DNA of 64,000 nt, from the NCBI RefSeq assembly GCF_004137795.1, contig NZ_NWTM01000001.1, positions 1,663,229 to 1,727,228 on the forward strand. Reading direction: 5' to 3'. The notes below the pieces were generated by a model that made no database searches, was not told where the DNA came from, and was given only the letters and a program-made list of their open reading frames with translations. Positions 1 through 64,000 of this stretch are shown here, piece by piece. Position numbers and translations under genes: made by a program. This stretch comes from Pectobacterium zantedeschiae (GTDB lineage Bacteria > Pseudomonadota > Gammaproteobacteria > Enterobacterales > Enterobacteriaceae). Positions within the stretch are counted from its first letter, which is position 1; each line of letters begins with the position of its first letter.

Positions 1-42
1 TTTTGGAGTTAAGGTAACCCATATTGGGTAAAGACCTTGTTC

Positions 43-1170
43 TTACAAAGTCGATTTTATTTTTTCATTCACCCATACCGTCATATCATGCAGCAACGTC
101 ATTGCTCCCTTCTTATCTTTCGATGGTCCCCAGAAACTGAGAGAAAGATGGGTTCCATTTTTCAAGAGAGTGACAGCATAATCTTCATTACTTGCACTCG
201 GTATGAAATCATTATTGGCTATGCTCTTTTCTACCTCCTCCTTGAGATAGGCTATATCAGGATATTGATTTTTATTAATTTCAGAATTGACATAAAATTC
301 AATTCCATCCCCATTGCTCTCTGGTCTATACACCAAAGTCATATACGTACTTCCATCCCCCCACACACTAGGCATGAAATGTAATGCTTTATAATCCTCA
401 TCCCAGTTATTTATACTCTTGGTGATATTGCTGTCAGGAAGTATTTTTGCAACGACACTCCTGCCTTCCTGATAGATATCATTTTCAAACGAATCTAACA
501 GTTGCTTAGCTTTTATGAGTTTTCCGAAATTTTCCGAGATAAAATCAGACTGTTCATTATTCAATAAATTACTCATTTTTTCCTCGCTCAACGCAGATAG
601 ATGGGACAGTAATTCCTTGTAGAAAATCAACCACTTACTTAATGGTTCATTAATCATATCCTGGCCAAAAAGAGAAATCGCCATCTCAGCTAACTCTGTA
701 TAGGTAATAATTTCCCAGTCATTATTTACTGAGCTTTTATTCCATGAAGGTTTGAGGATACACTTATATACATCCTGATTATTATCAATGTATTCTTTAA
801 TTCGTTCTTCATACTTATCAAACGGATTGTTAATTCCGGATATGATTTTATTCTCTATACCTATTATAAATCTGTCATGCCTTATTAAAATATCGATTCT
901 CTCACCGTCTTTACAGACAACTTCCCTTTCGGCAGTGAGCGACGAAAAATCCATACCCTCAACATCTACTTTTAACACTTTTAATAATGCCTTCAACAAC
1001 CACGGCGTTACTTTTTCATGTCCCCCCATAAACAATACCATTAAATCTGATGTAGGGTTTTCCAAATACCCACATCCACCTACATCAAAGAAGTTAGGTT
1101 CAGGGATTTCTTTAATCGTTATTTTGCTAAGTTGTTCTAGAAAATCATCTGGAAAAATATTTCTGTTCAT
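43..1170 (-). CDS. PD-(D/E)XK nuclease superfamily protein
   Basis: This 375-residue soluble protein carries a PD-(D/E)XK-like core: D93 lies in the strand RIDILI and the E-x-K pair is E106 and K108 in IGIENKI, with E81 a possible helix residue. That spacing is typical of the PDDEXK family found in accessory regions of Gram-negative bacteria (PF14281-like). No transmembrane segment or signal peptide is visible. The ATG follows GAGGG at 8-12 bases. The gene is AT-rich compared with its neighbours and stands alone, which suggests acquisition. Nuclease activity is inferred from the motif; the target is unknown and a role in defence is only a possibility. Confidence 0.7.
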   Translation of the reverse strand: MNRNIFPDDFLEQLSKITIKEIPEPNFFDVGGCGYLENPTSDLMVLFMGGHEKVTPWLLKALLKVLKVDVEGMDFSSLTAEREVVCKDGERIDILIRHDRFIIGIENKIISGINNPFDKYEERIKEYIDNNQDVYKCILKPSWNKSSVNNDWEIITYTELAEMAISLFGQDMINEPLSKWLIFYKELLSHLSALSEEKMSNLLNNEQSDFISENFGKLIKAKQLLDSFENDIYQEGRSVVAKILPDSNITKSINNWDEDYKALHFMPSVWGDGSTYMTLVYRPESNGDGIEFYVNSEINKNQYPDIAYLKEEVEKSIANNDFIPSASNEDYAVTLLKNGTHLSLSFWGPSKDKKGAMTLLHDMTVWVNEKIKSTL

Positions 1171-1543
1171 AGTCCCTCATATAATAAGTTAATCATAAAA
1201 ATAACGCCTGCGATCCATCATCTCTCGCGCTCAATTCTTGACCAGATAATTCTTTAAGCGAGTGGCATAGATGATACCTTCTTTCGCTACAAATTCCTTG
1301 AGCTATTCACGACATAAAAGCTATCTAAACCTGAAAGCCAATATTTTGGTCTCTGGTAATCGCTTTCACATTTTATCTTTCTGTTGAAACGTGAGCATAT
1401 CTGCAACCATGGTGAGTTCAATAACGACTATCTCTAACAAGATTAATTTACATCAAATAGATAGCAGTATATTAATATAATAGGAATGTGTTCCGCCCAT
1501 TCGTCTATTACACTACAATTGCAGCTAAGTAACCTTGTCACTC
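1171..1543. other. AT-rich intergenic stretch
   Basis: About 370 bases between the divergent nuclease-like gene and the small-protein operon. I see no credible coding frame, strong inverted repeat or RNA gene. It must hold the promoters of both flanking units. Confidence 0.5.
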
Positions 1544-1699
1544 ATGAACGGAATAACAATAACCGAAGCAGATCTGGATGAACTGACTGATAAGGTAGAG
1601 CCGATTATGGAATCACTAAAAGTAAAAAGAGTATATGCCGATAACATGTTTAACGCATTGATTGATAAAGTAGGAAAAAAGATTAAATCTCATGCTTAA
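1544..1699 (+). CDS. Small hypothetical protein, 51 aa
   Basis: An ATG opens a 51-codon frame rich in charged residues (starting MNGITITEADLDEL) and ending TAA at 1697-1699. It has no membrane segment and reads like a short helical protein. Its last eight bases overlap the start of the next gene in the arrangement ATGCTTAA, which is typical of translational coupling and is the main reason to believe it is expressed. I do not recognise the family. A paired small soluble plus small membrane protein could be an immunity or regulatory pair, but nothing here shows it. Confidence 0.5.
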   Translation: MNGITITEADLDELTDKVEPIMESLKVKRVYADNMFNALIDKVGKKIKSHA

Positions 1700-1895
1700 A
1701 GCCATTAAGAAAATTTTATTATTTTTATCCTACCAGTTAGGATTTTTACTGCTGACGCTTTGTTTTTTCTGGATTTGCTATATTGTCTTTGTTGGATATG
1801 CACCTTGGAGCGAGAAGGTCTATCATTTGGTTATTGCAATCATCCTAATGCTTATCTTTGGGAAGTTCTGTGACTGGTATAATCGGCGAAGATAG
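1692..1895 (+). CDS. Small two-helix membrane protein, 67 aa
   Basis: This 67-residue protein has a basic N-terminus (MLKAIKK), two hydrophobic segments at about residues 8-33 and 43-57, and a basic C-terminus (NRRR), as expected for a small inner-membrane hairpin. The start codon overlaps the end of the upstream 51-codon gene by eight bases, so the two are probably translated together. I recognise no family. High AT content matches the accessory character of this end of the window. Confidence 0.55.
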   Translation: MLKAIKKILLFLSYQLGFLLLTLCFFWICYIVFVGYAPWSEKVYHLVIAIILMLIFGKFCDWYNRRR

Positions 1896-2097
1896 TCATG
1901 TTTTCTCGAATGTGATCTGGTAGTGTTTCATGTTAGAAAACGATTAGTTCTGACAACCAGTAATAAATAACATGATCGTTAGTAAACGTTTAAGATTATT
2001 GATGAAAAAACAATAATTAGGATAATATGGATATCAAATAACTCAGCGAGTTATATTCAAATGAAAAGTAATTAATACATTTCATTGAGTTAAAACT

Positions 2098-2577
2098 TTA
2101 TTTTTTTCCGCTCGAGCCAACAGATTCAACAGACTGCCATATTTCAATTTCCCAGTTGCCGCTACTTCCATCGCACAAATAGCTTTCATAACAGATATCG
2201 CCTGCTGGTCGGTATCCCTGGCTGCTAATGGCTTTATAAAAATCGGTCCATGCTTTCGCAAAATCACCATTCTCAACGATGGTGTGCGTTACGGCATAAA
2301 GCCCTCCGGGAATGATTTCCCTACGTATTTCCGCGTCTTCTGATAATGTTGACGGTATCTCTTTACAGGTAATTGCCACATCTGCCCGTAATTTATCTGC
2401 CTCCACTTTACTTGGGTCATCCCAGTAAAATGCCAGTGATTTGTCGATGGTAAGATGATGCTCCCTTGCCCACGAGAGTATTTCATCAAATCCCTGCGGG
2501 ATTTTCTCGTAGTAAGGGCCAACGACTCGAAGACTCAGCACTTCCATCGGTTCTGCAAGTTCAATTCTGATGGACAC
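2098..2577 (-). CDS. sbmC: GyrI/SbmC-like small-molecule-binding protein
   Basis: The protein aligns along its length with E. coli SbmC (GyrI), a 157-residue gyrase-modulating protein. Shared features are the opening RVVGPYYEKIPQGFDEI, the segment AFYWDDPSKVEADKLR, PGGLYAVTHTIV, FAKAWTDFYKAI and the ending CYESYL..GNWEIEIWQ. These are landmarks of the GyrI-like fold. I chose the GTG at 2577 (159 aa) because AGGAG lies 8 bases upstream of it; an upstream in-frame GTG at 2586 overlaps that ribosome site. In E. coli the protein protects gyrase from toxins such as microcin B17; the same role here is inferred from similarity. Confidence 0.75.
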   Translation of the reverse strand: MSIRIELAEPMEVLSLRVVGPYYEKIPQGFDEILSWAREHHLTIDKSLAFYWDDPSKVEADKLRADVAITCKEIPSTLSEDAEIRREIIPGGLYAVTHTIVENGDFAKAWTDFYKAISSQGYRPAGDICYESYLCDGSSGNWEIEIWQSVESVGSSGKK

Positions 2578-2934
2578 AATCGTCACTCCTGAATAGTGTA
2601 GATAATATACCCGGCACGCTAATTAACCATACCAATTGCATGGTCATATGGTAATGTCAACAGCAGGTTTAGAAACGAGTCACTTATCTTCCCTATCAAG
2701 ACTTTGAGTTTCTATACAGACGATCCTCCCCCATCTCGACAGATTGGCTAATCTACTTATGTCATAACGCTCACAATGCGGCATAACTGCATGTTCCTAC
2801 AGTACCAAACTGGGGACATGGCGTAGCGCGATTTTTACTGGTGATTTGCCTGGTTCGACGAACGCGAACCTAGATAGGATGGGCTAACGAAAATCGAGGG
2901 CTAATCTCTGTGATTCCGAACTAGCCCCCTGACA
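2578..2934. other. Intergenic stretch without recognised gene
   Basis: About 360 bases between the cupin gene and the upstream end of the sbmC-like gene. I find no convincing frame, RNA gene or strong palindrome. The sbmC-like promoter should lie at its left edge. Confidence 0.45.
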
Positions 2935-3264
2935 TCAATCGACAACAAACAGTTTAGCGCCCGTTTCAGTATAGGAGCGGTGAGCTTCCGCGTTATCCGC
3001 GACCTGATAGCTCATTCCCGGCTTGAGCACAAAAACACGACCGTCGTCTAATTCAGTGTGGAGTTCACCCTCAAGACATAGCAGGATATGCCCTTTTGAG
3101 CACCAGTGATCGGCCAAATAGCCAGGTGTATATTCAACAATACGGACTCGAATATTATCAAAACGCTGTGTCCGCCAATATGCGATACCCGATTCCCCTT
3201 TATGCTCAGTGGGTTCGATTTGTGACCAATCAGTCGTACCAAACGGAATGTTCTTCATATCCAT
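2935..3264 (-). CDS. DHCW-motif cupin-fold protein
   Basis: This 109-residue single-domain cupin has the conserved motif near DHWCSKGH (around residues 52-59), then LEGELHTELDDGR and the second cupin box ending in the AEAHRS element. These match the small protein family annotated as DHCW motif cupin fold. Histidines in DHWC.KGH and EAH could bind a metal. It is cytoplasmic, with no signal sequence. It sits just downstream of the ygaP-like gene on the same strand and could be cotranscribed with it. The substrate is unknown. Confidence 0.75.
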   Translation of the reverse strand: MDMKNIPFGTTDWSQIEPTEHKGESGIAYWRTQRFDNIRVRIVEYTPGYLADHWCSKGHILLCLEGELHTELDDGRVFVLKPGMSYQVADNAEAHRSYTETGAKLFVVD

Positions 3265-3322
3265 ATTACTGCCCCTATTCTTTAACGTTGTTGGTTAACA
3301 CTCCGCTTACTATCCCGGCAAA

Positions 3323-3859
3323 TCAGCGTTTAGCACCACGGTTCCACGGCATTTTCATTAACAGCCTTGCCATGCCGCAAAAACCCGTCATTCCAGCAAA
3401 CAACAACCCTGCTCCGACAAAACCAGAGAGCAGGAAGAACGTGCTGTTTACGCTGTAACCCAGTAATACACCACTCAGAATCAGTACGCCAGCGGCGATT
3501 TGAACCTGCCGTACTAACTCAATTGGTTGTTTATTATTGATTTCTGTTGGAAAACCCGCCTTTTTCCAGGCAGTCATTCCACCATTAAGTAAAAAAGCCG
3601 TTGCTGGAAACACAGACTGCGCCAGAATCTCAGCATTCTGTTCTGAGCGCATGCCAGACAAACAATGAAAAATCACAACCTTCCCTTCCCTATCCACTTC
3701 AAAAAGGGAATACCCATCCGAGGAATTCAGCGGGTGTAACCTCGCCTGTGCAATGTGTTCGCGGGCGTACTCTTCTGGCTGGCGAATATCGATCAGAACC
3801 GCGCCTTCATCTAGCAGTTTTCGAGCCTGGGCGGGTGAAATGGCAAGTGGTGTTGACAT
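3323..3859 (-). CDS. ygaP: Membrane-anchored rhodanese YgaP
   Basis: The first 105 or so residues form a rhodanese domain with active-site loop HCLSGMRS (Cys66). The rest is a two-helix membrane anchor (around 118-165) nearly identical in wording to E. coli YgaP: RQVQIAAG, LGY.VNS.FFLLSGFVGAGLLFAGM, GFCGMARLL.KMPWN. YgaP transfers sulfane sulfur and is 174 aa in E. coli. I use the ATG at 3859 (178 aa) because AGAGGA precedes it at good spacing; an upstream ATG at 3883 lacks this. The loop Cys-Leu-Ser-Gly-Met-Arg differs from the usual CRAGKR but keeps the cysteine. The E. coli partner regulator gene ygaV is absent next to it. Confidence 0.9.
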   Translation of the reverse strand: MSTPLAISPAQARKLLDEGAVLIDIRQPEEYAREHIAQARLHPLNSSDGYSLFEVDREGKVVIFHCLSGMRSEQNAEILAQSVFPATAFLLNGGMTAWKKAGFPTEINNKQPIELVRQVQIAAGVLILSGVLLGYSVNSTFFLLSGFVGAGLLFAGMTGFCGMARLLMKMPWNRGAKR

Positions 3860-3953
3860 GATCGTGATCCTCTTTTGAGCCACTGAATTCCGTCATAATG
3901 CGTCGTTCAGTCGGCAATGAAGGTGATATCGCAGCTTGTATGCGTGCCATCAT

Positions 3954-3990
3954 TAATTTAGATTATTCTAATTAAGTAAAATCTAAATTA
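3954..3990. promoter_or_regulatory. AT-rich perfect inverted repeat upstream of ygaP
   Basis: TAATTTAGATT at 3954-3964 is mirrored exactly by AATCTAAATTA at 3980-3990, an 11-bp perfect inverted repeat with a 15-base spacer, about 95 bases upstream of the ygaP start. Persulfide-sensing ArsR regulators of the YgaV/BigR group bind AT-rich palindromes in front of rhodanese genes, so this is a candidate operator. The regulator itself is not nearby. Confidence 0.45.
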
Positions 3991-4249
3991 AATAATAGCT
4001 ACGTGCAACAACTTTCCATGCAAGGAAAGCACTCCAAGCTGGACATCGATTTGGCGGCTGATACTCTGTAAATAGGAACGCCATTTTAAAAAACAGCCAT
4101 GCTGCGCGATCGTACAAAATGGATCAGTAACGGTATGGATAAGTCACTGTATGAATAAATACGGTGCAAAATAATGCTATTTGCGAGCCCTCTTGTGGCT
4201 CTGTTTACCGCACCTACTGGGAAACTTGAGATCTATCCAAGACCGTTTC

Positions 4250-5653
4250 ATGAAAAAATTAAAAGATACAGACTGGTATAAAAAGCGTTACTCCAACCGC
4301 GTTCTCTTCTGGAGAGAAATCTCACCGCTAGCCTTCCCTATCTTTATTGAAGGCCTCTGCGTCGTGCTAATGGGGGTTTTCAGTACCTTTCTTGTCAGTT
4401 GGCTGGGGAAAGAAGCCATGGCAGCCGTCGGCCTGGCTGACAGCTTCAATATGGTTATTATCGCCTTCTTTACCGCTGTCGCCTTGGGGACAGCCGTTGT
4501 TGTCGCCTTCAGTCTAGGGCAACGCAATAGAAAGCAGGCACGCTCTGCTGCTCGCCAATCGATGTCATTACTCGTTCTGTCCTCATTTCTGTTAGTTGTT
4601 CTGGTTGAATTCGCCGGTTCAGCGATTATCGATCTGATCGCAGGACAGGCCGACGAACAGGTTAAAGCGCTTGCTCTCACGTTTCTTCGCTGGACAGTGT
4701 GGGGATATCCTGCCGTCGCCATCGCGTTAGTCGGCTGCGGCGCATTGCGGGGCGCAGGTAAAACCAAATTGCCAATGGTCATCAACATCGGGATGAATAT
4801 CCTCAATATTGCCATCAGCAGTCTGCTAATTTACGGAGCCCTCTCCTGGGACGGACTCGGTTTTATCGGTGCAGGCATTGGTATTACCATTTCACGGTAT
4901 ATCGGCGCAATACTCGTAATTCTGACGCTGATGCACGGTTTTAACGGTGCGTTGCGCATTCCTTTCAAGTCTTACTTTGCACCTTTCACCCTGTCGATTC
5001 TCTATGAAGTGCTCAGTATCGGTATTCCCGCCAGCATTGAGTCCGTGATGTTTAACATCGGTAAACTGATCACTCAACGCTTTGTGGCAGGCATGGGGAC
5101 CGAAGTGATTGCCGGAAATTTTATTGCTTTCTCCATCTCAACGTTGATCAACCTTCCCGGTAATTCGCTCGGTGCAGCAGCTACAATTATCGTTGGCACA
5201 CGGCTAGGGAAAGGCCAGATTATGCAATCTACCCGACAGTTGAAGCACATCTTCTGGCTGTCCAATATTGGGCTCTGTGTGCTTGCCATACTGTCGGTTC
5301 CCAGCGCCAGCTTTTTGGCGTCGTTTTACACCAACGAGCCGGAAGTTATCGACGTGGCAAAACATCTTCTGTGGCTCAACGCGCTCTTTATGCCAATCTG
5401 GGCCGCATCCTGGGTGCTCCCCGCCGGATTAAAAGGTGCGAAAGACGCCAGTTACACTATGTGGGTAGCGATGGCAGGCATGTGGGGATGTCGTGTTATC
5501 GCGGGGTACATCCTCGGCGTGATGCTCGGCTTTGGGGTGATCGGCGTGTGGATGGGAATGTTCTTTGACTGGATTGTGCGCGGGTTCTTCTATTACCGCC
5601 GCCTGATGAGCGGGCGCTGGCTATGGCGCTATCGCCCACCGACTGATACATAA
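4250..5653 (+). CDS. yeeO: MATE-family exporter, YeeO-like
   Basis: This polytopic inner-membrane protein has about twelve helices and the MATE fold. It matches E. coli YeeO through most of its length: VLFWREI.PLA.PIF near the start, STFLVSWLGK.AMA.VGLADSFNMVI, RYIGA, FVAGMGT.VIAGNFIAFSI, and the ending LNALFMPIW.ASWVLPAG.KGA. YeeO exports flavins and dipeptides and confers resistance when overproduced. The frame is open from a TTG at 4181, but the conserved region begins just after the ATG at 4250 (467 aa), which I prefer although its ribosome site is weak. It is probably a single-gene unit. Confidence 0.85.
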   Translation: MKKLKDTDWYKKRYSNRVLFWREISPLAFPIFIEGLCVVLMGVFSTFLVSWLGKEAMAAVGLADSFNMVIIAFFTAVALGTAVVVAFSLGQRNRKQARSAARQSMSLLVLSSFLLVVLVEFAGSAIIDLIAGQADEQVKALALTFLRWTVWGYPAVAIALVGCGALRGAGKTKLPMVINIGMNILNIAISSLLIYGALSWDGLGFIGAGIGITISRYIGAILVILTLMHGFNGALRIPFKSYFAPFTLSILYEVLSIGIPASIESVMFNIGKLITQRFVAGMGTEVIAGNFIAFSISTLINLPGNSLGAAATIIVGTRLGKGQIMQSTRQLKHIFWLSNIGLCVLAILSVPSASFLASFYTNEPEVIDVAKHLLWLNALFMPIWAASWVLPAGLKGAKDASYTMWVAMAGMWGCRVIAGYILGVMLGFGVIGVWMGMFFDWIVRGFFYYRRLMSGRWLWRYRPPTDT

Positions 5654-5696
5654 TAGCGAGCGGCGCTCCGCTCGCTTACAACGAAAAATCACGGAC

Positions 5697-6866
5697 TTAA
5701 CGACTCGAGTTCTTCAATGGAGCAAAGCGAGTCGCCATGATAATCAATACGATGACACCAGCGGTCATAATCATCCAGGCTTGTTCCAATCCAGCCGTAT
5801 GCTGGCGTATAAGCCCGGCAAGTAGCGGCATCAGGCTGGCAAGAATATAGCCACCGCCCTGAACAAAACCCATCAGTGAACCGGTTTTATGTGGCTCAGT
5901 CACCTGATCCAACGCCACGATTAGTGACAGTGGAAACAGCGCCCCAATCCCAATTCCTAGCATGATAATGATGGGGTACGTAAACGTCAGCGGAGCGACG
6001 ATCAGCCCGATCATCCCCACCAGCATCACGAGCAGGATAGGAAGCAGCAGTTTGCGCCGGTCGGGAAAACGGTTGATGAACGTTGACACCAACAGGCCAG
6101 AAATCACTTCCGTCAGCGTTAATCCGCCCAACATCAGGCCGCTTTGTGTCGCATCTAGTCCTAATTGCATATAATACGGCGGCAGCCATGCCAGGACCAA
6201 AGTATATGCGCCCGTCCCAATGCCAAAGAACACCATCAGCAGCCAATCCATTCCCGTTCGGCGCGTGGCTACGATAGTCGTCGCATTCTGCTTCGCGGTA
6301 TACGCTTTAGGGATACATCGCCAGGCCACCGTTGCAATTAATGCCACAATCCCCCAGCATGCCAGCGCACTTTGCCAGCCCCACGCATTTGCCAGCGGAG
6401 AAACAGATGAAGCGGCAAACGCCGCGCCAGTCATAATCGCGGTGGTATAAAAGCCCATCAGGAGGCTGCTATGGCGACCAAAATGAAGTTTGATAAACGA
6501 CGGCACTAGCGCCTGAATCAAGGCAATCCCTATCCCAGCAAGCGCAGCGCTAACTAACAGGGCAATGCCGCTATTCAGCCACCAGCGGGCACTACACGCC
6601 AGAGCGATCACCACAATGCCCAGCGTGATTCCGCGATATTCGCCAAGGCGCGCCTGCAACTGGCCGCCATATAACGCGCACCAACCCATAGCGAACACAG
6701 GAAGCGTGGTTAACATTCCCGCCATGCTGTCATCCAGACCTGTAGCGGCCTGAATCTGATTCAGCAATGGACCAATGCCCGCCAGAACAGGGCGTAAATT
6801 CAATCCCAATAGAATAATGGTGAAGAATAGAAAAGCCCGCGTGCGGGCCGTTGATGTCACTACCAT
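5697..6866 (-). CDS. MFS transporter, CynX/NimT type
   Basis: This 389-residue protein has twelve hydrophobic segments and the short loops of the cyanate/nitroimidazole (CynX/NimT) branch of the major facilitator superfamily. Supporting patterns are LGLNLRPVLAGIGPLL in helix 1, GMLTTLPVFAMG in helix 2, the loop ARLGEYRGI, and GSLMGFVQGGGYILASLMPLLAGL in the C-terminal half. It is convergent with the yeeO-like gene, with only about 40 bases between. The substrate cannot be read from sequence, so I give no gene symbol. Confidence 0.8.
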   Translation of the reverse strand: MVVTSTARTRAFLFFTIILLGLNLRPVLAGIGPLLNQIQAATGLDDSMAGMLTTLPVFAMGWCALYGGQLQARLGEYRGITLGIVVIALACSARWWLNSGIALLVSAALAGIGIALIQALVPSFIKLHFGRHSSLLMGFYTTAIMTGAAFAASSVSPLANAWGWQSALACWGIVALIATVAWRCIPKAYTAKQNATTIVATRRTGMDWLLMVFFGIGTGAYTLVLAWLPPYYMQLGLDATQSGLMLGGLTLTEVISGLLVSTFINRFPDRRKLLLPILLVMLVGMIGLIVAPLTFTYPIIIMLGIGIGALFPLSLIVALDQVTEPHKTGSLMGFVQGGGYILASLMPLLAGLIRQHTAGLEQAWMIMTAGVIVLIIMATRFAPLKNSSR

Positions 6867-7055
6867 TTATAACCTCAATAGCTTGAGCAAGTCACTGCTG
6901 TCTGATTATCATTATCTTCACATAAAGAATCTTAACGTCAAGATAAAATATTATGACAGAGTAGGTACCGCAGATCCATGGTGGCAAGAACGACCGGGTA
7001 TCGTTCGGCTGGAAAATTACTGGATAAATTCGGTGCTGGCTTAGCTAATAGCCAT

Positions 7056-7084
7056 AAAAAAATCCGCCCTAAAAAGAGCGGATT
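7056..7084 (-). terminator. Rho-independent terminator of ompX
   Basis: Read on the minus strand, AATCCGC and GCGGATT form a stem around a short U-rich loop and are followed by a run of T. It lies about 50 bases after the ompX stop codon. Confidence 0.8.
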
Positions 7085-7136
7085 CTTTCGACACAGCTAA
7101 CACCAACACTGAGGGCAGAAACCCTACAGGGTTAGA

Positions 7137-7652
7137 TTAGAAGCGGTAACCTACGCCAACGGCCCAAGCACCAACGTCAACACTGCGGATACGGCTTTGT
7201 TCGTAACCAACATCCAGAGCAACGTCTTGGATTGGGTTGAACTGAACACCAGCACCATAGGTGAAGCCATAATCGTCATTGCTGGCGTTATCCTGACCAT
7301 TGGTGTTGTTGCTTGTTACTTTACCATGGCTGAAACCAACAACGCCGTACAGGCTTGCCCAGTCATTCAGACGGTAAGCAGGACCAGCGGTGAAGCCCAT
7401 GTACTGGCCTTTGTTATAGAAGCCGTTATCACTACCATTTTTTTCCAGGTAGGTGAATGAGCTAATAACGCCCAGTGGGTTATTATCTTGCTCATAACGA
7501 TATTTCAGGTTAAAGCCTTTAACTTTATTTTGTACGCCCTGAGCATCACCTTGAGCATAACCTGCAGTTACAGTACTTTGACCAGCAAATGCAGAACCTG
7601 CGCCAACGGCTAATACACAAGCCAGAGCTGAAAGACACGCGATTTTTTTCAT
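7137..7652 (-). CDS. ompX: Outer-membrane protein OmpX
   Basis: The 171-residue precursor begins with signal peptide MKKIACLSALACVLAVGAGSAFA and continues as an eight-stranded barrel of the Ail/OmpX/Lom family. It matches E. coli OmpX at GFNLKYRYEQDN.PLGVI.SFTY, GPAYRLNDWASLYGVVG, GF.YGAG.QFNP, and the C-terminal YEQSRIRSVDVG.W..GVGYRF, ending in the terminal Phe needed for barrel insertion. It is divergent from rhtA, as in E. coli, and the start follows GAGG. The surface loops (around residues 70-80 and 110-125) differ from E. coli, as is usual for the family. Confidence 0.95.
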   Translation of the reverse strand: MKKIACLSALACVLAVGAGSAFAGQSTVTAGYAQGDAQGVQNKVKGFNLKYRYEQDNNPLGVISSFTYLEKNGSDNGFYNKGQYMGFTAGPAYRLNDWASLYGVVGFSHGKVTSNNTNGQDNASNDDYGFTYGAGVQFNPIQDVALDVGYEQSRIRSVDVGAWAVGVGYRF

Positions 7653-8028
7653 ATTTACAGCCTCAAATTCATTTTATGAAAGACTAACTAACGCAGTAAA
7701 TATAACAAAGAAGTTTGGAACTTGCCGCCCTATAAATATTTATCAATTGGACTTTAGATGTAACAAATATTGTCAAAACCAATCTATCATCATAATTACA
7801 TTGAATTTTTTATTGTGACAGTTAGATTAAAAATAAATTCACCACACGGCGGTAAAACAGACAATTCTGAATTCACCGCTCAGTTTGTATGCTAATGGTA
7901 TTGAGTAGAAACACACCAGTTAAATGTTCCGTAAATAAAGGTCAATAAAAGTCAATTCATACCAGACAAATTGTTTACAATTGGATATAATAGCAACGGA
8001 ATGTTATACCTGCTTTAAGGCCAAAAGA
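7653..8028. promoter_or_regulatory. Divergent ompX/rhtA promoter region
   Basis: About 375 AT-rich bases separate the two divergent genes and must hold both promoters. I see no gene or clear RNA here. The long ompX leader side would be the place for small-RNA control known in other enterobacteria, but no specific site is claimed. Confidence 0.5.
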
Positions 8029-8916
8029 ATGACCTTATTTTCCTACCGTTCGTCATCATTCGTCCCCGTATTGCTCATCATTATTTCGATGCTTTCTATC
8101 CAAAGCGGGGCCGCTCTGGCCAAAAGCCTGTTTCCACTCATCGGGGCCACTGGCGTTACGGCATTACGTCTGGGAATTGGTACGATCATTCTGTGCATCA
8201 TCTTCAAGCCATGGCGTATGCGCTTTGGCAGCAACCGCCTGCCGCTGCTAGTTTATGGCATTACGCTGGGCGGGATGAACTTTCTGTTCTACCTTTCATT
8301 GCAGACTGTGCCACTCGGCATTGCTGTTGCACTGGAATTCACCGGCCCGCTTGCCGTTGCCATGTTAGCCTCACGCAGACCTCTTGATTTCCTATGGGTT
8401 TTTCTGGCTGTTACCGGGCTATGGTTCTTATTACCGCTGGGCAATAATATCGGCAATGCTGATTTGACGGGCGCCGCTTGCGCCGTGGGCGCAGGTGCCT
8501 GCTGGGCGCTCTATATTCTATTTGGGCAAAAAGCAGGTGCAAACCATGGGCCAGGAACCGTCGCCATTGGATCCTGCATTGCGGCTCTGATCTTCTGCCC
8601 TATCGGTGCATATTACGCGGAGAGCACGCTGTTTTCGTTCTCTATACTCCCACTCGGCATTGCCGTTGCCATTCTGTCCACCGCGCTCCCCTATTCTCTG
8701 GAAATGGTGGCGCTAACCCGCTTACCCGCCAGAACGTTCAGCACGCTAATGAGCATGGAGCCCGCGATTGCCGCCCTATCCGGGATCCTTTTCCTTGGTG
8801 AACATCTAGCATTTATACAGTGGATGGCGCTGATGTTTATTATCATTGCATCAATAGGCGCAACGTTAACAATAAAACCAGCGGGTACGGTCAAAGTGAC
8901 GACTCAAACAGAATAA
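8029..8916 (+). CDS. rhtA: Threonine/homoserine exporter RhtA
   Basis: A 295-residue inner-membrane protein with ten predicted helices and two EamA (DMT) repeats, the same length as E. coli RhtA. Landmarks are LSIQSGAALAKSLFPLIGATGVTALRL, GG.NFLFYLSLQTVPLGIAVALEF.GPLAVA, and LPYSLEMVALTRLPARTFSTLMSMEPA. RhtA exports threonine, homoserine and related amino acids. I use the ATG at 8029; the frame extends upstream only to a TTG. The ompX-rhtA-dps-glnHPQ neighbourhood is conserved with E. coli. Its last 13 bases overlap the convergent kinase-like gene. Confidence 0.95.
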   Translation: MTLFSYRSSSFVPVLLIIISMLSIQSGAALAKSLFPLIGATGVTALRLGIGTIILCIIFKPWRMRFGSNRLPLLVYGITLGGMNFLFYLSLQTVPLGIAVALEFTGPLAVAMLASRRPLDFLWVFLAVTGLWFLLPLGNNIGNADLTGAACAVGAGACWALYILFGQKAGANHGPGTVAIGSCIAALIFCPIGAYYAESTLFSFSILPLGIAVAILSTALPYSLEMVALTRLPARTFSTLMSMEPAIAALSGILFLGEHLAFIQWMALMFIIIASIGATLTIKPAGTVKVTTQTE

Positions 8917-9455
8917 GTGCGTATTTCCTTGGGAAAGTGTTGCAGAAAGGTTTCACATTCCCGAGGAGAACGCAGAGTAATAAAGTGGATATGGCGATAG
9001 CGAGGATCAGCTAAATCTGCCAAATACCGCTTCCGATTTCTTGAATAAGTTTTTATTGTCCAGATTATAATCGACTCCCGACTGAAGAAACTGCGGAGAA
9101 AAGACTCTTTATTACCTGTACCTATCCAAAGCTCCTCTTTGTGCCATGCCCGAAGATAGGCGCGTCTCACCGCTTGAAAAAGCGTACGAGTGAAGCAGTA
9201 ATCAACCCAAATTACGACATCTACATTTCGCCATTTAATGTCGCGGGTTCGATTATAGTTGCCATCCAACACCCAACTATCTGGTTCGATTGCGTTTTCA
9301 AGCCGTTGAAAGAAATCGTCATCCGTTCTTCCTTGCCAGTTGCTTAACCAAAATAATGCATCCATTTCAACGTAGGGCATATCCAACGTTTCAGACAAAC
9401 GACGAGCGAGGGTAGATTTTCCACTTCCACTGGTACCAATAATATTGATTCTCAT
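8904..9455 (-). CDS. P-loop adenylate kinase-like protein (FlaR/topology-modulation type)
   Basis: This 183-residue cytosolic protein starts directly with a P-loop, [20 protein letters not shown], followed by DMPYVEMDALFW, WVLDGNYNRTRDI and VVIWVDYCFTRTLFQAVRR. This is the pattern of small P-loop proteins annotated as adenylate kinase-related or topology modulation protein FlaR. The lid region is basic (RNRKRYLADL). It lies between rhtA and dps, where E. coli has no gene, so it is an insertion relative to that order. The phosphate acceptor is unknown. Confidence 0.75.
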   Translation of the reverse strand: MRINIIGTSGSGKSTLARRLSETLDMPYVEMDALFWLSNWQGRTDDDFFQRLENAIEPDSWVLDGNYNRTRDIKWRNVDVVIWVDYCFTRTLFQAVRRAYLRAWHKEELWIGTGNKESFLRSFFSRESIIIWTIKTYSRNRKRYLADLADPRYRHIHFITLRSPRECETFLQHFPKEIRTYSV

Positions 9456-9749
9456 TATTCATGACGTCCTTTAATAACGCATAATATTTTCAAGAGAAAA
9501 CTGGAGGATAATAACCATTCCCACCCAAGAAGTAATGATATTTATCAATATGTTTGATATTGTTGCAGAGACAATTAAAATATTTCCCTTGCATCACTAT
9601 TCCCACATTATTGATATCAGATAAATCCTGACCACAAATAACCACAATATCGTTATGCTATAGCTATTCATTTGATAGGTAATTCTTTTCAATATTAATT
9701 TTCACCACTGCTATAATTAGTCACGTTAAACAGTAAAGTTATGCACTAA
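9456..9749. other. AT-rich region upstream of dps
   Basis: About 290 AT-rich bases, starting at the divergent kinase-like gene and ending at the repeat element. I see no gene. It should carry the kinase-like promoter and possibly the dps promoter, if that lies beyond the repeat. Confidence 0.4.
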
Positions 9750-9870
9750 ATAATTCGAGTTTCAGGACAAAACGTTAGCGTTTTGAACAACGCAAAGCGT
9801 TGGTCCGCTAAGGTGAGGTTCACGTAAGTGTGCCAAGTAGCGAAGCCAACGCACATGCAACTTGAAGTAT
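9750..9870. repeat. Palindromic intergenic repeat (MITE-like), copy 1
   Basis: The element opens with ATAATTCGAGTTTCA and closes with TGCAACTTGAAGTAT, imperfect terminal inverted repeats of about 15 bases. A second, longer copy with the same ends lies at 60993-61131. Between the ends both copies share GCG-rich stretches and a block ending in AGTAACGTAGCCAACGCA-like sequence, and each could fold into a long hairpin. It carries no coding frame. It sits 38 bases before the dps start codon, so it would be in or next to the dps leader. Confidence 0.75.
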
Positions 9871-9907
9871 GACGTGTATATGAATAATTAAAGAGAGGAT
9901 AACTATT

Positions 9908-10411
9908 ATGTCTACCGCCAAACTCGTGAAATCAGCACCGTCCGAACTGCTTTACACTCGCAATGATTTGGACGATAGCGTTAAGACCTCGACGATCGCG
10001 CTGTTAAACCAACTGGTTGTTGATTTCATTGACCTATCGTTGATTACCAAACAAGCACACTGGAACATGCGCGGTGCAAACTTTATCGCCGTTCATGAAA
10101 TGCTGGATGGCTTCCGCACCTCGATTATTGACCATCAGGATACTATCGCTGAACGCGTAGTGCAGATAGGCGGTGTGGCGCTGGGTACCGTGCAAATTGT
10201 GGGTAAACAAACCTCGCTGAAAAGCTACCCAACCACTATCCATAGCGTCCAGGATCATCTGAAAGCACTGGCCGAACGTTATGCGATTGTCGCTAACAAC
10301 GTACGTCAGGCCATTGGTAAAACGGAAGATGAAGCTTCTGCGGATATTCTGACCGCTGCATCACGCGATCTGGATCAGTTCTTGTGGTTCATTGAATCAA
10401 ACATTGAATAA
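9908..10411 (+). CDS. dps: DNA-binding ferritin-like protein Dps
   Basis: The product is 167 aa, exactly the length of E. coli Dps, and most of the sequence is shared. The intersubunit ferroxidase ligands are all present at the E. coli positions: H51, H63, D67, D78 and E82. The lysine-containing N-terminal tail (MSTAKLVKS) used for DNA binding is also conserved. Dps dodecamers oxidise and store iron and compact DNA in starved or peroxide-stressed cells. The ATG follows AGAGAGGAT. A terminator lies directly after the gene, so it is a single-gene unit. Confidence 0.97.
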
Positions 10412-10441
10412 TCGACGTTATCGTCCCGCGAATGCTTTCAA

Positions 10442-10461
10442 GGCTGCTTAGGCAGCCTTTT
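10442..10461 (+). terminator. Rho-independent terminator of dps
   Basis: GGCTGC and GCAGCC form a stem with loop TTAG, followed by five T, about 30 bases after the dps stop. Confidence 0.9.
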
Positions 10462-10808
10462 TACTCATCGAAAAATCCAGTCAGATTCCCTTCTCCTTCG
10501 TTCGATCTGCACAAACTACGCATTTTATCCGTTAATACGCTCAAAAAATTAGCTTTTGCCTCCATTAATTGGCCATAACGCTAATCAACGGTTGTTTCCC
10601 TCGTGTAAATCAGTTAATCATAACAGCGCCTTACCTTAGCGAATCGGAGATGAAAATTTCACCGCCTGCAAGGTAATAAAATAAAAACAACAGGTTAAGC
10701 ACAACGTATGATAACTGACCTAATGTTCTAACGGGTGCCACTTTCGTACTATGCTTAAAACGCCTGTAAAACAAAAAGCTCCCACAACTGCTAAATAGGA
10801 AGGATTTG
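10462..10808. promoter_or_regulatory. glnH upstream region
   Basis: About 350 bases between the dps terminator and glnH, which must hold the glnHPQ promoter. In E. coli this operon has an NtrC-controlled sigma-54 promoter. I looked for TGGCAC-N5-TTGCW on the plus strand and did not find a convincing match. Confidence 0.45.
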
Positions 10809-11555
10809 ATGAAATCACTACTTAAGGCCTCTTTGGCTGCATTGACGCTGATGATGAGCGTATCCAGCTTTGCCGCTGAGAAAGAATTGATTGTCGCAAC
10901 AGACACCGCTTTCGTCCCTTTTGAATTCAAACAAGGCGACAAGTACGTCGGTTTTGACATCGACCTCTGGGATGCTATCGCGAAACAGCTCAACCTGAAG
11001 TACACCCTGAAGCCAATGGACTTCGGCGGCATTATTCCTGCCCTGCAAACGCGTAACATCGATCTGGCGCTCGCAGGCATAACCATTACCGACGAGCGTA
11101 AAAAAGCAATCGATTTCTCTGACGGTTACTACAACAGCGGTCTGCTGGTGATGGTTAAAGCGGACAACAACGACATCAAAGGCGAGCAGGACTTGACCGG
11201 TAAAGTGGTTGCGGTGAAGAGTGGAACCGGCTCCGTTGATTACGCGAAAGCCAATATCAAAACCAAAGATCTGCGCCAGTTCCCAAATATCGATAATGCC
11301 TATATGGAACTGGGCACCAACCGTGCTGACGCTGTGCTGCACGATACGCCAAACATTCTCTACTTCATCAAAACCGCAGGCAACGGCCAGTTTAAAGCGG
11401 TAGGTGATTCTATTAAAGCCCAGCAATACGGCATCGCGTTCCCGAAAGGCAGCAACGAGCTGCGTGAAAAAGTGAACGGTGCCCTGAAAACACTGCGTGA
11501 AAACGGCACTTATGCTGAAATCTACAAGAAGTGGTTTGGCGTAGAACCTAAGTAA
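10809..11555 (+). CDS. glnH: Glutamine-binding periplasmic protein GlnH
   Basis: The 248-residue precursor has a signal peptide ([22 protein letters not shown]) and the type II periplasmic binding fold. The mature sequence follows E. coli GlnH closely: [62 protein letters not shown], and [11 protein letters not shown]. It delivers glutamine to GlnPQ. The ATG follows AGGAAGGA at 4-5 bases; an adjacent upstream TTG is not the start. It is the first gene of glnHPQ, 26 bases before glnP. Confidence 0.97.
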
Positions 11556-11581
11556 TTGCCGATTTAATCTGGAGATATTCC

Positions 11582-12241
11582 ATGCAGTTTGACTGGAGTG
11601 CCATTTGGCCTTCTCTGCCCCTCCTAATGGAAGGGGCAAAAATGACGTTGTTGATTTCTGTTCTGGGTCTGCTTGGCGGCCTGGTGATTGGCGTTGTCGC
11701 GGGTTTTGCCCGCGCCTACGGCGGCTGGTTTTCCAGCCGCATTTCGCTCGTTTTTATCGAAATTATTCGCGGTACCCCAATTGTTGTACAGGTGATGTTT
11801 ATTTACTTTGCCTTGCCGATGATTTTCACGTCCGTACGAATTGACCCTTTTGCCGCCGCCGTGGTGACCATCATGATTAACTCCGGTGCTTATATCGCGG
11901 AAATTACCCGTGGCTCGGTATTGTCAATTCATAACGGCTTCCGTGAAGCGGGTCTGGCTCTTGGGCTATCTCGCAGCGCGACGTTACGTCATGTAATTGC
12001 CCCACTCGCCCTGCGCCGTATGCTGCCACCGCTGGGTAACCAGTGGATCATCAGCATCAAAGATACCTCACTGTTTATTGTCATCGGCGTGGCTGAACTC
12101 ACGCGTTCGGGTCAGGAAATCATCGCGGGCAACTTCCGTGCGCTGGAAATCTGGACTGCGGTTGCCATTATTTACCTGTGCATCACGCTGATCCTCAGCT
12201 TTATTCTGCGTCGTCTGGAAAGAAGACTTAAGATTATATGA
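11582..12241 (+). CDS. glnP: Glutamine ABC transporter permease GlnP
   Basis: This 219-residue inner-membrane protein (same length as E. coli GlnP) has about five helices and the polar amino-acid permease EAA-like loop [36 protein letters not shown]. The segment [12 protein letters not shown] is the family signature. It forms the channel of the glutamine importer with GlnH and GlnQ. Its stop overlaps the glnQ start in ATGA, showing tight translational coupling. Confidence 0.96.
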
Positions 12242-12960
12242 TTGAATTTAAAAACGTATCCAAACACTTTGGCAAGACACAAGTCTTACATGATATCGAT
12301 CTCACCATCGGTCAGGGTGAGGTTGTGGTCATCATCGGGCCTTCAGGCTCGGGTAAATCCACACTGCTACGCTGCATCAATAAACTGGAAGAGATTACCA
12401 GCGGTGAATTGATTGTTGACGGCCTCAAAGTGAACGATCCTCGCGTTGATGAGCGTTTGATCCGTCAGGAAGCAGGGATGGTGTTTCAGCAGTTTTATCT
12501 GTTCCCGCACCTTACCGCGCTGGAAAACGTCGCGTTTGGCCCGATTCGGGTACGCGGTGCAAGCAAAGCCGATGCTGAGAAACTGGCGCTGGAATTGTTG
12601 GCGAAAGTAGGTCTGTCAGAACGCGCACATCATTACCCTTCCGAGCTTTCCGGTGGTCAGCAGCAACGCGTGGCAATCGCCCGTGCGCTAGCCGTCAAAC
12701 CGAAGCTGATGCTGTTTGATGAACCGACGTCTGCACTCGATCCAGAACTGCGTCATGAAGTGCTGACAGTAATGAAAGATCTGGCCGAGGAAGGCATGAC
12801 AATGGTGATCGTCACCCACGAAGTGGGCTTTGCACACAAAGTGGCTTCACGCCTGATCTTTATTGATAAAGGCCGCATCGCAGAAGATGGCGACCCGGAA
12901 ACGCTGATTACGAATCCACCCAGCGATCGCCTGCGTGAATTCCTGCAACACGTATCCTGA
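12238..12960 (+). CDS. glnQ: Glutamine ABC transporter ATPase GlnQ
   Basis: The 240-residue ATPase has all the ABC motifs: Walker [10 protein letters not shown] (around 34-42), Q-loop [11 protein letters not shown], signature [15 protein letters not shown], Walker [14 protein letters not shown] and the switch histidine in VTHEVGFA. Length and sequence agree with E. coli GlnQ. It powers glutamine uptake. It is the last gene of the operon, followed within 10 bases by a strong terminator. Confidence 0.97.
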
Positions 12961-12967
12961 TCAACAA

Positions 12968-12987
12968 GGGGGCTTTTGCCCCCTTTT
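12968..12987 (+). terminator. Terminator of glnHPQ
   Basis: GGGGGC-TTTT-GCCCCC followed by TTTT, starting 7 bases after the glnQ stop. Confidence 0.92.
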
Positions 12988-13023
12988 CTTATTCTTACTA
13001 CCCTAGGCTAGCAAACGCTACGC

Positions 13024-14883
13024 TTACGAATGTGGATATTCACGCTCAATAAACGCTGCAAAATCCTTGCACATTTTCTCATCCCCGAGTTCATTATCTG
13101 CCAGTATACGGCTGCCATCGACCACGCGAATTCGGGCAGACAGATCGAAATCTGCGGCTGGCTGAGGACGACTAGCGGCATGCGCCATCGTGCTTTCCGC
13201 CTGTTCCCAGGCTTCTTCCACCGTTAGATTACAAGCCTGTGCCAGATAGGCGGGATTGAATCCTTCCCCCGTCAGACTACGCAGAGTATCGTCATGGCTT
13301 ACGCTATTACCCGGCAACCAATAGTGCTGCGCCAGATCGGGGCCGATAGCCGGGTTATCCGTCAGATACCCGTCGCGTTGCAGGAAATAGCTCCGTGTCT
13401 GCTCCACCGCCATCAACGCCAGCAGATAGCCCTGATAAGAACACGCTGATTCCATAGACAGCAGGTGCGGGATCGCCAACGTTGGGCGCGGGCTACCGCT
13501 GGTCCCCAGAATATGCTGCTCGGTGTCGCGTGCCAGTTTGGTCATCGCTTCCGGCGTGCGCGCCTCGTCATCCCACGAATAGAGTTGCCACTCAAAATAC
13601 GGCACCAGCAGGATGTGTCGATCATTGAAGGCTCGCATCGGCTGCTGAGTACTGATATCCGCACGGATCAACTCATCAGGAATCGTCTCTCCCTGCGCAT
13701 TCTTTGCATAGCGTTTTAACCAGTCAGCATCGCCCAACAGGCTGTCGCAAAACATGGATTGTGTTTCGGCATAGGCCATCGAGGTTGGCGGAAACTCCTG
13801 CGAAAAACAGGGAGCATTCTGCTTAATATTGGCAAAATGCGCGGCGTGTCCACCTTCATGGAACAGCGTATTAATACCGCTGGCACCGCTACCGATTTGG
13901 TCCGGTTTTGCCAGACTGGTGAAATTAATCCGTGCCGGAACCCATGTTCCTTCCTGCACAAACGGTGGTACCGGGCCGTGCATAAAGCCGTTCTCATATT
14001 TACCTTTGCGCACCAGCAAATCGAGCTGCATTTCTGCACCGTTAAACCCGATACGCAAACGCTTAAAACTGTTGATCCACCGTTCCAGCGACGCAGAGAA
14101 AGGGAAATATGGATCGAGCTGGCGCGTCACATCCCCCGCGCTGGCATAGCGAATATTCCACGGCTGCAGCGCATCTTCGCCCTTTTCATCCGCCAGATTT
14201 TTCAGGCTGCGGGCATTCGCTTCACGGGTTTGTTCTTCGAAAGGATCGAGGATGGCAAAAAGCTGCTCCGGCGTCATCCTTTCCGTTTTGTTAACCTTAT
14301 AGTCAAAATAGTTTCGGTAGCCCATCTGACGAGCAAAGCGGTTACGTAGCGAAACCAGCTCAGGGAAACCATTCTGCAACAGCCACTGTTCGAGGGAACG
14401 CAGCGCCTGCTGAGAACTTTGACGATAGGCTTCAGTGTCATTAGTCGCCTGATTGGTCAATAGTTCCCCGAGCGAGGCGGAAATGCGCTCTCCTTTAGCA
14501 TCCAAATGCGTCATCTCATAGGATTTACGCTTGGCGTATAGCGCACTTTCGGCCGCAATAATCTCATCCATCAGTGCCTGAGCCTGCGGATCTTCAATCA
14601 CATTACAGTCGAAAAACCGATACCAGCCCTGCAAGCCATGTAACAACGCCTGGTCCTCATCACGCGGGCTATTCTCCAATGTTGCAATGTGGGTTCGCAG
14701 CTCAGCCAAACGCTGCGGTTGCGAAATAAAGCGCTTATACGCACTCTCTGCGACAGAGAAACGCTCAGACACCTCATCGTTTCCCGTTCCCATATACAGT
14801 TGCCAAAACAGTTCTTCTTTCGCCTGATGAACCGCAAGATAGTCACGATTCAATGCACTAAAATAGTCCGCTACCTGTTGCAT
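13024..14883 (-). CDS. M3-family zinc metallopeptidase (oligopeptidase F-like)
   Basis: This 619-residue cytoplasmic enzyme has the M3 zinc site HEGGH (342-346) with a glutamate ligand candidate at E373 in AYAETQSMF about 27 residues on, the spacing expected for a gluzincin. The helical N-terminal half and the conserved YRNYFDYKV and late HYWLPGNSVS..DTLRSLTGEGF elements agree with M3/PepF-like oligopeptidases. It probably trims short peptides; the substrate is not evident. It is convergent with glnQ and 86 bases downstream of ybiB on the same strand, so the two could be cotranscribed. The start follows AAGGA. Confidence 0.85.
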   Translation of the reverse strand: MQQVADYFSALNRDYLAVHQAKEELFWQLYMGTGNDEVSERFSVAESAYKRFISQPQRLAELRTHIATLENSPRDEDQALLHGLQGWYRFFDCNVIEDPQAQALMDEIIAAESALYAKRKSYEMTHLDAKGERISASLGELLTNQATNDTEAYRQSSQQALRSLEQWLLQNGFPELVSLRNRFARQMGYRNYFDYKVNKTERMTPEQLFAILDPFEEQTREANARSLKNLADEKGEDALQPWNIRYASAGDVTRQLDPYFPFSASLERWINSFKRLRIGFNGAEMQLDLLVRKGKYENGFMHGPVPPFVQEGTWVPARINFTSLAKPDQIGSGASGINTLFHEGGHAAHFANIKQNAPCFSQEFPPTSMAYAETQSMFCDSLLGDADWLKRYAKNAQGETIPDELIRADISTQQPMRAFNDRHILLVPYFEWQLYSWDDEARTPEAMTKLARDTEQHILGTSGSPRPTLAIPHLLSMESACSYQGYLLALMAVEQTRSYFLQRDGYLTDNPAIGPDLAQHYWLPGNSVSHDDTLRSLTGEGFNPAYLAQACNLTVEEAWEQAESTMAHAASRPQPAADFDLSARIRVVDGSRILADNELGDEKMCKDFAAFIEREYPHS

Positions 14884-14969
14884 GCTATTCCTTCTCTCTT
14901 CAAATGACAGCCGTTTGGCTGTGTGAAGTGGCGCGGTAATCCGCGTCCGAATCCGCCCCGGCAGGCCAA

Positions 14970-15938
14970 TCAGCCAAGGCGCTTCTTAATTGTTGCAACG
15001 GCCTGTTCCATAGTCGCTGCTTCACCAGCAGCAACCAAACAGCAAGCAAGTTGCAGACGAATCGCCTGTGGTATGGCAATTTCACCCATCAGACACTGTA
15101 CCGTCCAGCGCGCCGTGGTTGCGGCATCCTTCGCAATAGGTAAGGCATCGGGCGCAATGCTGATATCCTGCCGAAGTTGCAACACGTTAGTATGTTGCTG
15201 ATGGATAAAATGGATTTCTGGGCAGCGCTGCGGGTTGGCATAAACCTCCCCTTCCGTGCCGTGCATCAGAAGCGCACGCCCAGTGATATCGTTAAAAAAC
15301 GTTCCCACACGAGAAACATATTCAGGGTGTGAAACGCTGGCGATGCGCAGTGCCTCGTTTTCACCAAATGGTGTCGCCACCTTGGCTAGCGTGTGACTAC
15401 TGTTACGCACCCCCATACGCCAGCGTAGCTGTAGCTGACGATCGATGGCCGGACACAGTACAGAGACAGGAATAAATACCGGGCTACCGTTATCAAGCTC
15501 CTGCTGGGCCTGCTCCGCGTTCTCCGCAATCGTCACGCCGAGGTTACGTAAAATCTCTTCGGTGGTAACACGAGTCGGATCGTCGCTTACGCCATGCACG
15601 ACTACCGGAAAACCCAATTTTGCCAGCAGGAGCGCCAACAGAGGCGTCAGGTTAGCCTGCCTCCGCGCCCCGTTATAGCTAGGAACGACGACTGGCATAG
15701 GAAAACCTGCAGGTGGATTCAGGCGCAGCACATGCTCGTCCATCGCCTGATAAAAACCCAGCATCTCGGTTTCGGATTCTCCTTTGATGCGAAACGCAAT
15801 CAACAGCCCGCCGAGCTCCAGATCCGGTACGTCACCGCGCAGCATCGCGCTATACAGTTCATAAGCCGTTGTCTGATCGATGTCACGCGCATGATTCTTC
15901 CCGCGCCCAACTTCTTTAATAATTTTGGTGTAATCCAT
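14970..15938 (-). CDS. ybiB: DNA-binding protein YbiB (TrpD2 family)
   Basis: The 322-residue protein belongs to the TrpD/phosphoribosyltransferase-like fold used by YbiB: an N-terminal helical domain (ELYSAMLRGDVPDLELGGLLIAFRIKGES) and a C-terminal domain with PSYNGARRQANLTPLLALLLAKLG. E. coli YbiB binds nucleic acids non-specifically and is linked to the SOS response. In E. coli it directly follows dinG. Here dinG lies 24 kb upstream on the same strand, so the tailocin and protease island has been inserted between the two. The ATG follows AGAGG. Confidence 0.9.
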   Translation of the reverse strand: MDYTKIIKEVGRGKNHARDIDQTTAYELYSAMLRGDVPDLELGGLLIAFRIKGESETEMLGFYQAMDEHVLRLNPPAGFPMPVVVPSYNGARRQANLTPLLALLLAKLGFPVVVHGVSDDPTRVTTEEILRNLGVTIAENAEQAQQELDNGSPVFIPVSVLCPAIDRQLQLRWRMGVRNSSHTLAKVATPFGENEALRIASVSHPEYVSRVGTFFNDITGRALLMHGTEGEVYANPQRCPEIHFIHQQHTNVLQLRQDISIAPDALPIAKDAATTARWTVQCLMGEIAIPQAIRLQLACCLVAAGEAATMEQAVATIKKRLG

Positions 15939-16071
15939 GCTGGCCTCTTATTTTCGGCGACGCAGTAAAGAACTTATCAATGAAAATAACATGTTTGGTG
16001 CGGTTCTGGTCACTCTGCCACAGAGGAAATTGCTATTGCGTCGTTTTTAGCCAGCGGCAGGAATGCCATCC

Positions 16072-16335
16072 TTACTCTGTACTCCGCACGGGAAAGTACT
16101 TGTAGATGGTTTTTTCTGATACACCGACGACATTCGCCACCTGAAAGCGCGTAGCCCCTGTCGCCAACATCGCTTCGGCACGACCAAGCACATCTGACGT
16201 CATCAGCCGTTTTCGTCCACCGATGCGTCCCTGTAATCGAGCAGCATCAAGACCAGCCCGCGTGCGTTCGACAATTAGTTCGCGTTCCATCTCCGCTAGC
16301 GCACTCATCACATGAAAGAAAAAACGACCTGCGGG
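16072..16335 (-). pseudogene. C-terminal fragment of a Gin/Pin-type DNA invertase
   Basis: From about 16335 down to the stop at 16072 the frame reads like the C-terminal half of a serine invertase: AGRFFFHVMSALAEMEREL, ERTRAGLDAARLQGRIGGRK, and a helix-turn-helix at VANVVGVSEKTIYKYFP. Upstream of AGRFFF the frame loses similarity and soon meets a stop. The whole catalytic domain, with the active serine, is missing, so the fragment cannot recombine DNA. Its broken end abuts a fibre fragment read on the other strand, which marks a deletion junction at about 16333-16350. An internal ATG at 16311 could give an 79-residue DNA-binding remnant. Confidence 0.85.
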
Positions 16336-16641
16336 TATCCCTCCAGAGTATTACCCGACCTTCGTAGTGAGTTTATTCGAGATTGGGATGATGGGCGCAA
16401 AATTGACAGTGGGCGCACAATATTGAGCTTACAGTTAGATTTGTTTAAATCTCATTATCATGCACTTCACTATATCGTTTTTGATAATTACAACAATATA
16501 AATGGCACAAGCGGAAGTCCTCGTAGATATGCATAGGGAGATGATCCAGGGCATTCAAATTATAATATAGATTCTTTGGTCGGAGTGACTAAAACCCGCG
16601 TCCGTAATATCGCATTCAACTATATCGTGAGAGCAGCATAA
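16336..16641 (+). pseudogene. Truncated alternative tail-fibre C-terminus
   Basis: The frame begins without a start codon in YPSRVLPDLRSEF and continues IRDWDDGRKIDSGRT, FKSHYHAL, then after a TAG at 16534-16536 resumes GDDPGHSNYN and ends TRVRNIAFNYIVRAA before TAA at 16639-16641. LPDLRGEFIRGWDDGR and RNIAFNYIVRAA are hallmark blocks of P2/Mu-like fibre tips. Here two conserved glycines are changed (LRSEFIRD). This is the spare half of an invertible fibre gene: its front is missing and its end carries a nonsense codon. Its stop overlaps the following tfa start in TAATG. Confidence 0.8.
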
Positions 16642-17254
16642 TGAAAAACTATTCTATTGAAGTTAACTCAGCAAGAATGAATGAATCAGGTTTTAGCATT
16701 CAGGCGGGTTGGATTACTATTTATCAGGCTCACCCAGTAAGTCAAAAATATATCAGTGCAAATTATGAATATTTTCCTATTGGTGTAGGCATTCCCGCTG
16801 GTAGCTATATTGACGTTCCTGAGCTTCCTTTGGCAGGTTTGGCGCTAAGACGTAGTGTGGATGGAAAACGGTGGGAGTATGTATCTGACTACCGTGGGCA
16901 GACTGTTTATAATAAGGAAACCACTCAACCTCAGAAGGTTACAGAGATTGGAGAGTTGCAAGCCAACCAGACCTTATTGGTACCAGCTTCTGAATTTGAT
17001 AAATGGGAAAATGGGTAACCGATCTGGAAGCTCAACGTCAAACATTAATCGTAAATAAAAAATCAGAACTTAATACCAGGTTGTCTCAAGCAAGTGAACG
17101 TATTCAGGTTCTCAGTGATGCTATTGAGCTAAATTTAGCAACTGAAGAAGAAAAAAATGAGCTGAAAGCGTGGAGAAATTACCGCTTACAGCTCAGTCGA
17201 GTTGATATTAATTCAGAACAGTTTGTTTTTCCTGATATCCCATCCTTAGCATAA
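16641..17254 (+). pseudogene. Frameshifted alternative tail-fibre assembly gene
   Basis: The first frame (16641-17018) encodes residues from MKNYSIEVNSARMNES to FDKWENG and stops. The adjoining frame (from about 17003 to 17254) encodes WVTDLEAQRQ to the family ending NYRLQLSRVDIN. Joining them by adding one base in the A-run at 17008-17011 restores the usual FDKW-x-KWVTDLEAQ block of tail-fibre assembly (Tfa) proteins, giving about 204 residues. So this is a Tfa chaperone gene broken by a single-base loss. It belongs with the truncated fibre end before it. Frameshifting by the ribosome or a sequencing error are alternatives. Confidence 0.75.
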
Positions 17255-17255
17255 T

Positions 17256-17780
17256 TTAACTAACAGGCTCTTCGGGCCATTCAATATCGGGTGCTTTTGA
17301 CGTATCAAGACGCATCAACAGCACCCGATATTTCTTCCATGCACTTAATTTTTTTTCTTCTTCTTCACTTGCAATACCTAAATCAACTGCATCTTGCAGG
17401 GGGATGACATCTTGGTTAATGCGACTCAACAAAAATTTCTTTTTGTTATCTGCCATTTCGATATTTTCAACCTGGGTGTACACTCGCGGAATAATTGATT
17501 CCCCATCAAAAACCCATCCTCCATTAATATCAACACCATCAGGAAAATCGGTTATCTCTGCAACACTCATTTCGATAGGGAAAAATGATGACACATCTTT
17601 TGATAAAGAGCGAACAACATTATCCGCATCATACATTATTTTTAGCGTATTTTCTGAAAAACTATTTTGGCACTCATACCAATCATCTCCTGAATCACTG
17701 ACTAAAAATATTGCGTTGTAATTTGATAGTTCCTTTTTATTTCCTGGCGTATACCTTCTAAATTTAATGAAGTTATTCAT
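17256..17780 (-). CDS. Tail-fibre assembly protein (Tfa)
   Basis: The C-terminal part carries the Tfa family signature: KKFLLSRINQDVIPLQDAVDLGIASEEEEKKLSAW ending in KYRVLLMRLDTSKAPDIEWPEEP. These chaperones fold or cap phage tail fibres and pair specifically with one fibre tip. I choose the ATG at 17780 (174 aa), preceded by AGAGG at 8 bases; the open frame reaches a TTG at 17789. It follows the intact fibre gene with its start just past the fibre stop. It is convergent, two bases apart, with the broken spare tfa, as in two-headed invertible fibre cassettes. Confidence 0.85.
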   Translation of the reverse strand: MNNFIKFRRYTPGNKKELSNYNAIFLVSDSGDDWYECQNSFSENTLKIMYDADNVVRSLSKDVSSFFPIEMSVAEITDFPDGVDINGGWVFDGESIIPRVYTQVENIEMADNKKKFLLSRINQDVIPLQDAVDLGIASEEEEKKLSAWKKYRVLLMRLDTSKAPDIEWPEEPVS

Positions 17781-17781
17781 T

Positions 17782-19767
17782 TTATACAACCTCTACTGTT
17801 AACCATGTGCCATTAACTAATTTCTGAATCGGCCTGCGGGATAAAGTATCAATGTACTCATCGCTATTATTATTTATAATTGCGGTCATAACATACCCAG
17901 CAGTATCTGAAAATCCTGGGCCACGCCATGCATTAACAGAGCTTAATGCGCCCAAACGAATATCTTGAACACCACTGCCTTTCCCTAAATAACGAGAATC
18001 GGCTTCTGTTGATGTCAGCGCCCCAATTTCAGTAGCAGTTGGTTTATCCTGATCGCTATAAATACGCGCCCATGGTTTTTCAAAGCCAGAACTATCTCGG
18101 GAACTGCGATATTTTATTCCACCATTAGCGAAATCAAAATAAAACTGTGCCGATGATGCCGACCCTGTATTTAATCCCATATGCCAAATAAGGGATGAGT
18201 GGGAGTCATTATCCTTTAAATAGGCGCCAGTAGGACTGTTCCAGGGCAGTTCATCTCCTTGATAGATAACACCAGATGAGCCTTGCCGCACATAATTATT
18301 ATCGGCATCTTTTTTTGTTATAGCACCGACATCCGACGCAGTGGGTTTATTACCTGAGTGATAGACCTGTACAGGATTAAGCCATTCACCATTATTTTGT
18401 TTGTATATGGAAATGTCATATGAATTCGACAACATATTTTCATCAATAATAGCAAACCCATACAGGCTATTGTTCTTGTCACCATTCTCTGGAATACCCC
18501 CCAGATGTCTCACGGAGATATGTGATTTCCAATTTCCACCAATAAACGTACGACTGCCCATTTCTTGTTGTTGTGATAATTGATGTAAATATTCATCCAC
18601 GTTTGATGGTTTTGAAGGAGTAACACCTACTGCATTCGCCACTCCGCCTTTTTCGGAACCCATCCAGCTATATTGCCACTCGCCCCACAAGCCATCGATT
18701 GTACTAATTGTTGCTGTACGCACACGGCTATCATCCCCTGACGGGGTAAAAGATATCGCGACGAGTGTCCCATAAAAATCACTATGCTGAATAACCGACC
18801 AGAGTAACAAACAGTCGCTAAACCCAAACGGGCGGTCTGCGATCGTCGTATTACACCAATAGAGTCCCGATGGTTTATCTGCCTTAAAATAATCAATAAT
18901 CTTTGAGTTAGATGGTAACGGAACTGCTTTTCCTCCCCACCCAAATTCCCCTTTGTTCATGGCCTCGCCCAAACCGAGGTTTGCGGGAGTCAGCGTGATA
19001 TTAGCCGTGCCATCAAATGGTACGCCGTTGATCGTACGGGGGGTTGCAAATTTTACTGCAGCCTGGGCCGTCGCATTTTCAGGTAATGCTCCAACATCAG
19101 TCGCTGTCGGAACACGAGATGAACTCAGTGCAACAACCCAAGGTGCATAAACACCATCATCCCACTTTTGCCGCCAAGCATAATCTCCACTATGGTTGGT
19201 ATATTCCTGCCCGACGAAATTATCGCGCTGAGAAACATGCAGCACGCCATAACCATACAATTTCTGCCCTTTATACGCTGGCATGTCAGAAACTTTATTG
19301 GGATCGGATATCGCTACAACATAATCGCCTGCTTCATCACAACTGGCGAAGGTCATACCGTTACCCAACGTACCACGCTGTAATACATTACTGTAGAACG
19401 TGGTTTTATCCTGAATATCTGCCCCATTTTGGTCTTTAGCCAATTTCGTCGCGCCAACCGACTTCACAAATGCCGTCGTCGCCACCTGCTGGCTATTGCT
19501 GTCAATTGCAGGCGTTGGCGCTTTCGGTGTGCCGGTGAAGGTAGGATTCTCCTTCGGTGCATATTGCGTATGTGGGTCAGCGGCGGCGGTGTGCTTCGCC
19601 AGATCGCTGCCCGTTTTTTCCTGCTCTTTTTTCAAATAACTGGTACGGCTGGCTAACTCTTTAGCCTGCCGGTTTGAAACACCGTCCGGTCCACCCACGA
19701 CCGGATCTGACGTTTCGATTTGGTAAATGCCGTCAACCCATTGTGGGTTCTCTGACAAATTCGCCAT
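17782..19767 (-). CDS. Tail fibre protein (gpH-like) with crossover site
   Basis: About 661 residues. The N-terminus (MANLSENPQWVDGIYQIETSDPV) attaches to the baseplate. It is followed by helical and repeat regions with the fibre motif DVGALPENATAQAA, then NLGLGEA at about residue 265, which is encoded by the recombination site. The remaining 400 residues form the variable tip, with repeated P-T-A-S/T-x-x-GA elements and no RNIAFNYIVRAA ending, so it is a different tip class from the spare one. It decides which cells the tailocin binds. The ATG at 19767 follows GGGAG; the frame also opens at TTG 19773. It abuts the gpI-like gene. Confidence 0.88.
   Translation of the reverse strand: MANLSENPQWVDGIYQIETSDPVVGGPDGVSNRQAKELASRTSYLKKEQEKTGSDLAKHTAAADPHTQYAPKENPTFTGTPKAPTPAIDSNSQQVATTAFVKSVGATKLAKDQNGADIQDKTTFYSNVLQRGTLGNGMTFASCDEAGDYVVAISDPNKVSDMPAYKGQKLYGYGVLHVSQRDNFVGQEYTNHSGDYAWRQKWDDGVYAPWVVALSSSRVPTATDVGALPENATAQAAVKFATPRTINGVPFDGTANITLTPANLGLGEAMNKGEFGWGGKAVPLPSNSKIIDYFKADKPSGLYWCNTTIADRPFGFSDCLLLWSVIQHSDFYGTLVAISFTPSGDDSRVRTATISTIDGLWGEWQYSWMGSEKGGVANAVGVTPSKPSNVDEYLHQLSQQQEMGSRTFIGGNWKSHISVRHLGGIPENGDKNNSLYGFAIIDENMLSNSYDISIYKQNNGEWLNPVQVYHSGNKPTASDVGAITKKDADNNYVRQGSSGVIYQGDELPWNSPTGAYLKDNDSHSSLIWHMGLNTGSASSAQFYFDFANGGIKYRSSRDSSGFEKPWARIYSDQDKPTATEIGALTSTEADSRYLGKGSGVQDIRLGALSSVNAWRGPGFSDTAGYVMTAIINNNSDEYIDTLSRRPIQKLVNGTWLTVEVV
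18964..18989. promoter_or_regulatory. Gin/Hin-type DNA inversion crossover site
   Basis: A 26-bp imperfect palindrome centred on AAACCGAGGTTT (18971-18982), with flanks CTCGCCC and GCGGGAG. The core is the same as that of phage Mu gix sites, with central dinucleotide GA. It lies inside the fibre gene at codons for NLGLGEA, where invertible phage fibres carry their site. I found no second copy near 16-17.3 kb. Confidence 0.8.
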
Positions 19768-19769
19768 GT

Positions 19770-20351
19770 TCAAGCGCTCCCATGATTGTAGTTACTGTCG
19801 TATATTGCCGTCCGGTTGTAGCGGATAGGCACTTCCCAATATTCGATGCTGGCCAAATGACACCGTGCCGGGGCAAACATCCCAATGGCATTGCGCAACA
19901 TTCTGGCCTGATCGTTGGTAATGGGTTGTTTTAGCAGCACGCGATAAACAGCCCACGCGGCTTTATCACCGTGTACATAAAGGTTGTTATAGGTGGTTTC
20001 GCCGTCGTAGTTCAGGCGACCAATGTTCTCGATCAGTGTGCTGTCGCCGAAGCCGAAGCGACGGATGATCTCTTTAATGCTCCAGGGCGTCCCTTTGCTA
20101 CGGTGTAGATCGATAGCGGCCTTGATCAACGCCCGTTTGGAGTCATCCGACTCCGCCAGTTCCCAACCGTCGCCAAACAACGAGAACTGTTCTGCCAGCC
20201 AGGGCAACGCGCTGCTGTCTGCAATATCAATCAGATAAACCAGCAAGGTATTCAGATCGATATCATCGAAGCGGTCGGCTAACTCCGCCAGCGAGCGAAA
20301 GCGGGCGTCGGCAGCCAGAGGCGGTGGCAGCAGTCGTAGTGAATCAGCCAT
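19770..20351 (-). CDS. Baseplate protein gpI-like
   Basis: A 193-residue protein of the P2 gpI family (phage tail protein I): MADSLRLLPPPLAADARFRSLAELADRF at the start, then LPWLAEQFSLFGDGWELAESDDSKRALI and TPWSIKEIIRRFGFG. It joins the baseplate wedge to the tail fibre. The ATG at 20351 overlaps the J gene stop in ATGGCTGA; the frame is open further upstream inside J, but conserved sequence starts here. It is followed directly by the fibre gene, the P2 order J-I-H. Confidence 0.88.
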   Translation of the reverse strand: MADSLRLLPPPLAADARFRSLAELADRFDDIDLNTLLVYLIDIADSSALPWLAEQFSLFGDGWELAESDDSKRALIKAAIDLHRSKGTPWSIKEIIRRFGFGDSTLIENIGRLNYDGETTYNNLYVHGDKAAWAVYRVLLKQPITNDQARMLRNAIGMFAPARCHLASIEYWEVPIRYNRTAIYDSNYNHGSA

Positions 20352-21447
20352 TCGACACCCCGACGACGCTGACATTGATACCCGTACAGTTCGCCCATTC
20401 ACTGTCATCAAGCACCATCAATGACGGCGAAACGAGCTCCACCTGATACACGCCAGGGATGGAAAGCGTGGCGATAATCTGGCTCGGAACAATGTCGCGC
20501 CCCAATGTGGCGGTACGGGTTTCAACCCAGGCTTGAACCGCTTTCTCCGCCGCAGCCTGAACGACGCCAGCCTGTTCACCGTTAAACAGCGTCAATTTGG
20601 CGTTAATTGCGTAATCCATCTGAGTGGGAGATTTGGCAGAGACAAGATCCGTCAACGGGCGCACCTGTTCGTCGGAGCAAAAACTCTCCACCAGCGAGAG
20701 CAGGCTGTTGTCCGGCAGACCAGTGCTAAGCAAGGGGTAAAGCACCACCTCGCCCGGTACGGGCGACATCACCGCAACATCAACAATGTTTTGGTGCGCC
20801 CGCATCGCATGGAAGCGATATGCCAGTTTCGATCCCGCCGTGCTGAACGATTCCGGTGCCAGTTGGACACGCTCTCGCAAACGATCGTCATCCTCTTCGG
20901 CGGAGCCGCCGCTGCTTTTGGTGATATTGATGACGCTTAAATCACTGTCGCCAATCTCATCCAGCAGTGTACTGATCTGGGCTGGCAACCAGTCATTGCC
21001 AACATCGCCGCTTTCGGTACAGGTCGCCAGTACAGTGACGCCGTTACCGTTCGCTCTCAGCAGCGCATCGCTGTCAGTCGTGAAGATCACGCTGTCAGAT
21101 GCGCTAACGCGAGTGCCTGCCGGAATCAGCAGATCGCTGACTAGTGGCGTTTCAAGGGTAAAGCGAAGTTCTGCTCGCGCTGGCTGCGCGGCCAAACGGT
21201 AGACACCGACAAGCTCTGCCAGATAATCCAGCATCGGTGCGCGAGCAAAAGCAACCAGGTTCTGCTTAGCGGCTTCCTGGACCGCGCTGCGCAATAAGGT
21301 TTCCCGGTAGGCAAAGAGGTTAATCAACAGGCGTTCGGCCTGTGCTGGATAGAGTGTTTTCCCTGAGTCAGCTTCATATTTCGCGATCATTTCAGCGGTA
21401 ATCTTCGCCGCGTCGCGTTCAATAAAATTGGGTTCTGTCAGCGCCAT
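20344..21447 (-). CDS. Baseplate wedge protein gpJ-like
   Basis: The 367-residue product is a baseplate J protein: PNFIERDAAKITAEMIAKYE at the start, YPAQAERLLINLFAYRETLLR, then the central IPAGTRVSASDSVIFTTD and the DDRLRERVQLAPESFSTAGS block shared by P2 gpJ and Mu gp47. It forms the wedge that starts sheath contraction. It overlaps the W gene by 10 bases upstream and the I gene by 8 bases downstream, so the three are translationally coupled. Confidence 0.9.
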   Translation of the reverse strand: MALTEPNFIERDAAKITAEMIAKYEADSGKTLYPAQAERLLINLFAYRETLLRSAVQEAAKQNLVAFARAPMLDYLAELVGVYRLAAQPARAELRFTLETPLVSDLLIPAGTRVSASDSVIFTTDSDALLRANGNGVTVLATCTESGDVGNDWLPAQISTLLDEIGDSDLSVINITKSSGGSAEEDDDRLRERVQLAPESFSTAGSKLAYRFHAMRAHQNIVDVAVMSPVPGEVVLYPLLSTGLPDNSLLSLVESFCSDEQVRPLTDLVSAKSPTQMDYAINAKLTLFNGEQAGVVQAAAEKAVQAWVETRTATLGRDIVPSQIIATLSIPGVYQVELVSPSLMVLDDSEWANCTGINVSVVGVSNG

Positions 21448-21785
21448 AACAACTCCGTGGTCTGTGTCGCGCCATTAGCGGTTTTCCAGCTAACGAGCAG
21501 CGTCAGGTGAGCCCCATTCACAGAAGGTTTAACCGCCAGTAGCTGGCAGCGAGGTTCCCATCGTTTAATAGCCTCTACCGATTCCCTGACGACATGCGGG
21601 ATCGCACGATCGATCGGATAATCGAGATACAGGTGTAGATTGCTACCAAAGTCAGGCCGATGTGGGTCACTGCCGCAGGGTGTCCGCAGGATGATATGAA
21701 TCGCCTGCATGATATCTGCCGTTCCTTCGACTATTTCGCCAGAACGTTGCAGCGCCGGTTGCCAAAAAACAGATTGAGTTTTCAT
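21438..21785 (-). CDS. Baseplate protein gpW (GPW/gp25 family)
   Basis: This 115-residue protein is a GPW/gp25 lysozyme-like wedge component. Its signature is DIMQAIHIILRTPCGSDPHRPDFGSNLHLYLD, followed by the IPHVVRESVEAIKRWEPR helix. It links the baseplate to the sheath. Between the V gene and this one, an inverted repeat GGGGGC/GCCCCC (21787-21805) ends one base before the ATG and could hide the ribosome site, so translation may depend on upstream ribosomes. Confidence 0.9.
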   Translation of the reverse strand: MKTQSVFWQPALQRSGEIVEGTADIMQAIHIILRTPCGSDPHRPDFGSNLHLYLDYPIDRAIPHVVRESVEAIKRWEPRCQLLAVKPSVNGAHLTLLVSWKTANGATQTTELLWR

Positions 21786-21844
21786 AGGGGGCTATTGTCG
21801 CCCCCGGTGAGAGGAAGGAATATTAAATCGGTTTAGAGAAAGCG

Positions 21845-22426
21845 TTAGTGCGAGTGGTGATTGGAATTGCCACCAGCGTCCATGACACTACCGCTGGCGC
21901 TAACGTTGCCAGAAACGCTAACATCACCGCTGAAACCGGCACCGCCGGAACCGGACATCCCGCTCTCGTAGGTGAGTTGACCTTGCACCAGAAGTTTGCC
22001 AGTCACCGTCGTCTCTGGTGCATTGATAGTGACACGCGGAGCATTAACCACCACGTCAGTACCGCTGCTAATCGCAATATGCTGCACACCTCCGTTGATC
22101 GTTAACGTATGCGTTCGGCGATCGTATTCAATATGCGCACCGTCAGCGAACGTTACCGCCCTTTTGTCCTTATCTGCCAGCGTTGGCACATCAGCAGCGG
22201 AGTAAATCGCCCCTAGCACCAGGCCATCCTCGCCGTTGCCGTCCAGCAGAACTTCGACCTGTTCGCCAATATCCGGCAACCAGTAATCCTTATTATTCTG
22301 TGTATTGCGCTGTAATACCGGCAGCCAGGCCGTACGCAGATTGTCACACTCTGGTAGACGAACGCGCACCATCACGCGAACCTCATCCACCGCGCTTATC
22401 GTGCCAATTCGACGAGATAAACTCAT
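21845..22426 (-). CDS. Baseplate spike protein gpV-like
   Basis: The 193-residue protein has an N-terminal OB-fold region (RIGTISAVDEVRVMVRVRLPE, LPDIGEQVEVLLDGNGEDGLVLGAIY) followed by a repetitive beta region with alternating T, V and G, and ends NSNHHSH. The terminal H-x-H is the iron-binding tip motif of P2 gpV and related membrane-piercing spikes. It forms a trimeric needle under the baseplate. Its ATG overlaps the end of the D gene by four bases. Confidence 0.9.
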   Translation of the reverse strand: MSLSRRIGTISAVDEVRVMVRVRLPECDNLRTAWLPVLQRNTQNNKDYWLPDIGEQVEVLLDGNGEDGLVLGAIYSAADVPTLADKDKRAVTFADGAHIEYDRRTHTLTINGGVQHIAISSGTDVVVNAPRVTINAPETTVTGKLLVQGQLTYESGMSGSGGAGFSGDVSVSGNVSASGSVMDAGGNSNHHSH

Positions 22427-23583
22427 GGAAGCACCTCCTTTTTACTCTTGACCGTCCGCGTTGTTGAACTGCCATCCGGGTGATAAGTCACCAGTGTTTT
22501 TCCGCTGTCCGACTTGCGCTTGCCCGCCGTAATCGGCCCACGCGTGACACCAATCTCTGTCGTGTAGCCACTACCACGCTCCAGAACGTGTCGAGCCGAT
22601 TCGATCAGCCACTGGCCGGAAAGTTGGCCGAACGTCACCAGCTCTATTTTATTGCCCGCCGCCAACTGCGGGCTGCCCATCAGCGTCATCGACCCTGATT
22701 GTTGTTTTTCGTTGTGCGCATCCAACGCGGCATCCGTTTTCATCCTCGCGCCAGAGGCATCCGCCGCGCGCGCGTTAACTTTCAACGTATCCGCACTGGT
22801 CGCCACACCAGCCGACTTCATTTCGTTTTTCACTCCCCCATCGGCTTCATAAACCATCAGTTTTTTTTCACTCCCTTTCTGATATTTCGTCTTAGCCTTT
22901 TTGTAGACATGGCTGATCGTGTCGCGCAGTGAAAAACGCGCAACGTCCGTTGGCTTAATTTGTCTAACAGGTGCCAGACTACGCAGCGTTGCCAGATGGG
23001 AAAAAATCAGTTGGTCGTTGACCACTTTCACGGCATAGCCATATTCGCTGGCAAGCCGCTTTAGAAACGCGACATCGGTTTCCGCATATTGTGTCACACG
23101 ATCGATTTTGATGATCTGAATCGTCCCCACCAACATCAACTGATGCTTTTTCGCGATGCGCGTCGCAATAGCGGCTAACGTTGTTTCTTCAAAACCGCGA
23201 TTTGATTTGGTTCGCAGCGCTCGATTAACCGATGTAGCCACACCACAAATCATCACTTGGCTAGGCGGTGCACTCACCTCAATCTCATCAATTGAGAACG
23301 TACCGCAGTCAAACAGCATTTCGCCGAGATAGCCTAGCTTGAGCGACAGCGTGTCACCCGTACCGGGATACCACTTATCTATCCAGCGACCATCGGTATC
23401 ATCGAGCCGGATCTCAATTGAATCCGATTCATTCTTGATGCTGTCGGTATACGTTACGCTGGTGACATACGGCGCGATATCATTGGTGATGTCTTTTTGC
23501 TGATACCACAGGGTGAACGCTGGTTGCAGCACTTCCGACACCGCAGGAGAGAGCAAGGTTAATTCTTCCGTTAACGCAGCCAT
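22423..23583 (-). CDS. Tail hub protein gpD-like (late control D)
   Basis: A 386-residue protein of the phage late control D family (T4 gp27-like hub). It contains VTSVTYTDSIKNESDSIEIRLDD and DCGTFSIDEIEVSAPPSQVMICG near the start and RVTQYAETDVAFLKRLASEYGYAVKV in the middle, all typical of P2 gpD and Mu gp44-type hubs. It joins spike, tube and wedge. It overlaps X by 13 bases and V by 4, within the order U-X-D-V. Confidence 0.88.
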   Translation of the reverse strand: MAALTEELTLLSPAVSEVLQPAFTLWYQQKDITNDIAPYVTSVTYTDSIKNESDSIEIRLDDTDGRWIDKWYPGTGDTLSLKLGYLGEMLFDCGTFSIDEIEVSAPPSQVMICGVATSVNRALRTKSNRGFEETTLAAIATRIAKKHQLMLVGTIQIIKIDRVTQYAETDVAFLKRLASEYGYAVKVVNDQLIFSHLATLRSLAPVRQIKPTDVARFSLRDTISHVYKKAKTKYQKGSEKKLMVYEADGGVKNEMKSAGVATSADTLKVNARAADASGARMKTDAALDAHNEKQQSGSMTLMGSPQLAAGNKIELVTFGQLSGQWLIESARHVLERGSGYTTEIGVTRGPITAGKRKSDSGKTLVTYHPDGSSTTRTVKSKKEVLP

Positions 23584-23783
23584 GGTGGGGTGTCCTCCGC
23601 GCTGTTGGCCTCTGCCTGTTCAATAATCGGAATCAGCATCACCAGGCCTGATGGCAACAGTGGCACAATAGGGACATGCGGGTTCGCGGCAATGATACGC
23701 GGATAACCGAGCGGATCGCCGTAATACCGATAGGATAAGGTATCCCAGCGTTCGCCCTGTGTGGTGATATGTTCAAGGTGCAT
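23571..23783 (-). CDS. Tail protein X (LysM-like)
   Basis: This 70-residue protein matches P2 gpX: HITTQGERWDTLSYRYYGDPLGYPRIIAANPHV, then LPSGLVMLIP. That is a LysM-type fold, used here inside the baseplate hub rather than in the wall. It overlaps both the U-like gene (11 bases) and the D gene (13 bases). Confidence 0.88.
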   Translation of the reverse strand: MHLEHITTQGERWDTLSYRYYGDPLGYPRIIAANPHVPIVPLLPSGLVMLIPIIEQAEANSAEDTPPWLR

Positions 23784-24702
23784 ATTGTTTAACCCTCTTC
23801 ACGATTTCCGCCGTCAGTTTGCTTAGCGCAGGTTCAGCGCCTTTAAACGTGTCGCTAGCGGCATCAACATGTTTACTGATGGCTTCCAGCTTCTCGATAA
23901 CGTTTTTGCTGTCGACACCCTGCAACAAGGTGGCAACTTGCTTGACCTGTTTCAGCATTTCATTCGCTGCTTTATTGACTGCTGTAATTTCAGGCATCAT
24001 CTTCTCTGCCTGAACGGCTGCATCAGAAATGGCTTCCGCTGCTTTTTTAAACGCCGGCTCCACCTCGCTTAACGGGGTCAATACATTCCCGACTTGCGTA
24101 AGTAGCCCAGGAATTTGCAACAGCGCAGTTTCGGGATTTTTCTTCATCCGTTTTACAATCTGAACGGTGGTTTTCACCGCCTTAAAGGCCGATTGTGCCT
24201 TCTTGGCATACGTGACGGCCGTACGTAACGAAGTCGCAAAGTCACTTACCTTATCGACCACCTTGGTGATCGCGCTGACGTTGGGCACAGGTGTCTGTAT
24301 CGCAGGCGGTTTAAGCGGATTCTTCGGATCGCCAATATATTCGCGCAACGTCAGCTCCGCATTCATGGCCAATACGTTGCCTTTCGAGTCGGTATGTTGG
24401 CTGGTCGAGGTCAATGCGGTAATCACAAACCAGCCGCGATAATCCCCATTACCAAAGACCAACGCCATCGCCTGATGCGCCCGCATCGCCTCATTCAACC
24501 GCTTCAACTCCGTATCCGGCGTGCAGTACTGCTTGTGGAACACCAAGCTAATACGAATTTCATCCAGCTTCGCGCCGATGAATTGCAGACCGGGTTTACC
24601 TTCAATGCGGCTATGCTCGGCGTAATCTGCCCCGAATGAGGTATTAAAACCGTCCCAGTAGGCGGTCACTTTAAATTCAATATTTCCTAATACTGCAAAC
24701 AT
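23773..24702 (-). CDS. Tail protein gpU-like with long helical extension
   Basis: Residues 1 to about 130 resemble the phage tail gpU family: MFAVLGNIEFKVTAYW, then KPGLQFIGAKLDEIRISLVFHKQYC, GWFVITAL and LREYIGDP. The remaining 180 residues, from about 131, are lysine- and alanine-rich heptad-like helix with no glycine clusters. P2 gpU is about 159 residues, so this one is nearly doubled. gpU-like proteins act at the tube and baseplate interface. The start overlaps the tape-measure stop in TGATG. Confidence 0.8.
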   Translation of the reverse strand: MFAVLGNIEFKVTAYWDGFNTSFGADYAEHSRIEGKPGLQFIGAKLDEIRISLVFHKQYCTPDTELKRLNEAMRAHQAMALVFGNGDYRGWFVITALTSTSQHTDSKGNVLAMNAELTLREYIGDPKNPLKPPAIQTPVPNVSAITKVVDKVSDFATSLRTAVTYAKKAQSAFKAVKTTVQIVKRMKKNPETALLQIPGLLTQVGNVLTPLSEVEPAFKKAAEAISDAAVQAEKMMPEITAVNKAANEMLKQVKQVATLLQGVDSKNVIEKLEAISKHVDAASDTFKGAEPALSKLTAEIVKRVKQYAP

Positions 24703-27197
24703 CAGGCGTACCCCCTGCGCTCACGCTGAACGAGCAGCTTGTTCAACATATTTTCCAGTTCATTCATGCTAAGCGTCAGCGTCTTCGTCATTTCGGGCGT
24801 TGGCGCGGCCTTCTGACCGTTGAGATAAATGGTGGGAGAGAAGGCAACCTGAACACGCTCGGGAGAAGCCGCACTAGTGAGCTTGCTTTTCGTTCCGCCA
24901 GCAGGAAGCGTCATTGCAATACGTTCTTGCGGGGTTGGCACTGAGCCATCAGTCTTAGATGACTCAATACGAGGTGTTGGTTGTAGCGATAGCACAGATA
25001 CCGGCGTGGGTTGCAGAGCTGGCGGATTTATAACACTGGCAGCCACAGATTGACCGTTAGCGTCGATAGATACCGTTTTCGAGCCGATACCCAGAAAGTC
25101 TTTAACGCTATCGGGAATAAATTCGTCGATCGTTTTCAGGACACTTTTTAGCTCGGGGAAGTAACTGACCAGCCCCTTAACCAAGGAGTCAATAATCACG
25201 CCACCGAGCTCACTTAGACTGCCGGGAAGCTGAATGCCTAATTCGCTGACGGTATCAGCGAAGATGGAATACAGCACGCCGTAGGGTGACCAATCGAGCA
25301 GTAAAGCGGTAATACCCACTACACCACCGGATACCGCATTATTGAGTGCTTCCAGACCCGCATCGAAAGCATTGCCAATTTTTGAACCGAGATCTTTGAA
25401 AAATGCAGCGATTGGGTCAAAATAGTAGTAAATCAAAGCAACTACCCCCACAATCGCGGTAATTATCCAACCAACTGGTGTTGTCAGCAGCAAACGCCCC
25501 AGCACTAATACGGCTCGACCTGCCATCATCAAACCACTGCGTAATACGCCGCCAAACATACGTGCTAATGTTCCGGCTCCGCCTACCAGCCAGTTCAGAG
25601 CAGCCCCAACACCTTGCAATACCCCTGTCGTTCTTAATCCTGCATTAAACAGCAGCCAGCCACGTTGAAGCTGTAAAATTCCGCTCCAAACGCTCTGCAA
25701 AGGCGATAGCAATGTGGTAATCCCCAGTTTTGCACCGCTCAATACCATTCTGAACGCGAAGAAACCGGCAACGGCCATCACAATTCCGCGAACCAATTCA
25801 GGGTTCGCTGCCGTCCATGTCACCAGTTGATCCAGAATAGGGATCAGTGCATCGCTCAGAGAAACCAATACCGGCGTCAGTGCTTCGCCTACATTGAGCG
25901 CAATATTCAGCAGCGACGTTGTCATTCGATTCCAACGCGCGGTCAGCGTGTCATTTTGTCGGGCAAAGTCTAGACCCAGCGTTTGCGTGGCAGCCGGGCT
26001 ATTCATCACCTGCTGGTTAGATTGATAGCTCTGCCAGTTCTGTTTCATCGACATCGCATGATTTACCGCTTCCGGCGTACGGAATACCTCCTGCAGCCCG
26101 TAGCGCTGCATTAAACTTTGCTGTGCGTCTACGTTGCCCGCTTTACTGGCTTTATCCCACAGTTGCTGGAATTGACTGCCTTTGCTGTCGATAAGTTCGT
26201 TACTAATCTGAACCGCAGCGTCGTACTGTGAATACCCACCTTTCATATAGCTTTTGAGTGATGCGTTATAATCTACGCCCGCATTGTAGTAACTGTCGGC
26301 AATGTCCGTTCGCCCCACAGCATTCATGAAACTCCCCAGCCGCGCAGCCGTGTTCGCTTCCGTATCCGCACCTTTCGTGGCGCTCAGGCTGGAAACCAAT
26401 TGACTTAACGCCTGATTGCCCGTCTCCCCCATCGCCGCAAATCCTGGAGCCAGCGCAGTCGCGTATTGCGTCATCGACGCCATGGAGAACCCCTGTTTCG
26501 TGCCTGACAGCATGCGGGAGAAGGATTCCTCCAGCGCTTTCACACCTTTCAGGTTAAACACACCATCCAACGTGGCCGAAAGTGCAGTGAGATCGGACAT
26601 CGCCGCGCCAGAGGCCGTTGACGTTTTTCCCAGCACCGCAGCAACGTCTGTTGCCTGATCTGGCGACATGCCTTGCGCAAGCAACTGTCTGGTACTCCCG
26701 AGCAACGCATCCGGCGTTTGGTTCACCTGTTGAGAAGATTGACGCAGGCGCTGCCCCATCAATTTTTCTTGCTCGCTCGATATCCCATGAGCAACGCTGA
26801 TGCTGCGTAACTGCGCCTCAAATGACGCATAACGTGTGACTGACGCCACTATCGGCTTCATGACAGAACTAAACTGCTCACGCTTAGCCTGAAAATCACC
26901 AGCGAGTTCATCGCGACGGCTGTGTAGTATTTCCTGACGTGACTGGCTACGCGCCAGCCGTTCCTGATTGGTTTCTAGTTCACGTAGCGACTGGCTCAGC
27001 CGTGACGTCGCCTGTGTGCTGCGCGATATCGCCTGCGAGCTGATGATGCCAAAACGTTCAAGCGACTGATTAAACTGCCGCTGCCGCTCTTGCGCCTGTT
27101 GGAGGCTATCATTAAGTGACAGCAGCGATTTTTTTGTGTCATCCAGCGTGGCGCCAAACGCCCTGCCCAGCATGACACCGTTTAAAAGCATATCCAC
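24702..27197 (-). CDS. Tail tape-measure protein
   Basis: An 831-residue protein: about 130 residues of coiled coil (SLQQAQERQRQFNQSLERF and on), a globular region with TP901-type tape-measure patterns (LRQSSQQVNQTPDALLGSTRQLLAQG), several hydrophobic segments at about 460-480 and 555-600, and a Pro-rich tail. Tape-measure proteins set tail length, which would be around 125 nm by the usual 0.15 nm per residue rule. The start is GTG 27197 or ATG 27191. It follows three hairpins and overlaps the U-like gene by one base. Confidence 0.9.
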   Translation of the reverse strand: MDMLLNGVMLGRAFGATLDDTKKSLLSLNDSLQQAQERQRQFNQSLERFGIISSQAISRSTQATSRLSQSLRELETNQERLARSQSRQEILHSRRDELAGDFQAKREQFSSVMKPIVASVTRYASFEAQLRSISVAHGISSEQEKLMGQRLRQSSQQVNQTPDALLGSTRQLLAQGMSPDQATDVAAVLGKTSTASGAAMSDLTALSATLDGVFNLKGVKALEESFSRMLSGTKQGFSMASMTQYATALAPGFAAMGETGNQALSQLVSSLSATKGADTEANTAARLGSFMNAVGRTDIADSYYNAGVDYNASLKSYMKGGYSQYDAAVQISNELIDSKGSQFQQLWDKASKAGNVDAQQSLMQRYGLQEVFRTPEAVNHAMSMKQNWQSYQSNQQVMNSPAATQTLGLDFARQNDTLTARWNRMTTSLLNIALNVGEALTPVLVSLSDALIPILDQLVTWTAANPELVRGIVMAVAGFFAFRMVLSGAKLGITTLLSPLQSVWSGILQLQRGWLLFNAGLRTTGVLQGVGAALNWLVGGAGTLARMFGGVLRSGLMMAGRAVLVLGRLLLTTPVGWIITAIVGVVALIYYYFDPIAAFFKDLGSKIGNAFDAGLEALNNAVSGGVVGITALLLDWSPYGVLYSIFADTVSELGIQLPGSLSELGGVIIDSLVKGLVSYFPELKSVLKTIDEFIPDSVKDFLGIGSKTVSIDANGQSVAASVINPPALQPTPVSVLSLQPTPRIESSKTDGSVPTPQERIAMTLPAGGTKSKLTSAASPERVQVAFSPTIYLNGQKAAPTPEMTKTLTLSMNELENMLNKLLVQRERRGYA

Positions 27198-27214
27198 GGT
27201 TCACTCTCATTCAG

Positions 27215-27232
27215 AAAAGCCCCTTGCGGGGC
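27215..27232 (-). terminator. Weak terminator-like hairpin before tape-measure gene
   Basis: Minus strand: GCCCC-GCAA-GGGGC followed by TTTT. It sits about 18 bases before the tape-measure start and could reduce readthrough. Confidence 0.5.
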
Positions 27233-27348
27233 GGATCGGAGACGGCGGCTCGCGCCGCTCCCGTTTGATTTCCCCATCACAAACCGGGGATAAGACGAGG
27301 AAGGACGGGTGATAAGCGAGAGAAGAGACAGGTGGTGAGGGAGCAAAA

Positions 27349-27372
27349 CGGCCAGCGTCCTGTCGCTGGCCG
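27349..27372 (-). terminator. Terminator after tail chaperone genes
   Basis: Perfect 9-bp inverted repeat CGGCCAGCG/CGCTGGCCG with a six-base loop, followed on the minus strand by TTTT, 40 bases after the chaperone extension stop. Confidence 0.65.
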
Positions 27373-27411
27373 GGGTAGGATAGATGGTGGCCTAATTAAT
27401 CCTGTCAGTAA

Positions 27412-27633
27412 TCAGTCTTCCTCACCGTTCTCACGTTTTATCTGCTCACTGGCCTCATCCAGCCAGCGTTCAAAGTCGTCCAGTTCCAGTGAATCAATCT
27501 CACTCGGCTGAAAGCGAAACCACCTCGCCAGCAGAGCTTGCGCTTTCCACAGCAGCGCTGGCTGCGTTATCCAACCCAAGTAACTGTTGAAATCGTTTTT
27601 GCAGCGCCATGTAGTCCTGCGCGTCCATCTCAT
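27412..27633 (-). CDS. Frameshifted extension of tail assembly chaperone (E'-like)
   Basis: This frame overlaps the end of the chaperone gene and continues past its stop. The useful part is ALLARWFRFQPSEIDSLELDDFERWLDEA, which looks like the C-terminal extension of P2 E+E' and Mu gp41/42-type chaperones. It is offset by +1 (equal to -2) from the upstream frame. The listed start is only the first ATG in frame and is unlikely to be used. The protein is probably made as a fusion by ribosomal slippage within 27500-27633. Phage Mu is known to use a -2 shift at this place. Confidence 0.65.
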   Translation of the reverse strand: MRWTRRTTWRCKNDFNSYLGWITQPALLWKAQALLARWFRFQPSEIDSLELDDFERWLDEASEQIKRENGEED

Positions 27634-27820
27634 CGATGTCTTCCGGCACCAGACCGGTCATGCGCGACAGCAGTGCGTCATCCCAGTTGCTTGGATCATC
27701 GCTGATTTTTTTCACCGCTTTGATGTCTTTGACTTTCAGACGCTTGAGTGAAATGGAGTCCACTCGTTGGCCGGCAGAGGTGGTGTAAGGGAATTGCAGA
27801 GAATAGGTTTCAGTATGCAT
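27500..27820 (-). CDS. Tail assembly chaperone (gpE/Mu gp41-like)
   Basis: The 106-residue product matches the E/41/14 chaperone family: an N-terminal beta region ending GQRVDSISLKRLKVKDIKAVKK, then DALLSRMTGLVPEDIDEMDAQDYMALQKRF. Such proteins coat the tape-measure protein during tail assembly and are not in the finished particle. The ATG follows AGGAG at 5 bases. A second frame offset by +1/-2 overlaps its last 45 codons and supplies a longer form. Confidence 0.85.
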   Translation of the reverse strand: MHTETYSLQFPYTTSAGQRVDSISLKRLKVKDIKAVKKISDDPSNWDDALLSRMTGLVPEDIDEMDAQDYMALQKRFQQLLGLDNAASAAVESASSAGEVVSLSAE

Positions 27821-27910
27821 AACGGCTCCTTAGTAAATGTCGGGAGCAGTATCGCGTGCGGCGAGGAATAACGATTTTAAAGTGAATTAGAAAACGAAAC
27901 TGGTGGGTGT

Positions 27911-27930
27911 AAAAAAGGGGCCGAAGCCCC
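27911..27930 (-). terminator. Terminator inside the tail operon, after the ferredoxin-like gene
   Basis: Minus strand: GGGGC-TTCG-GCCCC followed by six T. The UUCG tetraloop and T-run make it a classical intrinsic terminator. It lies 18 bases after the ferredoxin-like stop, so sheath and tube transcripts would exceed those of downstream baseplate genes. Confidence 0.8.
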
Positions 27931-27948
27931 TTGTTCGCTGAGTAAGAA

Positions 27949-28242
27949 TTAACGCAGCTCTTCTTCTGCATAGAAGCGAACAACGCAGTTGCTCAGAGGG
28001 TAAGACGTATCGGTCAGAAAGAATCCAGCCGCTTTCTGTTCATCACTTAAAAATGATCCATCGGTCTGATCTACCTGACCAGAAATCAGACGCGCTGCAG
28101 ATGACCCATCCGCACCAGCACGACTGGAATACGGCAAATCGAAGCCCGCCTCTTCTCCTGCATCCAAAATGTAGACATCCTCACGGCACTGGAAATGAAT
28201 ATTATTTTCCAAGTCAATAATATCAAATACTTTTGCTGACAT
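27949..28242 (-). CDS. Ferredoxin-fold protein lacking all four cluster cysteines
   Basis: The 97-residue product has the size and framework of plant-type [2Fe-2S] ferredoxins: FQC.EDVYILDAGEEAGFDLPYS, then SGQVDQTDGSFLSDEQ.AAGF.LT, and a final EEEL. The loop that should be CRAGxCxxC reads SRAGADGSS, and the fourth cysteine in LTC is LTD, so the ligand positions are S40, D45, S48 and D78. The only cysteines are C19 and C86. A normal cluster is therefore unlikely. It lies between the tube and chaperone genes, where P2 and Mu have no gene. The ATG at 28242 follows GAGGT. Its role is unknown; a structural or scaffold use of the fold is inference. Confidence 0.8.
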   Translation of the reverse strand: MSAKVFDIIDLENNIHFQCREDVYILDAGEEAGFDLPYSSRAGADGSSAARLISGQVDQTDGSFLSDEQKAAGFFLTDTSYPLSNCVVRFYAEEELR

Positions 28243-28298
28243 AGTCACCTCACTTATTGATAGAAATGCCCACCACACTGGCGGGCTTGAAAGATAAA

Positions 28299-28823
28299 TT
28301 AACCGCCGATATTGGCGCGGTAACTGTTCAGTTGATCCACGCCGCCCACCATGAAGATGTTGGACATATAATCCAGCTCCAGCAGGTCTTCACCGTTCAT
28401 CACCTGCTTGATGTAGGTGCAGTTGAATGCACTGCTGAAATCCGGGTTTTCGTGCTGCTTGAACGTGCCCAGCGGATTCTTTTTGAACATGATGGTCATG
28501 TACGTCACCAGCGGCACTTCTTCGATACGGCCTTGAGAACCATAGCGTTCCACGCTGGAGCGACACTGTAGCGCCAGCGACTGGTACGGATTCGCTGCTG
28601 CCAGCATCGCTTCGCGGTAGAAGGAGTTCCATTTGATCTCGCCTTCCAGCTTGTCGAAGCCCGCAGGCAGTTCGATCTTGCCGACCATACCCAGCGCCTT
28701 GTGCTCCTGCATAATCATGGAGACATCAGGCAGTTTGATTTCCTGGGCACGCCCCAACAGGTTGGTGCCGTTGATGTAGATGTTGGCGTTGGTAATACGG
28801 TTTACTTCAATTTTCCCGGCCAT
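28299..28823 (-). CDS. Major tail tube protein (P2 gpFII-like)
   Basis: This 174-residue protein matches the contractile-tail tube family: NRITNANIYINGTNLLGRAQEIKLPDVSM, HKALGMVGKIELPAGFDKLEGEIKWNSFY and VPLVTYMTIMFKK. It stacks in hexameric rings inside the sheath. Its ATG overlaps the sheath stop in TGATG. A terminator follows the next gene, which fits the high demand for sheath and tube. Confidence 0.92.
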   Translation of the reverse strand: MAGKIEVNRITNANIYINGTNLLGRAQEIKLPDVSMIMQEHKALGMVGKIELPAGFDKLEGEIKWNSFYREAMLAAANPYQSLALQCRSSVERYGSQGRIEEVPLVTYMTIMFKKNPLGTFKQHENPDFSSAFNCTYIKQVMNGEDLLELDYMSNIFMVGGVDQLNSYRANIGG

Positions 28824-30250
28824 CAGTTAGTGCCCTCCAGCGTTACCAGGTATTCCGAGGTGATCTCCGTCTCAAAGGTCAGACGCTCAAGCGGTGGCGG
28901 CGGAGTGAATTTGTAGTTAAGCAACAGGTGCCCTGCCGCCAGTTCGGTTTGCTCATTACGTGCAGCATCAAACCAGCATTTGAAGCCCAGCAGTGCGCCG
29001 TCACCTATCAGCTTGCGACCGTAGGCGTTGACGGACTCCACCAGCGCATCGATCAGCGCCTGGTTGATCGGCATATCGATATACTGCTGGCTGAAATAGC
29101 GGATAGACTCGTTAATCACATCGCCAGTACGACGCACGTTTTCGAAGTTCTTCATGTGCGTTACGGTTGGCCAGGCCGCGGTGCGGTTGCCCCACAGACG
29201 CAGGCCGGAACCGTAGCTGTTGAAGATGGTGCTGATGCCTTGCTCGTTCAGCAGGTTCACTTCACTCTGCGGATCGTCGATCATCGCGGACAACTGGCGT
29301 TCTACGCCGGTGATCCCTTTGATTTCCTGATTAGATGACGACCACCAGAAACCTTTCTCCAGATCGACTTTGGCACGCAAGCCAGCGGCTCGCGCCGACA
29401 GCGGTTCCAGACGTTCACTGTTAGTTTCCGCGTCATACACTTTTACGTGCGGGTAGCACAAACGAGCGCGCTCGGAGCTGGTGTTGAAATTGATCGTGCC
29501 TTCCGGGCCACGGCCGCTCAGCGCCTGCGCAAAGGTAGTACCGATTGGCGCATCGATATAGGCAATAGCGCCCAGTTTGTCTGCCAGCGAGATCAGTTCA
29601 GTCGTTACGCTGTTTTGCGTACAGAACACTGGAGAAATCAGAATCTTGGCGAAGAAGCCGTACAGGTTATAGGTATCGTTCAGCAGCTTCATACCGGTAC
29701 GCTTGCCCGCGGCGTTGATGCTGCCGATGATGTCGGCGGCAGTCACTTTCGTCACATCAGCAAACTCATAAGACGCGCTGACCACTGCGGAGACATCAAT
29801 GTTTTTACCCAGGTTTTTCAGGACGCCGGTTTGCGCATCCAGCGTATAATCCTGACCTTCCACAAACGGCTCGCCGCCTTCTGCCGCCGTCAGCACCAGT
29901 TTGGCGATCACGCGGTTAGCCAGTTGCGCCGTACTGGTCGCTTTATCAAACGTGACTTTTTCCGCGCTCACAGAAGATTTGTGCTTCGCCGGATCCAGCA
30001 CGTTGATCACCAGAACTGTACCTGCACCATGATCGTAAATCGCATCCAGCGCCTGTGGGATGGTATAGCCACCGAACTGGCTACCAAACTGCGCCGCGTC
30101 TTTTTCGGACAGGCACAGCGTAACGTCATTTACCGCACCCTGTGGTGCTGTACCAATCAACCCAATTACCGCAGATTTGACGGTCTTCACCGGACGAGCA
30201 CCGGTTTCAACTTCAATCGTTTCTACACCGTGTAAATAATTAGCGGCCAA
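28823..30250 (-). CDS. Tail sheath protein
   Basis: The 475-residue protein is a contractile sheath subunit: YLHGVETIEVETGARPVKTVKSAVIGLIGTAP at the start, GAGTVLVINVLDP, the middle ILISPVFC and DAPIGTTFAQA, and late WGNRTAAWP..THMKNFENVRRTGDVINESI and EYLVTLEG. The length is between P2 FI (396) and Mu L (495). The start codon is TTG, preceded at close spacing by a very strong ribosome site GGAGGTGA that lies inside the end of the upstream gene, so output may still be high. Confidence 0.92.
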   Translation of the reverse strand: MAANYLHGVETIEVETGARPVKTVKSAVIGLIGTAPQGAVNDVTLCLSEKDAAQFGSQFGGYTIPQALDAIYDHGAGTVLVINVLDPAKHKSSVSAEKVTFDKATSTAQLANRVIAKLVLTAAEGGEPFVEGQDYTLDAQTGVLKNLGKNIDVSAVVSASYEFADVTKVTAADIIGSINAAGKRTGMKLLNDTYNLYGFFAKILISPVFCTQNSVTTELISLADKLGAIAYIDAPIGTTFAQALSGRGPEGTINFNTSSERARLCYPHVKVYDAETNSERLEPLSARAAGLRAKVDLEKGFWWSSSNQEIKGITGVERQLSAMIDDPQSEVNLLNEQGISTIFNSYGSGLRLWGNRTAAWPTVTHMKNFENVRRTGDVINESIRYFSQQYIDMPINQALIDALVESVNAYGRKLIGDGALLGFKCWFDAARNEQTELAAGHLLLNYKFTPPPPLERLTFETEITSEYLVTLEGTN

Positions 30251-30437
30251 GGGTCACCTCCGTTGCGCTATCAGCCAGACTCTGACCTGCGACGGGCAGC
30301 AAATAGCCCAGCGCGATCAGCGTTTTCACGTACTCATGATCTGCTGGCAGCTCAGTCACCTGAGCAGGCCAAAGCAGAATTTCTTGACCATCTGCCAACG
30401 TGACGCCGCTGGCGGGGCCGGTATAGCGGTATTTCAT
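30240..30437 (-). CDS. DUF2635 (Mu gp38-like) phage protein
   Basis: A 65-residue protein, starting MKYRYTGPASGVTLADGQEILLWPAQVTELPADHEYV, of the small family found just before the sheath gene in Mu-like tails (DUF2635). Function is unknown. Its ATG overlaps the previous stop in ATGA, and its end contains the ribosome site of the sheath gene. Confidence 0.75.
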   Translation of the reverse strand: MKYRYTGPASGVTLADGQEILLWPAQVTELPADHEYVKTLIALGYLLPVAGQSLADSATEVTLGR

Positions 30438-30901
30438 GCGTCTTTCTCCTCATAATTAACCGTGGTAAGCAGCGGACCATCCGTCTGCTCGCGGTCTTCG
30501 ATAAAAAGGGTTTCAGTGGTGCAATCGATGGCGTAATGCCAACGACCTTCGGTGTAACCAACGTAGCGGTCGCGCACTAACCGGATACCGCGATGACAAT
30601 CAGGCAGTCGGTATCCTCCCAGCGCCTGACGAATCGTATCGAGCGTGGCCAACACGCCGTCTTCGCCATCCAGTTCCGCCAGCAGCACGGCAACCATCAA
30701 CTGAGGTCGCTGCGTCTGAACCGGAGAATCCACATCTTCTGGTGCAGAAAATTCGGATCCGCGATATCCCACCAGCACATCGCCAGGTGTCAGGAGATCT
30801 GGACTGATCAGAATATTTTCTGGACAGGAGGCGATCCGCCGTGCAGGTAAGTACTGCTGGAGGCGGGCTATCACCGCATCGATAATTGGTTTGGTATTCA
30901 T
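30434..30901 (-). CDS. Gp37-family tail protein (Mu gp37-like)
   Basis: A 155-residue protein resembling the Gp37 family of Mu-like phages: PIIDAVIARLQQYLP, a middle RPQLMVAVLLAELDGEDGVLATLDTIRQAL, and DCTTETLFIEDRE at the end. By position before the sheath gene it is likely a tail terminator or completion protein, but this is inferred from gene order. It is the first gene of the structural operon. Confidence 0.7.
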   Translation of the reverse strand: MNTKPIIDAVIARLQQYLPARRIASCPENILISPDLLTPGDVLVGYRGSEFSAPEDVDSPVQTQRPQLMVAVLLAELDGEDGVLATLDTIRQALGGYRLPDCHRGIRLVRDRYVGYTEGRWHYAIDCTTETLFIEDREQTDGPLLTTVNYEEKDA

Positions 30902-31059
30902 ATCCGTTCACCCGCTGTATTGATGGCGTACTGCTTTGATGGCGCTAGTATCCGGGTAATGACTGGCTGCGGCTTTTAATCTGTTTTAGAAAAAAACAGC
31001 GATATGATTTATTGATAAAAAACGTCTAATCCAATGAAATATAAAAATTATTTTGATAA

Positions 31060-31087
31060 AAAAAACGCCAACACAATCGTGTTGGCG
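31060..31087 (-). terminator. Terminator of the lysis operon
   Basis: Perfect 9-bp stem CGCCAACAC/GTGTTGGCG with a 4-base loop, followed on the minus strand by at least eight T. It lies 60 bases after the last lysis-operon gene and isolates it from the structural operon. Confidence 0.88.
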
Positions 31088-31146
31088 CAGAGGAGTATGA
31101 CGACACTGCTAAAGAGAGAATGCAGGGGAGAAACCAACGTTACGAG

Positions 31147-31458
31147 TTATCGATCCCAGTATTTTTCCGGCCGGGCGATGCCAACCATGCAGTCAACCGC
31201 ATATTCGACAACGTCCACTCCCAGGCGGGTGAGATTCGCCAGCCAGACCCCCTCCACCTGTTTGGTCAACACCGCCATCTTGCGATCGGCCAGATAATCC
31301 AAAGCCTGACGCAGTTCCGGTTCAGAAGCATCGGCATACAGCCGTTGCATCACGGCCAATAAAAACATTTCATTCGCGGTATAAGGACGTGTTTTATTTA
31401 ATGCAATGAGCAAATGCCAACGCATCGATTCCTGTCGGATACACTGCGAATCAGCCAT
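31147..31458 (-). CDS. Mu gp26-like phage protein
   Basis: A 103-residue protein with a small winged-helix look: TRPYTANEMFLLAVMQRLYADASEPELRQALDYLADRKM, then WLANLTRLGVDVVEYAVDCMVGIARPEKYW. The pattern ELR..LDYL..R and LT..GVDVVEY matches a family encoded next to gp25-like genes in Mu-like phages. Function is unknown. It overlaps the previous gene by 8 bases. Confidence 0.6.
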   Translation of the reverse strand: MADSQCIRQESMRWHLLIALNKTRPYTANEMFLLAVMQRLYADASEPELRQALDYLADRKMAVLTKQVEGVWLANLTRLGVDVVEYAVDCMVGIARPEKYWDR

Positions 31459-31780
31459 GATGTCCTCCCGAATACCGCTGTTGCACTAACTCCAGTTTGT
31501 TATAAAGTGCATCCAGTTTGGCTTCTATTACCGTCTGACCACGGATGTAATCCTCACGTCGCACATAAATCAGCGGTAAATCGGCGCGAAACTCCAGAAA
31601 CTCACGTTCCAGTCGCGTCCACCCCTGTTCGCTCTTCTGTCGTGCATTTTCCAGGGCGGCAAAACGCTCGTTCAGCCGCTTTTCAATCTGGGTGAGTAGA
31701 ATCCGCCCGGCGGCAAACAAGAAGCTCATAAACGACAGCAGCAGGCCGACCAGCGACCAAAACTCTACTTCAATCTTCAC
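31451..31780 (-). CDS. Membrane-anchored coiled-coil phage protein (DUF2730/Mu gp25-like)
   Basis: A 109-residue protein with one N-terminal membrane helix (WSLVGLLLSFMSFLFAAGRI, about residues 8-27) and a long coiled coil (KRLNERFAALENARQ to EAKLDALYNKLELVQQ). The shape and gene order match Mu gp25 (DUF2730). In Mu-like phages it lies near the head genes; here it is kept in a lysis operon without any head genes. It overlaps the Rz stop by 11 bases. Confidence 0.6.
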   Translation of the reverse strand: MKIEVEFWSLVGLLLSFMSFLFAAGRILLTQIEKRLNERFAALENARQKSEQGWTRLEREFLEFRADLPLIYVRREDYIRGQTVIEAKLDALYNKLELVQQRYSGGHHG

Positions 31781-32444
31781 GTGTTACCTCCCTTGCCTGT
31801 TGTAATGCTTCGATGTAATCCAGCAGCGCATTAACCTGCGCACTCAGCGCCTGATAGCGCTCTCCGTTGTCGCTGATGTTGGCGAGGATATCGCGCTGGG
31901 AGACACCTGAAGGCTGTAATTCGGCATCAGCGGTTGCGCTGAAACCGGGCGCTGTGCCAGCGTGGCGGGCAAAGGTGGTAATGTCTGAGGCACCATCGGC
32001 GGACAAACCGAAAGCGGCGTTGTAGTACTGCACGAAGCCACGAGTAAACACGCACTGCACAGGCTGAACCTTGCCTTTTTCGTCAATGTATTGCTGAGTA
32101 ACATGGTCGATTTTCCTTTGCAGAGCGGCGTTATCTGCCGCCAGTTTTTGACGCGCTGCCACATAGCGCTGTTCGAGTTGATTCCCACGCTCAACCTGCT
32201 GTTGGTATTGCTCCGCCGCCGCACGTAATAGCTGATTTTGGGTTTCGGCCTGCTGTTGCTGTAGCAAATTGAATGCAGCCAACTGCTTTGCTGACGCAGC
32301 CTCCCCCAGTGCCTGCGCCAATTGGTAACCCTGATTACGGCCGGTTAAATAGACTACAAGTAGCAGCACAACGGTAAGCAGGACAGCGACTACACGCGGC
32401 GAAAGAAAGGATTTCAGGCTAGTAATAAACAGACTATTCCACAC
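31770..32444 (-). CDS. Inner-membrane spanin Rz-like
   Basis: I place the start at GTG 32444, preceded by GGAGGG and overlapping the muralytic gene stop, giving 224 residues. The protein has one N-terminal membrane helix (VVAVLLTVVLLLVVYLTG) and a long periplasmic coiled coil rich in Gln and Ala (LAAFNLLQQQQAETQNQLL and on). That is the layout of an i-spanin, which joins inner and outer membranes at lysis. A lipoprotein gene is embedded in another frame within it. A longer open frame upstream overlaps the muralytic gene and is not needed. Confidence 0.8.
   Translation of the reverse strand: MWNSLFITSLKSFLSPRVVAVLLTVVLLLVVYLTGRNQGYQLAQALGEAASAKQLAAFNLLQQQQAETQNQLLRAAAEQYQQQVERGNQLEQRYVAARQKLAADNAALQRKIDHVTQQYIDEKGKVQPVQCVFTRGFVQYYNAAFGLSADGASDITTFARHAGTAPGFSATADAELQPSGVSQRDILANISDNGERYQALSAQVNALLDYIEALQQAREVTRED
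31844..32104 (-). CDS. Embedded outer-membrane spanin Rz1-like lipoprotein
   Basis: Fully inside the Rz gene in another frame, an ATG at 32104 opens an 86-residue frame. It has a short basic start, a hydrophobic stretch and the lipobox VASC (Cys25). The mature part is rich in proline (TTTPLSVCPPMVPQTLPPLP), as Rz1 proteins are. Nested Rz/Rz1 pairs occur in lambda and relatives. Together the two would form the spanin bridge that releases the tailocin. Confidence 0.75.
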   Translation of the reverse strand: MLLSNTLTKKARFSLCSACLLVASCSTTTPLSVCPPMVPQTLPPLPATLAQRPVSAQPLMPNYSLQVSPSAISSPTSATTESAIRR

Positions 32445-33045
32445 AGCTCGCCCTCCCCCAGCCCAAGTAACGTGGTGCCAGTTGATGCAAGATGCGATCG
32501 GGATAATGGCGGTTCTCTCGCCAGTTGGCGGTGCTGCGTCCAGCATTGACGGTTTCCACATGGTCGAACCAGCGAAGTATGTCTTTGTCGGCGAGCTTCG
32601 CACGTTGCTTATCACGTTGTAACCAGCCAAGTCCGCCGTTGTAGGACGATAAAGTCATTGCCATGCGTTCACAGTCGTTACGGGCGCTGATTCGCGTCCA
32701 TAACCAGCGATCGTAACCCGTCAGCGCACGGATAGCCCAAGCGGGGTTAAACGGCTGATTGGCTCGAAGCTCAGGAACAATACCGCTGAACCAGTCGGCT
32801 GTTGTCGGCATAAACTGCGCCAACCCCTGAGCCCCGACGGGCGAGACTGCCCGTGGATTCCAGCCGCTTTCCTGATGCAACTGTGCCGCAAAATCAGCAA
32901 TCGGGGCATTCATCCCCCAATCCAGCCGTGCGCTACGAATCACATCACTGCGGTACGCCTGAGCGGCACGAGGGATGGTGTCTGCAAAGACCGTAGCGCT
33001 AAAAAGCATGGGGCTAAAAAGCAGCGTGATAAGAATATGTCGCAT
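32434..33045 (-). CDS. Lytic transglycosylase (muralytic lysis enzyme)
   Basis: The 203-residue precursor starts with a signal peptide (MRHILITLLFSPMLFSATVFA) and contains an SLT domain: QLHQESGWNPRAVSPVGAQGLAQFMPTTADWF, with the catalytic Glu in HQESGW (about residue 58) and the GLAQFMP motif, then SSYNGGLGW. It cleaves peptidoglycan. It takes the place of the endolysin between holin and spanins. The signal peptide suggests Sec export rather than holin-dependent release. Confidence 0.85.
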   Translation of the reverse strand: MRHILITLLFSPMLFSATVFADTIPRAAQAYRSDVIRSARLDWGMNAPIADFAAQLHQESGWNPRAVSPVGAQGLAQFMPTTADWFSGIVPELRANQPFNPAWAIRALTGYDRWLWTRISARNDCERMAMTLSSYNGGLGWLQRDKQRAKLADKDILRWFDHVETVNAGRSTANWRENRHYPDRILHQLAPRYLGWGRASCVE

Positions 33046-33046
33046 A

Positions 33047-33376
33047 TCACAGCCCCATCGCTACGCCGATGCAAACAGCTGACACAATCAGCGCTCGTCG
33101 TAACATTGCTGCGGCAAATACCGTGTGGTGACCGTCCCGAACAGGAAAACGTCCACGCGGCACAGGTTCATCACCTTGTTCAAGGAATAAACCGGGGCGC
33201 GCTTTAGGAAACAGAGAACGATCCAGCCAATAGCCTAATACGGCCGCGAGTGAGATAAGCGAGAGCTTATAGACAGTGACGGGAAGCTGTTGTGGTGAGA
33301 TCAGCCCGATAACAGCAAAGAGACAAGCCGATGTCACAATCCAGCCGGTAAGACGCGGTTTTTTGATTTTTTTCAC
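33047..33376 (-). CDS. Putative holin
   Basis: This 109-residue protein has a basic N-terminus (MKKIKKPR), hydrophobic segments at about 12-27, 33-46 and 92-108, and a charged middle. Its size, membrane layout and place directly before a muralytic enzyme and spanins argue for a holin. The start is GTG, preceded by AGGAGG at 7 bases. That ribosome site is part of a hairpin (33383-33404). It would set lysis timing. Confidence 0.65.
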   Translation of the reverse strand: MKKIKKPRLTGWIVTSACLFAVIGLISPQQLPVTVYKLSLISLAAVLGYWLDRSLFPKARPGLFLEQGDEPVPRGRFPVRDGHHTVFAAAMLRRALIVSAVCIGVAMGL

Positions 33377-33382
33377 GATAAA

Positions 33383-33404
33383 GCCTCCTGATAAGAATGG
33401 AGGC
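33383..33404 (-). promoter_or_regulatory. Hairpin covering the holin ribosome-binding site
   Basis: GCCTCC (33399-33404 read on the minus strand) and GGAGGC (33383-33388) are an exact 6-bp inverted repeat with a 10-base loop. The second arm is the Shine-Dalgarno of the GTG-started holin-like gene, so folding would block its translation. Confidence 0.5.
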
Positions 33405-33486
33405 TATTATGCAAAACAGTGAGATTTGATGATTTTAAAGGAGTTTAAGTATGACTGAAGCGCAATATCCTACAGAATTGAACTAT

Positions 33487-34833
33487 TTAAAATGAGGGCT
33501 GGCCAGCAGGCTGAAACCAGGCCGCCAGTTCCAGAATATCTTTCTCATTCAGCGTACCAGCCGTATAGCGCAGTAAGAGCCATGCCTGCAACCAGCTATA
33601 TTTCGCTTCTGCCAGCTCTCGTCGGGCGTTGTACCAGTCTTGCTCGGCTAGCAAAATATCCAGATTAATACGTTCTCCACCCGCAACACTCAACCGTGTT
33701 GCTTTGACGGCTTCTTGCGCCGACGAGGCCGTCATTTGCCAGGCCTTAATTTTCGCCGATCCGTTACTGTACAAGTTGTAGTATTTTTTCAATTCCGCCA
33801 GCGTTTGCTTGGTTTGATCGTCCAGCTCAGCCTGACTTTGCTGGTATTCCGCCGCCGCCTGCCGCATGGATGCAGAAACGGAGCCACCGGAATAAAGCGG
33901 GACATTTAACTGTAAACCGACGCTTTGTGTGTCGTATTTTTGGTTGTAGTTATATTCGCTCTCGGAACGGCTATTACGCGACGATGCCACCAGTGACAGC
34001 GTGGGTAAATGCCCAGCGCGGCTGCGTTCGATTTCATAGCGGCTAACCGCCAACCCCTCACGCTGCGTCGCCAGTTTAGCATTGTGCTGCACCGCAAGAT
34101 CGCGCCACTGTGCCAGCGTTTGCTTGACTGATTCCGTAGACGGAAGTTGTGTAAGCATCAGAGGATACAGCTCTGTAATATCCAGCGCCGTGCCCGTCAT
34201 ATTCTCCAGATCGGTGATCGCAGAATCCAGATTATCCTGCTGCTCAATGCGCTGCGCTTCAATCAGCGTAAAACGCGCTTCCGTTTCCCGCACATCCGTT
34301 AGCGTCCCTTCGCCTGCCAACAGAAGACGTTTATTCAGAGTCAACTGTTCCTGATAGGCCCGCTGCTGCGCATCGAGCAATTGCAGTTTTTCCTGCGCCA
34401 GCAGCGCACTGCTCCAGGCTTTATATAGCCGCACCATCAGATCCTGACTGCGATCGCGAAAACGCTGATCGGCCATCAACGTACGAGCAACACCCTGTTG
34501 ATAACGTGCCCAGGCCGCATAATCCAGCAGTGGCTGGCGCAGCGATAGCGTTGATGTGTAGCTGTTGTAATCACGTTTTAGCGTGTTAGCGGTAAAACTA
34601 TCCGTTTGGGTGACTTTAGAATGGCTGCGATTCGCGCTATATCCATACTGGAGATTGGGGAGCAAATTGGCACGCCCGATCGTCTCCTCTTCCAGTCCTG
34701 CCACGCGTTCAAAACCCGCTGCACGAAATTGTGCATCGTTACGCAGAGCCAATTCCCAGGCATCAAGCAGCCCTAATGCGTTAGCGCCCGAAGAAAGCAG
34801 CCCAAACAGCACGATTATCGTGATCCTTTGCAT
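33487..34833 (-). CDS. prtF: Type I secretion outer-membrane protein PrtF
   Basis: The 448-residue precursor starts with a signal peptide (ending ANA) and has two TolC-like repeats of long helices (LRQPLLDYAAWARYQQGVA, LNVPLYSGGSVSASMRQAA). It is the outer-membrane channel of the protease type I system, as in Dickeya PrtF. The start is two bases after the prtE stop. It is the last gene of the inh-prtDEF unit. I see no clear terminator before the tailocin lysis genes about 110 bases on. Confidence 0.9.
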   Translation of the reverse strand: MQRITIIVLFGLLSSGANALGLLDAWELALRNDAQFRAAGFERVAGLEEETIGRANLLPNLQYGYSANRSHSKVTQTDSFTANTLKRDYNSYTSTLSLRQPLLDYAAWARYQQGVARTLMADQRFRDRSQDLMVRLYKAWSSALLAQEKLQLLDAQQRAYQEQLTLNKRLLLAGEGTLTDVRETEARFTLIEAQRIEQQDNLDSAITDLENMTGTALDITELYPLMLTQLPSTESVKQTLAQWRDLAVQHNAKLATQREGLAVSRYEIERSRAGHLPTLSLVASSRNSRSESEYNYNQKYDTQSVGLQLNVPLYSGGSVSASMRQAAAEYQQSQAELDDQTKQTLAELKKYYNLYSNGSAKIKAWQMTASSAQEAVKATRLSVAGGERINLDILLAEQDWYNARRELAEAKYSWLQAWLLLRYTAGTLNEKDILELAAWFQPAGQPSF

Positions 34834-34835
34834 GA

Positions 34836-36164
34836 TTACTCTTCCGTTAATGCCAGATGCAGGCGATCCATTAAAGGCTTAAATAGATAATTGACGAATG
34901 ACCGTTCCCCGGTACGGACGAATCCTTGTACCGGCATACCGGGTTTAATCTCCAACCCTTCCAGCGCGCGTTTCCCCTCATCATCCACCTGAACGCGCAG
35001 ACTGTAATAAGGTGAACCATCTCTATCATCCAATAGACGGTCAGCCGAGAGCAGCTCGACGGTTCCGGCCACACGCGGTGTCGTACTTTGATTAAACGCC
35101 ACAAACTGAAGCTCGACGGGTAGCCCCGGCCAGACTTTATCAACCAATTCCACGGGAAGGCGCGCATCCACCTGTAAAGGCTGCTCGTCCGGCACGATCT
35201 CAAGAAGCGTCTGCCCCGGCGCAATCACACCACCTTCCGTGAACACTTTCAGCCCAACTACCGTACCCGAAACAGGAGCTCGCATCTGTATATTCGCCAG
35301 AGTGAAATCGGCTTTTTCCTTCTTGCTGCTCACATCACTCAATAGCGCCTGCACTTCCGCCAGCTCGCTGTTCACCTCTTTGTCATATTCTTGCTGGCGT
35401 TGTGCGATCAGCAGCGTTTGTTGCTCAATATCACGGCGGGTGCGATTAATGTCCCCCGCCAGTTGTGCGATATCGCCGTTGAGCTGCGCCAGCAGACGTT
35501 CGTTCTCCAGCATTTTGTTGCGCGGGACATAGTTTTCCGCCGCCAATGAACGTAACCCTTGTAGCTGTTGCTCTAACGTCTCACGCTGTTTCTGCTTACT
35601 GGACATGACCTGCCGCTGTGCACCAAGCGACGCTTCCATGCCTGCAATACTCGTGCGCATCCCTTCTGCCTCAAGCTTGAGCGACTGCTGACGACTGTGC
35701 AACAAATCACGCTGCAATGCCGTAATCACACTCATCTCCGACTTTTCCACTAGCGGTTTCAGGCGAGCCGTCATGACCATGTCATTCAGGCGCTGCTGCT
35801 CAGCAAGCAACCGACCTTCCCGCGCCACCAACTGTAAATACTGGCCATCCAGCCCTTCACTCGCCGAACGCGCATCAACCTCATTCAGCGTTAGCAGAAT
35901 CTGACCAGCCTTAACCCTGTCGCCGTCTTTCACCTGAATTTTATCAACGATACCGCCCTGATTGTGCTGCACAACCTTGCGATTACCGGAGATCACGACA
36001 CTGCCATTCACCATGACGCCTTTATCCAACGGCGCAAACAGCGCCCACAGGAGAAAGCCGCCAAATCCGGCAAGCACCAGCAACCACCCCAGACGCACGG
36101 CACGTTTCTCATCGTGCCGCGCTGTCTGGTTCATATTCTCTTCGCTTATTTCAGATGCGGACAT
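34836..36164 (-). CDS. prtE: Type I secretion membrane-fusion protein PrtE
   Basis: A 442-residue HlyD-family adaptor: one N-terminal membrane helix (LGWLLVLAGFGGFLLWALFAPLD, residues 25-47), a lipoyl/barrel half (KVVQHNQGGIVDKIQVKDGDRVKAG), a long helical hairpin (about 90-270) and the C-terminal DFTLANIQMRAPVSGTVVGLKVFTEGGVI. It connects the PrtD ATPase to the PrtF channel. The ATG and gene order agree with the Dickeya prtDEF operon. Confidence 0.93.
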   Translation of the reverse strand: MSASEISEENMNQTARHDEKRAVRLGWLLVLAGFGGFLLWALFAPLDKGVMVNGSVVISGNRKVVQHNQGGIVDKIQVKDGDRVKAGQILLTLNEVDARSASEGLDGQYLQLVAREGRLLAEQQRLNDMVMTARLKPLVEKSEMSVITALQRDLLHSRQQSLKLEAEGMRTSIAGMEASLGAQRQVMSSKQKQRETLEQQLQGLRSLAAENYVPRNKMLENERLLAQLNGDIAQLAGDINRTRRDIEQQTLLIAQRQQEYDKEVNSELAEVQALLSDVSSKKEKADFTLANIQMRAPVSGTVVGLKVFTEGGVIAPGQTLLEIVPDEQPLQVDARLPVELVDKVWPGLPVELQFVAFNQSTTPRVAGTVELLSADRLLDDRDGSPYYSLRVQVDDEGKRALEGLEIKPGMPVQGFVRTGERSFVNYLFKPLMDRLHLALTEE

Positions 36165-36192
36165 GTCTTTCCCTGTTTTCTCTCATTCCCTG

Positions 36193-37920
36193 TTACTGCT
36201 GGACAGCGGCAGAAGGTGTCATTTGTGCTTGGTTGGCAGCACGACGCGGCTGCAATTCGCTCAGAATGTCGCGCGCAGGCCCAAAACGCTGTTGCTTACC
36301 CTGATTAAGAACCAAAATCTTGTGCGCCAGTGTGGTTAATGCAGGACGATGCGTAATCAACACCACCGTTGCCCCCCGCTTCTGAAGGTGTGAGATCGCC
36401 TGCGCCAGCGCAATTTCGCCTTCGTTGTCGAGGCTGGAGTTCGGCTCATCGAGTACCAGCAGGCAGGGATCGCCATACACCGCACGCGCCAGTGCGATAC
36501 GCTGCCGCTGCCCGCCCGATAGCCCATTGCCATCAGCGCCGAGGGGAGTGTCATATCCTTGTGGTTGGCTAAGAATCATCTCGTGGACGCCAGCCAGTTT
36601 CGCCGCCGCAACGATCTTTTCCGCGTCATGCTCGCCAAAGCGAGAAATATTCTCCGCCAGCGTGCCTTTAAACAGTTGCACATCCTGTGGCAGGTAGCCC
36701 ATTGCCGGACCAAACATCGTTTTATCTACCTGACTAAGATCGGCTCCATCCAGTCGAACCTTGCCACGTGTCGGTGTTTGCGTTGCAACCAGCAGACGTG
36801 CCAGTGTGGATTTTCCTGAGCCCGATGCGCCCAGAATCGCCAGCGTTTCCCCCGCCTGAAGCGAGAAATGGATGTCCTGCAATCGTGATGCCCCTTGCGG
36901 AGTCTGTAATAACACATTCTCGACGCTAAGCTGACCAACCGGCGCGGGCAAGGCCATCGTCTCGATTCTGGGCGGGTAAGCCGTCATGATTCGATTCAGT
37001 CGATGCCAGGCTTGCCGCGCACTGCTCAACGGTTTCCAAATACCAATAAACTGATCGATAGGACTCAGCACACGCCCGACAAGAATTGACCCCGCAATCA
37101 TCATTCCCGGCGTGATTTCGCCCTTAATCGCGAGCATGGCTCCCACACCAAGCATCAGCGATTGCAGGAAAATACGCGCATGTTTTGACGCGGCTCCGAC
37201 AACCGCGGCCCGTTCGCTCGCCAGATTTTGCAACGTAATAAAGCGATAGTGTTGCCCCAGCCAGCGACGACGTAAATTTGGCAACATCCCCATTGACTCA
37301 ATGACTTCCGCATTACGCAGTTGCGTATCCGCAAGATGGGTCGCCTGTAGTGCTTCATGATTTGCCTCTTCCAAAGGCGACGTGGTGAGATATTGATTCA
37401 GCCACGCCAGCAACACCAGCACCACCGTCCCCCCGAACGCTAACAGGCCGAGAACCGGATGGATCAGGAACAGCACCAATAAAAAGAAGGGAAACCAGGG
37501 AATATCGAAGAAGGCAAACAGTGAGTTGCCTGTAATAAACTGCCGCAGTAGCGTGAGATCGTTCAGCGCCTGACCAGCTTTTGCCTCTCCCGCTTCCAGA
37601 TTGCGTTCAAACGCAGCGTTGAAGACCTGTTGATTCAGCTGTAGATCGATCCGCGTACCGAGTCTGACGACCACCAGACTTCGAACCCATTCGAGTGCCG
37701 CCATGAATATGCCCAGACCAGCAATCAGTAGCGTGAGCATCAGCAACGTGGTGCCATTGCCCGAAGCCAGCACGCGATCGTAAACCTGAAGCATATAAAT
37801 CGAAGGCGACAGCATCAGTAGATTAACGATGGCGCTGAAAATCCCAATGCTCCAGAAGCTGCGCCGGAAAGGACGCAGTATACTCAACAACGAACGTTCC
37901 TTATTTGATAGTTGACTCAC
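36193..37920 (-). CDS. prtD: Type I secretion ABC ATPase PrtD
   Basis: The 575-residue protein has an N-terminal six-helix exporter domain and a C-terminal ATPase: Walker [11 protein letters not shown], signature [14 protein letters not shown], Walker [14 protein letters not shown] and the switch His in ITHRPAL. The sequence [11 protein letters not shown] and the end arrangement match PrtD/LipB-type protease exporters. The start is GTG with AGGAGAGG upstream, 17 bases after the inhibitor stop. It recognises the C-terminal signal of PrtW. Confidence 0.95.
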
Positions 37921-37937
37921 TGCGTTTGCCTCTCCTG

Positions 37938-38300
37938 TCAGGGCTGCTTATGTAACGTACGAGAACTGCCATCAGGCAATATCAGCGTATAGCCCTCTAT
38001 TTCCTTGCTAAAAAACGCCACCGACTCGCCCTGTTCTTTCGTCAGCGTGATACCATCCGGCGTCGGCCGCCAACCTGCTGGGACATCGGATAGCAACGCT
38101 TTTAAACACTGCGCGTCACCGTCCAGACGCCAGGTGTTGTCCACTAGCGGCGTATTGTGCAGCACAACCTCACAGTGTTGTTCCCCGCCACGCAATTGCC
38201 ATACGCCGCTTAGCTCACTTGCTGAAGGTAATTTCAGACTACTTGCCATACATCCTCCGCTTATTGCACTTAACAGCGCCGCGATGATTAATTTTTTCAT
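37938..38300 (-). CDS. inh: Periplasmic metalloprotease inhibitor Inh
   Basis: The ATG at 38300 gives a 120-residue precursor with a signal peptide ([19 protein letters not shown]) and the inhibitor fold of the Inh/AprI family: [24 protein letters not shown], then [25 protein letters not shown]. Two cysteines (in QHCEV and AQCLK) would form the conserved disulfide. The N-terminal mature SSLKLPSA would occupy the protease active site. It protects the periplasm from PrtW and is the first gene of the exporter unit. Confidence 0.93.
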
Positions 38301-38322
38301 AGTGGCCCCAAGTCGATAACAG

Positions 38323-38344
38323 AAAAGGACGGGTTTCCCCGTCC
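38323..38344 (-). terminator. Terminator or attenuator between prtW and inh
   Basis: Minus strand: GGACGGG-GAAA-CCCGTCC followed by TTTTCT, about 10 bases after the prtW stop. A strong GNRA-like loop stem here would make prtW mRNA the major product, with readthrough into inh-prtDEF. Confidence 0.8.
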
Positions 38345-38352
38345 TTGCTACA

Positions 38353-40296
<1,944 letters not shown>

Positions 40297-42396
40297 TTAT
40301 GGCATCTCTCGCTGTTCAATCGGAAAGACCGGCAACGCCGCCAGCAGCTGTGCGCCATAGCCTTTGGTCAGCAGTCGCCTGTCGTAAATGACGATTTCAC
40401 CAAAACAGTCATGACTACGAATAAGGCGTCCAACTTGTTGGATGAGGTTAAACGAGGCGCTGGGCAAACTTTGTACGATAAACGGGTGTCGTTTAAGGCT
40501 CTTGAGCCACTCGCCTTCCGTCAGAATCACCGGGCTGTCGATGGGGGGAAACGCTATTTTGTGAATATGTACCTGAGAAAGCAGCTCGCCTTTCAGATCC
40601 AACCCTTCAGCAAAAGACTGCAAGCCAATCAGCACGCTGGTTTGGCCTTCTTGTACCCGCTGGCGATGTAATTCGACCAACCTATAGCGTGGTTTATCGC
40701 CCTGAACTAGCAGCATCAGGCGTAAATCAGCCACCTGCGTCAGAAAGAGTTGCATAGCACGCTGGCTGGCAAACAGCATCAACATACCTTTATGCTTATC
40801 CTGCTGTAATTCTGCGCGGAAAAATTGCGCCATCTCGGCAATATGCTGCGCTTCGGACTCCATCAGGGGTTCATGACGCATTTTAGGAATCACCAAACGC
40901 CCTTGTTCACGATGGTTGAAAGGTGAATCCAGTGCGATAAAGGTGTCCCCTTCCTGCTCACCCAAACCGGAAAGCTCCTGTATTCGCGCAAAACTGTTCA
41001 GCGAACGCAACGTGGCCGAAGTCACCACGACGTGCGACACCTTACTCCACAACAGCCTTTCAAGCTGATCGCAGACGCGAATTCCCGCACAGTGCAGGTG
41101 AAGATGCGGCTGGTTATCACGCATTTCCCGCGTAATCCATTTGGAAACTGGCGCGTTCGAGGATTTCTCCATCGCCGCCAACCGCCATAGCTTACTCATG
41201 GACTCCAGGTAGCTCTGCTGGCGGCTCATTTTCAGCAATGCGTGATAAACCCGCACTACGTCGTGTTTGCCGGTTTTCTCACTGAGATCGTTGAGCATAT
41301 ACTCCGCCAGCGCCCGTAGCGTATCGGTCAGTTTGAACAACCGCACGCAGAGTTCGCGCATTTCATCCGGCATTTTACCCATCGCAAAACGGTACTCGGT
41401 TTCCTGCCCGTCATTCGGAAGAAACAGCCCGCACATTTGCGAGAAAGACAGCACGCACTCGCGGATCTCCTCACAATGGCTGGTTAACCGTTCGCTGTTG
41501 GCTAGTCTCGGCGGTGATTTAGGGGCAAACTGCGCCATACACTGCCCGATGAGCTGCACCAGTTGTTCCAGTTGCACCATCATATAGGCAGGATGAATAT
41601 CACCGGACATCTCCAACGTATCGCGAGCAACGTCAGGGATATGGTGCCCTTCATCGAGAACCAGCAGGAGATTCTTCGGGGGAGGAAGTACCGACTCGCT
41701 TTCCATCGCCGCCATCACCAACGCATGGTTAGTGACAACAACATCAGCCTGCTCGATCTCACGTCGAGCGATGAAAAACGGGCACTCACGGTAATAATGG
41801 CAGTTGTGTGCGAGGCAGTTTGCCTTGTCCGTACACAATTTTTGCCACAGGCTATCGTCAATCGAATCCTGATAATGATCGCGCAGCCCGTCCCAGGCAT
41901 GGCCTTGCAGCGCTTTTTCAAGCTTTACACAGATGCGCTCTTCTTCCTTACTGGCGGACATCCGTTCATCATCCAGAAAAAGTGGTAAATCTCCCTGCGC
42001 GTCAGGATCGGTTGCCAACATCGCCAAATTACGTGGGCAAATATAACGACGACGGCCAAATGCTGCGGTAAATTTCAGTTCTGGAATAAATTTCTGCAAC
42101 AAAGGCAGATCTTTGCTGTAAATCTGATCCTGCAACGCCACGTTCGCGGTGCTGACCACCAAGGTTTTATCCTCCGCACGCCCCACTGCAATGCCCGGAA
42201 TAAGGTAAGAAAGCGTTTTCCCGACACCGGTTGGTGCTTCGATAGCCAGATGGCGCGGGTAATCACCCGCCAGCGTTTTTGCCACTTCGGCAATCATCTG
42301 TCGCTGAGGAACGCGGGAAATGAAATCTGGGATTTGCTCTTGCAGGGCCTTATACCATTGGCCAATCTGCAATTTTATTGCGGGGGACAGCGTCAT
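40297..42396 (-). CDS. dinG: ATP-dependent DNA helicase DinG
   Basis: The 699-residue protein matches E. coli DinG along its length. It has Walker A EAPTGVGKT near residue 50, the DEGHH box in VLDEGHHIPDVARD, motif SATLRSLNSF and the late QVGRLIRSHDCFGE. The four cysteines of the XPD-like iron-sulfur cluster are present (YICP, LCTDKANCLAHNCHYYRECPF). It unwinds R-loops and forked DNA. I choose ATG 42396, where similarity begins. In E. coli ybiB follows directly; here the island intervenes. I did not find a good LexA box upstream. Confidence 0.95.
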   Translation of the reverse strand: MTLSPAIKLQIGQWYKALQEQIPDFISRVPQRQMIAEVAKTLAGDYPRHLAIEAPTGVGKTLSYLIPGIAVGRAEDKTLVVSTANVALQDQIYSKDLPLLQKFIPELKFTAAFGRRRYICPRNLAMLATDPDAQGDLPLFLDDERMSASKEEERICVKLEKALQGHAWDGLRDHYQDSIDDSLWQKLCTDKANCLAHNCHYYRECPFFIARREIEQADVVVTNHALVMAAMESESVLPPPKNLLLVLDEGHHIPDVARDTLEMSGDIHPAYMMVQLEQLVQLIGQCMAQFAPKSPPRLANSERLTSHCEEIRECVLSFSQMCGLFLPNDGQETEYRFAMGKMPDEMRELCVRLFKLTDTLRALAEYMLNDLSEKTGKHDVVRVYHALLKMSRQQSYLESMSKLWRLAAMEKSSNAPVSKWITREMRDNQPHLHLHCAGIRVCDQLERLLWSKVSHVVVTSATLRSLNSFARIQELSGLGEQEGDTFIALDSPFNHREQGRLVIPKMRHEPLMESEAQHIAEMAQFFRAELQQDKHKGMLMLFASQRAMQLFLTQVADLRLMLLVQGDKPRYRLVELHRQRVQEGQTSVLIGLQSFAEGLDLKGELLSQVHIHKIAFPPIDSPVILTEGEWLKSLKRHPFIVQSLPSASFNLIQQVGRLIRSHDCFGEIVIYDRRLLTKGYGAQLLAALPVFPIEQREMP

Positions 42397-42523
42397 GCAT
42401 ACTCTGTATCTGTGTAATCTGACCGTCATTGTCCCACAGACGCCCGGCGGCGTCAGCCGATATCACGTTCACGATGATTCCACTCTCGACAATCTTCCGC
42501 CTAGCGATTAGGGTAAGCTATTC

Positions 42524-42610
42524 TTTTTATCAAACATGTATTTTTATCAAACACGGTCTTTATCGCGAGCGGTAAACGCTATCTTCGGTAAACAATAGCT
42601 TCGGTAAATT
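42524..42610 (+). promoter_or_regulatory. Direct repeats upstream of the AraC-family gene
   Basis: TTTTTATCAAACA occurs at 42524-42536 and again at 42541-42553, a 17-base period. After that, CTTCGGTAAA occurs twice, with a third CTTCGGT just inside the coding region. AraC-family regulators often bind direct repeats, so this could be an autoregulatory site. Confidence 0.35.
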
Positions 42611-43456
42611 ATGTCTTCGGTCCACGCTATTAACCAATCGTATTGGTTTTCACCCCAGTTACCGCATGTTGAAAGCCGCACCACGCGCAACAGCCGCCAT
42701 GCCTATAAAACACACAGCCATATGCAGTTCTCAATTGGGGCAATAGAACACGGAGAAACACTGTGCCATTACCGCAATGAAACGCATCACTTACAGGTTG
42801 GCGATCTGATCTTTATCGACCCTCAACAACCGCACAGCTGCAACCCACTTCCAGGGAAAGCGCGCAGTTATCATATGCTTTATCTGGATACCGCATGGTG
42901 CCTCGACCAGATCGCTGCCCACTGTGGTTATCAGGCGGATAGCTTGCGTTGCAACCGAGTCGTATTACGCGATCCCACGCTGTTTGTGCGTTATCAATAT
43001 CTCATTGCCTTGCTGCATCGGGGAGAGTTTTCCTCAGCAGACGACCTGCTAAAAACGATGCTGATACCCATTTGGCAGCAATATTGCCTGCCTGTCGCAT
43101 CCCGTTTGCCAACGTTACCTCTTCAGACATTACAAGCCACGACGCGACACATACGTGAACGTCTGCTGAATAATTTGCAAGAATCCCCTTCACTGGAAAC
43201 GCTGGCGGATGAGCTAAATCTACGACGTGAAACGATCGTGCGACAGTTTCGTCATGACACCGGCATTACGCCGATGGCATTTCTTAATAATGCGCGTATT
43301 GAGTATGCCAAATCGCTACTGAAACAAGGTACGCCGCTGGTTGATGCCAGCTACCAAAGCGGCTTCTGTGACCAAAGCCATTTCCACAAAACGTTTGTCC
43401 ACTACACCGCCGCAACACCGGGTCAGTACGCACGATCAATATTTGACAATAAATAG
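42611..43456 (+). CDS. AraC-family transcriptional regulator
   Basis: The 281-residue protein has an N-terminal cupin sensing domain (HSHMQFSIGAIEHGE, VGDLIFIDPQQPHSCNP) and a C-terminal double helix-turn-helix: SPSLETLADELNLRRETIVRQFRHDTGITPMAFLNNARIEYAK and VDASYQSGFCDQSHFHKTFVHYTAATPGQY. The last block is the AraC signature. It directly precedes a LysE/RhtB exporter with about 50 bases between, so it probably controls that gene in response to a small ligand. The ribosome site is weak. Confidence 0.9.
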   Translation: MSSVHAINQSYWFSPQLPHVESRTTRNSRHAYKTHSHMQFSIGAIEHGETLCHYRNETHHLQVGDLIFIDPQQPHSCNPLPGKARSYHMLYLDTAWCLDQIAAHCGYQADSLRCNRVVLRDPTLFVRYQYLIALLHRGEFSSADDLLKTMLIPIWQQYCLPVASRLPTLPLQTLQATTRHIRERLLNNLQESPSLETLADELNLRRETIVRQFRHDTGITPMAFLNNARIEYAKSLLKQGTPLVDASYQSGFCDQSHFHKTFVHYTAATPGQYARSIFDNK

Positions 43457-43508
43457 CAGAACACCTTGTCTAGACTGGGCTCGATTACTTATCGAGGTCA
43501 GAAATACG

Positions 43509-44171
43509 ATGCTTATCAACACGCTATTCACCCCCCCCCTTTTTTCCGCCGACGCTCTCTTTCCTACCCATTTTCCTGCTCTGGCGCTGGCGCATTTTGT
43601 CGCACTGCTGAGCCCTGGCCCGGATTTCTTTCTGCTAACTGCCTACGCCATTCGATACCGACTGCGCGGCAGTGCAGGAATATGTCTGGGGATTGCACTA
43701 GGCAACGGCATATACATCCTGCTGGCAGCGATCGGCTGGGCAGGTATTCAACGCTCACCCACACTTTTTACCGTCATCGAATTGGGCGGGGCGGCTTACC
43801 TAATCTGGATTGGCTATCAGTTACTGAAAAGCCGTTCTGCGCCATCGCTACAGGCGGAACAGCAGTCCAGGCGTTGCCCGACGCTGCGTAAACAAATCTT
43901 GCTAGGGCTCGGTTCGTCGCTATTGAATCCTAAGAATATGCTGTTCTATATCAGCCTGATGACCAGTATTCTTGGGCAGGATGTGACACCTATGCAGCAA
44001 TTTGTCAGTGGTAGCTGGATGTTTTCTGTCGTGTTAGCGTGGGATCTACTCATCGCTGCACTGATCGCTCGCCCGTTGATTCAGCAGCGTTTAACTCTCT
44101 GGCTTAACCCTATTGAGCGCGGTGCGGGTGTCATTTTGCTCTCTTTTGGTCTGCTGCTTTTATTTCGGTAA
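43509..44171 (+). CDS. LysE/RhtB-family amino-acid exporter
   Basis: A 220-residue inner-membrane protein with six helices. The family signature is LSPGPDFFLLTAYAIRYRLRGSAGICLGIALGNGIYILLAAIG, followed by GGAAYLIWIGYQLLKS and GLGSSLLNPKNMLFYIS. It exports an amino acid or related compound. The ATG at 43509 is preceded by GAGGT at about 10 bases; the frame is open further into the regulator gene. The pairing with an AraC regulator suggests substrate-induced export. Confidence 0.88.
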   Translation: MLINTLFTPPLFSADALFPTHFPALALAHFVALLSPGPDFFLLTAYAIRYRLRGSAGICLGIALGNGIYILLAAIGWAGIQRSPTLFTVIELGGAAYLIWIGYQLLKSRSAPSLQAEQQSRRCPTLRKQILLGLGSSLLNPKNMLFYISLMTSILGQDVTPMQQFVSGSWMFSVVLAWDLLIAALIARPLIQQRLTLWLNPIERGAGVILLSFGLLLLFR

Positions 44172-44206
44172 CGGAGAGTATTTAAAAAGTGAGGAGCGTT
44201 TCGGCC

Positions 44207-44234
44207 TTGTTTCATGGGCGGAAGGCTTTATAAT
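44207..44234 (+). promoter_or_regulatory. Sigma-70-type promoter of the small membrane peptide gene
   Basis: TTGTTT (44207-44212) and TATAAT (44229-44234) are separated by 16 bases and lie about 30 bases before the ATG of the 35-codon frame. Confidence 0.6.
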
Positions 44235-44262
44235 TCGGGGCAATTAACAAAAGGATAACCTG

Positions 44263-44370
44263 ATGACTCTTCAAAAAATCGGTATTATCGGTCTCTTTGC
44301 CTTTCTCGCCTTAGGTGGCATGTCCGGCATGATGCTGGTGGGTTACATTATTATTGAGCACGCAGGCTGA
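44263..44370 (+). CDS. Small membrane peptide, 35 aa
   Basis: An ATG with AAGGA 7 bases upstream and a consensus-like promoter opens a 35-codon frame. The peptide has a short polar start (MTLQK), one 25-residue hydrophobic helix rich in Gly and Met (IGIIGLFAFLALGGMSGMMLV), and ends IIIEHAG. It looks like the single-helix stress peptides of enterobacteria, but I cannot name the family. It is between the LysE-type gene and idi. Confidence 0.6.
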   Translation: MTLQKIGIIGLFAFLALGGMSGMMLVGYIIIEHAG

Positions 44371-44460
44371 GGTTTTCGCCCCACAGAGCGCCCTATTCCT
44401 GAGGCACGAATGCACGAACGGTGCCGCACTGAAACGCGGCAATGAATGCGATCGTTCAGG

Positions 44461-45000
44461 CTAGCGCGATTGATCAGATCTGAACGCCTGCCAGTACTCT
44501 GGAATACGAGCGAAAGTCAGTTGGAACCAGGCCGTAAACTGCTCGGGTGTCGTCACCATCCGCAGTGCAATCTCGTCTATCGACTGGTATTCGTAGCTCG
44601 ACACTTCATCAGGATTGAGCTGCGGAACGTCATCCGTCATGCCAAAATACACATGCCCCAGTTCATGCTCAATCAACCCGTTATCTAGCGGCAGGCGATA
44701 GATCAGCGTAAACATCGGCGTCAACGCACAGCGTAATCCCATTTCTTCATACAAACGGCGGTGTGCCGCCTGTAATGTCTCTTCACCGGGTGCTGGGTGG
44801 CTGCAACAGGTGTTGCTCCATAAACCGCCGCTGTGATATTTCTCTTCTGCTCGCTGCTGTAATAACAACTGCTGGCGAGAGTTGAAAATATAGACGGTAA
44901 TCGCACGATGTAACTCTCCTTTTACGTGCGCTTCCTGCTTTTCCATTACACCCGTTGGCTTGTCATTTTCATCAACCAATACGACTTCAGTCAACGGCAT
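44461..45000 (-). CDS. idi: Isopentenyl-diphosphate delta-isomerase, type I
   Basis: This Nudix-fold enzyme converts IPP to DMAPP for isoprenoid synthesis. With the ATG at 45000 it is 179 residues, close to E. coli Idi (182). The active-site cysteine lies in WSNTCCSHP (C65/C66), and the metal and acid residues include the Glu pair in RRLYEEMGL (E85/E86). I prefer this start because GGAGG precedes it by 5 bases; the frame also opens at 45078, adding 26 residues without similarity or a ribosome site. Confidence 0.92.
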   Translation of the reverse strand: MPLTEVVLVDENDKPTGVMEKQEAHVKGELHRAITVYIFNSRQQLLLQQRAEEKYHSGGLWSNTCCSHPAPGEETLQAAHRRLYEEMGLRCALTPMFTLIYRLPLDNGLIEHELGHVYFGMTDDVPQLNPDEVSSYEYQSIDEIALRMVTTPEQFTAWFQLTFARIPEYWQAFRSDQSR

Positions 45001-45087
45001 ACCTTCCTCCTGCAATACCCTACTCTCCGGTAACAACACTTTATTTCGAAAATCACGCTGCGTTTCGGTAATAGCCATTCATGTATT

Positions 45088-45110
45088 CGCCGCCGGGAAC
45101 CCCGGCGGCG
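45088..45110. other. GC-rich hairpin between bglX and idi
   Basis: CGCCGCCGGG and CCCGGCGGCG form a perfect 10-bp stem with a 3-base loop, 13 bases after the bglX stop. No T-run follows, so it may stabilise the bglX mRNA end or act with Rho rather than terminate alone. Confidence 0.5.
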
Positions 45111-45122
45111 AGGCAAACACCA

Positions 45123-47429
45123 TTATAGCAGGGTGAAGCTATCGCTCTTCACACGCTGTGAATCAAGACCGATCATGACATCGAACTTACCGGGTTCTAC
45201 TACCTGCTGCATGCGGGCATTATAGAATTTGAGTGCATCTTGATCGAGCGTGAAGGTGACCGTACGTGATTCTCCCGGTTGTAGCATCACTTTCTCAAAA
45301 CCACGCAACTCTTTTAGCGGACGGCTGATGGAAGCCACCACATCATGCAGATACAGCTGTACTACCGTTTCTCCAGCACGGCTACCGGTGTTTTTCACCG
45401 TAACGCTGGCGTTGATCGTCCCGTTACGCTTCATCGTCTGACTAGACAAACGCACATCTGACACGCTGAACGTGGTATAGCTCAAACCGTAACCGAATGG
45501 ATAGAGCGGCCCGTTAGCTTCATCGTAGTAGTGGGACGTATATTTGCCTGGATTTTCCGGCGTGTAAGGACGGCCTGACGGCAGGTGATTGTAATAAATC
45601 GGAATCTGGCCGACAGAACGCGGGAAGGACATCGGCAGTTTGCCAGATGGGTTATAGTCACCAAACAGCACATCGGCAATCGCATTACCGCCTTCCGTAC
45701 CGCTGAACCAGGTTTCCAGTAACGCATCAGCCTGCTGATCTTCACGCACCAGCGCCAGAGGGCGACCATTCATCAGCACTAGCACCAACGGTTTACCTGT
45801 CGCTTTCAACGCCGCGATCAGATCGCGCTGGCCTTGCGGCAGATCGATATTCGAGCGGCTGGATGCCTCGTGCGCCATCCCGGCGGCTTCACCAACCACT
45901 GCGACTACCACATCCGCCTTCTTCGCGGCCTCTACTGCTTCATCGATCATCACCTGCGGTGGACGTTTATCCACCTGCACGGCTTCTTCATACTGGTTCA
46001 GGAAGTCGATAATGCCTTTGTGATTACTGACGTTAGCGCCTTTGGCATAGAGGATGGTGGCTTTATCGCCGACAGCATTCTTCAGCCCCTGATAAACGGT
46101 AATCGTCTGTTTCGTTACACCCGCAGCAGACCAACTGCCCATGGTATCGCGCTGGCTGTCAGCCAGTGGCCCAACGACGGCAATCGTGCCTTGCTTTTTC
46201 AGCGGTAGCGTTTGCAGGCGGTTTTTCAACAACACCAGACTCTTACGCGCCACATCGCGCGCATCCAGACGGTGTAAGCGGCTTTCCGCATTGGTATCTA
46301 CTGGATCGGAACCTACCGGCCCCAAATGACGATACGGATCTTCAAACAATCCCATATCATATTTCACGTTCAGCACCTGACGGCAAGCGTCATCGATTTC
46401 CTGCACGCTCACCGCCCCGCTTTTTACTAACTCTGGTAGATAGCGTACGAAATACTCGTCGCTCATGCTCATTCCGATACCAGATTTAATCGCCAGACGT
46501 GACGCATCACGCGGGTCGCTGGCAACGCCGTGCTTAATCAGCTCTTTAATTGCACCGTGATCGGTAATGGTAATGCCTTTGAAATTCCACTGATCGCGGA
46601 GCACATCCTTCAACAACCAGCTGTTGGAAGTCGCTGGCGTACCGTTGATTGAGTTCAGCGCCACCATTACGCCGCTGCTGCCAGCGTCAATCGCCGCTTT
46701 GTAAGGCGGCATATAGTCTTGGAACATGCGTTGGGGGCTCATGTCGACCGTGTTATAGTCGCGCCCACCTTCAACCGCGCCGTAGAGCGCGTAGTGTTTT
46801 ACGCTGGTCATCAGCGAGTGGCGTCCGGTTACGTCATCGCCCTGAAAGGATTTTACTACCACACCGGCAATTTTGCTGGTCAGCCAGGTGTCTTCACCGA
46901 AGCCTTCTGACACGCGGCCCCAGCGAGGATCGCGGGTGATATCCACCATCGGTGCCCAGGTCATGTTCAGGCCGTCTTCTGTCGCTTCATAAGCCGCCAC
47001 GCGTGTACTTTTCGCAATCGCGTCCATATCCCAACTGGAGGCCAGCCCCAGTGCAATAGGGAAAATCGTGCGTTGACCGTGCACTACATCGTAGGCGAAA
47101 AACAGGGGGATCTTCAGGCGGCTGAGCTGCATAACCTGATCCTGCATCGCACGAATGTCCGGGCGGGTCACCGTATTAAAAATCGCGCCGACCTGGCCGT
47201 TTCTAATCATTTCCCGAATGGCTTCTTTCGGGTTATCCGTCCCGACGCTGATTAATCTGAGCTGGCCGATCTTCTCTTCCAGCGTCATTTTCTTCAGCAG
47301 ATCCGTGACAAATGCATCACGCTGCTGATGTGAAGGCGATATTGATGCCGGCACAGTCGTTAATTCCTGCGCAAACGCCGGATTACAGGCAAGTCCAATT
47401 GCTATAGTCAGTGAAGTAAGCCATTTCAT
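45123..47429 (-). CDS. bglX: Periplasmic beta-glucosidase BglX
   Basis: The 768-residue precursor has a signal peptide (MKWLTSLTIAIGLACNPAFA) and the GH3 architecture: an N-terminal barrel, a second alpha/beta domain and a C-terminal fibronectin-like domain. E. coli BglX is 765 residues. The nucleophile Asp is in GITITDHGAIKELIKHGVA. Other landmarks are TWAPMVDITRDPRWGRVSEGFGEDTWL and the late YNHLPSGRPY. It hydrolyses beta-glucosides in the periplasm, which suits growth on plant tissue. Confidence 0.95.
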   Translation of the reverse strand: MKWLTSLTIAIGLACNPAFAQELTTVPASISPSHQQRDAFVTDLLKKMTLEEKIGQLRLISVGTDNPKEAIREMIRNGQVGAIFNTVTRPDIRAMQDQVMQLSRLKIPLFFAYDVVHGQRTIFPIALGLASSWDMDAIAKSTRVAAYEATEDGLNMTWAPMVDITRDPRWGRVSEGFGEDTWLTSKIAGVVVKSFQGDDVTGRHSLMTSVKHYALYGAVEGGRDYNTVDMSPQRMFQDYMPPYKAAIDAGSSGVMVALNSINGTPATSNSWLLKDVLRDQWNFKGITITDHGAIKELIKHGVASDPRDASRLAIKSGIGMSMSDEYFVRYLPELVKSGAVSVQEIDDACRQVLNVKYDMGLFEDPYRHLGPVGSDPVDTNAESRLHRLDARDVARKSLVLLKNRLQTLPLKKQGTIAVVGPLADSQRDTMGSWSAAGVTKQTITVYQGLKNAVGDKATILYAKGANVSNHKGIIDFLNQYEEAVQVDKRPPQVMIDEAVEAAKKADVVVAVVGEAAGMAHEASSRSNIDLPQGQRDLIAALKATGKPLVLVLMNGRPLALVREDQQADALLETWFSGTEGGNAIADVLFGDYNPSGKLPMSFPRSVGQIPIYYNHLPSGRPYTPENPGKYTSHYYDEANGPLYPFGYGLSYTTFSVSDVRLSSQTMKRNGTINASVTVKNTGSRAGETVVQLYLHDVVASISRPLKELRGFEKVMLQPGESRTVTFTLDQDALKFYNARMQQVVEPGKFDVMIGLDSQRVKSDSFTLL

Positions 47430-47773
47430 TCGTTATAAAGACCCAGTCAATCCAGGCGTCAGAGCAGAACGAGGCACTGAAGCACAAGACAGGTTGAAGA
47501 TTTCGACGGTCACATCCCTTCTCTGACAAGGAGAAAAACACCTTCTCCTGCCTTAAGCGAATAAGGCTTCCCGATAGTGGTTGCCGCACCGACGCACTCA
47601 AATGCACAGCGCGTAATATAGTGCATTTATTGAGATTTCATTTAATAAAAACTGCAAGAATAATGCTAGACGGTACGCAAAACTTACATTCAACCTGAGC
47701 GGTCACAGAAAAATAGACCGCGTGGAGCCACATGCGGCGGACAACTGCCGACGCATGCGTATTTGAGAGGGAA
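47430..47773. promoter_or_regulatory. bglX upstream region with inverted repeat
   Basis: About 340 bases without a gene. AAATGCAC at 47600-47607 is mirrored by GTGCATTT at 47621-47628, an 8-bp perfect inverted repeat with a 13-base spacer, 170 bases before bglX. It could be a regulator site; the half-site resembles the one upstream of the PLP enzyme gene at 49240-49277. Confidence 0.45.
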
Positions 47774-49120
47774 TTAACGCCGATGAGCCTGCGAACTTAG
47801 CGCTCGATCTAGCGCCCCGACCAACCAGTCGATGTCATGCTCCTGAAATGCCAACGGTGGGCGCAACTTCAGCACATTGCCATGCGGGCCAGCAACGGAG
47901 GTGAGGACACGTTCAGCGCGGAGTTGCTCAACCACGTCTAGCGCCAGCGCTTTATCCGGTGTTTTCGTTTCTCGATCGCTGACCAGCTCAAAACCGATAA
48001 AGAGTCCCGCGCCACGCACATCGCCGAGACACGTATGGCGGTCGGCAAGCAGCGTCAACTCCCGCTTCAGTTTTTCCCCGACGATACGGCTGTGTTCCTG
48101 CAATCCCTCCTCACGAATAACGTTGAATACCGCCTGCGCTGCCGCTATCGACACTGGATTTCCGCCAAAAGTATTAAAATAAGGAATCTCATCACTGAAG
48201 GCCGCCAGCACATCGGCTTTTGCCAATAACGCTGATACGGGAATACCGTTGCCCATCGGTTTACCCAACGTCACCACATCAGGCACAATATCATGCCGAC
48301 CAAATCCCCAAAAATGCTCGCCCGTCCGGGCAAAACCAGGCTGAACCTCATCTGCGATGAAAATCCCGCCATTAGCATGAACCACATCTATAGCCGGTTT
48401 CAGGTAGCCCGCGGGTCCCGGCAACACGCCATCCGAAGAAAAAATAGAATCCGCCAGAAAACCCGCAAATTTGATGCCGTTCGCGGCCATATCATCAATT
48501 TGCAATTGAATTTGCTGTGCGAACCAGACCCCCAGATCTGGCGCATTCACGCGATAGCGATCGGGGGCGGGCACAAGACGTGTTGTCGCAGCTAATGGCT
48601 GCCCGCTTCCAAGCGCAGGTGACGCGCCAGACGTCAACTCGCTGGTCCCATGATAGGCTTCTCGACTCACAATAATGCCGGTTCCGCCGCTATAGGCTCG
48701 GGCTACGCGGATCGCCAGGTCGTTAGCCTCCGATCCGGTACACATATACATCGCCTTATTGATGGCGGCTGGCACCGTACTGAGAATATCTGCTGAGTAA
48801 TCCAGAATACGTTCGTGCAAATAGCGGGTATGGGTATTGAGCAGACGCATTTGCTCATAAACAGCGTCGATGACCGCAGGATGGCAGTGTCCGATACTGG
48901 CAACATTGTTATAGACATCCAGATACTTATGTCCGGCAGCATCCCACAAATATTGTCCCTCACCGCGAACCAGATGCACCGGGTTACGATAGAACAAACG
49001 ATACGAGTCCCCTAACATCTGGGAACGCCTATCCGTCAGTCTCCGAGTGTCTTCATCCAGCGCATCCGCATGCTCAGTACGAAAGCTGTTGGTATCCATG
49101 ATGGTTGATCGTGTCGCCAT
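47774..49120 (-). CDS. Class III PLP-dependent aminotransferase or phospho-lyase
   Basis: With the ATG at 49120 (AGGAG 5 bases upstream) the protein has 448 residues. It is a fold-type I class III enzyme: YNNVASIGHCHPAV, TGSEANDLAIRVARAY, FIADEVQPGFARTGEHFWGF and the PLP lysine in TLGKPMGNGIPVSALLA. This subgroup includes ethanolamine-phosphate phospho-lyase and the phosphonate enzyme PbfA, besides true transaminases. It is divergent from a transporter of the 2-aminoethylphosphonate type, so an aminophosphonate or aminophosphate substrate is plausible. The reaction is not proven by sequence. Confidence 0.8.
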   Translation of the reverse strand: MATRSTIMDTNSFRTEHADALDEDTRRLTDRRSQMLGDSYRLFYRNPVHLVRGEGQYLWDAAGHKYLDVYNNVASIGHCHPAVIDAVYEQMRLLNTHTRYLHERILDYSADILSTVPAAINKAMYMCTGSEANDLAIRVARAYSGGTGIIVSREAYHGTSELTSGASPALGSGQPLAATTRLVPAPDRYRVNAPDLGVWFAQQIQLQIDDMAANGIKFAGFLADSIFSSDGVLPGPAGYLKPAIDVVHANGGIFIADEVQPGFARTGEHFWGFGRHDIVPDVVTLGKPMGNGIPVSALLAKADVLAAFSDEIPYFNTFGGNPVSIAAAQAVFNVIREEGLQEHSRIVGEKLKRELTLLADRHTCLGDVRGAGLFIGFELVSDRETKTPDKALALDVVEQLRAERVLTSVAGPHGNVLKLRPPLAFQEHDIDWLVGALDRALSSQAHRR

Positions 49121-49540
49121 AATGACTCCTGTAGCAAAGGTGGTAGCCCGACTGCGTATTACATGAGGAAACGCATCGCGCATGTTCAGATAACACTCAC
49201 CCTACATCAAAAGCAATAAAATACACAAACACAAAAAAATGCACTTTTTTGATGCAAAAAAATGCCAAAAAAGTGCAATAAAAACGTCACAAAAAGAATC
49301 CTCAGTCTCATCCATCTATCGCCCTAACCACTCCCCCTTGACCAAAAATCTTATAAGTTATTAATTAATATAAATATTTTATGTATGAAATTTCACAGAA
49401 TAAGAAAATGGCACGATTAGTGCTAAAACCTTAGACCACTCGTAATAAACACAAAAATACACATGACGGACTACGTAACGTTCAAGACGAGGGGGAGAGA
49501 TAACGATGCCAACCTTTTCCACAACCGTAGGGGAATATTT
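49121..49540. promoter_or_regulatory. Divergent control region of the phosphonate-like locus
   Basis: About 420 very AT-rich bases between the PLP enzyme and the transporter genes. TGCACTTTTTT at 49240-49250 is exactly mirrored by AAAAAAGTGCA at 49267-49277, with a 16-base spacer. It is a good candidate operator for the DeoR-family regulator at the end of the transporter operon. Confidence 0.55.
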
Positions 49541-50557
49541 ATGAACCGATCTTTATTTCGCCGCGTCAGTCTGCTCGCTGCGTTCACTTGTGCCACGCTG
49601 GTTAACACTGCACACGCGGGCACCATCACGGTCTATACCTCACTAGAAGAAGATGAGATCAAAGATTACGTCGCACAGGCCAAAAAAGATTTGCCTGACT
49701 TGACCATTAACGTGCTGCGCTTGTCTACCGGCGACCTTGGCCCACGGATCCTGGCCGAATCCAAAAATCCGCAGCATGATGTCATTTGGGGCTGGGCGGT
49801 AACCAGCGTAATGGACCCACGGCTGTCTGCATTATTGGAACCTTACGATGCCAAAGGCAGTGACAGTCTCCCTGCAACCTATCGAGCACCGGATCACAAG
49901 TGGTTTGCGGCAACAGGCTATATGGCAGCCTTCTGCGTCAACACCGAAGCGCTAAAAGCCAAGAACCTTCCCGTGCCAGCATCCTGGCAGGATCTGACTA
50001 ACCCGATCTATAAGGGCGAGATTGTGATGCCGAATCCCGTCTCATCCGGCACGGGTTACCTGCAAATTGCTGCATTGTTGCAAGCTAAAGGGGAACAAAA
50101 CGGCTGGGCATTTCTGAAGTCGTTGGATGGCAACATCGCCCAATACACCAAGTCTGGCTCACGACCTTGTAAAGCGGCACGCACAGGGGAATATGCCATT
50201 GGCGTGTCACTGGCTTTTGCCGCCATGCAGTCAATTGAAGAGGGCTACCCCGTCAAAATGGTGATCCCAAACGATGGCGCAGGCTATGAGCTGGAAGCCT
50301 CTGCTCTGATGAGTACAGCCAAGAACAAACCGGATGCCAAACGATTCCTTGACTGGACACTTTCCAGCCATGCCGCTGCGCTCTACACCAAATATAAAGA
50401 GATCGTGACAATCCCTGGCGTTGAACAGTCCAAAGCCGCGCAAATGGCGGGTCTGCCAGCCGATCTCACACATGTACTCTACCCCGTAGACTTTACCAAA
50501 AGCGCCAACGATCGTGACGCCACACTGGCAACCTGGCAAAAATCCATCGGCCGATAA
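49541..50557 (+). CDS. Periplasmic binding protein, PhnS2-like
   Basis: The 338-residue precursor has a signal peptide (ending NTAHA) and a type II binding fold. Conserved blocks are ITVYTSLEEDEIKDYV, YKGEIVMPNPVSSGTGYL and NIAQYTKSGSRPCKAA, which I associate with the putative 2-aminoethylphosphonate binding proteins PhnS2; the same superfamily includes ferric-iron binders. The ATG at 49541 follows AGGGGA. It heads an operon with ATPase, fused permease and DeoR regulator. The substrate remains inferred. Confidence 0.78.
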   Translation: MNRSLFRRVSLLAAFTCATLVNTAHAGTITVYTSLEEDEIKDYVAQAKKDLPDLTINVLRLSTGDLGPRILAESKNPQHDVIWGWAVTSVMDPRLSALLEPYDAKGSDSLPATYRAPDHKWFAATGYMAAFCVNTEALKAKNLPVPASWQDLTNPIYKGEIVMPNPVSSGTGYLQIAALLQAKGEQNGWAFLKSLDGNIAQYTKSGSRPCKAARTGEYAIGVSLAFAAMQSIEEGYPVKMVIPNDGAGYELEASALMSTAKNKPDAKRFLDWTLSSHAAALYTKYKEIVTIPGVEQSKAAQMAGLPADLTHVLYPVDFTKSANDRDATLATWQKSIGR

Positions 50558-50631
50558 CGGCCTGTCGCAGTAAAGACTGCCGCGCAGAGTATTTCCACCT
50601 TCGCGGCAGCCGTAATTAAGAGGTCCGCATC

Positions 50632-51642
50632 ATGGCGCTGGTTATTCAAAATCTTTATAAAAGCTTTGAGGGTTATGTCGCTCTCGATCGCATCAATTTG
50701 TCGATCGAAAATGCCGAGTTTGTCTGCCTGCTTGGGCCTAGCGGCTGTGGCAAAACGACATTGCTGCGCATCATTGCCGGGTTACTAAGCTGTGATGGGG
50801 GAAAGATCACGCTGGACGATCGCGATCTGGTTAACGTACCAGCAAAAGAGCGGGGTTTTGGCATTGTCTTTCAGTCTTACTCGCTTTTTCCCCATATGAC
50901 GATTGCGCAAAATATTGGCTATGGGCTCAAAATTCGCCAGACGCCTACCGAGGAAATTGACGCACGCGTCAGCGATCTGCTGGATACGGTACGCCTGAGT
51001 GGATTCGGCGATCGTTATCCTGCACAGCTTTCAGGCGGGCAGCAACAGCGTGTCGCTATCGCACGCGCGCTGGCGGTCAACCCTTCCCTACTGTTATTGG
51101 ATGAACCCCTTTCAGCACTAGATGCGCGCGTGCGCGCCGGATTGCGCCAGGAATTACGCGACGTGCAACAGCGGCTCGGCATTCCCACCCTGATGGTCAC
51201 GCACGATCAGGAAGAAGCGATGAGCATGGCGGATAAAATCATTTGCATGCACGGTGGACGCATTGTGCAGGAAGGAACACCGCACGAACTCTATACCAGC
51301 CCACGCACACGTTTCGTTGCCGAATTCATGGGGCACAGTAATCTGCTATCGCGCGATGTCGTCAACACATGGATGCCGGAACTGCTCCCCTCCGCACAGG
51401 AAGCCGCGCTACCAGAAGGTGCTGAATTGTTTATTCGCCCGGAAAGGATTGCACTGCATAAAGCTGAAGGTGCAGAAGGACGAGTCATCAACACCAGTTT
51501 CCTCGGGAGTATCCAACGCATACAGGTGATATGGAAATCGCAGCCATTATTAGTCGAAACTAGCAGCGCAGTGAGCTGGAATCCTGGCGACGCCATTCAT
51601 CTCTCGATTCGCGCAGAAGACTGCGCCTGGGTGCAATCATGA
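50632..51642 (+). CDS. ABC transporter ATPase, PhnT2-like
   Basis: A 336-residue ATPase with Walker A GPSGCGKTT, Q-loop VFQSYSLFPHM, signature [15 protein letters not shown], Walker B LLLLDEPLSALDA and switch His VTHDQEEA. The C-terminal 100 residues form a TOBE regulatory domain (ELFIRPERIALHKAEGAEGRV). It belongs with the PhnS2-like binding protein. The stop overlaps the permease start in ATGA. Confidence 0.85.
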   Translation: MALVIQNLYKSFEGYVALDRINLSIENAEFVCLLGPSGCGKTTLLRIIAGLLSCDGGKITLDDRDLVNVPAKERGFGIVFQSYSLFPHMTIAQNIGYGLKIRQTPTEEIDARVSDLLDTVRLSGFGDRYPAQLSGGQQQRVAIARALAVNPSLLLLDEPLSALDARVRAGLRQELRDVQQRLGIPTLMVTHDQEEAMSMADKIICMHGGRIVQEGTPHELYTSPRTRFVAEFMGHSNLLSRDVVNTWMPELLPSAQEAALPEGAELFIRPERIALHKAEGAEGRVINTSFLGSIQRIQVIWKSQPLLVETSSAVSWNPGDAIHLSIRAEDCAWVQS

Positions 51643-53291
51643 ATCAGACACTGCTTCCTCCGCAAACGGCCAGTGACCGCTGGCTTTCTCGCCTGTGTCT
51701 GTGGATCCCACTGCTGGCGCTGTTCATGTTCTTCGGCATACCGATGCTAAGTATCGTCTGGCACAGTCTGCTGAACGATCAAAACGGTACTGTTGGGCTA
51801 TCAAATTATTTGGCGTTGATGGATTCACCTGGCATCTGGCGAGCAACGTTCAATAGCCTGTTACTTGGCATCGTCACCACGCTGGTGACTCTCTTGCTGG
51901 GATTTATTGTCGCCTATGGGCTGGAGTGCACCGTGATGCCCGCAAAGCGTTTTATCGCATTTGCGACCTCACTCCCTATACTTGCTCCCTCGCTGGTGTT
52001 GGGATTGGGATTAATTTTTCTGCTGGGAAGAAACGGGATCATCGGCAATCTTCTTGGCGTGCGCTTGGATATTTATGGTTTCTGGGGACTATTGATCGCC
52101 AACGTGTTGTACGCACTACCGCAAGCGATCCTGATCCTTCGTGCCACGCTGCGTCACAGCGATACTCGCCAGTATGAAGCCGCTAACGTTCTGGGTGCAT
52201 CTGACTGGCGACAGTTTCTGGATATCACTCTACCCGGTCTGCGATACGGCCTACTGAGTGCGGCCTTTGTCATCTTTACCATCACGATCACAGACTTCGG
52301 CAACGCGATGGTTATCGGCGGCAACTTCTCCGTACTCGCGACCGAGATCTACAGTCAGGTCAGTGGTCAAATGAAATTCGGCATGGGGGCCGTTGTCGGG
52401 ATCCTGCTTCTCTTACCTGCTGCTGCATCGATCTGGATAGAACGCGCAACGACCAGACGGCAAAAAGCGATCGGATCACATGCGGCTATCCCACACGTTC
52501 CGCAACCGCTGCGCACGCGCGATATGTCGTTCTACGTAGCAACGATGACTATCGCATTCACGATTGTCGCCGTTATTGGCACCGTGATTATTGCCAGCAT
52601 GATACGCCTCTGGCCGTACCGACTGGATCTGACACTTAAACATTACGATATCGATCTTGCAGGGGGCTATACGCCACTGTGGACGTCAGTCTGGATCTCC
52701 GCACTGGCAGCCGTGGTCGGCACCGCGCTGTTATTCCTACTCACCTTCGGTATTCATCGGCAACCGGGCAAAGTTGCCAACGCAGCCGTGTTGCTGAGCG
52801 CATTGCCTGTTGCTGTTCCTGGCTTGGTGTTGGGGCTCTCTTACGTGTTCACATTCAATACGGCCGATCTTCCCTGGGGAATGCTGTATGGTTCAGCACT
52901 GCTGGTGGCATTATGCAATTATTACCACTATCACACACAAGGCTACACCACGATGATGATGGGAATACGCAACGTCCCTCATGCGATGGAAGACGCCACT
53001 ACCGTTTTAGGCGGCGGCGTAGTGCGTATTTTGCGTGATGTATACCTGCCAGCCATGCGCGTAACGTTGATTTCAGTCGCCATGTTTTTATTCATGCGCT
53101 CAATGGTTACACTATCAGCCGTGATTTTTTTGGTCACGCCGTCGCTGCCTTTAGGTGCCGTCACCGTTATGCGGCTGGATGAAGCAGGCTTTACGTCACA
53201 GGCCGCCGCTTTTTCGACCTGTATTATGGGCATCGTGGCGATGACCGCACTCCTTCTGCATCTTGTGACAGAAAAGCGACAATCATGGTAA
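51639..53291 (+). CDS. Fused ABC permease, PhnU2-like
   Basis: A 550-residue inner-membrane protein that carries two permease halves in one chain, each with about six helices and an EAA-type loop: YEAANVLGASDWRQFLDITLPGLRYGL and MEDATTVLGGGVVRILRDVYLPAMRV. Such fused permeases are typical of the ferric and 2-aminoethylphosphonate (PhnU2) import families. It works with the ATPase whose end it overlaps by four bases. Confidence 0.85.
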   Translation: MNQTLLPPQTASDRWLSRLCLWIPLLALFMFFGIPMLSIVWHSLLNDQNGTVGLSNYLALMDSPGIWRATFNSLLLGIVTTLVTLLLGFIVAYGLECTVMPAKRFIAFATSLPILAPSLVLGLGLIFLLGRNGIIGNLLGVRLDIYGFWGLLIANVLYALPQAILILRATLRHSDTRQYEAANVLGASDWRQFLDITLPGLRYGLLSAAFVIFTITITDFGNAMVIGGNFSVLATEIYSQVSGQMKFGMGAVVGILLLLPAAASIWIERATTRRQKAIGSHAAIPHVPQPLRTRDMSFYVATMTIAFTIVAVIGTVIIASMIRLWPYRLDLTLKHYDIDLAGGYTPLWTSVWISALAAVVGTALLFLLTFGIHRQPGKVANAAVLLSALPVAVPGLVLGLSYVFTFNTADLPWGMLYGSALLVALCNYYHYHTQGYTTMMMGIRNVPHAMEDATTVLGGGVVRILRDVYLPAMRVTLISVAMFLFMRSMVTLSAVIFLVTPSLPLGAVTVMRLDEAGFTSQAAAFSTCIMGIVAMTALLLHLVTEKRQSW

Positions 53292-53322
53292 CTGGTGTCA
53301 AAACATCAACGAATGGACAGCT

Positions 53323-54093
53323 ATGTTAGAAGAAACGCGGTTACATCGCATACAAGCTCTGCTCTCAACATTAAACCGGGTGAGCACCGAGAAAATTATT
53401 CAACATCTCGGTGTTTCACGCGAAACCGTACGACGCGATATTCTAAAGCTGGAAGCAGCGGGCGCGTTACGCCGCGTCCATGGCGGGATTGTAGCAACCA
53501 CGCAGGAACCGGAACCGCCGCTGTCCATTCGTAATACCGTGCGTGAAAAAGAAAAGCAGGCGATTGCCCGCGCAGCAGTGCAACAGCTAAAGGCCGGGCA
53601 AACGCTGTTTATCGACTCAGGCAGCACAACCTCTCTGTTAGCCGATGAACTGCTCTCCATGCCGGGGATGACGGTCATTACCAATAGTCTAACCGTCGCG
53701 CAAAAACTTACCTCCGCAGAATCGGTGGCACAGCACAGCGTGATACTACTCGGCGGATACATGGGCGCCTCGGCACAGGCAACCAGCGGCGATATCACCC
53801 TCAATGAACTGGAACGCTACCGTGCCGACGTGGCGCTTCTTTCTCCCGTAGGGATCGATGCGACCTCTGGTGCCACCAGTTTTGCTCACCACGAGGCGGC
53901 AATTGCCCGATCCATGGTGCAGCATGCCAGAACACGAATTATCCTCGCGGATCACAGCAAGGTCGGCGTCACCAGTCGGGTTGTCTATGCCACCGTGCAA
54001 GAAATCGATATGGTGGTGACGGATGCGTCTAGTGTGGATAAACCCGAGCTGTCGTTACTCCAGATGCATTGCCAGCAGGTTATCGTTGCCTGA
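53323..54093 (+). CDS. DeoR-family transcriptional regulator
   Basis: The 256-residue protein has a DeoR N-terminal helix-turn-helix (RLHRIQALLSTLNRVSTEKIIQHLGVSRETVRRDILKLEAAGALRRVHGGIV) and a C-terminal sugar-phosphate-sensor domain (TLFIDSGSTTSLLADELLS, LLSPVGIDATSG). It starts 31 bases after the permease and is probably cotranscribed. It likely controls the divergent PLP enzyme and transporter operon in response to a phosphorylated ligand. Confidence 0.88.
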   Translation: MLEETRLHRIQALLSTLNRVSTEKIIQHLGVSRETVRRDILKLEAAGALRRVHGGIVATTQEPEPPLSIRNTVREKEKQAIARAAVQQLKAGQTLFIDSGSTTSLLADELLSMPGMTVITNSLTVAQKLTSAESVAQHSVILLGGYMGASAQATSGDITLNELERYRADVALLSPVGIDATSGATSFAHHEAAIARSMVQHARTRIILADHSKVGVTSRVVYATVQEIDMVVTDASSVDKPELSLLQMHCQQVIVA

Positions 54094-54227
54094 TATACCA
54101 CTTTCCCGAGGTTTATTGCGGGCTTTATTACAGATTCTCACACAGCATACAGGCGGATAGATGCAGGATGATTTCTGCCGCCTTTCGTGCTAATGCTAAG
54201 GCTTCGTTACTATAAGGAGCCTCAGAC

Positions 54228-54914
54228 ATGTATCAGTTGTACATCGCTAATAAAAATTATTCGTCCTGGTCACTGCGTCCGTGGGTGCTGTTGAAAACAC
54301 TGTCGATTCCTTTCGAAGAGAAACTGGTTGCTTTTTCGCCGGGCATGGCACAACCAGCATTTAAGGCCTTTTCACCGACGGCAAAAGTCCCCTGCCTGAT
54401 CGATGGCGAGACCACTGTCTGGGATTCATTGGCGATTACCGAGTATCTGGCTGAACAGCATCCCGGCGTCTGGCCTGCCGATGCCAAAACCCGTGCCTGG
54501 GCACGCAGTGCCGCCGCCGAAATGCACTCTGGCTTTACCGCGCTGCGTAACACCTGCTCCATGAGCTGCGGCGTGCGTGTCAAGTTGAACGAGATCTCTC
54601 CAGCTCTCAGCAGCGACATTACCCGAATCAGTGAACTATGGCAGGAAGGATTAACACGATTTGGCGGGCCATTTCTGGCAGGAAAACAGTTTTCGGCAGT
54701 AGACGCGTTCTTTGCACCCGTTGTCTTCCGCATCAAAACCTATCAGCTTCCTGTTTCACCGGAAGCCGAAACCTATTGCGACCATCTATTAGCCCAGCCC
54801 GCGATGCAGCGCTGGCTACAGGACGCCTTAGCAGAAACCTGGCGTGAAGATGCGCATGATGAAGAAGTAAAAAAAGCGGGAGAAGTGATAGCAGATTTGC
54901 GCGCTCGCGCGTAG
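54228..54914 (+). CDS. Glutathione S-transferase family protein
   Basis: The 228-residue protein has the thioredoxin-like N-terminal domain (LYIANKNYSSWSLRPWVLLKTLSIPFEE, with a Ser likely near glutathione; then KVPCLIDGETTVWDSLAITEYLAEQHP, including the conserved cis-Pro and ES-like D-S pair) and a helical C-terminal domain (FSAVDAFFAPVVFRI). It is cytoplasmic. It is a single gene convergent with pbpG. The specific substrate is not evident. Confidence 0.85.
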   Translation: MYQLYIANKNYSSWSLRPWVLLKTLSIPFEEKLVAFSPGMAQPAFKAFSPTAKVPCLIDGETTVWDSLAITEYLAEQHPGVWPADAKTRAWARSAAAEMHSGFTALRNTCSMSCGVRVKLNEISPALSSDITRISELWQEGLTRFGGPFLAGKQFSAVDAFFAPVVFRIKTYQLPVSPEAETYCDHLLAQPAMQRWLQDALAETWREDAHDEEVKKAGEVIADLRARA

Positions 54915-54926
54915 CGCCGTAGCAAT

Positions 54927-54947
54927 CGGTGGCCGATTTGGCCACCG
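54927..54947. other. Hairpin between convergent GST and pbpG genes
   Basis: CGGTGGCC and GGCCACCG form a perfect 8-bp stem with loop GATTT, between the two stop codons. It lacks a clear T-run on either strand but could serve as a bidirectional mRNA end. Confidence 0.5.
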
Positions 54948-54984
54948 TCGCCATTTCTTCCAGAACAGCAGGAAGGAGAACCCG

Positions 54985-55932
54985 TTACTCGATTTCGATA
55001 CTCGCCATGCTCTGCGGTTGACGAGAAGCCAGAGATTTCTGTTTCTTATAGCTCAACGCGGCAGCTGGCACTTCGCTGACCTTACCAGTTTCAATCCACT
55101 TACGCAGGCGGTTAGCATCCGCAAAGTGCGTGTACTTACCGAATGCATCCAATACCACCAGCGCCACAGGCCGCTGATTAATGACCGTACGCATCACCAG
55201 ACAGTGTCCCGCCTGATTCGTGAAGCCCGTTTTGGTCAGTTGGATGCTCCAGTCCGCCTTATACACCAGATGGTTGGTGTTTCTGAACGGCAGGCTGTAC
55301 GCCGGATGAGAGAAAGTCGCCGTTTTCTCCTGCGTGGTACTAAGCTGGCTCAGCAGCGGATATTGTTTACTGGCAATCAGGAGCTTGGTGAGATCGCGGG
55401 CGGTCGAGACGTTATTGATGGACAGACCGGTCGGCTCGACATAGCGCGTGTGGGTCATACCTAGCGCACGGGCTTTGGCATTCATCGCGTGGATAAACGC
55501 CTGATAGCCCCCCGGATAGTGGTGCGCCAGACTGGCCGCCGCACGGTTCTCGGATGACATCAGCGCCAGCAGCAGCATGTCATGCCGGCTGATCTCGCTG
55601 TTCAGACGAACACGCGAGTACACCCCTTTCATTTCTTTCGTCTGGCTGATATCGACAGAGATGATTTCATCCAGCGGCTGATTGGCATCCAGCACCACCA
55701 GCGCCGTCATTAATTTCGTCACCGAAGCAATCGGCACCACCACATCTGGGTTACTGGAATACAGGATGTGGTTATCACGCAAATCCACCACCATGGCGCT
55801 ACCGGAAGCGATTTCCTGATGCGCAGTACCGGCGGAATACGTCGGCGCTTTCGCCATAGCCTGAGGCAACATCACAGCATGGGTTGACAGTATCAATAGG
55901 CCAAAAAGAGAAAGCTTAAAATTTTTAGTCAT
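54985..55932 (-). CDS. pbpG: D-alanyl-D-alanine endopeptidase PBP7
   Basis: The 315-residue precursor has a signal peptide (ending AMA) and a low-molecular-weight PBP fold with motifs SVTK (SxxK, in [17 protein letters not shown]), SSENRA (SxN) and KTG in [11 protein letters not shown]. Sequence blocks such as [49 protein letters not shown] agree with E. coli PBP7. It cleaves D-Ala-DAP cross-links in the periplasm. Confidence 0.94.
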
Positions 55933-56082
55933 TCTTCAATAACTTAAACAGTATTCTGTTAAATGAAAGGGATAGGCACCGGCATTATAATTTACCGTCC
56001 TTCCCCACGCACTCATGCAGCAGAAAAAGCTTTGTGACAAATTTTGACAAACGATTTTAGCAACATACTGTTTTCTCTAGCC

Positions 56083-56592
56083 TTACGTTAGAGATGGTTT
56101 TATTTTGCGCATCTGATTGAGCAAACGCAGGCTGACGCCGCTGAATATGCCCGCGGTCATTCCCCCCACCGCGCCGGATAACAGGCAGAACACAGGGTCA
56201 TGCGCCAATGTGGGAAACCGAGCCAACTGGACGGAAAGGTAGAAGCGAGAACAAAACGTCAGCAGCATCAGAGCTAATGGCCACCACGATCCCGTGCGTT
56301 GAAAACTGCGAGACGCTGGCAGATAGGTTCCAGAAGCCTTTCCCCACGCCCAACCGATCCACAGCCCCATCATCAACATCAGTAGAAATCCGCCCGCCGC
56401 CGCGAGCGGAAGCATCAGCGTGTGAAAAATCGCGCTAACACCCCATATCATGAAAACTGCGGGCACGACTAGCATCCTCACCAGCGATTGTTGCCGCGGC
56501 TGACTGGCTTTTACGCCAGCATAAATCAGGTAGCCCAAAATGACCCACACCCAATAGGGCGTGTGACGCAAAATAATCAGCAAGTTTTCCAC
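56083..56592 (-). CDS. Integral membrane protein of unknown function
   Basis: The 169-residue protein has about five hydrophobic segments (starting HTPYWVWVILGYLIYAGVKA) separated by short basic loops (QPRQQS, RSFQRTGSWW). I recognise it only as a conserved uncharacterised proteobacterial membrane family. It starts 62 bases after the FMN-binding protein gene on the same strand, so the two may form one transcript. No haem-binding histidine pattern is evident. Confidence 0.65.
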   Translation of the reverse strand: MENLLIILRHTPYWVWVILGYLIYAGVKASQPRQQSLVRMLVVPAVFMIWGVSAIFHTLMLPLAAAGGFLLMLMMGLWIGWAWGKASGTYLPASRSFQRTGSWWPLALMLLTFCSRFYLSVQLARFPTLAHDPVFCLLSGAVGGMTAGIFSGVSLRLLNQMRKIKPSLT

Positions 56593-56654
56593 AACGGTGC
56601 AATTCCTTCATCAACAGTGCATTCATCAACGGTGATAGTCACATTCCCGTTCAA

Positions 56655-57014
56655 TCACGGTGTGACTTTTGCCTGTTCCAGCGCCTGTTTCACCGCGTTA
56701 ATCACGCCCTGACTCGACAACGTTGCTCCCGTTACCGCATCCACCTTGTTAATATCCTGCGTCTCAAGAAGCTCAGGCACGATTTGATCTGTCGCGCTCA
56801 GCATCATCGCTTCGGTATCTCCATGCTTCAGCACTTCAGCGTTAGCGATCTTCCCGTCTTTAATGCTGACCGTTACCTCAACCTCTGCGGCCTTACCCTG
56901 TGCTTTACCAGTGTAGGTACCGTCTTTATATTGCCCTACATTACTGCCATGTGCGGACAGAGAAAAAGCCATCACTAACGTGGCCAGCATTGCCGGAATA
57001 GATTTTTTCATCAT
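56655..57014 (-). CDS. FMN-binding domain protein, secreted
   Basis: The 119-residue precursor has a signal peptide (cleaved near SAHG) and a single FMN-binding domain: YKDGTYTGKAQGKAAEVEVTVSIKDGKI, then the flavinylation motif DAVTGAT (D92 to T98). T98 would carry covalent FMN added by ApbE, as in NqrC and related electron-transfer proteins. It would act in the periplasm. It precedes a five-helix membrane protein on the same strand. No partner dehydrogenase is nearby. Confidence 0.85.
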   Translation of the reverse strand: MMKKSIPAMLATLVMAFSLSAHGSNVGQYKDGTYTGKAQGKAAEVEVTVSIKDGKIANAEVLKHGDTEAMMLSATDQIVPELLETQDINKVDAVTGATLSSQGVINAVKQALEQAKVTP

Positions 57015-57071
57015 TTTTCCCTATGTAAATAAAACAACAAAAGCAACAATTCAATAACCATAAAAGAACAA

Positions 57072-57614
57072 TCAACTAAACCCTAATAATTGATAATAAG
57101 ATTTCGTTTCAATATTATCCAATGACAATTGAAGCCGTAGCGCACATTCCATACACCGATCTCTAAGTGCTTTCAACTGGGTTTCATCATCGGTCATCAC
57201 CGATATTTCTACGAAATAACCAAGAGATTCAATATAATCGAGCGTGATATGGAAGGCACTTAAAAAGTAGATACTGCGGATTTTATGAATTTCAAAAAGG
57301 GGCTTATACCCCAGCGTCTGTAACATGCTGTCGGTTTTTTCAAAGGCTTCGACGTTAACCGCTTCGCAGCGATCGGCACCTGGCCCTTTAACAATCCAGA
57401 GTTTTATCCCCGATGGTTCCATACGTCGCACCAGCATTTTAATATTTTGCTGTTGCAGATGCTTCTCAGCATCATCGTAATAAATATCATGTTCTTTATT
57501 TTCAAAGACGAAAGCCTCTGGGTGGAGACTAAAAAGCGTATTTCTGAAAACGGCTATATCGTCGATGCGAAATTTGAGTTCTACTTCATATTTCCCTGTG
57601 AAATGTTCAACCAT
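57072..57614 (-). CDS. cyaB: CYTH-domain class IV adenylate cyclase-like protein
   Basis: With the ATG at 57614 (GAGG about 8 bases upstream) the product has 180 residues. It starts with the CYTH motif ExExK in YEVELKFR and continues with EHDIYYDDAEKHLQQQNIKMLVRRM and IKLWIVKGPG, and the late TLDYIESLGYFVEI, together forming the tunnel-fold site for triphosphates and metal. It matches CyaB class IV adenylate cyclases of Aeromonas and Yersinia. Some CYTH proteins are triphosphatases instead, so cyclase activity is inferred. Confidence 0.85.
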   Translation of the reverse strand: MVEHFTGKYEVELKFRIDDIAVFRNTLFSLHPEAFVFENKEHDIYYDDAEKHLQQQNIKMLVRRMEPSGIKLWIVKGPGADRCEAVNVEAFEKTDSMLQTLGYKPLFEIHKIRSIYFLSAFHITLDYIESLGYFVEISVMTDDETQLKALRDRCMECALRLQLSLDNIETKSYYQLLGFS

Positions 57615-58011
57615 GTTCTTTCCCTCACTGGAGTCCCTGAAATAAAATTGACTCTCCGCCACATTGTCAGAATTTTTATTACGCTGACATACGGAGGTTC
57701 AAGAATATAATGATTCGGTCGTCCGCAAAATAGATCATACAGGTAACATAATATGGCCGAATGGCCGTCCTCTAACTCTCCTTGATTAACACCTTACGTC
57801 CTGTGACATCCAGGTAGCGCGATAGCATTACCGGGACAGCATTAACTCGACAATAATGCCGCGTTATTACCTTACAACGTCAGACATCCCGAGCGCAATT
57901 TCCTGACAGCGAATGCCATCAGCAATTTCCCATCAAAGAAAATGCGGTCAGAGCCGCACGGGACGCTGACCGCCGTTAATAGTAGCTGAGAAGGAAAAAA
58001 CCGCTAGTTCT
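57615..58011. other. Intergenic region with terminator on its right side
   Basis: About 400 bases without a gene. The left part should contain the cyaB promoter. The right part holds the inverted repeat described separately at 57944-57973. Confidence 0.4.
57944..57973 (-). terminator. Terminator of the mmuPM operon
   Basis: GCGGTCAG and CTGACCGC form a perfect 8-bp stem with a 14-base loop, and on the minus strand ATTTTCTTT follows. It lies 40 bases after the last gene of the mmu unit. Confidence 0.6.
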
Positions 58012-58560
58012 TCACACAGCAACAGCAGGTAATAGCAAAATCAGTGCAGAATCAAAGCCATGATGGTGCATAAACTCGCGCAAAATCAGTAAGCGAGCGG
58101 AGAAGGCATTCTCTAACGGAATCCCTTCCCAGACTGCCGGAGTCCCCAGCATGACACGCTCCAGACGTTTAAAGGTTCTTTCCATATCATCCTGCGGCAA
58201 CCGCCACCGCGCGTCCTCTTCTTCTGCTCCCGAAATCTGTGCGATTGTCACCAATGTGGGATCGAAAGAGAACAGAATGGAATTCGCAGGGATATCGTGG
58301 CGAATACGTGTTACCTCATCTTCTACCGCCATGATCGCCAACTCCATCTCGTCCGGCGTCGGGGGAAGATGCTTGAAAAACGTCGCCGCCGTTTTGTCAA
58401 AACCGATGGTCAGTTGCAGGGTTGCCGACGGTTGTGATGCTGTCCCGCAGACGACTGTCGTCTGTTGCTCGCCAATGCACAGCACCGTTATCGGCACATC
58501 TGGCTCAACGCGCTGTCTGGCAAGCGAGTACATATGTTGTAGATTCACATCATTTTCCAT
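58012..58560 (-). CDS. Hypothetical protein in the mmu operon, 182 aa
   Basis: The ATG at 58560 follows AGGGG at 8 bases and lies 16 bases after the mmuM stop, so it is very likely cotranscribed with mmuPM. The protein is soluble and acidic, with a beta-rich first half (PITVLCIGEQQTTVVCGT, TLQLTIGFDKTAATFF) and a helical second half (ELAIMAVEDEVTRIRHDI, MERTFKRLERVMLGTPAVWEGIPLENAFSARLLILREFMHHHGFDSALILLLPAV). I do not recognise the family or any catalytic motif. A role in methyl or sulfur metabolism is suggested only by position. Confidence 0.65.
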   Translation of the reverse strand: MENDVNLQHMYSLARQRVEPDVPITVLCIGEQQTTVVCGTASQPSATLQLTIGFDKTAATFFKHLPPTPDEMELAIMAVEDEVTRIRHDIPANSILFSFDPTLVTIAQISGAEEEDARWRLPQDDMERTFKRLERVMLGTPAVWEGIPLENAFSARLLILREFMHHHGFDSALILLLPAVAV

Positions 58561-58576
58561 CACGGCATCCCCTTAT

Positions 58577-59524
58577 TTAGTACTCACTCTCGTGCTGGCA
58601 GCAGCGTGCAATACCGGCAATGTCGGCTGGCGTAGTACGGCAACAGCCGCCAATCAGACGTGCCCCTGCGGCCTGCCACTCGGGCAGATACGCGGTCAGC
58701 TGGCATGCCGCATCGTGCGTGTTGCTCCAGGTTTTGGTTACGGCATCATACTGCTCGCCGGAATTGGGATAAACCACCAAAGGCAAATCTGTTAGCGAAG
58801 ACAGATGCATCAGCGCTGGCGTTACCTTTTCCAACGCAATGCAGTTGATACCAACAGCAACCACCTGTGAGCAGGCGTTAACCCGTTCCAGCACCGTGCG
58901 CAATGGCGTACCGTCGCTGAGATGTTCGCTATCACGCAACGTGAAGGAGAACCAGGCCTGTGCCTGAGGGAATTCGGCCAGTAACGCAATCAGCGCCTCT
59001 ATTTCCGCAAAAGACGGCAGTGTCTCGCAGGCCAACAGATCCGCACCAGCATCATGCAGCGCCGCGATGCGCGGCCGATGAAATGCCATCATCTCAGCCT
59101 GCGGCAAATGGTAATCACCACGATACTCCGAGCCATCCGCCAGATAGGCACCGTAGGGTCCCACCGATCCCGCCACCAGCAGCGCCCCAGCCTGCGGGTT
59201 ATCGTGGCGATAATCATCCCGAGCCTGCGCCGCCAGCTGTACGCTTTTGGCAATCAGCGCCAGCGATTCCACTTCGCTATACCCGCGAGCCTTAAACCCT
59301 TGTGGCGTGGCCTGATAGCTGGCGGTAATCGCACACTGCGCCCCAGCCTTGAAATAGTCGAGGTGCACCTGATAAATCAGCGCCGGATTCTCAACCAGTA
59401 CCTTCGCCGACCACAGGGGATCCGTTAAATCACAGCCGCGCGCTTCCAGTTCGGTCGCCAACGCGCCGTCCAGCACAACCGTTGGTGCTGTCGCCAGCAT
59501 TTCGGTAACCGTATTGTTATGCAA
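58577..59524 (-). CDS. mmuM: Homocysteine S-methyltransferase MmuM
   Basis: The 315-residue enzyme is a betaine-homocysteine methyltransferase-fold protein. The zinc cysteines are in VAVGINC and GGCCRTTP, and the N-terminal [23 protein letters not shown] is the family signature. It transfers a methyl group from S-methylmethionine to homocysteine, giving two methionines. Its start overlaps the mmuP stop by 8 bases. E. coli has the same mmuP-mmuM order. S-methylmethionine is abundant in plants. Confidence 0.95.
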
Positions 59525-60929
59525 TGTCTTCCACTCCCGTTAACCCACGCTTTTTCATTGACTGCGTAAAATAATAAGCAGCGTAACACAGCACGACAAA
59601 CGGAATTCCACACCACAGTGCAATCCGCTGGCTGGGGTCAAACGCCAGCCCGACGCAGGCCAACAGGCACAGCAGGAAGCCAAGAATCGGCGTGATCGGG
59701 AACCAAGGTGCACGATATTGCAGTTCAGACAGTGGTTTTCCGCTGCGGAGATGATGACGGCGGAACATATAGTGTGAGGCGCAGATACTCAACCACACCG
59801 CCACTACGGCAAAACCAGAAATCGCGGACAGCGCCACGTAGACGGTATCGGGCGCGACCACGCTGGAAAACAGCGCCAATAGCCCACCCAGCATACTAAC
59901 GGAAATGGCAAAGAGCGGAATGCCGCGGCGCGTCAGGCGAGAAAAACGGCGCGGCAAGGTGCCTTCGTTAGACAGCGACCACAGCATACGTCCCGAGGCA
60001 TACAGCCCTGAATTCGCGGCAGACAGGATCGCCGTCAAAATCACGAAATTAAAAATATCGGCGGCGTAAGGAATGCCAATCTTCTCAAATACCAGTACAA
60101 ACGGGCTTTTGGCGATGCCCGCCTCTTCCATCGGGATGATGGCGGCCAGTACCAGCACCGTACCAAGGAAGAAGATCACCAGTCGTGCGACGGTCGTGCG
60201 AATCGCCATCGGCACAACCTTGTGCGGATTCTCAGTTTCACCTGCGGCAATGCCGATCAGTTCCGTGCCAGAGAAGGCGAAGTTTACCGCCACCATCGTC
60301 ATCAATATCGGCAGGCCACCATAGGGGAACCAGCCGGACGCAGTAATGTTCTGGAAGAACGGTGCGGGAGAACCATCCTGCATCGGAATAAAGCCAAACA
60401 TCGCCCCCGCACCAAGCACGATAAAGGCGAGAATCGTGACAACTTTAACAATCGAGAACCAGAATTCCCCTTCAGCAAAGAAGCGGGACGATACGATATT
60501 CAGCAGGTAGATCAGCACACAAAACAGCAGACACCAGGTCCAGACTGGCACCTGCGGGAACCAATACTGCATGCAAAAACCAGCGGCAGTCAGGCTGGAA
60601 CCCAGTGCGACCGTCCACGTTAGCCAATATAGCCACGCCACGGTATAGCCCGTTGCCGGACTGAGATAGCGGGAAGCATAAACATGGAACGCCCCAGTTT
60701 CCGGCATAGCGACAGAGAGTTCACCCAGGCTAAGCATCACCAGATAAACCACCAGCGCACCAATCAGATATGCCAATAGCGTCCCAGCCGCGCCCGTTGT
60801 GGAAATAATGTAGCCCGTATTGAAAAACAGGCCGGTACCGATGACGCCGCCGAGCGAAAGCATCACCAAATGGCGAGCTTTCATGGTGCGCTTAAACTGT
60901 CCTTCCGAGCCAGGTGCGTGTTGTTCCAT
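59517..60929 (-). CDS. mmuP: S-methylmethionine permease MmuP
   Basis: This 470-residue APC-family transporter has twelve helices, with the family signature [27 protein letters not shown] at helix 1, [25 protein letters not shown] in the middle and [28 protein letters not shown] later. It matches E. coli MmuP. It imports S-methylmethionine for MmuM. A MetJ box lies 210 bases upstream, beyond an inserted palindromic repeat. Confidence 0.94.
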
Positions 60930-60992
60930 GATGACCTTTCGTTATCAATAAACCTGCCCTGCTTGATGTCGCAGGACGGTAATGGTCCCTAA

Positions 60993-61131
60993 ATAATTCG
61001 AGTTGCATGAAGGCGGCGAGTGACAAATCTGCCTCTGGCAGAGTTGAACGCTGCTTGCAGCGGCCCCAACGGAGCGCGGTACACGCAAGTGCTCCGAGTA
61101 ACGTAGCCAACACGCAGGCAACTTGAAGTAT
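60993..61131. repeat. Palindromic intergenic repeat (MITE-like), copy 2
   Basis: The ends are ATAATTCGAGTTGCA and GGCAACTTGAAGTAT, imperfect terminal inverted repeats matching those of the copy at 9750-9870. The internal part has its own hairpins (CTGCCTCTGGCAG; CGCTGCTTGCAGCG). It has no coding capacity. It lies between the mmuP start and the MetJ box, so it would be transcribed into the mmuP leader. Confidence 0.78.
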
Positions 61132-61140
61132 AACGGGAGT

Positions 61141-61164
61141 AGACGTCTAAACTTCCAGATAGAT
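61141..61164. promoter_or_regulatory. MetJ operator upstream of mmuP
   Basis: AGACGTCT at 61141-61148 is a perfect MetJ half-operator (met box). The next two 8-mers, AAACTTCC and AGATAGAT, match it at about half of positions, as is common in met operators. On the minus strand TTGACG (61182-61177) lies just upstream and could be the -35 element. Methionine repression of mmuPM is known in E. coli. Confidence 0.75.
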
Positions 61165-61327
61165 GGAGTGTTATACCGTCAACCGATTCGTAAAGTAAAG
61201 CGCAGGCCGCGGGAGAGTAGTGAAGTGGGTTAAAATTGAGCAGCCGCTATCGGGAAACAAAAAGTGTGAAACAAAGAGGGGAAAACAAAGAATGGGAAAA
61301 TAGATAACGAGAGGAAACGGTGAGCGC
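61165..61327. other. Purine-rich intergenic segment
   Basis: The rest of the space between the met box and the end of dusC. It is rich in A and G on the plus strand and contains no gene that I can see. Confidence 0.35.
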
Positions 61328-62260
61328 TTATGGCTCACCAATCACACGTGCGATTTCCGTTGAGGTCTTCAGCGTGCGAATCTCGCTGAATAACGCGGTG
61401 GCGTCGTCGTACTCTTTACGCAAATAGCCAAGCCACTGTTTGATCCGCGCCACGTGATACATCCCCGTATCACCCTGTTTTTCCAGCCGCACATATTTTT
61501 GTAGCAGTAACATAACCTCAGGCCACGGCATACGCGGTTCGTTATATTTAATCACGCGGCTCAGGTTTGGCACATTCAAAGCCCCCCGCCCCAGCATGAT
61601 GGCATCGCAGCCCGTTGCCGCCATACAATCCTGTGCGCTCTGCCAGTCCCAGATTTCACCGTTGGCAATCACCGGAATCCGCAGTCGCTGGCGGATTTCT
61701 CCGATTGCCTGCCAGTTAATGCATTCAGCCTTGTAACCGTCTTCTTTCGTGCGACCATGCACAGCCAACTCACTGGCTCCTGCCTGCTGTACCGCGTCGG
61801 CAATTTCGAACTGACGAGCGCCGGAATCCCAACCCAGGCGTATTTTCACCGTGACCGGCAAATGCGCTGGCACCGCCTCACGCATGGCTTTTGCGCCCTG
61901 ATAGATCAGTTCGGGATCTTTTAACAGCGTCGCACCGCCCCCACTACCGTTCACTAGCTTCGACGGGCAGCCGCAGTTAAGATCGACGCCATACGACCCC
62001 AGTTCTACCGCCCGCGCGGCATTCTCCGCCAGCCACTGTGGGTATTGTCCCAGTAGCTGCACACGCACCAGCGTGCCGGACGGCGTACGGCTGGCATGAT
62101 GTAGCTCCGGGCAAAGACGATAAAAAGATTTAACCGGCAGGCATTGATCTACAACACGTAAAAACTCGGTGATGCACAGATCATAATCATTTACTTCGGT
62201 CAGTAGCTCTCGCACTAATGAGTCGAGAACCCCTTCCATCGGGGCAAGCAAAACACGCAT
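61328..62260 (-). CDS. dusC: tRNA-dihydrouridine(16) synthase DusC
   Basis: The 310-residue flavoenzyme has the Dus signature: [13 protein letters not shown] at the start, the catalytic cysteine C98 in [22 protein letters not shown], the FMN-binding [10 protein letters not shown] and [12 protein letters not shown]. Blocks such as [15 protein letters not shown] mark the DusC subgroup, which reduces U16 of tRNA with NADPH. It is divergent from queH, another tRNA modification gene. Confidence 0.94.
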
Positions 62261-62476
62261 AACGCTACTCGGTAACCATTTTATCGTTAATCACAGCCAT
62301 TCATTGCACAGCCAAAAAAGCAGGCAATCCTAGGGGGGTATTGTACGGATAATGCAGCGGGAAAGATAACGCCAGATGCGCCCAGAGGTTGCCTCTTATG
62401 AGCATATCATCAATAATTCGTTACGAATTTGTGATGCTATCGTCCTTACGGACCACAACGAAGTGACTGTTTATTT

Positions 62477-63148
62477 ATGTCGAATGTCAAAACCGCAGAA
62501 TTTAAGCGCCCACAGCTTTCATTACCCAATAGCGCAGACAAACTGCTGCTGCACTCTTGCTGTGCGCCCTGCTCTGGTGAAGTCATGGAAGCCATCACCG
62601 CTTCTGGCATTGATTACACCATTTTCTTCTACAACCCCAACATCCACCCGCAGCGTGAATATCTGATCCGTAAAGAGGAAAACATCCGTTTTGCGGAACA
62701 GCATAACGTGCCTTTCATCGATGCAGATTACGACTCGGATAACTGGTTCGAACGTGCCAAAGGCATGGAATGGGAACCCGAACGCGGCATTCGTTGCACC
62801 ATGTGTTTTGATATGCGTTTCGAGCGTACGGCGCTGTATGCAGCGGAAAATGGCTTTAGCGTTATTTCCAGCTCATTGGGAATTTCCCGCTGGAAAAACA
62901 TGCAGCAAATTAACGAATGTGGCCAGAACGCGGCGCAGAAATATCCTGGCGTCACCTACTGGGATTACAACTGGCGCAAAGGCGGCGGCTCGGCTCGGAT
63001 GATCGAAATCAGCAAGCGTGAACGTTTCTATCAGCAAGAGTATTGCGGCTGCATCTACTCCCTGCGCGACTCCAATATGCATCGCAAATCACAGGGGCGC
63101 GATATTATTCGCATCGGTAAGCTGTATTACGGCGACGAAGCCGAATGA
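62477..63148 (+). CDS. queH: Epoxyqueuosine reductase QueH
   Basis: The 223-residue protein has the QueH (DUF208) cysteine pattern: [13 protein letters not shown] near residue 27, [14 protein letters not shown] in the middle and EYCGCIYS near the C-terminus, which bind an iron-sulfur cluster and a metal. Other blocks are [18 protein letters not shown] and [15 protein letters not shown]. It catalyses the last step of queuosine synthesis and replaces QueG where that is absent. The ATG at 62477 has a weak ribosome site. Confidence 0.92.
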
Positions 63149-63284
63149 CCGATTAGGCACGTCATGCGGCGTGCCGTTTCGCTACGTCTGATTTTATCGC
63201 CGATACCGGATAGAAAAGATGGTGCTCAATGATGCCGACCTGGCGCCTATCTTCTTTTCTGGCCGTCCCTGGCTAGCATCGCTG

Positions 63285-64000
63285 CTACAACGTCGCTACG
63301 CCGCCGCCCAACGCGTTATACAGCGTAATCAGGTTATTCAGGCGCGTTTGTTCCACCGCAATAAGATCTTTCTGCGCGCTATACAGCGTACGTTGCGCTT
63401 CCAGCATATTGAGATAGGTATCCACGCCTTCTCGATAGCGACTGTCCGCCAGACGATAGCTGCGCTGCGCCGCCGCCACGTAATCCCACAGTGCGGCACG
63501 CTGTTCTTCCAACGTACCTTTGCGCGCCAGCGCATCCGCGACCTCTTTGAAGGCCGATTGAATGGCTTTCTCGTAGCTGGCGATATAGCCCTTTTTCTGC
63601 GCTTCGGCGTAAGCCAACGACGCCCGGTTAGCCCCTCCGTCAAACAGCGGCAGGCTGATGCTGGGCGCAAACGACCATACCCCCATTCCCTGACTAAACA
63701 ACGAGGAGAGCGCGGTACTGCTCACTCCGCCACTGGCCGTCAGCGTGACGCTGGGAAAGAAGGCCGCACGCGCCGCGCCGATGTTGGCATTGGCCGACTT
63801 CAGAGTATGCTCCGCTTCCTGCACGTCCGGGCGTTGTAGCAATACCGTTGAGTCTATCCCCGCCTCGACCGGCTTCACCGCGTGCGCCAGCGCATCAAGA
63901 TTCTCCGGCAGCAACGTGTCGTTTACCGTTTGTCCCACCAGCAAATTCAGCGCATTGATGTATTGCGCTACGCTGGTGGTATTGCTGGCAACATCGGCAC
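63285..64000 (-). CDS. RND efflux outer-membrane factor, partial (runs off window)
   Basis: The frame is open to the right edge, so the N-terminus is outside. The visible 238 residues are the second repeat of a TolC/OprM-like factor of the NodT family: LLQRPDVQEAEHTLKSANANIGAARAAFFPSVTLTASGG, SFAPSISLPLFDGGANRA and GVDTYLNMLEAQRTLYSAQ. LLQRPDV and ANIGAARAAFFP are signatures of drug-efflux outer-membrane lipoproteins. The matching RND pump and adaptor genes should lie beyond the window. Confidence 0.9.
   Translation of the reverse strand, partial: ADVASNTTSVAQYINALNLLVGQTVNDTLLPENLDALAHAVKPVEAGIDSTVLLQRPDVQEAEHTLKSANANIGAARAAFFPSVTLTASGGVSSTALSSLFSQGMGVWSFAPSISLPLFDGGANRASLAYAEAQKKGYIASYEKAIQSAFKEVADALARKGTLEEQRAALWDYVAAAQRSYRLADSRYREGVDTYLNMLEAQRTLYSAQKDLIAVEQTRLNNLITLYNALGGGVATL

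Follow-up and report, generated by a model that had tools for sequence, protein, structure and literature searches.

The carotovoricin cluster (ctv) of Pectobacterium is known to contain a gene described as a ferredoxin. Arizala and Arif (2019; PMC6963963) listed a 'ferredoxin (2Fe-2S)' in ctv that is absent in some species, and Shyntum (2019; PMC6813493) deleted the ctv ferredoxin gene, 'fer', in strain Pcb1692, where competition and the induced bacteriocin were like those of the wild type; the authors considered that an S-type pyocin may hide an effect, or else that 'fer' may be dispensable. A sequence-only reading of the DNA analysed here had stated that it knew of no published role for this gene, which needs amending in view of the 2019 deletion with no visible phenotype. 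By its cluster and its name the gene studied here corresponds to 'fer', the ferredoxin gene of the ctv cluster in print; the available text of that report describes 'fer' just as a ferredoxin and leaves cysteine loss unmentioned. The open-access literature searched, as far as its accessible text goes, contained no mention of a loss of the cysteines or the cluster from the ctv ferredoxin, nor any carotovoricin proteomics on the ferredoxin-like protein. According to a 2026 pangenome study (PMC13195805), 88 of 365 clusters contain a gene called 'nitric oxide deoxygenase'; this gene, variable in carotovoricin, may be the ferredoxin-like gene under a wrong name.

Plant-type [2Fe-2S] ferredoxins share with the 97-residue protein studied here the length, the acidic character and the beta-grasp fold, with identities of 46-57% (to 33 phage ferredoxins), but in the latter all four cysteines of the cluster are replaced. 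The cyanophage ferredoxins (phrog_844) are likewise phage-borne and of the plant type, and differ in keeping these cysteines. The pectocins M1, M2 and P, ferredoxin-headed bacteriocins that enter cells by the receptor FusA, have the genus and the presence of FusA in common with our protein, which shares 55% identity with the pectocin M1 ferredoxin domain; it differs in ending at the ferredoxin domain, with neither a toxin domain nor ligand cysteines, and the carotovoricin proteins form a clade of their own outside the pectocins. Plant ferredoxin blocks killing by pectocin M1 (PMC3302902). The mFDX-like protein of plant mitochondrial complex I resembles our protein in the loss of a ligand; it binds no cluster, has a structural role and holds a single metal ion in place of the cluster, and it differs in being of the mitochondrial type, with one cysteine lost in land plants, and part of a respiratory complex (PMC10069907).

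The ferredoxin-like gene and its place in the cluster

The window, by which we mean the whole stretch of 64,000 nucleotides of Pectobacterium zantedeschiae that was analysed, contains the gene (ctv 'fer') on the minus strand from 28242 to 27949 (27949..28242), an open reading frame of 97 residues from ATG to stop, which the reading frame, homology, alignment and a structure model together characterise as a cluster-free ferredoxin-like gene. The protein matches Pfam Fer2 (E 2.7e-6, above the family cut-off) and 54 distinct PDB sequences, the best solved match being pectocin M1 (8jc1, 1.2e-25), and its matches to plant-type ferredoxins span almost the full length. It scores 92.8 bits against the NCBIfam model TIGR02008 'ferredoxin [2Fe-2S]' (cut-off 81.15), so that an annotation pipeline trusting TIGR02008 would label it 'ferredoxin [2Fe-2S]'; a curated model thereby assigns this name although every ligand of a normal cluster is missing. 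The Fer2, TIGR02008 and PDB matches bear out the sequence-only reading, which had recognised here a plant-type ferredoxin framework of 97 residues and its kinship to the ferredoxin domains of pectocin M. The sole matching PHROGs family is filed under moron/auxiliary metabolic, a defence-family search with the protein gave no match, and no signal peptide is visible by eye at its N-terminus. Its carotovoricin homologues are 97-103 residues long.

As had been read from the sequence, the gene lies between a tail tube gene (FII type, PF04985; 28299..28823, minus strand), its upstream neighbour, and a tail assembly chaperone gene (E type, PF10109; 27500..27820, minus strand), its downstream neighbour. 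The tail sheath gene occupies 28823..30250 (minus strand), and a long ORF without Pfam match at 24702..27197 (minus strand) occupies the tape measure position, judged by its location and length. A sequence scan found a G+C-rich leader hairpin (28268..28286, minus strand) after the stop codon of the tube and before the start of the ferredoxin-like gene, and the latter is followed by a terminator-like hairpin, AAGGGGC-TTCG-GCCCC and then a T run (27911..27932, minus strand), which was read from the sequence and is not in the output of the hairpin scan.

At the carotovoricin slot the gene occurs in 13 of 25 Pectobacterium genomes (one per species), intact in 12 and frameshifted in one. Counted by cluster, 13 of the 21 carotovoricin clusters whose tube is 98-100% identical to that of the window carry it and eight do not; the gene is thus found in other carotovoricin clusters, and it is no core protein present in all of them. 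The gap between tube and chaperone measures 477-509 bases in 12 clusters and 142-159 in eight, that of genome G022 not being spanned. The short form of the slot has a terminator-like hairpin (GGGGC, a four-base loop, GCCCC, T's) and no visible gene, and in the long form the ferredoxin-like gene is placed before such a hairpin, which is therefore also present in clusters without the gene. The leader hairpin was seen in 12/12 printed leaders of clusters with the gene and was missing from 4/4 without it, with L085 retaining its first bases; this comparison covers the 16 of 26 requested sequences that matched the search expression (12 with and four without the gene), and the hairpin of the window comes from the separate scan. 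The copy of G022 (L014, 1300-1790) is frameshifted and immediately preceded by an IS-like sequence.

P2 had been said to have no gene at this place, and three of three Peduoviridae records agree, having no extra gene there (in one of them an unlabelled 91-aa ORF was taken as the chaperone). An occupied slot between tube and chaperone is not unique, since other tail clusters have small ORFs in it, among them phage PhiKM, with a tube 80% identical, and phage Komp_PAO1_1, with an ORF of 39 aa. A second tail cluster of Pectobacterium, whose tube is 83% identical, was seen in G007, G022 and G013 (L096, L097 and L098), and a 66-aa ORF fills this slot in L096 and L097 (G007 and G022).

Loss of the cluster cysteines

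The ligands had been read as replaced by S40, D45, S48 and D78, and the alignment confirms all four positions. Codon 40, the first ligand position (28123..28125, minus strand), encodes Ser in the window and S, G or D in homologues; codon 45, the second (28108..28110, minus strand), Asp, or Ser in L106; codon 48, the third (28099..28101, minus strand), Ser, or Thr in L108; and codon 78, the fourth (28009..28011, minus strand), Asp in every carotovoricin row aligned. The 18 carotovoricin rows accordingly have the pattern SDSD or GDSD, except L106 (DSSD) and L108 (SDTD), and within this one alignment none of the 18 has a cysteine at any ligand position, so that by homology and beta-grasp fold the protein is of the plant ferredoxin type and by its ligands it is not. 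With L105, a homologue from another tailocin described below, D78 is found in 19/19 rows, D45 in 18/19 and Ser or Thr at position 48 in 19/19. R51 is constant in the carotovoricin rows and is Leu in L105. The 18 rows should not be counted as independent cases, since some of them probably represent one strain present in two collections; IMG/VR contributed ten contigs and then L106 and L108.

All 24 other plant-type ferredoxins aligned, including pectocins from the same genomes, keep the pattern CCCC; these controls were chosen from the fetched loci and PDB matches, leaving out L020 (broken across two frames) and L021 (another ferredoxin type). The same pattern is kept by 80/80 phage ferredoxins, the best 80 of 592 confirmed phage loci, which are those nearest to a mainly cyanophage-like query alignment with cysteines in seven of its eight rows, and which were found with two patterns, one of them fixing C or S at position 40.

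The cysteine-less state holds over carotovoricin copies of 57-100% identity, and the loss is fixed at this place in all copies read, each of which was also inspected individually. Decay of a single copy was considered and rejected, since all copies read are without ligands and dN/dS is about 0.1. With all four cluster cysteines replaced, an ordinary cluster or electron transfer is not expected, and judged by the alignment the protein very probably lacks a normal [2Fe-2S] cluster and acts through binding and not through electron transfer.

Structure model, phylogeny and selection

An alignment of 13 family rows alone gave a poor model (pLDDT 53), and combining ten family rows with 33 phage ferredoxins raised the pLDDT to 94.7, so the good model leans on the ferredoxin rows in the alignment. 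Given these rows, the protein is modelled with the beta-grasp fold of ferredoxins. The model fits ferredoxins with TM 0.82-0.93 among the 50 best chains listed, pectocin M1 with TM 0.91 and 1.0 A, and the pectocin domains overall with 1.0-1.1 A. The loss of all four ligands together with this predicted fold agrees with the earlier view that the fold was reused without its cluster. Neither of the two outcomes that the sequence-only reading had named as refuting it was seen: among the 18 rows no homologue at this place has a ligand cysteine, and the modelled fold is not a different one.

Trees were built after removal of the near-copies L040 and L044, and the frameshifted L014 was excluded from the trees and from dN/dS. 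When the ligand columns were included, 16 carotovoricin rows and L105 lay on one side of a branch with a support of 100/99. Without these columns the carotovoricin rows still grouped together (99/97) outside the pectocins, which with the orphan ferredoxins formed a separate group (96/96), and L105 was not placed with the carotovoricin rows, a joint clade not being rejected (p-AU 0.273). The branch of L105 is very long, so that common origin and convergence are both possible. An origin of the carotovoricin ferredoxin from a pectocin that lost its toxin domain was not supported, the two falling in separate clades.

Over 66 pairs from 12 genomes the dN/dS of the ferredoxin-like gene is 0.105 (mean dN 0.113, mean dS 1.08), and the flanking genes are less diverged, with a mean dS of 0.27 for the tube and 0.12 for the chaperone. 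The gene appears constrained yet far more diverged than its neighbours, a pattern of substitutions that would fit an exchanged or older cassette. Its GC3 is 0.40 in the window and 0.27-0.32 in four other copies, compared with 0.55-0.73 for four tail genes of the window. A promoter scan listed just two weak promoter-like sites, which overlap each other and lie within the ORF. Being optional, of foreign composition, between core genes and under selection, the gene looks like optional cargo of carotovoricin.

A homologue in a different tailocin

Seven of the 392 genomes of a family sample had a strong match to the protein (E below 1e-15, a line set once the gap from 1.7e-20 to 7.4e-12 had become apparent): four Pectobacterium, G138 (a pectocin-like protein), G365 (a four-cysteine ferredoxin) and G067. 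The other 38 of the 45 matching genomes fall beyond this line, nearly all with frames of 331-433 aa; left out with them is a 130-aa frame of G345, a genome with a FusA homologue at 45% identity. Searches of the order and the class (394 and 369 genomes, E up to 1e-12) gave, beyond Pectobacterium, only two matches, in frames of 372 and 415 aa.

The G067 protein, identical to L105, carries GDSD at the ligand positions and shares 49% identity with the window protein across 83 residues. Its gene is the first after the antiterminator, between the antitermination Q gene and a holin of a 15-kb cluster, which contains two holins, endolysin, spanin, sheath, tube, tape measure, hub, wedge and fibre genes, and in which a short tail protein occupies the chaperone's place. 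No head genes were recognised in this cluster; one protein is labelled 'portal protein' by PHROG, a label also given to its counterpart in carotovoricin, itself headless. By BLASTP the sheaths and tubes of the G067 cluster and of carotovoricin have no similarity, and the Pfam sheath domain is present in both sheaths. The cysteine-less ferredoxin is thus common to two tailocin types and occupies a different place in each.

Relation to FusA and FusB

The genome of the window encodes a receptor of 865 aa matching FusA (4zgv, E 0), beside an M16 protease gene. Genes near it are presumably fusB- and fusD-like, judging by gene order and size against the Fus operon. A FusA homologue is present in all 13 genomes with a carotovoricin copy, at 70-100% identity in nine and 44-46% in four, and in G067 at 58%. 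The family sample has FusA in 23/392 genomes and 13/154 genera, and in 7/7 genomes (p 9e-10) and 4/4 genera (p 3e-5) with a plant-type ferredoxin; relatedness and plant association are uncorrected in these values, and the FusA counts include four homologues at 44-46% (G015, G190, G273 and G345) that may be another receptor, without which FusA is kept in 6/7 ferredoxin genomes and still in 4/4 genera. Both genera with cysteine-less ferredoxins have FusA (p 0.007, uncorrected for relatedness and plant association). This association at the genus level is suggestive and not proof, and it may only mark plant-associated lineages; within Pectobacterium the presence of FusA does not separate carriers (13/13) from non-carriers (10/12; p 0.22).

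The residues of ferredoxin that contact FusB, taken from PMC13253070, are more variable in the carotovoricin family than almost any randomly drawn set of positions (0.997) and are not unusually variable in other ferredoxins. In 11 of 18 rows Tyr or Ile replaces F64, a residue central to FusB binding. Such unusual variability of the FusB-contact face speaks against a simple import substrate. The FusA-contact face of pectocin M1, mapped by NMR (PMC5095587), is hypervariable in other ferredoxins and average in the carotovoricin family, which rather suggests, from the sequences compared, a constant partner. The predictions in PMC13253070 give a different FusA-contact face, centred on the cluster region, which is the part altered in the carotovoricin family, and the binding place of FusA on ferredoxin is disputed. 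Identity to pectocin M1 over the FusA face was uninformative (0.37 for six pectocins and 0.37 for eleven family rows). The sequence-only reading had also proposed a receptor-directed piece: the lineages with the gene do carry FusA, and the tests of the contact faces are mixed or against it.

Among the strains compared, FusA sequences differ by up to 59%, and yet the FusA-contact face mapped for pectocin M1 is not hypervariable in the carotovoricin family. Co-variation of the ferredoxin-like protein with FusA (Mantel r 0.52, p 0.004-0.009; r 0.53 after controlling for gyrB) was not used as evidence; it drops to r 0.38 (p 0.07) when G005 and G017 are removed and to r 0.21 (p 0.15) in the nine type-A strains. 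The ferredoxins of the three type-B genomes are as unlike each other as the others.

Discussion

A ferredoxin fold kept by selection after the loss of its cofactor site, in two tailocin types, implies a binding role, since a selected protein without a cofactor site most likely works by binding. The best overall explanation, which we favour tentatively, is a fixed, cluster-free protein of the ferredoxin fold that is optional cargo of a tailocin and serves as a released competitor for FusA. The protein would be made together with the tailocin and set free at lysis of the producer (release by lysis is assumed); outside, as an iron-less mimic of plant ferredoxin, it would compete for the FusA of neighbouring cells and so block both ferredoxin piracy and the entry of ferredoxin-headed pectocins, while the mimic itself would not be pulled in by FusB. 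Taken jointly these steps are possible, if doubtful, and four things lead us to weigh them highest: the genus, the fold, the association with FusA and the competition of plant ferredoxin with pectocin M1 known from print. Against them speak the variable FusB-contact face with its changed F64, the FusA-contact face that is average despite diverse receptors, the weakening of the co-variation with FusA in the smaller sets, the lack of a visible signal peptide and the deletion of 'fer' with no phenotype. The genus imports plant ferredoxin and kills with ferredoxin-headed toxins, which makes the released competitor a testable proposal for tailocin cargo genes. The wider claim, that tailocins carry a class of iron-less ferredoxin mimics which jam a protein-import receptor of neighbours after the producer has burst, seems unlikely; if it is true, such a decoy would deny rivals the iron of the plant and shield kin from ferredoxin-headed bacteriocins, and a single lysis event would yield a piercing weapon and a receptor blocker.

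Two other readings come close to the released competitor. The gene might be an intracellular moron, whose product binds a conserved host protein (e.g., an Fe-S, redox or stress regulator) during tailocin production. Cargo genes that are optional, AT-rich and selected are typical of phage morons, and the gene has these traits; its G067 copy directly follows the antiterminator and the only PHROGs family that it matches carries the moron label, but neither a partner nor a good promoter of its own nor a defence-family match was found, and we give this reading a somewhat smaller chance than the released competitor. A particle-associated accessory, in which the ferredoxin fold would dock on the near-invariant tube, the sheath or the chaperone and tune assembly, length or stability, appears slightly less likely again. 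It would fit the place of the gene in the tail operon, immediately behind that of the tube, and the 98-100% identity of the tube across the genus, and several positions of the beta-sheet face are constant here and variable in other ferredoxins, as expected with a constant partner; elsewhere, cluster-less ferredoxins are structural, as is the plant mFDX-like protein in complex I (PMC10069907). However, eight of the 21 clusters with the same tube do without the gene, the G067 homologue stands before a holin and beside a tube and sheath without BLASTP similarity, and the mean dS of the gene is far above that of tube and chaperone. The earlier suggestion that the fold serves the tail generally, as a structural or chaperone component, is not supported, because the gene is missing from those eight clusters and its homologue is placed elsewhere in a different tailocin.

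The Asp/Ser tetrad could instead form a new metal site, with metal binding and not a [2Fe-2S] cluster mattering for function, as the near-constancy of positions 45, 48 and 78 over the 19 rows and the single metal ion of the mFDX-like protein (PMC10069907) would allow; since position 40 varies (S, G or D), position 45 is Ser in L106, and the Asp residues may merely fill a polar pocket, perhaps paired with R51, we consider such a site improbable. That the protein is a functionless ferredoxin in decay might be read from its lost ligands and from the G022 copy with its frameshift and upstream IS-like sequence, but the frame is open in 12 of the 13 copies of the genus, dN/dS is about 0.1, and the cysteines are absent across the whole span of identities, which makes decay very improbable.

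Other plant-type ferredoxin genes

The pectocin-like gene of G138, which belongs to another genus (L100, 9107-9976), encodes a ferredoxin head with a pectocin M-like C-terminal part and lies directly after endolysin and spanin-like genes in a prophage lysis region (named by eye); this genome also has a FusA homologue. A four-cysteine plant-type ferredoxin of 97-100 aa was seen beside a protein of about 225 aa in L017, L018, L019, L050 and L111, where seen with a secreted-looking protein of about 110-126 aa nearby. Orphan ferredoxins that keep all four cysteines and end in a short tail (111-118 aa in total) occur at G000:C3:789450-789722 (L002) and in L026, L028 and L029; they group with the pectocin domains in the tree and are perhaps pectocin remnants.
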